From Spirulinaceae cyanobacterium SM2_1_0 (GTDB taxonomy: Bacteria > Cyanobacteriota > Cyanobacteriia > Cyanobacteriales > Spirulinaceae): a stretch of 34,503 bases of DNA. The stretch's first letter is position 1, and each line of letters opens with the position of its first letter. Position numbers and translations under genes: made by a program. Shown piece by piece: positions 1 to 34,503 of this stretch. The notes beneath the pieces were generated by a model that had not been told where the DNA came from, made no database searches, and saw only the letters and a list, made by a program, of their open reading frames with translations. The DNA lies in assembly GCA_012031265.1 (NCBI GenBank), contig JAAUTY010000053.1, positions 1 through 34,503 of the forward strand. The letters run 5' to 3'.

Positions 1-2
1 CC

Positions 3-680
3 CGGCCGCAACCGTTTTGTCAAGCGGGGTTTGTGGCGATCGCCCACTATCACTCAGCCCTCTGCACCGATCTCGGTCAGACTGACCCACGTTTGGCGCG
101 AGTCACGGCGCGCTTGGCAGCTCAGGGGGTGACCTGGCGATCGCTGACGGCTGCCGAACTCGCGACCGCCGCAACTTTCGAGCTGCTACTTCAGGCACTA
201 CACCCGCTCATCCACACCAGTTTCCGCCGCAACTTCCTCTTCACGCCCCTGAGTCAGCACGAATTCAGCCGCCGCTACCAACCGTTGCGCGCCTACCTAC
301 GACCGGAACTCTGTTGGCTAGCCACGGCGGCTGGGCAAGCCGTCGGCTTCCTGTTAGCGCTGCCAGACTACAGCCAGGGCGAACGAGCCGGTGAAACGCT
401 GGTCGTCAAAACGCTCGCGGTCAGACCCGGACGCACCTATGCGGGGTTAGGAGCACTATTGCTAGCTCGCAGCCAGCAGCAGGCGCAACAACTCGGCTAC
501 CGACGCGCGATTCATGCCCTGATGCATACTGCGAATCCGTCGCGCTGTCTGAGTGACCGCTATGCTGAGCCTTGGCGACGCTACGTCTTGCTCAGCCGAC
601 AGTTGGCGAACGCAACGACTGGATCACTGTCTTTGAAAATCCCCCTGCCGATTTTGACAGGGGGATTGAGGGAGCGGTGA
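3..680 (+). CDS. GNAT-like acetyltransferase, 5' truncated by window edge
   Basis: The frame is already open at the left edge, before the first possible start (GTG at 33), so the N-terminus probably lies outside the window. The visible part resembles the C-terminal half of cyanobacterial two-part GNAT proteins. A strand with WLATAAGQAVGFLLALPDY is followed by VVKTLAVRPGRTYAGLGALLL, which looks like the acetyl-CoA-binding beta4-alpha3 region with an R-x-x-G-x-G-like loop. The next stretch, RRAIHALMHTANPSRCLSDRY, resembles the end of the fold. Family resemblance seems to stop near LLSRQL; the last 25 or so residues are encoded across a strong inverted repeat at 638-667 and may be a read-through tail. 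It converges on glgP. The substrate is unknown. An acetyltransferase role is inferred from fold motifs only. Confidence 0.55.
   Translation, partial: RPQPFCQAGFVAIAHYHSALCTDLGQTDPRLARVTARLAAQGVTWRSLTAAELATAATFELLLQALHPLIHTSFRRNFLFTPLSQHEFSRRYQPLRAYLRPELCWLATAAGQAVGFLLALPDYSQGERAGETLVVKTLAVRPGRTYAGLGALLLARSQQQAQQLGYRRAIHALMHTANPSRCLSDRYAEPWRRYVLLSRQLANATTGSLSLKIPLPILTGGLRER
635..667 (-). terminator. Probable Rho-independent terminator of glgP
   Basis: A perfect 10-bp stem (AATCCCCCTG / CAGGGGGATT) closes a 10-nt loop. Read on the minus strand it lies about 50 bases past the glgP stop and is followed by a short T stretch (ATTTTC). It also falls inside the 3' end of the convergent plus-strand gene. 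Confidence 0.6.
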
Positions 681-718
681 TTCACTCAGACAAATCGCCC
701 AAGCTGACGCTCTCAGCG

Positions 719-3262
719 CTAGAGGCTAACCTGCAAACCAGCCGTTTCTTGACTGTACTCCGCGATTTCAATGGGCATCGGCTTTGCCTTCCAGATCTCG
801 GTCACGTACTCGCGGATCGTGCGATCACTTGAGAACTTGCCCATGCGCGTCGAGTTGAGAATCGACATCGTAGTCCAGCGCTCGCGATCGGCGTAGGCAT
901 CACTAACCGCTTGCTGGCAGTCGATGTAGGACTGGAAGTCCGCAAATAGCACGTACTGGTCGCTATATAGCAGAGAATCGATCAGCGGCTTGAATAGCTC
1001 CGTATTGCCATGCGAGAAGTAGCCAGAAGCGATACGGTCGATCACCCCTTTCAGTTCTAGGCTGCGGTGGTAGTAGTCGAGCGGCTTGTAGCCCGACGCT
1101 TTCAGTTCCTTCACTTGCTGCGCGGTCAAGCCGAACAGGAAGAAGTTTTCGGGCCCGGCTTCCTCGCGAATCTCGATATTGGCACCGTCGAGCGTGCCGA
1201 TGGTTACGGCACCGTTCATGGCAAATTTCATGTTGCCGGTGCCCGAAGCTTCTTTACCGGCTGTAGAAATCTGCTCCGAGAGATCAGCGGCGGGATAAAT
1301 GCGCTCGCCGAGGGAGACATTGAAGTTGGCGAGGAAAACGACCTTCAGGCGACCGCGCACATCGGGGTCTTTGTTCACGACTTCCGCCACGTCGTTGATC
1401 AGCTTGATTACGAGCTTCGCCATGAAGTAGCCAGGGGCCGCCTTGCCGCCAAAGATGAACGTACGCGGCAGCACATTGACATTCGGGTCTTGCTTGATGC
1501 GGTTGTAGAGCGCGATGATGTGGAGCACATCCAGAAGCTGGCGCTTGTACTCGTGCATCCGCTTCACTTGCACATCGAAGAGCGAGTCGGGGCTGACTTC
1601 GATGTTGTTGTTTGTCCAGATGTACTGTGCCAGTGCCTGTTTGTTGGCGTGTTTGATCGCCCGCCAGCGATCGCGGAAGCTCGCATCATCCAGGGATGCT
1701 TCCAAGCGCCGCATCTGACTGAGATCCTTCAACCAACCGTCACCAATCTTCTCGGTGATCAATTCAGCGAGCAGCGGGTTGCAGAGCAACATCCAGCGGC
1801 GCGGCGTCACGCCATTGGTTTTGTTAAAGAACTTCTCAGGCCAGAGCTTGGCAAAATCCTTGAGCGTATCTTGCTTGAGCAGTTCCGTGTGTAGCGCGGC
1901 GACGCCATTGATCGCATGGCTGCCGACACAGGCCAGGTGTGCCATCCGCACGGCTTTTTCGGGAAACTCCTCGATGATCGAGACATGACCCGCGAGTTCG
2001 GGTTCGTCGGGGAACCAGGTTTGAATATCGTTGAGGAAGCGGGCATTAATCTCGTAGATGATCTCGAGATGCCGGGGCAGCAAACTCCCAAATAGTTCCA
2101 CCGACCAGCGCTCGAGCGCCTCTGGCAGCAGTGTGTGATTGGTGTAGGCGAAGCACTTCTGGGTCACGTACCAAGCCTTGTCCCAATCGATATTGTGCTC
2201 GTCCACCAGCAGGCGCATCATCTCGGCGATGCTTACGGCAGGGTGGGTGTCGTTGAGCTGGATTGCGAAGTACTCGTGGAGATTATCCAGCGATGGGTGG
2301 CGACGCAGGTGATTGCGGATGATGTCTTGCAGTGACGCCGAGACGAAGAAGTACTGCTGCTCGAGGCGCAACTGCCGTCCCTGGGGCGTGTTGTCGTTGG
2401 GATAGAGGACTTTGGAGATGGTTTCTGAGGACATCTTGCTGGCCACAGCACCGTCGTAATCGCCGGAGTCGAAGGCGGCGAAGTTAAAGTCTTCATCTTC
2501 GCCCGCTTCAGCCCGCCAGAGACGGAGTGGGTTGACGGTATTAGTGTCATAGCCGGGGACGGGGGTGTCGTAGGGGATGGCTGTCACGAGGCGGTCAGCG
2601 ATCCAGGTAACGCGCTTGCGCCCCCGCTCGTCTGTATAGAACTCGGTATGACCGCCAAATTTCACCTGTACGGAATCTTCCATATGAAGAATTTCCCAGG
2701 GATTGCCGTAGCGCAACCATTTGTCGGGAATTTCGACTTGCCAGCCGTCTTGGATCTTTTGGTGGAAGATGCCGAATTCGTAGCGGATGCCATAGCCTAC
2801 GGCCGGGATCTCCAGCGTGGCGAGGGAGTCGAGGAAGCAAGCAGCCAAGCGACCGAGGCCGCCATTGCCGAGGCCGGGGTCATGTTCTTCTTCGAGCAGC
2901 TCGTCGAGGTTGAGGCCGGCTTCGCTGACGACTTGTTTGATCTCATCGTAGATGCCGAGATTGATGAGATTATTGGCGAGGTGGCGGCCCATGAGAAACT
3001 CGGCCGACAGGTAGCACACTACTTTGACGTTTTTTTCAGAGTAGGCGTTCATGGTCTTGATAAAGCGATGCAGCAAGCGATCGCGCACTGTATAAGCCAG
3101 TGCCATGTAGTAGTCGCTCAACGAGGCCCAAGTCTCGTATTTTCCCAAACCGTAGAATAGGTTGTCCGCAAAAGCGCGTTTTAGGGTCGCCGGACTCATG
3201 CCGGTGCGGTCGTCTTCAACCTTGACCTGGACGGCTTCATGAGGAGAAACGTTAGTTTGCAC
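719..3262 (-). CDS. glgP: Glycogen (alpha-glucan) phosphorylase
   Basis: This 847-residue protein has the normal full length for the GT35 family. It phosphorolyses terminal alpha-1,4 bonds of glycogen to give glucose-1-phosphate, in the cytoplasm, and depends on pyridoxal phosphate. The PLP site is clear: EASGTGNMKFAMNGAVTIG, with the Schiff-base Lys near residue 679. The N-terminal half carries the typical NLFYGLGKYE, YLSAEFLMGR and DPGLGNGGLGRLAACFLDS motifs, and QLNDTHPAVSI and KRMHEYKRQLL follow. The start is GTG at 3262, supported by AGGAG seven bases upstream (3270-3274). The gene stands alone, converges with the GNAT-like gene, and ends at a hairpin terminator at 635-667. No glycogen gene neighbours it in the window. 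Confidence 0.97.
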   Translation of the reverse strand: MQTNVSPHEAVQVKVEDDRTGMSPATLKRAFADNLFYGLGKYETWASLSDYYMALAYTVRDRLLHRFIKTMNAYSEKNVKVVCYLSAEFLMGRHLANNLINLGIYDEIKQVVSEAGLNLDELLEEEHDPGLGNGGLGRLAACFLDSLATLEIPAVGYGIRYEFGIFHQKIQDGWQVEIPDKWLRYGNPWEILHMEDSVQVKFGGHTEFYTDERGRKRVTWIADRLVTAIPYDTPVPGYDTNTVNPLRLWRAEAGEDEDFNFAAFDSGDYDGAVASKMSSETISKVLYPNDNTPQGRQLRLEQQYFFVSASLQDIIRNHLRRHPSLDNLHEYFAIQLNDTHPAVSIAEMMRLLVDEHNIDWDKAWYVTQKCFAYTNHTLLPEALERWSVELFGSLLPRHLEIIYEINARFLNDIQTWFPDEPELAGHVSIIEEFPEKAVRMAHLACVGSHAINGVAALHTELLKQDTLKDFAKLWPEKFFNKTNGVTPRRWMLLCNPLLAELITEKIGDGWLKDLSQMRRLEASLDDASFRDRWRAIKHANKQALAQYIWTNNNIEVSPDSLFDVQVKRMHEYKRQLLDVLHIIALYNRIKQDPNVNVLPRTFIFGGKAAPGYFMAKLVIKLINDVAEVVNKDPDVRGRLKVVFLANFNVSLGERIYPAADLSEQISTAGKEASGTGNMKFAMNGAVTIGTLDGANIEIREEAGPENFFLFGLTAQQVKELKASGYKPLDYYHRSLELKGVIDRIASGYFSHGNTELFKPLIDSLLYSDQYVLFADFQSYIDCQQAVSDAYADRERWTTMSILNSTRMGKFSSDRTIREYVTEIWKAKPMPIEIAEYSQETAGLQVSL

Positions 3263-3442
3263 GAGATTGCTCCTATCTCAATAACTGCTTGCTGCTCTGA
3301 CATTTTGTCCGCATTGTAGCGCTGCGGGCCGGTTCTTAATACTCTTTTTCCTTCAGTCGGCCGCCATTTAGGGGGAGCCGCCTACTGCTATAAGCAACGA
3401 CTCTCCATATCTGCGATGCCAACGGTTGCCATGATCCAGAGG

Positions 3443-3546
3443 CTAGTACAAAACGGCGGAAATGGGAGACCTATTCAAAATCCCCAGGATTCCCGTATTG
3501 CAAGTACTTAGGACTCAAAATTCAGCACTCCGCGCAGCGGTACTAG
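3443..3546 (+). repeat. CTAG-ended interspersed repeat, copy 1
   Basis: A 104-bp intergenic element begins CTAGTAC and ends GTACTAG, with terminal inverted repeats that extend imperfectly to CGCGG / CGGCGG. Its interior (CGGCGGAAATG, CTATTCAAAA, CCAGGATTCCCGTATTGC, CTCAAAATTCAG, CGCGCAGCGG) is recognisably the same as the sequences at 6240-6350 and 24183-24384. It lies 13 bases past the stop of the DUF2839 gene. The size and TIRs suggest a MITE-like non-autonomous element. The CTAG ends could be a 4-bp target duplication of the kind made by IS5-type elements, which is inference. Confidence 0.75.
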
Positions 3547-3559
3547 ACGGCCGGGACTC

Positions 3560-3772
3560 TCAGTTCACCTGCCACCAACCAAAACCGGGGCCGATGATCC
3601 GCACCGTCAGCCAAACAGCGGCTAGGGTACCAATGCCAATCCAAGCCCCCCGAGTCGTCCATTGCATGAACTGCTGGCTCTGGGCTTTGGTCAACGGCAA
3701 CCAAGCGAGGAAGCGCTCATCCTGACCGTATTTGTCGCCGAGGGCGGCTTTACGGCGCTTTGATTCACCCAT
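3560..3772 (-). CDS. DUF2839 family small membrane protein
   Basis: A 70-residue protein starting MGESKRRKAALGDKYGQ, the signature opening of the DUF2839 family found in cyanobacteria and plastid-bearing organisms. One hydrophobic helix (about residues 42-60, WIGIGTLAAVWLTVRIIG) follows a conserved QFMQWTTRGAW segment, and the tail is FGWWQVN. An upstream in-frame start exists, but this ATG is chosen because the family begins here and GGAGG sits at 3779-3785 with proper spacing. The family's function is not known to me; a thylakoid or inner-membrane location is likely. The gene is monocistronic, with a repeat copy just beyond its stop. Confidence 0.88.
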   Translation of the reverse strand: MGESKRRKAALGDKYGQDERFLAWLPLTKAQSQQFMQWTTRGAWIGIGTLAAVWLTVRIIGPGFGWWQVN

Positions 3773-3843
3773 CTGTCGTACCTCCAACAAGAATGCGGGT
3801 GACCTCAATCATAGCGCCTTGGCTGGGTCTAGCCGCAAGTGGC

Positions 3844-5217
3844 TCAGTCTGGGGGCGAGCTGGGGGCGGCGGCGGGGCGATCCGGCGAGGTGTGCCAGCG
3901 GCGCACTAAGGGTTGAGGGCGGTCAGGGGCGGCAGCGGGGGGTGATGCGGGTGCAGCCGACGGCGTCGATGGGCTAGGGTTCGCCGCCGGGTGGATGGGG
4001 GCGGTGGCAGCAGTGGCTGCCTCTGCCGCCGTCGCGAGTTGGTCGGCCACTTGTTGCACGCGGGCGGCTGCGGGTTCGACCTGCTGAGCGGTCTGGACTT
4101 GCTGCTCCAGTTGTTGCGTGGAGGATACGAGGTCGCTGAGGCCGTTCACAAGGTTAAGGAGGTTGTTGCGGAATTCGGGATCGCCGGTCAATTCATCGAG
4201 ATCCGAGGTGATCTTTTGGGTATTTTCAAAAGTGACGCGCGCTGAGTCGAGGAGTTGTTGGAGCGCCAGGAAGGTGAGGGGATTGTTGAAGGTCGCGGTG
4301 ATGTCGCGGAGGTTGGCCGAGGCCTGGGCTGCATTGGCTGATAGAGTTTCTAGGTTGGCGGCGATCGCCTGGGTATCCGTTGCCCCCAAGCTGGCATTGA
4401 GATTATTGGCGAGAATGCCCAATTCGCCACTGGTGCGGCTGATGCCATCGAGGGTCAGGCGGAGGTTGGTGCGATTTTCGGTGACTAGGAGGCTGAGGTT
4501 ATCCGAGAGTTGATTCACCTTGGCGGCCGTAGTGGTGTAGGCGCGTAGGGTGGTGTTGGCTGTGCCGCCGACCTGTTGCAACTGACGCGACAGCGGCCGG
4601 ACTTCTTCGCGGGCAATCTCCGCCAAGGCGGTCAATTCTTTGCTCAGCTCGGCAACATTGGCGGCGGCTTGGCTGGCATTCTCGGTTAGGTCATTGATAT
4701 TTTCAAAAAAACGCGGATCGGCAAAGCGATCGCTCAAAGCGACCGTGCTTTGGAGCGCGTCATCGAGGCTGACGCCGGACTCGCCTTCGAGCAGGTCGCC
4801 ATCGCAGAGGATGACTGTCGAGTCGCACTCGGGGTTGAGGGGGCCGGCGATCAGGGTTGTGTCCTCGAGCGTAGTCTGCGGCGTCATTTCGACAATCGTG
4901 TCGCTGATCAGGCCCGATTGGTTGGCGCTAATCATGATGTCGCTGGGCACGATCAGATCAGCCGGTGCGATCGAGACCGAGATTTCAATCCCGTTGGTAC
5001 CGGGGCGAATGGCGGTGATGCTGCCGACTTTGACGCCCCGGTAGCGAACCGCGCCGCCAATGGTCATGCCGTTGCTGTTGGCGAAGACAATGCGAACACT
5101 GTAACTGTCGCGGCCGAAGCGAAAGCCGCGCAGCCAGAAGGTCAGGCTGCCGAAGAGCAGTAACCCGACCAAGACTAATAGACCAACCGATCCTTCTCGC
5201 ATGGTGCGCGATCGCAT
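3844..5217 (-). CDS. MCE/MlaD-family lipid-transport protein (Ycf22-like)
   Basis: This 457-residue protein is the substrate-binding, periplasm-facing component of an Mla/TGD-type ABC lipid transporter. The start MRSRTMREGSVG is preceded by a strong GGAGGAG site. One N-terminal membrane anchor (about 10-30) leads into an MCE domain (about 37-115: RIVFANSNGMTIGGAVRYRGVKVGSI). Residues about 150-370 form a long helical coiled-coil rich in SANAAQASANLRD-like heptads, as expected for the MCE hexamer's periplasmic tube. The C-terminus from about 385 is low-complexity Ala/Pro. It forms an operon with the upstream ATPase, 95 bases apart. The permease (MlaE, Ycf63-like) is absent here and must be encoded elsewhere. 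The cargo is inferred to be membrane lipid. Confidence 0.88.
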   Translation of the reverse strand: MRSRTMREGSVGLLVLVGLLLFGSLTFWLRGFRFGRDSYSVRIVFANSNGMTIGGAVRYRGVKVGSITAIRPGTNGIEISVSIAPADLIVPSDIMISANQSGLISDTIVEMTPQTTLEDTTLIAGPLNPECDSTVILCDGDLLEGESGVSLDDALQSTVALSDRFADPRFFENINDLTENASQAAANVAELSKELTALAEIAREEVRPLSRQLQQVGGTANTTLRAYTTTAAKVNQLSDNLSLLVTENRTNLRLTLDGISRTSGELGILANNLNASLGATDTQAIAANLETLSANAAQASANLRDITATFNNPLTFLALQQLLDSARVTFENTQKITSDLDELTGDPEFRNNLLNLVNGLSDLVSSTQQLEQQVQTAQQVEPAAARVQQVADQLATAAEAATAATAPIHPAANPSPSTPSAAPASPPAAAPDRPQPLVRRWHTSPDRPAAAPSSPPD

Positions 5218-5312
5218 GAGTCTCCTCCTCGTAGAGCTACAGGGCAGATGTGGATGGGTCGCGGGCTACCGCAAGGCAGGGATTCGCGGGAGCAGGCAAT
5301 GATGGCATTGCT

Positions 5313-6104
5313 TCAACTGGCGACTTGAATCGGCCCGTCCACGCGCGCGCTAAAGAATTGTCGCACCAGAGGGTTGTCTGTGGCATCGATCTCAGTCACG
5401 CTACCCTGCCACTGCACTTTACCGCCATAGAGAAACATGACCCGGTCAGCGGTGCGACGAATCGTGCTCTGCTGGTGGCTGACCATGACGTAGGTGCCGC
5501 AGCCGTCCGCTTCCTGCTGGAGCGCGCGCACGAGATCCTCAATCACGGTGGACGCAATCGGGTCGAGGCCCGCCGTAGGTTCGTCATAGAGCACCACCTC
5601 GGGATTATCGCGCGGATCGTCGGGGTTGGCGATGATCGCGCGCGCAAAACTGACTCGCTTGCGCATACCGCCGGACAATTGGGCCGGGTAGCGGTCGTAG
5701 GTACCGGCGAGTCCGACTTTTTCCAGCTTATCTTCCACGATCTCGCGAATGCGATCACTCGGTAATCGCGAGTTCTGCAACAGCGAGAAGCCGACATTTT
5801 CACCGACGGTCAGCGAGTCGAAGAGCGCCGCCTGCTGGAAGACCATACTGATGGTGATCGGGTCGGGATTGTCGTCGATCAGTCCCAGCCGCTTTTGACC
5901 TTTGACATAGACCTCACCCGCATCGGGGGCTAGCAAACCAGCGACGATCCGGAGGATAGTAGATTTACCCGTTCCTGACGGCCCGATAATCACCAAGGCC
6001 TCGCCGCGATAGATCTGCAAATCCACTGCGTCGAGAATCATGCTGCCGCCAAAAGACTTACTGACTTTGCGGAGATCAATGAGCACTTCGGGATCGCAAG
6101 CCAT
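5313..6104 (-). CDS. MlaF/TGD3-like ABC transporter ATPase
   Basis: A 263-residue ABC ATPase. Walker A GPSGTGKST is at about 41-49, the Q-loop at FQQAALFDS, the signature LSGGMRKRV at about 143-151, Walker B VVLYDEP at about 170-176 and the switch His in VMVSHQQ. The signature LSGGM with MRKR and the FDSLTVGENV segment are characteristic of MlaF/TGD3 ATPases, which power MCE lipid transporters. The ATG at 6104 is chosen because it gives MACDPEVLIDLRKVSKSF directly at the domain start and has GAGGAA upstream. A longer in-frame reading to 6194 adds unconvincing sequence. The MCE protein gene follows in the same operon. Confidence 0.9.
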   Translation of the reverse strand: MACDPEVLIDLRKVSKSFGGSMILDAVDLQIYRGEALVIIGPSGTGKSTILRIVAGLLAPDAGEVYVKGQKRLGLIDDNPDPITISMVFQQAALFDSLTVGENVGFSLLQNSRLPSDRIREIVEDKLEKVGLAGTYDRYPAQLSGGMRKRVSFARAIIANPDDPRDNPEVVLYDEPTAGLDPIASTVIEDLVRALQQEADGCGTYVMVSHQQSTIRRTADRVMFLYGGKVQWQGSVTEIDATDNPLVRQFFSARVDGPIQVAS

Positions 6105-6239
6105 CCTGTTTATTCCTCGCGGAGTGGGCTGAGAAATCGTCAGCGGGCGTCGCTGATCGCCGAGACGGGGTAGGCAATATGACCCCAGATGCAACTCATC
6201 TTGACCGTTGACGCCATTTTGGGGCGGTGAGTGATCGCC

Positions 6240-6350
6240 CTAGTACCGCTACGCGGAATTTTGAGTTCTGAGTTTTGAGTGATGAGTGCAGACAATATAG
6301 GCATCCTACGGATCCTGAATGGAGATCTCATTTCCGCCGCCCTGTACTAG
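6240..6350 (-). repeat. CTAG-ended interspersed repeat, copy 2
   Basis: This 111-bp element is in the opposite orientation to copy 1. It is bounded by CTAG at 6240-6243 and 6347-6350, with inverted ends CTAGTACCGCTACGCGG and CTAGTACAGGGCGGCGG. It shares GGCGGAAATG, AGGATGCC, ATATTG, ACTCAAAA and GCGGTACTAG with copy 1. The terminal CTAG at the right end contains the chlI stop codon. It fills most of the space between the chlI stop and the MlaF-like gene. Confidence 0.75.
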
Positions 6351-7426
6351 GTGGCGTCCTCGTCAGCCAAGCCAAAGATTTGCCGAAAAGCTTTTTGAAC
6401 TTTATACCCCGAGTCGATGGACTCCAATGGATCTTTGCGCAGGCGGTGGCGGAGGCAGAGGGTGACGACGCGACTGATGTCGTCCACCGTGACCGTTGTG
6501 CGTCCTTCAAAGGCCGCGATCGCCTTTGCCGCCCGATTGGTCACGATGTCGCCGCGCAAGCCATCCACATCCAGTTCCGCGCAGACCGCAGAGATATTGA
6601 CTTTTAACTCGCTGTCGATCTCCACCCCTGGCAGTCGTGCCTGCGCTTGGACGAGGCGCTGTTGGAGATCATCCTGTTGCGCTTGGTAATGATCGCAAAA
6701 ATCTTGAGGTGCCCGGTCAAATTCAGCCCGCTGCTCAACGATTTTCACGCGCAACGGTGGTTCCTTGACGGTACGAATCTCGGCGTGCATCCCGAAGCGG
6801 TCAAGAAGCTGTGGGCGCAGCTCCCCTTCCTCGGGGTTGCCAGAGCCAACCAGGACAAACCGTGCCGGGTGGCGGATCGAGATGCCCTCACGCTCGACTG
6901 TATTCCAGCCGCTGGCGGCGGCATCCAGCAGCACATCGACCAGATGATCATCCAGCAAGTTGACCTCATCCACGTAGAGAATGCCGCGATTGGCTTTCGC
7001 CAGCAAGCCGGGTTCAAAAGCCTTGACGCCTTCTGAAAGTGCCTTTTCAATATCAATCGTGCCGCAGACGCGATCCTCAGTCGCGCCCAGCGGCAGATCG
7101 ACCATTTGCACTTTGACATTTGTGGTAGCAGGCATCTGACCAGCGGCGATCGCCCCTCGCACTGCCTCACTCATCGCCTCAGGGTCACGGGGATCGCTAT
7201 TGAAGGGGTCATTGGCGACCACCTCGATCTCTGGCAGCAAGTCAGCAAGGGCACGAATCGTGGTCGATTTACCCGTGCCGCGATCACCCATGATCATCAC
7301 GCCACCAATTTTCGGATCGATCGTGTTGAGCAGCAGCGCCAGTTTCATTTCTTCCTGACCGACAATCGCCGTGAAGGGGAAGACGACGCGGCGCGTAGAT
7401 GGCGGTGCCGGAGCAATAGCAGTCAT
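6347..7426 (-). CDS. chlI: Magnesium chelatase ATPase subunit I
   Basis: This 359-residue AAA+ subunit matches the usual ChlI length. With ChlD and ChlH it inserts Mg into protoporphyrin IX, the first committed step to chlorophyll. Walker [10 protein letters not shown] is at about 47-55 and Walker [11 protein letters not shown] follows. ChlI-specific stretches include [40 protein letters not shown] and [25 protein letters not shown]. The start [18 protein letters not shown] matches family N-termini. It is transcribed alone or ahead of the MCE genes. Its TAG stop lies in the CTAG terminus of repeat copy 2, so the last residues (ADEDAT) may derive from, or have been trimmed by, that insertion. 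Confidence 0.97.
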
Positions 7427-7581
7427 GATTTAGTCAAGTCAATGCAGGTGAGTTTCTGGAATGTGCTGGGTCAACTCAGACGGACGGGCTGAACCAGAAC
7501 ATCTTCTGATTGTTACACAATATTGCGGGCTGGCTGTAGCGCTGTGCCAGGCAACCTCATGGCGGCGAGCGGATGCCTCGC

Positions 7582-7944
7582 TCACCCATCGCGATGCACC
7601 GTGTCGGGCGAGAAGGCTGGCAAGCAAACCGCGATGTATTCCGCGCCCTCCGTGCCGGGAGTGCTGTAGCGCACCCACTCGCCAGGTGCGGTGATGATCG
7701 CTTGCCCGGCTTGCACGGTGCAGGTTTCGCCCTCGGACTCCACTTGGAGCGCGCCGCTGAGCACCACGGTGATTTCAGTAAACTCCGGTCGCTGTCCCGG
7801 CTCCTGCCAACCGGCGGGGGAGACCATGCGGGCCACACTGACTGCCGCCTGACCGGAGTTGACGCGACCAGCGTACTCCTCAATGCGTTTCGGCTTATTA
7901 CCAGCGGCTTCAATAATTGACGGGGCGGTGATCAGGCGGGGCAT
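7582..7944 (-). CDS. Small single-domain cupin protein
   Basis: A 120-residue single-cupin protein. The conserved barrel reads from VSVARMVSPAGWQEPGQRPEFTEITVVLSGAL to VQAGQAIITAPGEWVRYSTPGTEGAEYIAVCLPAF. The first cupin motif is degenerate: the usual His pair is replaced around GQRPEFTEI, although one acidic residue remains, so metal binding is uncertain. Proteins of this type occur singly in cyanobacteria and are usually annotated only as cupin. It is upstream of chlI on the same strand with a 155-base gap, so co-transcription is possible but not shown. No substrate can be assigned. Confidence 0.75.
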   Translation of the reverse strand: MPRLITAPSIIEAAGNKPKRIEEYAGRVNSGQAAVSVARMVSPAGWQEPGQRPEFTEITVVLSGALQVESEGETCTVQAGQAIITAPGEWVRYSTPGTEGAEYIAVCLPAFSPDTVHRDG

Positions 7945-8100
7945 CGGTTGTGGCTCTCTGATTGAATTGACCGCTCCGTATTTTAGACTTTGGCGGGCGA
8001 TCGCGCTGCCGCGAAGCAGTGATCATTGATGTAAACGGCGATCGCCACAAGCCAGCTAAGCTAAAGCTGATTGCACCCATCCTCCACCCAGACCAACGCG

Positions 8101-8685
8101 ATGGTTCAACTCAAGCGACACTTCCAAAGCTTTGAAGAGTACCTGTCCTACGACGACGGGACAGACAACCTGTACGAGCTTTTCAATGGGGAATTGGTCG
8201 CCGTGCCACCTGAATCCGGTTTTAATGTCGAGATTGTCACGTTGCTCGTGGTGAAATTCGCGGCCAAGATTGATTACCGCCGGGTTCGCGGGCATAGCTT
8301 AGAACTTGAGGTGCGGGGTGAGCCGAGAAACCGTTACCCAGACTTTACGATCATCCGGGAAGAGCATATCGAGCTGTTGAAGCAGCGCAACACAATTCGG
8401 CTGTCGATGGCTCCACCGCTGCTGGTTGTCGAAGTGGTCAGTCCTGGTGAAGTGCAGCGACATCGCGACTACATTGCTAAGCGGCAGCAATACGAGGACA
8501 TTGGCGTGCCAGAGTATTGGATTGTCGATCCGCAGGCACGCGAGGTGCTGGTTCTGGCGCTGACTGAGGGCCGGTATCGCGAAGTAGCGACCTGGCGGGA
8601 TGATGCTGCCTTGGTTTCCTCGCAACTGGGGGCGATCGCCTTGACGGCGGCGGAGCTATTTGCGGCGGCTGGGGCTGAAACTTGA
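8101..8685 (+). CDS. Uma2 family (DUF820) putative endonuclease
   Basis: A 194-residue member of the Uma2/DUF820 family, greatly expanded in cyanobacteria and predicted to have a PD-(D/E)xK nuclease fold. The key elements are visible: RYPDFTIIRE supplies the Asp, LLVVEVVSPGE the Glu, and the characteristic RDYIAKRQQYEDIGVPEYWIVDPQAREV block closes the core. ATG at 8101 is preferred over an in-frame TTG at 8071 because MVQLKRHFQSFEEYLSYDDG matches the family's N-terminal helix. No good ribosome site is seen. The gene is solitary with no toxin/antitoxin-type partner. Function is predicted from fold only; these proteins remain poorly characterised. Confidence 0.85.
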   Translation: MVQLKRHFQSFEEYLSYDDGTDNLYELFNGELVAVPPESGFNVEIVTLLVVKFAAKIDYRRVRGHSLELEVRGEPRNRYPDFTIIREEHIELLKQRNTIRLSMAPPLLVVEVVSPGEVQRHRDYIAKRQQYEDIGVPEYWIVDPQAREVLVLALTEGRYREVATWRDDAALVSSQLGAIALTAAELFAAAGAET

Positions 8686-8743
8686 GATGGCTGGGCGATC
8701 GCCATTATTCCTTAACACAGATAACTATCGCTCGCCAGCCAAC

Positions 8744-8761
8744 GTTACAGACTTTGACAAA
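8744..8761 (+). promoter_or_regulatory. Candidate HLR1 (RpaB) motif and -35-like box upstream of acsF
   Basis: GTTACAGA-CT-TTGACAAA resembles the HLR1 pair of 8-mers, (G/T)TTACA(T/A)(T/A) repeated with a 2-nt gap, with one or two mismatches in each half. It contains a consensus-like TTGACA (8754-8759), about 135 bases before the acsF start. No convincing -10 was found. Inference only. Confidence 0.3.
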
Positions 8762-8893
8762 ATCGTTGTAACTCTTAACCGAAAGCAGCTCAACGGCTCT
8801 AGTTGCACTTGATAAACTTGAATGCAACCCAGTGCGGGGCCGCCAGCGGTTCAGCCCCGGCGGTCGTTTTATAACAAACCCGATAACAGCATT

Positions 8894-10054
8894 ATGGTCA
8901 GCACCGCAACGAAACCAGAATTTGAAGAACTCCGTCCCGGCGTCAAAGTCCCGGCCCAGGAAACCATCCTGACACCGCGCTTCTACACCACCGACTTCGA
9001 CGCGATGGCGGAGATGGACATCAGCGCCAACGAGGCAGAGCTGCAAGCGATCCTAACCGAGTTCCGCGCTGACTATAACCAGAAGCACTTTATCCGCGAC
9101 GACCAGTTTGAGCAATCCTGGGCACACATCGATGGCGACACCCGCCGCGTCTTCATTGAGTTTCTCGAGCGCTCCTGCACCGCCGAATTCTCCGGCTTCC
9201 TCCTCTACAAGGAACTGGGCCGCCGCATCAAGAACCGCAACCCGGTTTTGGCCGAATGCTTCAACCTGATGTCGCGCGACGAAGCCCGCCATGCTGGCTT
9301 CCTCAACAAGGCGATGTCGGACTTTGACATGACGCTTGACCTCGGCTTCTTGACCAAGAGCAAGAACTACACCTACTTCGAGCCGGAGTTCATCTTCTAC
9401 GCCACCTACCTGTCTGAGAAGATCGGCTACTGGCGCTACATCACCATCTACCGTCACCTCGAACAGCACCCCGAAAATCGGCTCTACCCGATCTTCAACT
9501 TCTTCGAGAACTGGTGCCAGGACGAGAACCGCCACGGCGACTTCTTCGACGCCGTGATGCGCGCCTGCCCGCAAATGCTGGATCGGCCGAAGACCTGGAG
9601 CGATCGCCTCAAGGAACTCCCACGCTCCCTCTCCGGCAAAGCTTGGGCACGCTTCTTCATGGTCGGTCTCGTCCCGCCAAAGCTCTGGAGCCGCTTCTTC
9701 TTGCTCTCGGTCTTCGCGACGATGTACCTCAATGATGTGCAGCGCTCGGGTTTCTACGCTGCTCTCGGCCTCGATGCCCGCGAGTACGACAAGCACGTCA
9801 TCCGCAAGACCAATGAGACCGCCGGACGAGTCTTCCCAGTGATGCTAGATGTCGAGAATCCGAAGTTCTACGCGACACTGGAAGATTGTGTGGTGAATAA
9901 TGAGCGGTTGACGGCGATCGCCAACTCCGACGCCCCCGCCCCAGTGAAGCTGCTCAAGAAACTGCCCCTCTACGCCAAGAACGCAGGCAACTTCGCCAAG
10001 CTCTTCTTCATGAAGCCGCTGGATGCCGTGCAAATGCAGAGCGTTGTCCGCTAA
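8894..10054 (+). CDS. acsF: Mg-protoporphyrin IX monomethyl ester oxidative cyclase
   Basis: This 386-residue di-iron enzyme forms the chlorophyll isocyclic ring, converting Mg-protoporphyrin IX monomethyl ester to divinyl protochlorophyllide with O2. The two iron-ligand motifs are intact: DEARHAGF (about 129-136) and DENRHGDFF (about 210-218), with matching Glu residues in [14 protein letters not shown]. The N-terminus [23 protein letters not shown] is the family's standard opening, so ATG 8894 is chosen over an in-frame ATG at 8822, which would add 24 atypical residues. No strong Shine-Dalgarno is seen. The gene is monocistronic with a strong terminator at 10082. It belongs to the same pathway as chlI about 1.5 kb away, on the opposite strand. 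Confidence 0.96.
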
Positions 10055-10081
10055 GCGCCATTGCAACTGAGTCACTCCGTG

Positions 10082-10114
10082 GAGGCGCGATGTGTATCGC
10101 GCCTCGATTTTTTA
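10082..10114 (+). terminator. Rho-independent terminator of acsF
   Basis: A perfect 10-bp GC-rich stem (GAGGCGCGAT / ATCGCGCCTC) with a GTGT loop is followed by six T residues. It begins 27 bases after the acsF stop and is the clearest intrinsic terminator in the window. Confidence 0.92.
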
Positions 10115-10246
10115 TGGGCGCTAGGATGGTGTTGACTGCAATCATCTGGCGGCTTTCAGTTCATCGTTGGTCGTGTCTCCAGTTGCTTGTAAAAGTCAAT
10201 ACGAAGCATATCCAATTGACCCGAAACGTTATGCCGATCCGCAACT

Positions 10247-10907
10247 ATGAACTCAATATCTGACCTTCCGACCTCCATAAGTCGACTGGCGGGTCGAGAG
10301 CTGCAGGCTCTCGACAGGGTTTTGTGGATCGGCCAGCCGGATCCAGGCCTGTGGGCGAAGAGGAGCGCTGGGCTTTCGGTCCTGGGTCTTATCTTGTCCT
10401 GTGGCATGCTGTTTGCCGTTCTCGATATTTTGGGTTTTTTTTGGGTTTAAAATTTCGGTCCTGTCACCTTTTGACTGGCGGATTCTGATCGTCGCAGTCC
10501 CGTTCTTGTTCCTGCTGCTGGGCGCGTTCTTGTTCCTGCTGCTGGGCGTGTTGATCCTACTCGCTCCTCTCTGGGAGTACCAGCGAGCGGCTCGAACCGC
10601 TTATATTTTATGCGAGCGCCGGGCGATTATTATCGAGCATAACTGGACAGCGGGAAGCTTTCGCGGTGCGCATTCGGTCCAGTCGTTTGGAATCGACTAT
10701 TTGAGAAAACGCATTCTCCGAGTCGGAGCGAACAAGAAGGGTGACATTATTTTCGAGGTAATCACACACCGAGACAGCGACGGCGACATTCGACTTGATG
10801 AAAAGGGATTTAAGGGCGTTTCGGACGTCGAATTCGTTGATAGCGTTTGCGAAAAGATCGTCAACCGGCATAACAAGGGCAATGCAGCCGACGCGCCTCG
10901 CCGGTGA
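10247..10907 (+). pseudogene. Frameshifted PH-like membrane protein
   Basis: Two overlapping frames together make one recognisable protein of about 219 residues. The first runs from ATG 10247 (LQALDRVLWIGQPDPGLWAKRSAGLSVLGLILSCGMLF) and stops at TAA 10448. The second continues with PLWEYQRAARTAYILCERRAIIIEHN...VQSFGIDYLRKRILRV...KGDIIFEV and ends at 10907. The order (LW-x-G-x-PDP, two membrane helices, a W-x-Y-x-x-A-x-x-T-x-Y-x-x-x-x-R-R stretch, then a PH-like barrel) is that of a common bacterial membrane PH-domain protein. Dropping one T from the T8 run at 10435-10442 restores a single frame. The second helix holds a perfect 24-bp tandem duplication. It could be a true pseudogene, a sequencing error, or a gene rescued by slippage. 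Function unknown. Confidence 0.7.
10501..10548 (+). repeat. Perfect 24-bp tandem duplication in a membrane segment
   Basis: Two identical 24-base units (10501-10524 and 10525-10548, each containing TTCTTGTTCCTGCTGCTGGG) lie head to tail. Translated, they give the eight-residue unit (P/A)FLFLLLG twice, lengthening the second transmembrane helix of the frameshifted PH-like protein without changing frame. Confidence 0.9.
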
Positions 10908-10971
10908 GTGCTTCGATTTTGGGAATGGTGGTTGGCCGCGCGGCTGATTGCCGACGTTAGGCACTGGTCTC

Positions 10972-11602
10972 CTAACAAGTGATAGCATTCAACCCGCGTG
11001 TGGTGAGGATGTCGAGCATTGAGACGGGACGAGAGCAGTCGCCCATCGCCATCGCGGGTGTCGTCTTGCTGGGTAACCCCCAATGGGGTCGCACCCAATT
11101 TTGCACCAGGCGCTGCACAGCCAAGACTCGCTGCAAGGTGCTCACGTTCTTGGCGTAGAGATTCTGCCGCCGCCGGTAGGCACTGGCTTTGCGCCCCGCC
11201 GCTTATAGGCTGGGTGTGCTTCTCCGGGCTGTAACCGAATGCTGGCGAGTTGCCACAAGGCTTTGGCGTCGCGCCACTCGCCGTCGGTAAACCAGCGGAT
11301 GAACTCGGCGGGCTGCGCCCCAGCCCAGGCGGCGGCTGTCCCTTGCTTGCACAATTTTTCCGCCTTGCGGCTGGCTTAGGCGGTGACCCAGTAGCGGCTC
11401 TCTCGCTCGATGAAATGAATGGTTCAGCCTTCGCTCTCACCGGGGGGGAAGGTTCTCACTCGCGCGGGTGTAGACTTCATCGCTTTCGAGGGTCACTTCG
11501 GCCTTTTCGGGTGCTGGTGGCGACCCGTGCTCGGTTTGGGCGGCTATGCGCCTTTCCCACTCGATAATTGTGGCGTGGGATTTGCCGAAACGGATCGGGT
11601 AC
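10972..11602 (-). pseudogene. Degenerate IS1-like transposase remnant
   Basis: Pieces of one transposase can be read in order on the minus strand. SHATIIEWERR and VTLESDEVYTRASENLPP are in one frame. After a C7 run (11442-11448) comes GESEG-stop-TIHFIERESRYWVTA-stop-ASRKAEKL, then AEFIRWFTDGEWRDAKALWQLASIRL, and after a further shift SAYRRRQNLYAKNVSTLQRVLAVQRLVQNWVRPHWGLPSKTTPAMAMG ending at TAG 10972. This order is that of cyanobacterial IS1-group DDE transposases. Defects: the N-terminal Zn-ribbon/HTH part is lost; one frameshift; Trp and Gln codons became TGA (11424-11426) and TAA (11376-11378); and the segment that should carry the catalytic Glu seems deleted. No terminal inverted repeats were recognised. 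It cannot be active. Confidence 0.75.
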
Positions 11603-11612
11603 AAGTGGGGGG

Positions 11613-13790
11613 CTAAACGGCTGAGAGCGTGAAGTAGAACGTCGCGCCCTGCTCTACGGCGGCGATCGCCCAGATCCGGCCACCGTGACGCTGGATAATC
11701 CGCTGCACGGTTGATAAGCCAATCCCCGTGCCCTCGAACTCGGTCTGCGAGTGCAAGCGGCTGAAGACACTAAACAAATTGCCAACATACTGCATATCGA
11801 AGCCCGCGCCATTGTCGCGGAGGAAGTAGACCCGGGTGTCCGGCGGCAGATCCTCGCAGTCCACCGCGCGCGCCCGACAGACCCCAAACTCGATCTGAGC
11901 CAGTTCACGCTTACTGGTGTATTTCCAGGCATTGCCGATCAGGTTTTCGAGGGCAACCCGTAGCAGCCGAATGTTCCCGCGCGCAATGATGCCCTCGGCG
12001 ATCGCAAACTCGACCCGGCGACCATTGGCTTGGCGCTGCAAACTGTCGGCGATCGAGAAGGCCAACTCGCTGAGGTTGACCTCGGACATGGTTAAGTCGC
12101 TGCGGGTTACCTGCGCCAGTTGCAGCAAATCTTCGATCAGTTGCCGCATCCGCTGACAGGCATAGTTCACCTGCTCCACGTAGTCGCGCCCTTCGGCATC
12201 CAGACGCTCGGTATATTCCTCTCGCAGCATCTGATTGAAAAATTCCGCGTGGGAGAGCGGCGTCCGCAGATCATGGGACACCGTCCGCGAAAATGACTCT
12301 AGCTCACTGTTCAGCGTCTCCAGCTCGGCCGTCCGCTGCTGCAATGAGGCATTGAGCTGGTGAATCTGGCTCTCGGCCTGACGACGTTGGGTGATGTCGC
12401 GGCCGATGTAGACATATTCCGTCAGGTCATCCTCGGTCTGGATCGTGCCGCAGGAAAAGGAGACAATAATTTCTTGACCGTCACAGCGCCGACCGATCAC
12501 TTCGACCTGGGAGGCGTCATCCAACTGCCGGAGCTGGCGGCTGTCAGGGATAAAGCGGTCGAGCGATTGACCCAATAACTCGGCTTCGGTGCAACCAAAA
12601 AGCCGCTGGGTTGCGCGGTTGATGTTTTTGATCGTGCCGGCATGGTTGGTGACGATCAGCGCATCAGCCACGGCCGCCAAAATCTGGGCGATGTAGTCTT
12701 TGGTGACCGTGAGTTTTTTGAGCAGAATTTGTGCCTCATTGGCACTGTGGATCAGGCGCTGCTGAAAGATCATCCGCTCAGTGGCGTCGCTGAGTAGCAC
12801 GATCAGATTATCGGCGCGATCGAGGTTGGCGGGATAGCGCGTGATATACAGGTCAAAGTAGAGGGCTGGTTCACGCTCGGTGAAACGACCAATCCCTGAC
12901 AGCTCAAAGCTTTGTTCACGGCCCTGCATGATCGAGACGAGCAAGCTCTCCACCCCGGTCAGCTCGGGCAAGCTCTCGCGCACATCATCACCTACAGCCA
13001 ATTCAGCATTGGCATCTGCAAATCGATCGGCACCGGGAGAGGTCTCGCGAACCGTGAAGTCGGCATTGAGAATCAGATACTCCTGATGGGCGTCCATCGA
13101 ACTGCGGGTCAGATCGGTGGTCGGTTCCGGTTGTGTGTCTAGCAGGAGATTACTGACCAACTGCTGCATCAGGCTGGCGCGGTCGAGGATGGTGCTGAGA
13201 TAGTCCTCGGCGTCCGGGTTCGGGGTGATGGTCGGTTGCTCAACCAGTTCTGTCAACTGCTTTTTGACTTGTACGAGGGTCTGCCGCAGGTGGTGGCTGG
13301 CGATGTAGGGAAATTGTCGCAGGGCTGCATTGCGAATACTACGCGGATAGTTGCTACGACCGTTGGTGTGGCGATCGCCAAAGCGCTTGAGGCGATCGCG
13401 CAAACGGCGCTCGGTTTGCCGCTCAATGACGCTGAGACGCAGTGGCAATTCTTGCGGCTCTGTGGGGAGCAATATATAGTCGTCGGCTCCTGCTGCCAGA
13501 CTCGCTGCCGCGAGCGCGAGCTGGCTGACGGCGACGAGCGCGATCGCAGTTGTGCGCGGCGTCTGCGCGCGGCGGGCGGCTTCGGCGACGCGCAGTTGTC
13601 GCAAGAGTTGCAGCGATTTGCTAGAGTCGGCGGTCACACCGATCAAGACCAGGGGATAGGGGTGCTCCTGGTAGGCTGACCAAGCTGCCAAGGGTTCTTG
13701 GCAACGCTCAACCTCATGACCGCGTGCCTGTAGCTCGGATACCAGCAGTGGTTGGTCGCCAACCTGATCCTCGACAATTAGTACCCTCAT
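11613..13790 (-). CDS. Hybrid sensor histidine kinase: degenerate receiver, HisKA-like, PAS, PAS, HisKA, HATPase
   Basis: A 725-residue cytoplasmic kinase without membrane helices. Residues 1-120 are a receiver fold (MRVLIVEDQ, AGADDYILLP), but the phospho-acceptor Asp is replaced (PLVLIGVT) and the conserved Lys is missing. Residues about 159-220 (FPYIASHHLRQTL...MQQLVSNLL) resemble a HisKA helix pair. A PAS-like region (about 235-340) and a clear PAS/PAC (about 362-470, FGCTEAELLGQSL, YIGRDITQRR) follow. A coiled coil precedes the active HisKA (SHDLRTPL, His506) and the ATPase domain (N-box ENLIGNAWKY, DNGAGFD, GTGIGLSTV). ATG 13790 is chosen over an upstream in-frame start because the receiver begins there and GGGAGA precedes it. 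No cognate regulator is adjacent. The signal is unknown. Confidence 0.88.
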   Translation of the reverse strand: MRVLIVEDQVGDQPLLVSELQARGHEVERCQEPLAAWSAYQEHPYPLVLIGVTADSSKSLQLLRQLRVAEAARRAQTPRTTAIALVAVSQLALAAASLAAGADDYILLPTEPQELPLRLSVIERQTERRLRDRLKRFGDRHTNGRSNYPRSIRNAALRQFPYIASHHLRQTLVQVKKQLTELVEQPTITPNPDAEDYLSTILDRASLMQQLVSNLLLDTQPEPTTDLTRSSMDAHQEYLILNADFTVRETSPGADRFADANAELAVGDDVRESLPELTGVESLLVSIMQGREQSFELSGIGRFTEREPALYFDLYITRYPANLDRADNLIVLLSDATERMIFQQRLIHSANEAQILLKKLTVTKDYIAQILAAVADALIVTNHAGTIKNINRATQRLFGCTEAELLGQSLDRFIPDSRQLRQLDDASQVEVIGRRCDGQEIIVSFSCGTIQTEDDLTEYVYIGRDITQRRQAESQIHQLNASLQQRTAELETLNSELESFSRTVSHDLRTPLSHAEFFNQMLREEYTERLDAEGRDYVEQVNYACQRMRQLIEDLLQLAQVTRSDLTMSEVNLSELAFSIADSLQRQANGRRVEFAIAEGIIARGNIRLLRVALENLIGNAWKYTSKRELAQIEFGVCRARAVDCEDLPPDTRVYFLRDNGAGFDMQYVGNLFSVFSRLHSQTEFEGTGIGLSTVQRIIQRHGGRIWAIAAVEQGATFYFTLSAV

Positions 13791-13814
13791 GCATTTCTCC
13801 CGTCGCCGGCCGAG

Positions 13815-13829
13815 CAGTTCACTGAACTG
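13815..13829. promoter_or_regulatory. 15-bp palindrome upstream of the hybrid kinase
   Basis: CAGTTCA-C-TGAACTG is a perfect 7+1+7 palindrome, 25 bases upstream of the kinase ATG and just before its ribosome site. It could be a dimeric regulator's operator. No known regulator motif is recognised. Confidence 0.3.
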
Positions 13830-14075
13830 ATGCACCCTATTCTGAAAAAAGCCGTCGTCGCTCCCTCCCTAAATCATAAACAGTCCCTGAGCGATCGCCG
13901 GAATTTCCGTTCTCGCGATCGCAGCCGTGCCGTTGCTGGCGGGAAATTTTGCTTGACCGCTCGCAGTACTCGGGGTCGGCGGGCCGAGACGCAACGAGGG
14001 ACATGGTACAGTCGCAATGGTTGAGTCCGGCTGGCTAACGCGGTCTGGACTGACTTGTTGTGATCGCCTGCGCCC

Positions 14076-16163
14076 ATGATGCATCGCCGCTGGTACTGGA
14101 AATTGGCGCTACCAGCACTGCTGGCGGGCGTGATCGCCTTTCTCTTCAGCTTCTACACGACGGCTATGGCAAGCGATCGCGCCGAGATTCTCTGGGATCG
14201 CTGGGGCGTCCCTCACATCTTCAGCGAGACCGATGCCGGTGTGTTTGAGGCCTTTGGCTATGCTCAGATGCACAGCCACGGCGACCTGCTGCTGCGGCTC
14301 TACGGGCAGGCGCGCGGGCGAGGAGCCGAGTATTGGGGTGAAGAATACCTCAGCGCCGATCGTTACACCCGCACACTGGACATCCCGGAGCGGGGTAAAA
14401 CCTGGTATGCGGCGCAGAGTCCGGTGATGCGGGCCAATCTGGATGCTTTTGCCGCTGGCATCAATCGCTACGCAGCGACTCACCCGGCGGATATTACGGC
14501 GGCAGTACAAGTTGTATTGCCGGTGACAGCGGCCGATGTTTTGGCTCATATCCAACGGGTCATTCACGGTCATTTCCTCACCAATCCGCGCGCCGTGGCG
14601 ACCCAGGCCGGATCGAATGCCTGGGCGCTCGCGCCCTCCCACTCGCGCAGTGGCCGGGCGCTGTTGCTCACGAATCCGCATTTGCCGTGGCAGGACTTTT
14701 TCCTACTCTATGAGGCGCATCTCAACGGGCCGGGCTGGAATAACTACGGGGTCGCCTTGGTGGGAATGCCGATGCTGGCGATCGCCTTCAACGACCAACT
14801 CGGCTGGACGGCGACGGTGAATCCGCACAACGGCACGACCCTCTACGCCCTCGATGTGACGGAAGCTGGCTACCGCTGGCAGGGCGAGATCGAACCCTTT
14901 GAGACAGAAGTCCAGACGGTCAAGGTCAAGCAGGCCGACGGCCGCCTGCGGGAAGAAAGCTTGATCGTGCGGCGATCGCGGCACGGGCCGATCATTGGGG
15001 AGCGCGATGGGCAACCGCTGGCGCTACGGATCGCCGGTTTTGACCGACCACAGATCGCCCAGCAACTCTGGGAGATGGGACGGGCAGGCGATCGCCAGGA
15101 GTTTGAAGCCGCCCTGTCCCGCTTGCAATTACCGCTGTTCAATATTCTCTACGCCGACCGTAGCGGCGACATTCTCTATGTCTTCAATGCCCTGGTTCCC
15201 GAACGGGGCGAGGGGAACTGGGCGGATTGGCAGCAGCCCCAGCCCGGCGATCGCCCGGATCGCCTCTGGCAGCGCTACCATCCCTACCGTGACCTCCCCC
15301 GCCTGCTCAACCCCACTAGCGGTTGGCTGCAAAATACCAACGATCCGCCCTGGACTTGCACGCTGCCGTCGCCCCTCGCGGCGACCGATTATCCGGCTTA
15401 CCTCGCACCGCCTGATTTGACCGGTGCCGCGAACTTGTTTCGCACCCAGCGATCGCTGCAACTGTTGCAAGCGCAAGCCTCATTCAGCCTCGATGACCTG
15501 ATCGCCGCTAAATTTGACACCCAACTGGCTCTGGGCGATCGCCTCGCCGATGACCTGATCGCCGCCGCCCGCGCCAAAACGGCCAGTCCGCTCGCGCAGC
15601 AAGCCGCTGACGTGCTCGCCGCTTGGGATCGGCGGGCCGATGCCGACAGTCGCGGGGCGGCCCTGTTCGGTCTCTGGCGCTTGCGTCTAGGCAGGAACTT
15701 ACGCTTTGCACAACCCTGGCAGGCGAACCAGCCACTGACCACACCCGCTGGTTTAGGCGATCCCGAGACGGCGGTTGCAGCCCTCGAGCAAGCCGCCACC
15801 GAACTCGGCCTGGGCTATGGCGCAGTCGATGTGCCCTGGGGTGAGGTCGTGCGCTTGCGCTACGGCGAAATTGATTTGCCAGCGAATGGAGCTTCGGGAG
15901 CGCTGGGCAGCTTCCAGGTCATCGATGCGACTCCGGCCGCCGACGGTAAATTCGCCAGTGCGGCCGGTGACACCTACATCGCCGCTCTCGAATTTGGTGA
16001 GGCCGTGACGGCGCGGGTGCTGAATACCTATGGCAATGCCTCGCAGCCGGGTTCGCCCCATGTCGGCGATCAGTTGGCGCTGTATGCGCGGGGAGAGTTG
16101 CGCCCGGCTTGGCGATCGCGCACCGAGATCGAGGCAAATCTAGAGCAGCGTGAGGTGCTGTAG
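14076..16163 (+). CDS. Penicillin acylase family Ntn hydrolase (AHL-acylase-like)
   Basis: This 695-residue protein has the size of a single-chain penicillin/acyl-homoserine-lactone acylase precursor. An N-terminal hydrophobic segment (about 8-30, ending TTAMAS) indicates export. The alpha-chain motif AEILWDRWGVPHIFSETDAG is followed by FGYAQMHSHGDLLLRLYGQARGRGAEYWG. The autocatalytic junction is visible at ATQAGSNAWALAP, with the new N-terminal Ser near 180, then LLLTNPHLPW, FNDQLGWTATVNPHNG and LQNTNDPPW. The C-terminus includes the usual GASGALGSFQVIDA-type block and SPHVGDQL. Members of this group in filamentous cyanobacteria degrade acyl-homoserine lactones; this protein may hydrolyse AHLs or another amide. 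It converges with the beta-barrel gene, 18 bases apart. Confidence 0.9.
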   Translation: MMHRRWYWKLALPALLAGVIAFLFSFYTTAMASDRAEILWDRWGVPHIFSETDAGVFEAFGYAQMHSHGDLLLRLYGQARGRGAEYWGEEYLSADRYTRTLDIPERGKTWYAAQSPVMRANLDAFAAGINRYAATHPADITAAVQVVLPVTAADVLAHIQRVIHGHFLTNPRAVATQAGSNAWALAPSHSRSGRALLLTNPHLPWQDFFLLYEAHLNGPGWNNYGVALVGMPMLAIAFNDQLGWTATVNPHNGTTLYALDVTEAGYRWQGEIEPFETEVQTVKVKQADGRLREESLIVRRSRHGPIIGERDGQPLALRIAGFDRPQIAQQLWEMGRAGDRQEFEAALSRLQLPLFNILYADRSGDILYVFNALVPERGEGNWADWQQPQPGDRPDRLWQRYHPYRDLPRLLNPTSGWLQNTNDPPWTCTLPSPLAATDYPAYLAPPDLTGAANLFRTQRSLQLLQAQASFSLDDLIAAKFDTQLALGDRLADDLIAAARAKTASPLAQQAADVLAAWDRRADADSRGAALFGLWRLRLGRNLRFAQPWQANQPLTTPAGLGDPETAVAALEQAATELGLGYGAVDVPWGEVVRLRYGEIDLPANGASGALGSFQVIDATPAADGKFASAAGDTYIAALEFGEAVTARVLNTYGNASQPGSPHVGDQLALYARGELRPAWRSRTEIEANLEQREVL

Positions 16164-16181
16164 GGGGGATGAGGGCGATCG

Positions 16182-18728
16182 CTACGGCATCGGACAGACA
16201 CCATTGCGATTGGTGCTCGTCCTTTGGGTAATCGTCCCGGCAAAGTTATTGCTGGCTTGAATCGCGGCGCTGACGACGGGATTGACCGGTGGCGGCGGTT
16301 GGACTGTACCAATCCCAGAAAATTCAACCGAGGCCCCGGTCACCGGATTGTTGCCGAGAAAAAAGCCGAGGTCAACGCCATTCCCCGGATTAATGCTGGT
16401 ATTGCCGGTGAAATTCGTCACCCTGAAGATACCGCCCGGATTAGGTGCGGGGACATTGGAAACATTTGTAGAGTCAAAAAGAATACTACCATGCCGAGCA
16501 TTGCTGATCGTGTTGTTGGTGATACTGATGCCTTCGATGACGACCGCATCTGAGCCATTATTGAATACTTCAATCCCCGTCCCACAGGCGTAGGTATCTG
16601 AGCCAATATTACTAATCTGATTGTTACTAATCACAACATTGCTAATATGACTACCTATGGTAGGAATATGCCGAACGCCAATATTGATACCATCATCAGC
16701 AACATTGTCAATTATATTTTCAGAGATCGTGATATTTTCTGCCGTAGATCCACTGCTGACAAAAATATCAATACCATCGGCAAATTCAAGGGTTGCCGCT
16801 GGATTCAAAACATTTTGAATTGTATTTCTAGAAACCGCGATGTTGGTGAGGGCTGAATTATCAGCCGCTGTGATCCTAATACCATCAACTGTAGAATTTG
16901 AAATAATATTGCTGTTAATCACCGTGTTGGCGATCGCCCCGCCATTGATCGCCTCAAACAAGATCCCCTGTTGAGCTGCACCATTGATCGTGTTGCGGAG
17001 CAACATCGCGCCGCTGGTCACGCCATCGCCCTGGATATAAATGCCCCGATCGGCATTGAAGATGCGGTTGTCGCGCACGATGGCATCGACGACATCATTG
17101 CCGACAACTCCGTTGCTACCATTCGCCTGGATCTCAAATCCAGAGAGAGTTGAGCGATCGCCCAGCGACACCAAACCGTTCAGCGCGCCATTGGTCGCGG
17201 TCGTGCCGCGAATTGTCGGGAACTGCCCTGTGCCTGAGAGCGGAATTTGGATATTATCAAATTGTATTGTGTCAAGAGGTTGTACCGGGCCGCGTGAGAG
17301 TACCTGCACCCGATCCGGAATGCTGAAGCCGGGAATATCGGCATTGTTGCCAATGTCCACATAGGCGATGTGGTTGCCGTCGGATGCGGCCGCATTCAGT
17401 GCCGCTTGCACCGTGCCGAAGGGGTTTTCAAAATTGCCGTCGCCGCCAACAGCACCGAGTGTGACGTGTTGGAAAATCCAGGGCTGACCGGTCTCAGGAT
17501 TCCGCGCCACAACTTCAGTTTGAATAGCCGTATTAATGTCTGTCTCGACATCATTAGTGACGGCAATTGTCGGCTGGCGCTGTACTGCATCGACGAGACG
17601 AGGGAGATTGGTTTCGTTCTCTTTACGATCGCGACGCGGGCGATGATTGGGGAAGCTGTAGCCGACGGTGAATAGCAGATTTGTTCCAAGAAGACCATCA
17701 TGCTGCACTGACATACCCATGGTCAAGTCATCCGTTGGGCGGGCTTCTAGGCGGGCGCGCAATCCCCAAGTAGGAGCAATGCCTTGACCGGTGTAATGAT
17801 AGATACCACCATAGGCGCGTAGGTCGCGATTATCATCCCCAAAGGTGGCAATTTTGCCCCCCAGTTCGGCATCAAAACCGCCGAGCGCGACTTCATAAAA
17901 GCGGGATTCGCCAAAGGTGCGGAGTGTGTCGTAGAGCAGGAATTTGTTGCGGAAGTACAGGGATGTGACTTGGGTGCCGTTGTCGAAGCTGGTAGTTTGG
18001 TATTGGTTGCGGCTTTGGCCGAGCGGGAGGTAGCCATTGATACGGAAGTCGATGTTGCCGAGGCTCTCGAAGCCGAGACCGAGCTGATGAAATAGGCTGT
18101 TATCCGTTGCCCGGTTGTCGTAGGCGATGTAGCCGCCCCAAATGCGATCGCGCTCGACATCAAAGTCGCGATAGCCGAGGATTGCCGTCATCCCCGCATG
18201 GCTGTCATTGTCAAATCGCAGATTGCCTTCTAAAAAAAACAGGCTACGGTCGGAGGTTTGCAGCGGCAAAAAGCCATCCAAACGGGCAAAGCCGTCGTAG
18301 CCGCCACCGGAGCTGTTGTAGCCGACGGTGACCCGTGGCGAGAAGGCCATCGGGGTGACTGCCGAAGCTGAGGGGGATGATGGCGGCTGGCTCTGACTGA
18401 CTCGGGGCTGGGTTTCGCTAAACTCAATCGTCGGCGAGAGCGGCTCGAGCCAAGGTGCTTCTGCCAGAGTTTGGGCGGGGGAGGCAGTGGCGGGTAAACC
18501 GGCTGAGGTCTCAATGAGCGCTGCCGCCGACTGTGGCTCCGGTGGAGCGATCGCCACCGTTTGGACATCTGATGAAGTTTCCAGATCTGAGGTGCGATCG
18601 CCAGGCCGCTCCGATGCAACCGTATCCGGAAGCGTCACTGGGCTGGCCGCTGCATCGGTCATGGCGAGGAATGGGGCTAAAGTCACGACTGAGCCAGCGA
18701 CGGCGCAAGAAGTTGATTTTTTCGACAT
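16182..18728 (-). CDS. Outer-membrane inverse-autotransporter-like beta-barrel fused to parallel beta-helix
   Basis: This 848-residue protein starts MSKKSTSCAVAGSVVTLAPFLAMTDAAAS, a clear signal peptide. Residues about 30-125 are a Pro/Ser/Ala-rich linker. Residues about 128-361 are an aromatic-alternating beta region (PRVTVGYNSSGGGYDGFARLDGFLPL, FFLEGNLRFDN, WGGYIAYDNR, LLFTVGYSF) like the inverse-autotransporter barrel domain. After a linker with GGDGNFENPFGTVQAALNAA, residues about 490-790 carry parallel beta-helix repeats (ISNNQISNIGSD, ITNNTISNARHG, SENIIDNVADDGINIG). This barrel-first, passenger-last order fits surface display. ATG 18728 is chosen over TTG 18746; AGGGG lies upstream. 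The passenger stretch is locally AT-richer than its surroundings. The ligand or substrate is unknown. Confidence 0.8.
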   Translation of the reverse strand: MSKKSTSCAVAGSVVTLAPFLAMTDAAASPVTLPDTVASERPGDRTSDLETSSDVQTVAIAPPEPQSAAALIETSAGLPATASPAQTLAEAPWLEPLSPTIEFSETQPRVSQSQPPSSPSASAVTPMAFSPRVTVGYNSSGGGYDGFARLDGFLPLQTSDRSLFFLEGNLRFDNDSHAGMTAILGYRDFDVERDRIWGGYIAYDNRATDNSLFHQLGLGFESLGNIDFRINGYLPLGQSRNQYQTTSFDNGTQVTSLYFRNKFLLYDTLRTFGESRFYEVALGGFDAELGGKIATFGDDNRDLRAYGGIYHYTGQGIAPTWGLRARLEARPTDDLTMGMSVQHDGLLGTNLLFTVGYSFPNHRPRRDRKENETNLPRLVDAVQRQPTIAVTNDVETDINTAIQTEVVARNPETGQPWIFQHVTLGAVGGDGNFENPFGTVQAALNAAASDGNHIAYVDIGNNADIPGFSIPDRVQVLSRGPVQPLDTIQFDNIQIPLSGTGQFPTIRGTTATNGALNGLVSLGDRSTLSGFEIQANGSNGVVGNDVVDAIVRDNRIFNADRGIYIQGDGVTSGAMLLRNTINGAAQQGILFEAINGGAIANTVINSNIISNSTVDGIRITAADNSALTNIAVSRNTIQNVLNPAATLEFADGIDIFVSSGSTAENITISENIIDNVADDGINIGVRHIPTIGSHISNVVISNNQISNIGSDTYACGTGIEVFNNGSDAVVIEGISITNNTISNARHGSILFDSTNVSNVPAPNPGGIFRVTNFTGNTSINPGNGVDLGFFLGNNPVTGASVEFSGIGTVQPPPPVNPVVSAAIQASNNFAGTITQRTSTNRNGVCPMP

Positions 18729-20786
<2,058 letters not shown>

Positions 20787-20826
20787 GCCCTGTTGCCCGC
20801 GCTGCCGATCTGGCTTGCGGACGCCT

Positions 20827-20861
20827 TGAGGGGACGCCCTGATTGTTGGGGCGTCCCCTCA
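20827..20861 (+). terminator. Strong hairpin after groEL2
   Basis: A perfect 13-bp stem (TGAGGGGACGCCC / GGGCGTCCCCTCA) with a 9-nt loop lies 41 bases past the groEL2 stop. It lacks a downstream T run, so it may be a terminator of reduced efficiency or an RNA 3'-end stabiliser. Confidence 0.65.
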
Positions 20862-20933
20862 GTCGTTCACTGTAGACTTACAGTTAAGCTTGATGGTGCA
20901 ATCATCCCGCGTTGGGCGCGGCCTGCTCTCCCT

Positions 20934-21983
20934 ATGCCTTCCTATCGACTCTTCAACCTGCTATTCCGAGGTGCGATCGCCTGTGGCAGCGGCAGCATTG
21001 TCGGCTGGCTGGTGTTCGCCGACTTCGGGGCAGGGTTGCAGATCGGGGCGATTGCCACCTTTGTCAGTTATCTCAGTGCGCTGGCGGCGGCGATTCAGCG
21101 CCGCCGCTATGAGCGACAACTGCGCCACTCCCTACGTCGCCAGGTCGATACCCTACTAGAAAAACGTCACTACCTGCAACAGGCGATCGCCGTCACCGCT
21201 ACCAGCCAGCAGGAACTCGCTGCCAGTGTCGGTGCGCTGCAAAACGAACGCACCCAACTGCTCGCTGGCGTCTCCGAACTCTACAATCGCCGCCGTCAGT
21301 TGACGCAAGAATTGACGCAACTCGAAGCGACCAATGGCGATCGCTCCTCCGGCAGCTCTACCCCTTCGCCCCATGAGCGCGAATTGCACCAAATCGCCTT
21401 TAGCAAAACCATCCAGATTCAACAGCTTGAGGTGCGACTGGCGGAATTGCGCGCCGAGTACGAACAGCTAAAAGGTCAGGTGAAAAGCATAGGGAAAAGT
21501 AGCCCGTCTCATTCCCCCGACCCCGCGCCGACTGAACCCGAACGTTCCAGCCCGCGCCGCAGCCGTGCCAAGGCCCGCCGCAAGGTAGACGCGATTTCGG
21601 ACTTTGCCCAAAAAAAGCAACTCGCCGAGCGCGCGCCCGCTCCTGATGTGCCGCTGCAACTCAGCCAACTGACCATCCCCGATTTGCAGCCGTCCGACCT
21701 GGGTGGATTGCCGCAGGAGTGGCGCGACTTTGCCAATGTGCTGAATGCCGAGGAACGCGCGGCGATCGCCGCGATCGTCAACCATGACGAAGCCGCGCTC
21801 AAGCAATTGGCCGACCTACAAGCGACGATGCCGGAAGTCTTGGTGGAGACGTTGAATGAAAATGCGCTCATGGTACTGGGCGACACCCTGTTCATCACCA
21901 CGGGCGCGTCGGTGGTGCCGGAGATTCACGCCGAGTATGCGCTGCTATTGCAACAAGCACTGGTGCTGATTGCCGAAGAGTGA
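20934..21983 (+). CDS. Membrane-anchored coiled-coil protein with possible TerB-C-like C-terminus
   Basis: A 349-residue protein. ATG 20934 is preferred over an earlier in-frame start (20793) that would read through the groEL2 hairpin. Residues about 5-50 hold two hydrophobic helices separated by GWLVFADFG. Residues about 55-185 are a charged coiled coil (RRRYERQLRHSLRRQVDTLLEKRHYLQQ...LRAEYEQLKGQVKS). A Ser/Pro/Arg-rich linker follows, then a compact C-terminal region (about 240-349: LGGLPQEWRDFANVLNAEERAAIAAIV...EVLVETLNENALMVLGDTLFI). The latter has the pattern seen in TerB C-terminal domains, a tentative match. No function is assigned. It follows groEL2 but is separated from it by a strong hairpin. 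Confidence 0.65.
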   Translation: MPSYRLFNLLFRGAIACGSGSIVGWLVFADFGAGLQIGAIATFVSYLSALAAAIQRRRYERQLRHSLRRQVDTLLEKRHYLQQAIAVTATSQQELAASVGALQNERTQLLAGVSELYNRRRQLTQELTQLEATNGDRSSGSSTPSPHERELHQIAFSKTIQIQQLEVRLAELRAEYEQLKGQVKSIGKSSPSHSPDPAPTEPERSSPRRSRAKARRKVDAISDFAQKKQLAERAPAPDVPLQLSQLTIPDLQPSDLGGLPQEWRDFANVLNAEERAAIAAIVNHDEAALKQLADLQATMPEVLVETLNENALMVLGDTLFITTGASVVPEIHAEYALLLQQALVLIAEE

Positions 21984-22081
21984 GATCCAGTCTGGTGAAC
22001 CCGCCGGAATTGACCCTCGACGACCCGGCGATCGCCTGCAAAAACGTCTAGATTGGAGAGCGTAGTCCCGAGCCAACCACT

Positions 22082-23176
22082 GTGGCGAAGCTGAGTCTGA
22101 TTACGCGCCTCTTCCTCTCCCATCTGCTGGTGATGGTTGTGGGGTTAGGCAGTTTTATCGCGATCGCCAAACTCTCCTCACCTCGCTTCTTCGTGTTCCG
22201 GCTTGAGCAGCTTGAGCAACGGGGTGTGGTCACGGTGCGTTCCGCCCGCACCTATCTCGTGCGCGGCTTCGAGAGCGCCTGGAATGCCAGCGCCATCTGG
22301 TCGATTCTCGCCGGGGCGACGGCAGCGGGCGGCCTGAGCTATTGGGTCGCCCGCCGCATCGCGCAGCCGCTGGAGGAGATGCGCCAAGTCACCCAGGACT
22401 TCGCAGGCGGCAACTTGCAGGTGCGCGCCCTTGCCAGCGACATTCCCGAACTCAATCAGCTCGCCACCAGCTTTAATCGCATGGCTGGGAGCATCGAAGG
22501 GGTGGAGCAGCGCCGCCGCGAGCTGATCAGCGATCTGACCCATGAGCTGCGATCGCCCCTGACCGTTGTGCGTGGCTACCTCGAAGAACTCGCCGCCGAC
22601 AATATCGAACCCTCGCCAGAACTCTACCTGCGGCTCGTGCGGGAGGCGCGCCGCCTTGAGCGCTTGACCCGGGACTTGCAGGAACTCTCGAAGGCGGAAG
22701 CGGGTCACCTACCCATAAATCCGCGGCCGGTGAAGCTCCGCCCGCTGCTCATGACCCTGGTAGAACGCTTTGTCGATCAAGTCATTGATGGTGATCCGGC
22801 CTTCAAACTGGATTGCCCCGAAACCCTGCCCCCTGTGCTCGCCGATGCCGACCGGCTCGAGCAGGTCTTGGTCAATCTGCTGGGCAATGCCCTGCGCTAC
22901 ACCGAGTCTGGCGAGATTCGGGTGCAGGCCTGGAGCGAAGGGGCGCGGCTCTGGGTTGCGGTCAGTGATACCGGCATTGGCATTGCCCCGGATGATCTAC
23001 CATTGGTGTTTGAACGCTTCTGGCGGGCTGATCGCGCCCGCTCCCGCGAATCGGGTGGCACTGGCATTGGCTTGGCGATCGCGCGCCGCCTGATTGAGTT
23101 ACAAAATGGTCACATCGAAGTCGAGAGCGAGTTGGGCGTCGGGAGCACCTTCCGGTTTTGGCTACCCACCGCCTGA
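22082..23176 (+). CDS. HAMP-domain sensor histidine kinase (orphan)
   Basis: This 364-residue membrane kinase starts with GTG at 22082. Two membrane helices (about 8-30 and 70-90) enclose a short periplasmic loop of about 40 residues. HAMP (about 90-142, RRIAQPLEEMRQVTQDFAGGNLQVRA) is followed by HisKA with ISDLTHELRSPLTVVRGYLEEL (His154) and HATPase motifs VNLLGNALRYTESG, VSDTGIGIAPDDLPLVFERFWRADRARSRESGGTGIGLAIARRL. The organisation is BaeS-like. The small sensing loop suggests it detects membrane state or a partner rather than binding a large ligand. No response regulator gene is adjacent, so its partner must be encoded elsewhere. No ribosome site is evident before the GTG. Confidence 0.9.
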   Translation: MAKLSLITRLFLSHLLVMVVGLGSFIAIAKLSSPRFFVFRLEQLEQRGVVTVRSARTYLVRGFESAWNASAIWSILAGATAAGGLSYWVARRIAQPLEEMRQVTQDFAGGNLQVRALASDIPELNQLATSFNRMAGSIEGVEQRRRELISDLTHELRSPLTVVRGYLEELAADNIEPSPELYLRLVREARRLERLTRDLQELSKAEAGHLPINPRPVKLRPLLMTLVERFVDQVIDGDPAFKLDCPETLPPVLADADRLEQVLVNLLGNALRYTESGEIRVQAWSEGARLWVAVSDTGIGIAPDDLPLVFERFWRADRARSRESGGTGIGLAIARRLIELQNGHIEVESELGVGSTFRFWLPTA

Positions 23177-23342
23177 GCGAGTCGATGATCATTTTGATTG
23201 GGTCGCGTCCCGATTGGCGGCTAGCGGCTAGTAGATCGCTGTGGTCAGTTGTGGGCATGTATCGCCCCTGTTGAGTAGCGCTGCCGTTTCCTGACCCTAA
23301 GCTTCTGAATCTCCAGATTTTCCCCGAACCAAGAGGTTATTC

Positions 23343-24197
23343 ATGTTTGCACCTGTTCATCGCTTACTCCGATCGCCAAAGCGGCTGGGCTGGCTGCTGC
23401 TCGCCGTAGTGAGTAGCGCCCTGATTTTGCTCATGCCACTGAGCGCTCAGAGCGCCGCCCCCGCGCCGCGTTTTGTTGAAATTGCCGAGACCTCTGGCGA
23501 TGTCACGTTCCAAGGGGCACCGGTGTCGGTGGGCGATCGCCTGCCCGCTACGGCGAGTAATGGTCTACAAACCGGCACCAATGGTCGTGCCCGCCTGATC
23601 ATCGACGACACCATCGGCTCCGTAGAAGTCGAACCCGAGAGCGAGCTGAATGTCTCCGGCCTCAACACCCTGGAGAGCGGCGGCAAAACCACCGAACTCC
23701 TCCTTGCCAAAGGTCGTGCCCGTGTGCGTGTACGTCGCTTCAACAATCCCGACTCACGGTTTGATGTCCGAACGCCAGCGGGCAACGCAGGCGTGCGCGG
23801 CACTGAGTTCACGCTGTATGTACTTCCCGATGGCGAGACCCACATGTCGGTGCTCGACGGTCTTGTGCAATTCAGTGGGATTGATCCCGAAGAGATTATC
23901 GATTGTTTGCCCGGGACGGGCTGGATTGCTCCCGCCCAAGCGGGGCCAATTCTGGGGGGTCAGATCTTTGGTGACCTAGACTTGCGCTTTGAGCTGCTGG
24001 CGGATCGCCAGCAAGTGCGCGTCACTGCCAGCACCAACCCGACGAATACCGCCCGACTCAATGGCAACCCCGTCCCAGTCAATCGTCAGGGTCAAATCGA
24101 CCAGGTTGTGCCCCTGCCGGGCGATCGCCGCCTACAACTGGTCATCCGTGACTTGTTCAACCGCGAGCTGACTTACGAATTGCTAGTGCAGCCGTAG
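23343..24197 (+). CDS. Secreted FecR-domain protein
   Basis: A 284-residue protein with an N-terminal signal or anchor (about 15-40, LLLAVVSSALILLMPLSAQSAA) and a FecR-type domain (about 45-160: GDVTFQGAPVSVGDRL, GRARLIIDDTIGSVEVEPESELNV, RFDVRTPAGNAGVRGTEFTLYV). This beta-rich domain is often periplasmic and paired with CHASE2-containing signalling proteins in cyanobacteria, as here: a CHASE2 adenylate cyclase follows 238 bases downstream. The C-terminal part (about 225-284) looks like a second beta domain. AGAGG precedes the ATG. The last codons (LVQP and stop) lie inside the CTAG-ended repeat copy 3, so the natural C-terminus may have been altered by the insertion. Confidence 0.85.
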   Translation: MFAPVHRLLRSPKRLGWLLLAVVSSALILLMPLSAQSAAPAPRFVEIAETSGDVTFQGAPVSVGDRLPATASNGLQTGTNGRARLIIDDTIGSVEVEPESELNVSGLNTLESGGKTTELLLAKGRARVRVRRFNNPDSRFDVRTPAGNAGVRGTEFTLYVLPDGETHMSVLDGLVQFSGIDPEEIIDCLPGTGWIAPAQAGPILGGQIFGDLDLRFELLADRQQVRVTASTNPTNTARLNGNPVPVNRQGQIDQVVPLPGDRRLQLVIRDLFNRELTYELLVQP

Positions 24198-24384
24198 CGA
24201 GGCGGAGTTTTGAGTGCCGATACCCAGTCCGGATTTTTTTGACCCAAAAATGAATATACGGTAGGGGAGGGTTTGAAACCCTCCTGATACGGTAGGGGAA
24301 GGTTTCAAACCCTCCCTGAGTGCCGGCAATCCGGGCATCCTGTGGGTTTTGAACAGGCACCTCATTTTCACCGACAGGTACGCG
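24183..24384 (-). repeat. CTAG-ended interspersed repeat, copy 3, with nested insertion
   Basis: The left end (CTAGTGCAGCCGTAGCG, then GCGGAGTTTTGAG) and the right end (GAGTGCCGGCAATCCGGGC, GGCACCTCATTTTCACCG, GGTACGCG) align with the two ends of copy 2. About 90 extra bases sit in the middle, including two palindromic tandem units. The right terminal CTAG has decayed. It overlaps the 3' end of the FecR gene and ends 51 bases before the CHASE2 cyclase. Confidence 0.65.
24256..24318. repeat. Two tandem ~31-bp units with internal palindrome
   Basis: Each unit begins ATACGGTAGGGG and contains a near-perfect hairpin: GGAGGGTTT-G-AAACCCTCC in unit 1, and GAAGGTTT-C-AAACCCTCC with one mismatch in unit 2. 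This resembles the GTAGGGG-type palindromic repeats scattered in many cyanobacterial genomes. It sits inside repeat copy 3. Confidence 0.8.
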
Positions 24385-24435
24385 TCGCTGTCCAAAGTTG
24401 AGTTCAGATGAGCGAGAGCTGAGGTAGGCAGAGCA

Positions 24436-26271
24436 ATGACGGCAGCAAAATCGCGCTGGGGACGCTGGCGATCGCACCTTCGCACCAATCAACGCTGGCT
24501 GATTGGCACGTTAGCAGCGGGTGCCGCGATCGGGCTCGGGGCCTTAGGCGTCTGGCGGCCCCTGGAGCGGGTAGGCTACAACTTGCTGCTGCAACTGCGG
24601 CCGCGCTTGGAGTGGGATGAGCGCATCGCCGTCATTGCCATTGATGACGAGAGCCTGGAAGCCTATGGGCAATTTCAAACGTGGTCGCGCGATCGCCAGA
24701 CCCAACTACTGAACGCTCTGGATGACGCTTATCCGCTGGTGGTCGGCTTTGATGTGCTGTTCGTAGATCGCAGCGATCGCGACGCCGACTTCGCCGCCGC
24801 GATTGAAAATTTGGGAACCGTAGTCCTGGCACGCACCTGGGACACCGAGGGGCGGTCGCTGGAGCCGGTCGAGAGTCTGGCGGTAGCGGCGGCGAATCAG
24901 GGGCACATCGCTCACGAGCGCGATCGCGATGGCTTTAGCCGCCAGGTGCCGCTGTGGAGCGTCGGCGAGAACTTTGCGATTCCCAACCTCGGTCTGGCAA
25001 TGGTGGAGGTGGATAGCATCTTGCGCGCAGCGCTGGAGCAACCACCGCGCGTCTCGGCCCTGCCAGAGCCAGGAGACCAGGAAGGGTTTGATTCCGCCTG
25101 GATCAACTGGCCGGGGGATGTCGAGGCCGTACCGACTTACTCCTTTGCGGATATCGCCGCCGGCCGCTTCGCCCCCCGTGACTTAGAGAATAAGCTCGTC
25201 CTGGTCGGTTTCACGGCCACGGCGAGCACCGACCCGCTGGTGACCCCATTCAACAGCACCCCGGCGACTTCGGGCGTCTACCTACACGCCGCCGTCATCG
25301 ACAATTTGCTCAATGACCGCTTCCTCCGCCTTTGGCCCCAGGGGGCGACCGTCGCGATCTTGCTGCTGGTGGGCAGCGGCGCGAGTCTGCTGATCACAGC
25401 CAGCAAGCGCTGGTCGGTGCGACTAGGGATTGTGTTGGGCTTGCCGTTGCTGTGGTTGGCGATCGCCCTCACCGCCCTCACGACCGCCCGTCTGCTGCTG
25501 CCCGTCGCCGCGCCAATCGGCACGATCCTGATCGCGGGGGCAGGCGTCGCCCTCAACGAGCAGCGCGAGAAACAACAGCTCATGCGCCTGTTTGAAAAAT
25601 TTGTCGCGCCGGAGACGGCGAGCTTGATTTGGCAACAACGGGACGATTTTTTCCAAGACGGCGAGCTAAGGGCAGCGGAAATGGCGGCCACCGTGCTCTT
25701 CAGCGATATTCGCGGTTTTACCTCGATTTCGGAGCATCTGACCCCTGCCGAGACCTTCCGCTGGCTCAACCGCTACCTCGATGCCATGACCGAGTGCATC
25801 ATGGCCTACGACGGCGTGGTGGATAAGTACATTGGCGACGCGATCATGGCCGTGTTCGGCGTGCCCTTCAAACGGACGACGCGACGGCAAATGGAGCAGG
25901 ACGCGCAACGGGCGATCGCCGCCAGTATCGCCATGCACAAACGCCTCGAGCAACTCAATGCCGAGTTCCGTGACATCTCGTTCCCGGTGGTTCGCATCGG
26001 TGTCGGTATCCACTCCGGCCTAGTGATGGCCGGCAGTCTGGGTGGCTCGCAGCGACTCAACTACTCGGTAGTGGGCGACACGGTGAATATCGCCGCCCGC
26101 TTGGAGTCAATGAACAAAGAGATCAAAATTGAGCGGCCCTACAATATCTTGGTCTCGCGGCAAACATTTGCCATGGCGAGTGAACAGTTTTTAGCAGAAC
26201 CAGTGGCGAACATCCAATTGCGCGGCCGCCGCGAAGCAACGCAGATCTACACGATTATCGGTTCCACCTAA
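24436..26271 (+). CDS. CHASE2-domain adenylate cyclase
   Basis: This 611-residue class III cyclase makes cAMP from ATP. A first membrane helix (about 21-40) leads to an extracytoplasmic CHASE2 domain (about 45-295: IAVIAIDDESLEAYGQF, LVVGFDVLFVDRSDRDADFA, DLENKLVLVGFTATASTDPLVTP). Three membrane helices (about 303-372) follow, then the catalytic domain (about 405-605). Metal ligands are Asp424 (FSDIRGFTS) and Asp468 (YIGDAIMAVFG). Lys464 and Thr549 (VVGDTVN) favour ATP over GTP, and Asn551 and Arg555 complete the site. It probably forms a signalling unit with the upstream FecR protein, which faces the same compartment. Repeat copy 3 occupies most of the spacer between them. The extracellular cue is unknown. 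Confidence 0.93.
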   Translation: MTAAKSRWGRWRSHLRTNQRWLIGTLAAGAAIGLGALGVWRPLERVGYNLLLQLRPRLEWDERIAVIAIDDESLEAYGQFQTWSRDRQTQLLNALDDAYPLVVGFDVLFVDRSDRDADFAAAIENLGTVVLARTWDTEGRSLEPVESLAVAAANQGHIAHERDRDGFSRQVPLWSVGENFAIPNLGLAMVEVDSILRAALEQPPRVSALPEPGDQEGFDSAWINWPGDVEAVPTYSFADIAAGRFAPRDLENKLVLVGFTATASTDPLVTPFNSTPATSGVYLHAAVIDNLLNDRFLRLWPQGATVAILLLVGSGASLLITASKRWSVRLGIVLGLPLLWLAIALTALTTARLLLPVAAPIGTILIAGAGVALNEQREKQQLMRLFEKFVAPETASLIWQQRDDFFQDGELRAAEMAATVLFSDIRGFTSISEHLTPAETFRWLNRYLDAMTECIMAYDGVVDKYIGDAIMAVFGVPFKRTTRRQMEQDAQRAIAASIAMHKRLEQLNAEFRDISFPVVRIGVGIHSGLVMAGSLGGSQRLNYSVVGDTVNIAARLESMNKEIKIERPYNILVSRQTFAMASEQFLAEPVANIQLRGRREATQIYTIIGST

Positions 26272-26507
26272 CGGTTGACCCGCAGAGGCTTAGGCATAAT
26301 CTCCTGACTCGTCATCCTAGATCCTGTCTGTGGAACCCAAGAATTACATTCCTTATCCCCGCTCCTTCTCCCAGGTTAAGCTGACCGGGATAGCATTCAA
26401 CCAATAGGACTGACTCATACTCTTTGATGACTTGGATACAGGGCAAACCATTCTCGCTCTGCAAACGATGCTGCACTAGGCTCGCAATCATTCGTGGCAG
26501 GCAATTT

Positions 26508-27293
26508 CTACCGTTGGCTGATCTCGGCGATCGCCTGCTCATACTCGGCGTCCGACATTGGGAAGTAGTGCCACTTGATTTGATTTTCCATGTAGGACAC
26601 GCCTTTGCCAAAAGTGGTCTTCGCAATCAAGACATGGGGCGGGCCGCTTCGCGTATCTAGATTGTTGAGCGTTGCCGTCAGTTGCTCAGCGTCGTGTCCG
26701 TCTACCTCGCGCGCCTCCCAGCCAAAGGCTTGCCAGCGCGCCACCATTGGGCTGAGATCGAGGACATTGGCGGTGTAGTCGAGGGCCTGTTGGCCGTTGA
26801 GATCGACAATTGCCACTAAGTTGGCCAACTGGTGATGGGCGGCAAACATGACTGCTTCCCAGAGGGAGCCTTCGTTGCATTCGGCATCGCTGAGCACCGC
26901 AAAGATCCGCCGCGAGGATTGCTGCAAACGCGCGGCTAAGGCGGCCCCAGCCGCTAAAGATAGACCTTGGCCCAGGGAGCCGGTGGAAAAATCGATGCCC
27001 AGCAACTCGCGCTCGGGATGCACGCCCAGCAGCGAGCCATCGGCGCAAAAGGTGTTGAGTTGCGCTTCACTCAGCCAGCCTTTGAGATAGAGGGCGGCGT
27101 AGACGGCGAGCACGGCGTGGCCTTTGGATAACACGAGGCGATCGCGCTCCGGGTCATCAGCCGCGGGCAGGTTCATGACGCCGCCGTAGAGACTGGCGAT
27201 GATGTCGGCGATCGAGAGCGCCGAGCCGATATGGCCGACATGGGCGCGCTTGGATTGCTCAAGGATGAGGCGGGCGATCGCCTGAGGCGTCAT
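26508..27293 (-). CDS. Transketolase N-terminal subunit (stand-alone)
   Basis: This 261-residue protein matches only the ThDP/pyrophosphate-binding half of transketolase. Visible motifs are AHVGHIGSALSIADIIASLYGG, LSKGHAVLAVYAALYLKGWL, HPERELLGIDFSTGSLGQGLSLAAGAALAARL, and the ThDP motif SDAECNEGSLWEAVMFAAHHQLANLVAIVDLNGQQ. It ends at WHYFPMSDAEYEQAIAEI, the normal boundary of split subunits. The start is taken as ATG 27293 (MTPQAIARLILEQ); an in-frame GTG at 27335 adds 14 less plausible residues. Split transketolases need a C-terminal partner, usually encoded next door, but none is present here. It is more likely a specialised sugar-ketol transferase than the housekeeping Calvin-cycle enzyme. 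Confidence 0.85.
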   Translation of the reverse strand: MTPQAIARLILEQSKRAHVGHIGSALSIADIIASLYGGVMNLPAADDPERDRLVLSKGHAVLAVYAALYLKGWLSEAQLNTFCADGSLLGVHPERELLGIDFSTGSLGQGLSLAAGAALAARLQQSSRRIFAVLSDAECNEGSLWEAVMFAAHHQLANLVAIVDLNGQQALDYTANVLDLSPMVARWQAFGWEAREVDGHDAEQLTATLNNLDTRSGPPHVLIAKTTFGKGVSYMENQIKWHYFPMSDAEYEQAIAEISQR

Positions 27294-27587
27294 AGCAGCA
27301 GGGGGCACAGCGCAAAAGCAGCGGGATAACGGCACTTAACTTAACACGCCGCGTGAGCATGGCGGCTAGCGACCCGGATGATTGGCGATTTTGATGTTTT
27401 GAGCAACATTGATAACAATCCCCTAAAATAGTACACCAATACCAAGTCTGCGTTCATTCATGCCAATTCCCGACCGTCATCGTCAATATGACAGATTCAC
27501 TACAGCTATGCTACATTAGCACTACACGGTGCGGATTACCGCCCAAATTGCCCCCGCGTTGCCGAAGGAACGCTTAGCATATGAAAT
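27294..27587. other. Divergent intergenic region between transketolase subunit and ldpA
   Basis: This stretch of about 294 bases is A/T-rich from about 27390 to 27520 and should hold both promoters. TATGCT and TACATT at about 27509-27517 could be -10 boxes for ldpA, but nothing is decisive. No ORF or RNA gene was recognised. Confidence 0.4.
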
Positions 27588-28660
27588 GTGAACGCCTATC
27601 TATCCCCCTTGCACGCGCTCGAAGCTGGGCGCTGGTTCAAGCTGATCTGCGGCGCTAGCTTTCAGCATCTCCCCGCCGTGCGCAATCTGGCCTTGGCTTA
27701 TAGTCTGGCGGGAGCGGATTGCGTGGATGTTGCTGCTGATCCAGCGGCGATCGCGGCCGCGCACTCGGGTCTTGAGGCTGCCCAGGTGCTGGGCGCAGGC
27801 AAGCGCTTGCCCTGGCTGATGGCGAGTCTGAATGATGGCGAAGACCCGCATTTTCGCAAAGCCGAGTTTGATCCCGAACACTGCCCGCCGGATTGTCCGC
27901 GTCCCTGTGCCGTGATTTGTCCGGCGGCGGCGATCCCTCGTGATCGTCCGGGTGGGGTCGAGGCAGCGCGTTGCTATGGTTGCGGTCGTTGCTTACCGGT
28001 TTGCCCGCTGCAACTGATCCGCAGTCGCAGCTATACCACGGCTCCGGCGGCGATCGCCCCACTGTTGCGCGACAGCCCGCTGGATGCCCTGGAGATTCAC
28101 ACCCACATCGGCAACCTCGCCGGTTTTCGGCGACTCTGGGCGGCGATCGCCCCTGGAGTCAGCGCCTGAAGCTGCTCTCGATCAGTTGCCCCGATGGTGC
28201 TGGACTCGCTGCTTACTTGCGGGCGATCGCCGCAACTTTGGCCGACTTCCCCGGTCTACTCATTTGGCAGACCGACGGTCGCCCGATGAGTGGTGATCTG
28301 GGTCGGGGGGCGACCCGCGCCGCCGTGCGGCTGGCGCAACAAGTGCTTGCCCTCAGCCTGCCCGGCTATGTGCAACCGGCTGGCGGCACCAATGCCTACA
28401 CGGCGAGCAAATTGACCGCCCTCGGATTGCTGGTGCCGCCACGAACGGGAGGAATCGGTGGGATTGCCTATGGTAGTGCCGCGCGATCGCCGCTCACACC
28501 CTACCTCGATGCGTTGGAAGACCGCTGGTTGGCTGACGCCGATGCGGACAGTCCCAAACTGGAGAACTGCCCCGATTTGCTAGCCCATGCCATCACGGCT
28601 GCCCAGGCATTAGTCACTTCACTCAAAGGTCAGCCTGAATTCGCCACTAGCGTTGACTAG
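27588..28660 (+). pseudogene. ldpA: LdpA-like circadian clock-input Fe-S protein, frameshifted
   Basis: Two overlapping frames together encode one LdpA-like protein of about 357 residues. The first (GTG 27588) has WFKLICGASFQHLPAVRNLA, SLNDGEDPHFRKAEFD, and two cysteine clusters, C99/C103/C107/C111 and CYGCGRCLPVCP (C129/C132/C135/C139), as for [4Fe-4S] centres. It ends early after FRRLWAAIAPG at 28169. The second continues exactly as expected with WSQRLKLLSISCPDG, LLIWQTDGRPMSGDLGRG and GYVQPAGGTNAYT, ending at 28660. Adding one C to the CCCC at 28150-28153 restores AIAPWSQRLKLL. LdpA tunes circadian period to light and redox state in Synechococcus elongatus. It is either genuinely disrupted or has a base-calling error. 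It is followed within 5 bases by ycf45. Confidence 0.82.
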
Positions 28661-28665
28661 CTGCA

Positions 28666-30474
28666 ATGTTTATGATAAATCCCAACAGTAGTAACCTCGC
28701 GGCGCAGTCGGCATCCCAGCCGCCGCCTATCCCAGTGCCTGACCGAATTCCCGACCTCCGCACCGAGATTACCGATAATCTCGAGCAGCTACTCGACATC
28801 CTTCCCCCTTACGTCTGCCACGCCCTGCAAGCCCATCCTGAAAAAGATGCGGTGATTGAGGTGGTGCTGGATCTGGGCCGCCGACCAGAAGCGCGCTTTC
28901 CGAGTGGAGCCGCTGAGCTGAGCGAGAAAACGATCTCGCGAGAGGATTTAAAGTATAGCACCGCCCGTGTTGGTTGTTTCAGCGGCGACAATCGCGCCGG
29001 GATTGAGCGCACGCTGCACCGGATCAGCGCTCTCCGTAACCGCCAGGGCGAGATTGTCGGCCTGACCTGTCGTGTCGGTCGCGCCATCTTTGGCACCATC
29101 GGCATGATTCGCGACCTCGTGGAAACCGGCCAGTCGCTGCTGCTGCTCGGCCGCCCCGGCGTCGGCAAGACTACCGCCCTGCGCGAGATTGCCCGTGTCC
29201 TCGCCGATGACCTCGGTAAGCGCGTCGTGATTGTGGATACATCCAATGAAATTGCTGGCGATGGCGACATTCCTCACCCGGCGATCGGTCGCGCCCGCCG
29301 GATGCAAGTCGCCCGCCCGGAGTTGCAGCATCAGGTGATGATCGAGGCGGTGGAAAACCATACGCCGGAAGCGATCGTCATTGATGAAATTGGCACGGAA
29401 CTGGAAGCACTTGCTGCCCGCACGATTGCTGAGCGCGGTGTGCAACTCGTCGGCACGGCGCATGGCAACCAGATTGAGAATTTGATCAAAAATCCCACCC
29501 TCGCGGATCTGGTCGGCGGCATCCAAGCGGTCACCCTGGGCGACGACGAAGCACGGCGACGCGGCACGCAAAAAACTGTGCTCGAACGCAAAGCACCGCC
29601 GACCTTCGACATCGCTGTGGAAATGCTGGAACGCCAGCGCTGGGCGATTCATCCAAATGTCAGTGACACAGTGGATTGCCTCCTGCGCGGTCGCGCCCCG
29701 GAACCGGAAATTCGCACGGTGAATGAGCAGGGTGAGGTGGAAATCACGTCGCCAGTACCCACACCACCGCGATCGCCCGCACGTCTCAGTGCTGTGCCCT
29801 CGGTCGCTCAACCCGGCGGCTGGCGGGCTTCAGGCCGGATGCAACCACTGCCGGGGCCAGGGACGGCGGCGGCTCCGGTCAATTCTGACTTTGAGCGCTT
29901 GCTGGCGCAGTCTTGGCAGCAGCCCGAGGCGGCCGAGAAGCTGCGCACGCCGGGGCCCAATGGTGAGGATTGGCCCGTCTATGTCTATCCCTACGGTCTG
30001 GGGCGGACGGAACTGGATCAGGTGATCGAAGTCCTGAAGTTGCCCGTGGTATTGACCAAGGATATGAATAGCGCTGACATTGTGCTGGCGTTGCGATCGC
30101 AAATCAAAAACAACCCGAAGCTGCGCCAAACCGCCAAGGCTCGCCAATTGCCGATCTACGCGGTCAAGTCAAACACGATTCCGCAGATCACCCGCACGCT
30201 CCGCCGCGCCGTGGGCCTGGACGATGCGCGGGGCACGGAAGCCGCTGACCTGCATTTGTTTGCTCGCGACGGCAGCGATGATGAATTGGAAGCACTGGAG
30301 GAGGCTCGCCTCGCAGTTGAGCAGATCGTGATTCCCAAAGGACAGCCGGTGGAGTTATTGCCGCGATCGCCCCAAGTCCGCAAGATGCAGCACGAACTCG
30401 TTGAGCACTACCGCCTGCAATCCTCCAGCTTCGGCGAAGAACCGAACCGCCGCCTGCGGATTTACCCGGCCTAA
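28666..30474 (+). CDS. ycf45: Ycf45-type P-loop ATPase with R3H domain
   Basis: This 602-residue protein joins a SpoIIIAA-like P-loop ATPase to a C-terminal R3H nucleic-acid-binding domain, the organisation of Ycf45. The N-terminal region (about 30-145) includes EITDNLEQLLDILPPYV and GRAIFGTIGMIRDLV. Walker A GRPGVGKTT is at about 162-170, followed by VVIVDTSNEIAGDGDIPHPAIGRARRM and Walker B-like EAIVIDEIGTELEA. After a Pro-rich linker, a region with WPVYVYPYGLGRTELDQVIEVL leads to the R3H end, LPRSPQVRKMQHELVEHYRLQSSSFGEEPNRRLRIYP. It starts 5 bases after ldpA and is probably co-transcribed with it. An RNA- or DNA-related role is likely, but the precise function is unknown. Confidence 0.9.
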   Translation: MFMINPNSSNLAAQSASQPPPIPVPDRIPDLRTEITDNLEQLLDILPPYVCHALQAHPEKDAVIEVVLDLGRRPEARFPSGAAELSEKTISREDLKYSTARVGCFSGDNRAGIERTLHRISALRNRQGEIVGLTCRVGRAIFGTIGMIRDLVETGQSLLLLGRPGVGKTTALREIARVLADDLGKRVVIVDTSNEIAGDGDIPHPAIGRARRMQVARPELQHQVMIEAVENHTPEAIVIDEIGTELEALAARTIAERGVQLVGTAHGNQIENLIKNPTLADLVGGIQAVTLGDDEARRRGTQKTVLERKAPPTFDIAVEMLERQRWAIHPNVSDTVDCLLRGRAPEPEIRTVNEQGEVEITSPVPTPPRSPARLSAVPSVAQPGGWRASGRMQPLPGPGTAAAPVNSDFERLLAQSWQQPEAAEKLRTPGPNGEDWPVYVYPYGLGRTELDQVIEVLKLPVVLTKDMNSADIVLALRSQIKNNPKLRQTAKARQLPIYAVKSNTIPQITRTLRRAVGLDDARGTEAADLHLFARDGSDDELEALEEARLAVEQIVIPKGQPVELLPRSPQVRKMQHELVEHYRLQSSSFGEEPNRRLRIYPA

Positions 30475-30563
30475 TCCGGTGTGAGTCGCGTGAACCGACC
30501 TGGCCTGAGCTGGCGTAGATTTGGTAGCCTAGACCAATAACGGCGGACACCGGGAGGGAAAGC

Positions 30564-31727
30564 GTGGAAATTCAAATTGGTCGCGGTAAGCAGGCGCGGC
30601 GCGCCTACGGGATGGACGAAATTGCGCTCGTCCCGGGTCAGCGCACCCTTGATCCCAGCCTGGCGGATACCCGTTGGCAGCTTGGCGAGATCGAGCGCCA
30701 GATCCCGATCCTCGCCAGCGCTATGGATAGCGTTGTCGATGTTGGCATGGCAGTGCAGCTCTCAGAGCTTGGTGCCGTGGGGGTTTTGAACCTCGAAGGC
30801 ATCCAGACCCGCTATGCCGACCCCAATCCGGTGCTCGACCGCATCGCCGCTGTCGGCAAGCACGAGTTCGTCGGCCTCATGCAAGAACTCTACGCCCAGC
30901 CGATCGACCCCACCCTCATCCAACAACGCATCCGCGACATCAAGGCTGGCGGCGGTATTGCCGCCGTGAGCCTCACCCCCGCCGGAGCACTGAAATACAG
31001 TGAAGCAGTTGCCGAAGCTGGAGCCGACCTCCTGTTCATCCAAGCCACGGTCGTCTCGACCGCCCACCTCTCGCCCGCTGCCACGACGCCGCTGGATCTG
31101 GCACAGGTCTGCCGTGAACTGCCGATGCCGGTGGTGCTAGGAAATTGTGTCACCTACGCAGTCGCCCTGAATCTGATGAAGGCTGGGGCCGCGGCGGTGC
31201 TTGTTGGTATCGGGCCGGGGGCCGCTTGTACTTCGCGCGGTGTGCTCGGCATCGGCGTCCCCCAAGTGACGGCAGTGGCGGACTGTGCTGCCGCCCGTGA
31301 TGATTTTCAAGAAGAAACTGGGCGCTATGTGCCGGTGATTGCCGATGGCGGCATCGTCACGGGCGGCGACATTTGTAAATGTATTGCTTGTGGGGCTGAT
31401 GCGGTGATGATCGGTTCGCCGATCGCACGAGCGGCGGAAGCACCGGGGCGCGGCTTTCACTGGGGGATGGCAACACCCAGCCCAGTGCTACCACGGGGCA
31501 CTCGTATCAATGTCGGCACGACCGGAACCTTGGCGGAAATCCTCGTCGGCCCGGCGAAACTGGACGATGGCACCCACAATCTCCTCGGCGCACTGAAAAC
31601 CAGCATGGGCACGCTGGGAGCCAAGGATCTGCGCGAGATGCAACAGGTGGAGGTGGCGATCGCTCCCGCCCTGCTCACGGAAGGCAAGGTCTATCAAAAA
31701 GCCCAGCAATTGGGAATGGGCAAGTAG
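30564..31727 (+). CDS. guaB3: GuaB3-type IMP dehydrogenase-related protein
   Basis: A 387-residue TIM-barrel protein of the GuaB3 family, shorter than canonical IMP dehydrogenase because the CBS-domain insert is missing. The catalytic loop [18 protein letters not shown] supplies Cys222. [29 protein letters not shown] matches the IMP-phosphate-binding region, and the opening [26 protein letters not shown] is typical of GuaB3. Cyanobacterial GuaB3 is reported to have IMP dehydrogenase activity, making XMP for GMP synthesis. The GTG start at 30564 is supported by GGGAGGG at 30552-30558. The gene lies 89 bases after ycf45, with its own promoter possible in the gap. Confidence 0.95.
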
Positions 31728-31894
31728 CATTCAAAATTGCGACCTCCCACCAGGCTAGAAGCGAGTGAGGTATTACGGTTGAGTCGTTAGAGCTGGCTTG
31801 ATAATTTACACGGAATTCCGCCAGGAGCAGTGTAGAGTGGGGATAGCGGCCTCCGCGATGTCGTCTGCTCCGGCTTATCCCCTGTCAATGAGCT

Positions 31895-32602
31895 ATGATC
31901 GTTTGCCCCAACTGCAATCACCAAAATCCTGAAGGCGCAACGCAGTGCGAAGCCTGCTACACGCCCCTGCCCGCCACCATGAGTTGCCCCAACTGTGGTG
32001 CGAGTGTTCAAGTGGATGCCAGCTTCTGCGGTCAGTGCGGGTTTGATCTGCGCCAAGTGGCCAGCAAACCTGACCCAGCGATCGCCGCTACAGTGGCGGG
32101 TGGTGGCACCCTCCCGGATGTCCCCGACCTGCAACCGGACAGCGAGAGCGAGCTAGAGTCGCTGCAAGTGGAGCTAGTCGAGGCGACTGAACCGATTGCC
32201 GCTCCCGCTACCCCGCCAATTCCCGACGCTGCCGAGCCAGCCGTCACCGGTAGCAGCGCCACACAGCTTCAGGGAACGACCGCTGCCCTACTCCATGTCC
32301 AAACCGATACCACGATTGAATTGTCGCCCCAGCTAACCGTGGTGCATCTGGGCAAGCCCGGTGGCGCTGTGCCCCCCGATATTGACGTGTCGGGCTTCCC
32401 CAGTTCCGAGATCGTCTCGCGCGTTCATGCCGACATTCGCATCGAGGCGGGTCTCTACTACCTCGAAGATATGGGCAGCTCCAATGGCACCTACGTCAAC
32501 CACATTCCGCTGCCACCAGGGAATCGTCATCGGTTGCGCCCGGGCGATCGCATTGCCCTCGGCAAGGAAGATAAGGTCACTTTCATTTTTCAGGCCGGCT
32601 GA
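31895..32602 (+). CDS. Zinc-ribbon / FHA-domain protein
   Basis: A 235-residue cytoplasmic protein with two N-terminal zinc ribbons (MIVCPNCNHQNPEGATQCEAC, about 4-21, and CPNCGASVQVDASFCGQCG, about 30-48). An acidic linker (about 60-130) follows, then a C-terminal FHA domain (about 135-235). The FHA core has LGKPGG, SSEIVSRVHADIRIEAGLYYLEDMGSSNGTYVNHIPLPPG and LRPGDRIALG, with the conserved Ser-Arg-x-His and Ser-Ser-Asn-Gly-Thr residues that bind phosphothreonine. It is likely an adaptor reading Ser/Thr-kinase phosphorylation. No kinase or phosphatase is adjacent. ATG 31895 directly precedes the first ribbon. Confidence 0.93.
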   Translation: MIVCPNCNHQNPEGATQCEACYTPLPATMSCPNCGASVQVDASFCGQCGFDLRQVASKPDPAIAATVAGGGTLPDVPDLQPDSESELESLQVELVEATEPIAAPATPPIPDAAEPAVTGSSATQLQGTTAALLHVQTDTTIELSPQLTVVHLGKPGGAVPPDIDVSGFPSSEIVSRVHADIRIEAGLYYLEDMGSSNGTYVNHIPLPPGNRHRLRPGDRIALGKEDKVTFIFQAG

Positions 32603-32781
32603 GGGCGACTTCAGCCTCCGGATCGCGGCGGCGCGCGCGGAAGCATAGGCTAGCGAGGGGGGTCAACAAGTGGCGATCGCGGCTCGCTGGTTTGCGCTTG
32701 ACCCGACTCCGGCTTCTGTGCCAAGATTTCGGTGCCCATGGCTTCCCATCGCCGTTTCTCCCTTATTGCTTACGCTGACCT

Positions 32782-33309
32782 ATGAACTTTCTTCCTCTTG
32801 CTTTCGGTGTTGTAAGTACGCTTGGCTTCAGTTTGGCGATCGCCCAACCCGCCACGGCTGAAGCAATGCCACCCCTGCAACTGGCCCAAGTCCCAACCGC
32901 TTGCCCGCCCGGTTTTGTTCCCGAAACCCCAACGCCGTTCGAGCCGCGCTTCGGCTACAACCTCGAGTGCTGGGATCTGACCCGCAGTGGCATCATCTGC
33001 GTTAATAATCCCAACCCCGAATGCGGTGCTGACCTGCCCGATTCCTTCAGCTTCAATATTCCCGAACGCCGCTACGACCAGGGCTATCGCGGCTTCACCT
33101 GCGTCAACAACCCCAACCCTGAATGCGGCAATCCCGTGCGCTACGGCACACTCTACGGTGCTGAATACGAGTCAGAGCTACTCGATCGAACCGCTTCACT
33201 CTGGGCCGAATACGAAGCGTCGCACGCCAACCGTCCAACACTGCCCCCGTTAGCGGCTCCCCTGCCAGCATCCCCACCAGCATTCACACCAATCCCCGGC
33301 CTCTGGTAA
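32782..33309 (+). CDS. Small secreted protein with repeated CVNNPNPECG motif
   Basis: A 175-residue exported protein. The signal peptide is clear (about 1-27, LGFSLAIAQPATAEA). Mature-region features are CPPGFVPETPTP, an isolated C in YNLECWDL, and two copies of G-x-x-CVNNPNPECG spaced by 24 residues. A helical, acidic stretch (YESELLDRTASLWAEYEA) follows, then a Pro-rich tail. Six cysteines are consistent with three disulfides in the periplasm or outside. I do not recognise the family. There is no clear operon partner. The two motif copies differ only by synonymous codons, which argues that the protein sequence is under selection. Confidence 0.75.
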   Translation: MNFLPLAFGVVSTLGFSLAIAQPATAEAMPPLQLAQVPTACPPGFVPETPTPFEPRFGYNLECWDLTRSGIICVNNPNPECGADLPDSFSFNIPERRYDQGYRGFTCVNNPNPECGNPVRYGTLYGAEYESELLDRTASLWAEYEASHANRPTLPPLAAPLPASPPAFTPIPGLW

Positions 33310-33422
33310 TTGGGCGAGCTGATGCTAGCAGTCTGTCAAAGATGAAAATTCGGAATGACTGCGGCTTGCTTCGGAACCCAAACACCATATCCCCTATCCC
33401 CAGCCCTGCTTCCAGCCCTTTG

Positions 33423-33548
33423 TTACTGAAAGAGGAAGCCAGCAGCCAACAGCGGAATCAGCAGCAAAGCCGCAATAATCGCGGTCAGCGTAGCGGCGTC
33501 AATCTGGACAATTGTCTGTTTTGGCTCTGGCTTTGGTGGCTCAGTCAT
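33423..33548 (-). CDS. 41-residue single-helix membrane protein
   Basis: This short peptide has a polar, Pro-rich N-terminus (MTEPPKPEPKQTIVQIDAATL) and one hydrophobic helix (TAIIAALLLIPLLAAGFLF). It is the conserved-looking end of a longer open frame; the internal ATG at 33548 is chosen because AGGAG lies upstream (about 33557-33561, a slightly long spacing) and the upstream part overlaps the pentapeptide gene out of frame. It resembles in size the small single-helix thylakoid subunits, but I cannot assign it to any named photosystem protein. It lies 43 bases after the pentapeptide gene, on the same strand. Confidence 0.6.
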   Translation of the reverse strand: MTEPPKPEPKQTIVQIDAATLTAIIAALLLIPLLAAGFLFQ

Positions 33549-33591
33549 GAGGGAAGGCTCCTGGGAACCAGGGCGAGAAGGGTTGCATTTG

Positions 33592-34140
33592 CTAAGGGTC
33601 AGGTGTTCCAGGTGGACAAGGCAAACCATCGGGACGAATCGTGGAAGCATCGAGGCGAGCGCCAGCCTCCTTAAAGTTTTTGGTATGGCGCAGGACTGCT
33701 CCGGATAATTCCGTATCTTGAAGGATTGCTTGATGAAAGTTGGCACCAGTCAAATTCGCCCAGCGCAAATCAGCCTGACTGAGATTAGCATAGCTAAGAT
33801 TTGCGCCGCGTAAATCAGCCCCGGTCAAGTTCGCACCTTGTAAGTTGGCACTCGCTAGATTCACACCAAAAAGATTGCTTTCAGTTAAATCAGCATGGGT
33901 CAAATCTGCCCCCTCCAAAATGGCATTACTCAAAAGTGCTTGTTGAAATTGGGCAGCTTGAAGCTGAGCCTGTCTGAAATTTGCATAGGGAAGATAAGCT
34001 TTTTGCAGATGGCTAGCACTTAAGTTAATGCCGGGTAACTGAGCTTCAAAGAGATCGATCTGAGATAAGGAGCAGTCACTAAAGTCCCGCCTCCCCCCAG
34101 CGTATTCTGCCAGCAATGCGGCTGTTGTCAGTCCCTCCAT
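33592..34140 (-). CDS. Pentapeptide-repeat protein
   Basis: A 182-residue protein dominated by A(D/N)Lxx repeats, especially from about 70 to 150 (ILEGADLTHADLTESNLFGVNLASANLQGANLTGADLRGANLSYANL). This folds into a right-handed quadrilateral beta-helix. It has no signal peptide, so a cytoplasmic place is likely. The C-terminal tail (about 155-182) is non-repeat and Pro/Gly-rich. Pentapeptide proteins are numerous in cyanobacteria, and most have no known role. The ATG at 34140 follows a 9-bp inverted repeat around a TATAAAT box. The 41-residue membrane peptide follows in the same direction and may share its transcript. Confidence 0.92.
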   Translation of the reverse strand: MEGLTTAALLAEYAGGRRDFSDCSLSQIDLFEAQLPGINLSASHLQKAYLPYANFRQAQLQAAQFQQALLSNAILEGADLTHADLTESNLFGVNLASANLQGANLTGADLRGANLSYANLSQADLRWANLTGANFHQAILQDTELSGAVLRHTKNFKEAGARLDASTIRPDGLPCPPGTPDP

Positions 34141-34167
34141 GCAGGGTTCAGTACTTCGCTAAACTGC

Positions 34168-34195
34168 ATTTCAGGTGAGTATTTATACCTGAAAT
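34168..34195 (-). promoter_or_regulatory. Inverted repeat enclosing a TATA-like box upstream of the pentapeptide gene
   Basis: Read on the minus strand, ATTTCAGGT and ACCTGAAAT form a perfect 9-bp inverted repeat separated by ATAAATACTC. GGTATAAATACT could be a -10 element. It lies 27 bases before the ATG and could be an operator or an RNA hairpin. Confidence 0.45.
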
Positions 34196-34239
34196 CTCAG
34201 CGTAAACGAGGGCTGACCAAGCTGGCTCAGACTTAACAC

Positions 34240-34257
34240 TTTGTTAATTTCTGTAAA
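34240..34257 (-). promoter_or_regulatory. HLR1-like direct repeat upstream of the pentapeptide gene
   Basis: On the minus strand, TTTACAGA-AA-TTAACAAA resembles the RpaB HLR1 pair with a 2-nt gap, with one mismatch in each half. It partly overlaps the palindrome TTAACA-CTT-TGTTAA (34233-34247). Inference only. Confidence 0.25.
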
Positions 34258-34330
34258 GAAAATCTAGGCCGACATCACTTCAGCCAAGTCTGACATCAGT
34301 GGGTCTACCTCCCTCCCTATCGCCGCAACG

Positions 34331-34358
34331 CAAAAAGCGCCCCCTCGCGGAGGCGCTT
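34331..34358 (-). terminator. Rho-independent terminator of psbA
   Basis: On the minus strand, AAGCGCC and GGCGCTT form a 7-bp stem, extended internally by a few G-C pairs, and are followed by TTTTTG. It lies 51 bases after the psbA stop. Confidence 0.88.
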
Positions 34359-34408
34359 CAGTCAAATCATGACGTGGCTAAGCCAACATCAGAATTGCAA
34401 GCCATCAA

Positions 34409-34503
<95 letters not shown>

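Follow-up and report, generated by a model that had tools for sequence, protein, structure and literature searches.

Does a short peptide that occurs twice in one small bacterial protein mark a functional element, and if so, of what kind of protein? The question is posed by a contig of the Spirulinaceae cyanobacterium SM2_1_0 (GenBank assembly GCA_012031265.1, contig JAAUTY010000053.1), whose positions 1 to 34,503 on the forward strand form the stretch of 34,503 nucleotides analysed here and referred to as the window. Within it, a 175-aa open reading frame (ORF) at 32782-33309 encodes the peptide CVNNPNPECG two times. An earlier note, written from the letters of the window, regarded the repeat as a functional Cys/Asn-rich loop, perhaps metal- or glycan-binding, belonging to an unrecognised secreted family and kept by purifying selection. 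Below, we follow these proposals through the relatives of the protein, and then consider the last residues of the protein, which that note overlooked while judging family and selection correctly.

A small protein family with paired cysteines

The features of the ORF to which the text refers are the following.

32782-33309, forward strand: ORF encoding an exported-looking protein of 175 aa, GLW-tailed and carrying the CxNN motif twice (translation, orthologues)
32782-32862, forward strand: probable signal peptide spanning roughly residues 1-27 (small-residue sites after a hydrophobic stretch; cleavage by eye)
32902-32904, forward strand: codon of Cys41, predicted partner of Cys63 in an optional pair (co-presence in family members)
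32968-32970, forward strand: codon of Cys63, in YNLECW (cysteine co-presence in family members)
32998-33027, forward strand: first CVNNPNPECG, loop C73-x7-C81 (C73, N75, N76 and C81 invariant in 13/13 aligned orthologues)
33100-33129, forward strand: second CVNNPNPECG, loop C107-x7-C115 (C107, N109 and C115 invariant in 13/13; N110 is Ser in two)
33178-33237, forward strand: L..RT..LWAEYE.. segment, conserved and belonging to a C-terminal module that recurs on other bodies (alignment, profile matches)
33238-33288, forward strand: Pro-rich linker whose length and sequence differ between relatives (orthologue alignments)
33289-33306, forward strand: candidate C-terminal tag P-I-P-G-L-W (GLW invariant in 13/13 orthologues)
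33307-33309, forward strand: stop codon TAA after GLW (sequence)

Translation bears out the coordinates and the identical ten-residue peptide of the two copies. Four silent third-position differences had been counted between the two 30-base copies; the differences are indeed silent and all at third positions, but there are five of them (Val, Asn, Asn, Pro and Gly), the Gly codon pair GGT/GGC having been overlooked. All five differences fall on the 6.0 synonymous sites of the pair, and none on its 24.0 nonsynonymous sites. Because the likeness of the flanks ends after about 13 residues (GxxCVNNPNPECG, by eye), we regard the repeat as a short motif rather than a duplicated 34-aa domain, and a recent duplication as its source was rejected on comparison of the two copies. 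The C-x-NNPNP-x-C repeat is beyond chance: a 27-base degenerate pattern for it has six matches in 4 of 388 class-level genomes and its reversed-pattern control has none. Three of the six lie in the source genome, these being the two window copies and a paralogue on contig C75. That paralogue has a single copy, with the upstream flank of copy 1 joined to the downstream flank of copy 2, the arrangement that would be expected had one copy been lost by recombination between the motifs.

With only six synonymous sites, and with copies that do not stem from a recent duplication, silent drift between the copies is a weak argument for selection when taken alone, and orthologue comparisons were brought in for this reason. 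Whole-gene dN/dS is 0.059 for one orthologue pair (G009/G005) and 0.138 for another (G012/G011). Two identical motif copies occur only in the source genome among the 13 aligned orthologues; the others vary the remaining positions, and C-x-N-[NS]-x4-C is found twice in each. Judged from these sequences, this is a genuine gene kept by purifying selection, in agreement with what had been proposed.

A search of 99 genomes, the source included, with the window protein gave matches in 15: the source, 12/12 of the other Spirulinaceae, G035 and G022. The G022 match, which contains three internal stops, was judged to be chance, as was a match on source-genome contig C14 (E 0.002, one internal stop). 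Named carriers of relatives include Spirulina subsalsa FACHB-351, Spirulina sp. CS-785/01, Spirulina sp. CCY15215 and a cyanobacterial MAG. Searched up to E 10, neither Pfam nor NCBIfam has a family that matches the window protein, which looks exported; with relatives in every other genome of its own family, the description as an unrecognised secreted family is upheld. A profile search over 195 genomes of the order found matches in 20, and also picked up small ORFs from families f12, f15, f24 and f29 that carry one to three copies of the CxNN motif but no tail. Loci L174, L175, L177 and L179 hold small exported-looking ORFs from other cyanobacterial families with one to three CxNN..P..C.NP-like motifs; in two the motif stands right at the C-terminus, and the GLW tail is absent.

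Directly upstream of the window ORF, at 31895-32602, lies a gene for a double zinc-ribbon and FHA-domain protein. In S. subsalsa FACHB-351 (L129 4257-5501), a one-motif and a two-motif copy are arranged in tandem, and the gene upstream of them has almost the same start as the one for this protein; in the source genome the one-motif copy is on a different contig, C75. Elsewhere in the window, an 854-aa exported-looking protein (16182-18746, reverse strand) may, as judged by eye, combine a beta-barrel with a right-handed beta-helix region after it, and what we take to be the 3' end of psbA, encoding the C-terminus of the D1 protein, lies at the window edge (34413-34503, reverse strand).

The cysteines of the family offer some guidance as to what the motifs may be. 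Mature cysteines are even in number and paired in 16/16 family members, proteins that are related and do not represent 16 independent events. Every motif cysteine is paired at C-x7-C, and two further cysteines, equivalent to Cys41 and Cys63, are both present in seven of the 16 proteins and both absent in nine; the one extra Cys, in L002, is located in its signal peptide. Since mature cysteines come in pairs, and the optional pair is gained or lost together, the CxNN motifs are likely disulfide-closed loops, each of which would form a small loop outside the cytoplasm. Invariant Cys and Asn residues in both copies are also what a loop binding a metal ion or a glycan might display, as the earlier note had it, and the Cys/Asn motif is indeed kept in the 13 aligned orthologues. 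Its suggested metal or glycan role nevertheless appears improbable: we saw no sign of either ligand, even and paired cysteines with an optional extra pair fit disulfides better, and a comparison with PDB sequences yielded nothing convincing, its sole match (E 0.93) covering residues 2-28. The structure prediction that the note had recommended was obtained for the window protein with five related sequences, but with a mean pLDDT of 43 it was uninformative, and a helix at 133-149 was of low confidence.

A C-terminal GLW ending on many exported-looking proteins

All 13 aligned orthologues end in GLW, two of them as PPGLW rather than P[VI]xGLW, and the linker before this ending is not conserved. 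The source genome encodes three more ORFs ending in P-[IV]-x-G-L-W: a fasciclin (C25), an orphan (C48) and the one-copy paralogue (C75). To place these in context, tail searches were run that required a stop codon (or TGG, admitted through TRR) directly after GLW, and all counts given here refer to terminal GLW only. The pattern P[VI]x-GLW-TRR has 45 matches in 13 Spirulinaceae genomes, none of which lacks a match, whereas the reversed control has 11; the swapped order P[VI]xLGW has 14 matches in the same genomes, four of them with a true stop. The reading frames of 44 matches were read and one (G008:C8) was judged from its letters, having TGG and no stop. Long ORFs are ended by 36 of the 45. 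The other nine are noise: three have TGG in place of a stop, two are six-residue PIEGFW frames, one has a stop interrupting its frame immediately ahead of GLW, and three are short TGA-ended frames. The 36 tailed ORFs comprise 14 members of the CxNN family, seven of an orphan family (KSVVGTQVLVELD), seven fasciclins, four FecR-like proteins (L034, L048, L056 and L124, labelled by eye), two DUF928 proteins, one SH3-like protein (L058, also by eye) and one PhoX whose start is cut off; a Pfam scan of L034 and L058 gave no match. The residue before GLW, left free in the pattern, is R in 16, P in 15, Q in four and E in one.

At the level of sequence, this ending is shared across Cyanobacteria by many ORFs that are unrelated to one another and have export-like starts. 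A stricter pattern, P[VI]RGLW-TRR with Arg as CGN only, matches 77 times, in 48 of 386 genomes (76 matches with a true stop, three reading GFW); the reversed control has eight matches, and the swapped-order control 13 matches in 13/386 genomes, ten with a true stop. Frames were read for 37 of the 77: a contig end truncates two, one is noise, and the remaining 34 close ORFs of at least 100 codons. A loose pattern has matches in 116/386 genomes with much noise: among 30 loci listed, 14 end ORFs of at least 100 codons, one is contig-cut, eight are short frames and seven have no stop. Family f33 has 18 loose-pattern matches but no convincing ending, since R, P, Q or E stands ahead of GLW in just a single match, an 11-residue frame; the small-genome genus g98 has no loose-pattern match and no convincing GLW ending in the sample.

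Taken together, the loci fetched yield 93 distinct ORFs that reach at least 100 codons and end in GLW; they fall into 23 sequence clusters, the largest of which merges several bodies through the shared tail. Residue counts over these 93 ORFs overstate the consensus, because 40 of the regions were picked by eye as motif-like (38 with tailed ORFs of at least 100 codons, two with short frames only), whereas the Spirulinaceae census is unbiased; a further 20 regions gave nine with tailed ORFs of at least 100 codons and eleven with only short frames of 3 to 40 residues. Among 30 tailed proteins scanned with Pfam, ten have domains above cut-off, from eight families (DUF928, PhoX, PG_binding_1, DUF1400, OMP_b-brl, META, FecR and Fasciclin), and twenty have none. 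The fasciclin, FecR, DUF928 and DUF1400 domains are absent from the window protein in a Pfam search up to E 10. Several orphan exported-looking proteins of f8 and f14 (L109, L111, L113-L117, L067-L069, L173, L176 and L180) are GLW-ended in the copies read, and in most the mature part starts with a GH.TY-like sequence followed by IGR or LGR; these orphans were found via the tail, and untailed copies could be missed.

The association with export can be put in numbers. A single crude rule assigns a signal-peptide-like start to 72/84 tailed ORFs and to 37/155 neighbouring ORFs of similar size. The window protein is among the twelve tailed ORFs that fail this rule, probably for want of Lys or Arg before its hydrophobic stretch. 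Inspection by eye shows a signal peptide in ten of these twelve, while the frames read for the other two, L093 and L188, lack an N-terminus; both are barrel-like and GLW-tailed, and a frameshift or a different start is possible in them. Fasciclins provide a control in which the fold is held constant. In Spirulinaceae (six genomes with a fasciclin of seven tested, export and lipobox judged by eye), the tail is present on 6/6 exported non-lipoprotein copies, on 0/6 signal-less paralogues and on 0/1 lipobox copy. Because fasciclins here are tailed only when exported, the tail in Spirulinaceae goes with export and not with fold. Outside Spirulinaceae, 0/17 fasciclins are tailed, several of them being exported, and since f33 and g98 also offer no convincing ending, the tag would seem dispensable in some lineages.

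Might the shared ending reflect ancestry only, one tail having been shuffled onto several families with no current function? A longer C-terminal module, made up of the RT..LW segment and the linker, is detectably homologous between a few families, and by profile it recurs on different proteins with a best E of 2.4e-8 in family f14 and of 1.2e-6 on the source genome's own contig C48. Nonetheless, GLW is exact in distant lineages while linkers vary freely, very different bodies bear it, and the fasciclin paralogues of Spirulinaceae have it only when exported, all of which makes ancestry without function very unlikely.

Candidate readings of the tail

The 30 aa before GLW have a Pro fraction of 0.25, compared with 0.07 in up to 100 aa upstream (93 tailed ORFs), and this Pro-rich stretch suggests a flexible tether. 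The tail itself would be a short linear tag whose free C-terminus is bound on the periplasmic side by one putative envelope receptor; a single reader is suggested because so strict a tip ends so many kinds of body. Such a receptor would dock or sort varied exported proteins (fasciclins, FecR-like proteins, a phosphatase, DUF1400 proteins and barrels) to one place or route. We put at roughly one half the probability that GLW is such a docking or sorting tag, and with it that Cyanobacteria possess an unrecognised export-linked system, one whose dedicated receptor in the periplasm would recognise P-[VI]-[RPQ]-G-L-W, held out on a Pro-rich tether, at the very C-terminus of many exported proteins of unrelated kinds. 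Under this dedicated-receptor reading, the tag would be present in several lineages and lost or replaced in others, f33 and g98 among them.

The main rival is recognition by a protease. Proteases of the Ctp/Tsp and HtrA/Deg types recognise free hydrophobic C-termini, and GLW could be a periplasmic proteolysis or quality-control signal for one of these PDZ proteases, setting the turnover of a protein and not its location. The export-like starts of tailed ORFs accord with this, as does the position of the tail after a flexible-looking linker, much like a protease handle. Yet the motif is strict, with R, P, Q or E before GLW in 36/36 ORFs of the Spirulinaceae census, and degrons of this kind tend to be loose; known PDZ ligands, moreover, do not usually have Gly at position -2, and the lineages seemingly without the tag presumably have Ctp/Deg proteases all the same. 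On balance we hold a proteolysis signal to be possible but rather doubtful.

A C-terminal aromatic residue also belongs to the known beta-signal of barrel proteins, and GLW might correspondingly be an outer-membrane assembly signal read by the BAM complex. One cluster of four tailed proteins is barrel-like, and L092, the one of the four that was scanned, matches OMP_b-brl above cut-off. In this very cluster, however, a strand-like KIGFRYRFG precedes the tail, which comes after the last barrel sequence. By the topology rule for barrels, what follows the last strand is on the periplasmic side, and because of this location the tail of the barrel-like proteins should face the periplasm. No barrel domain was matched in 29 of the 30 tailed proteins scanned, and the tail is Pro-rich and not strand-like: a C-terminal beta strand with alternating hydrophobics and a final Phe or Trp is not what the 93 ORFs end in, given their Pro fraction. 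Assembly by BAM is accordingly an unlikely function for GLW, and we favour docking or sorting over this, as over proteolysis and simple ancestry.

Known C-terminal signals show where the docking or sorting tag would resemble established systems and where it would not. In SSB-Ct and the FtsZ C-terminal peptide, a variable flexible linker leads to an invariant short tip whose free C-terminus recruits partners; these are single cytosolic families, whereas the GLW tip is common to many exported families. DegS/DegP and Ctp/Tsp read a free hydrophobic or aromatic C-terminus in the periplasm, which resembles the GLW tail, but GLW, known here from sequences, has a far stricter consensus and sits on native proteins of many body types. 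The beta-signal read by BamA is likewise a C-terminal aromatic on exported proteins, from which GLW departs in following Pro-rich rather than strand-like sequence and in not being confined to barrels. Signals of the PEP-CTERM and LPXTG types consist of a C-terminal transmembrane helix and then basic residues. The window protein ends ...PAFTPIPGLW, and by eye no tailed ORF has a C-terminal hydrophobic helix with a basic end; unlike PEP-CTERM, the GLW tail thus has neither transmembrane helix nor basic cluster, is preceded by a Pro-rich linker and stops with the motif. No NCBIfam sorting-signal model was matched by the window protein up to E 10, and ten other tailed proteins searched up to E 1 gave only four weak, sub-cut-off, non-sorting matches. 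The likeness to PEP-CTERM/exosortase is that a short C-terminal homology region is common to unrelated exported proteins and patchy across lineages (PMC1569441). Among the open-access papers that our searches listed, none appears to describe a GLW tail of this kind; most subscription papers fall outside this scope.

If a dedicated receptor docks or sorts these proteins, its gene might lie near theirs. A gene-neighbour comparison of 382 ORFs at 65 loci produced no convincing receptor; a few gene families recur beside different tailed genes, each at a handful of loci. Genes for YkuD-type L,D-transpeptidases occur within about 1 kb of GLW-tailed genes at three of the 65 loci, which represent two lineages, two of the loci being related: L128 has two tandem L,D-transpeptidase genes (3829-5238) beside the fasciclin of the source genome, and the related loci L193 (1280-1945) and L194 (2695-3357) have one exported L,D-transpeptidase each, beside a tailed gene different from that of L128. 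A profile built from these four L,D-transpeptidases found no others in the 65 loci, and they are for this reason kept as a weak lead toward peptidoglycan attachment.

The CxNN proteins themselves form a new, small family of exported proteins, with loops predicted to be closed by disulfides. Should the docking or sorting reading of GLW hold, a tag shared by so many bodies would provide a direct handle on the sorting of envelope proteins, with one peptide bait expected to find one receptor, and many orphan exported proteins could be grouped by their last six residues.
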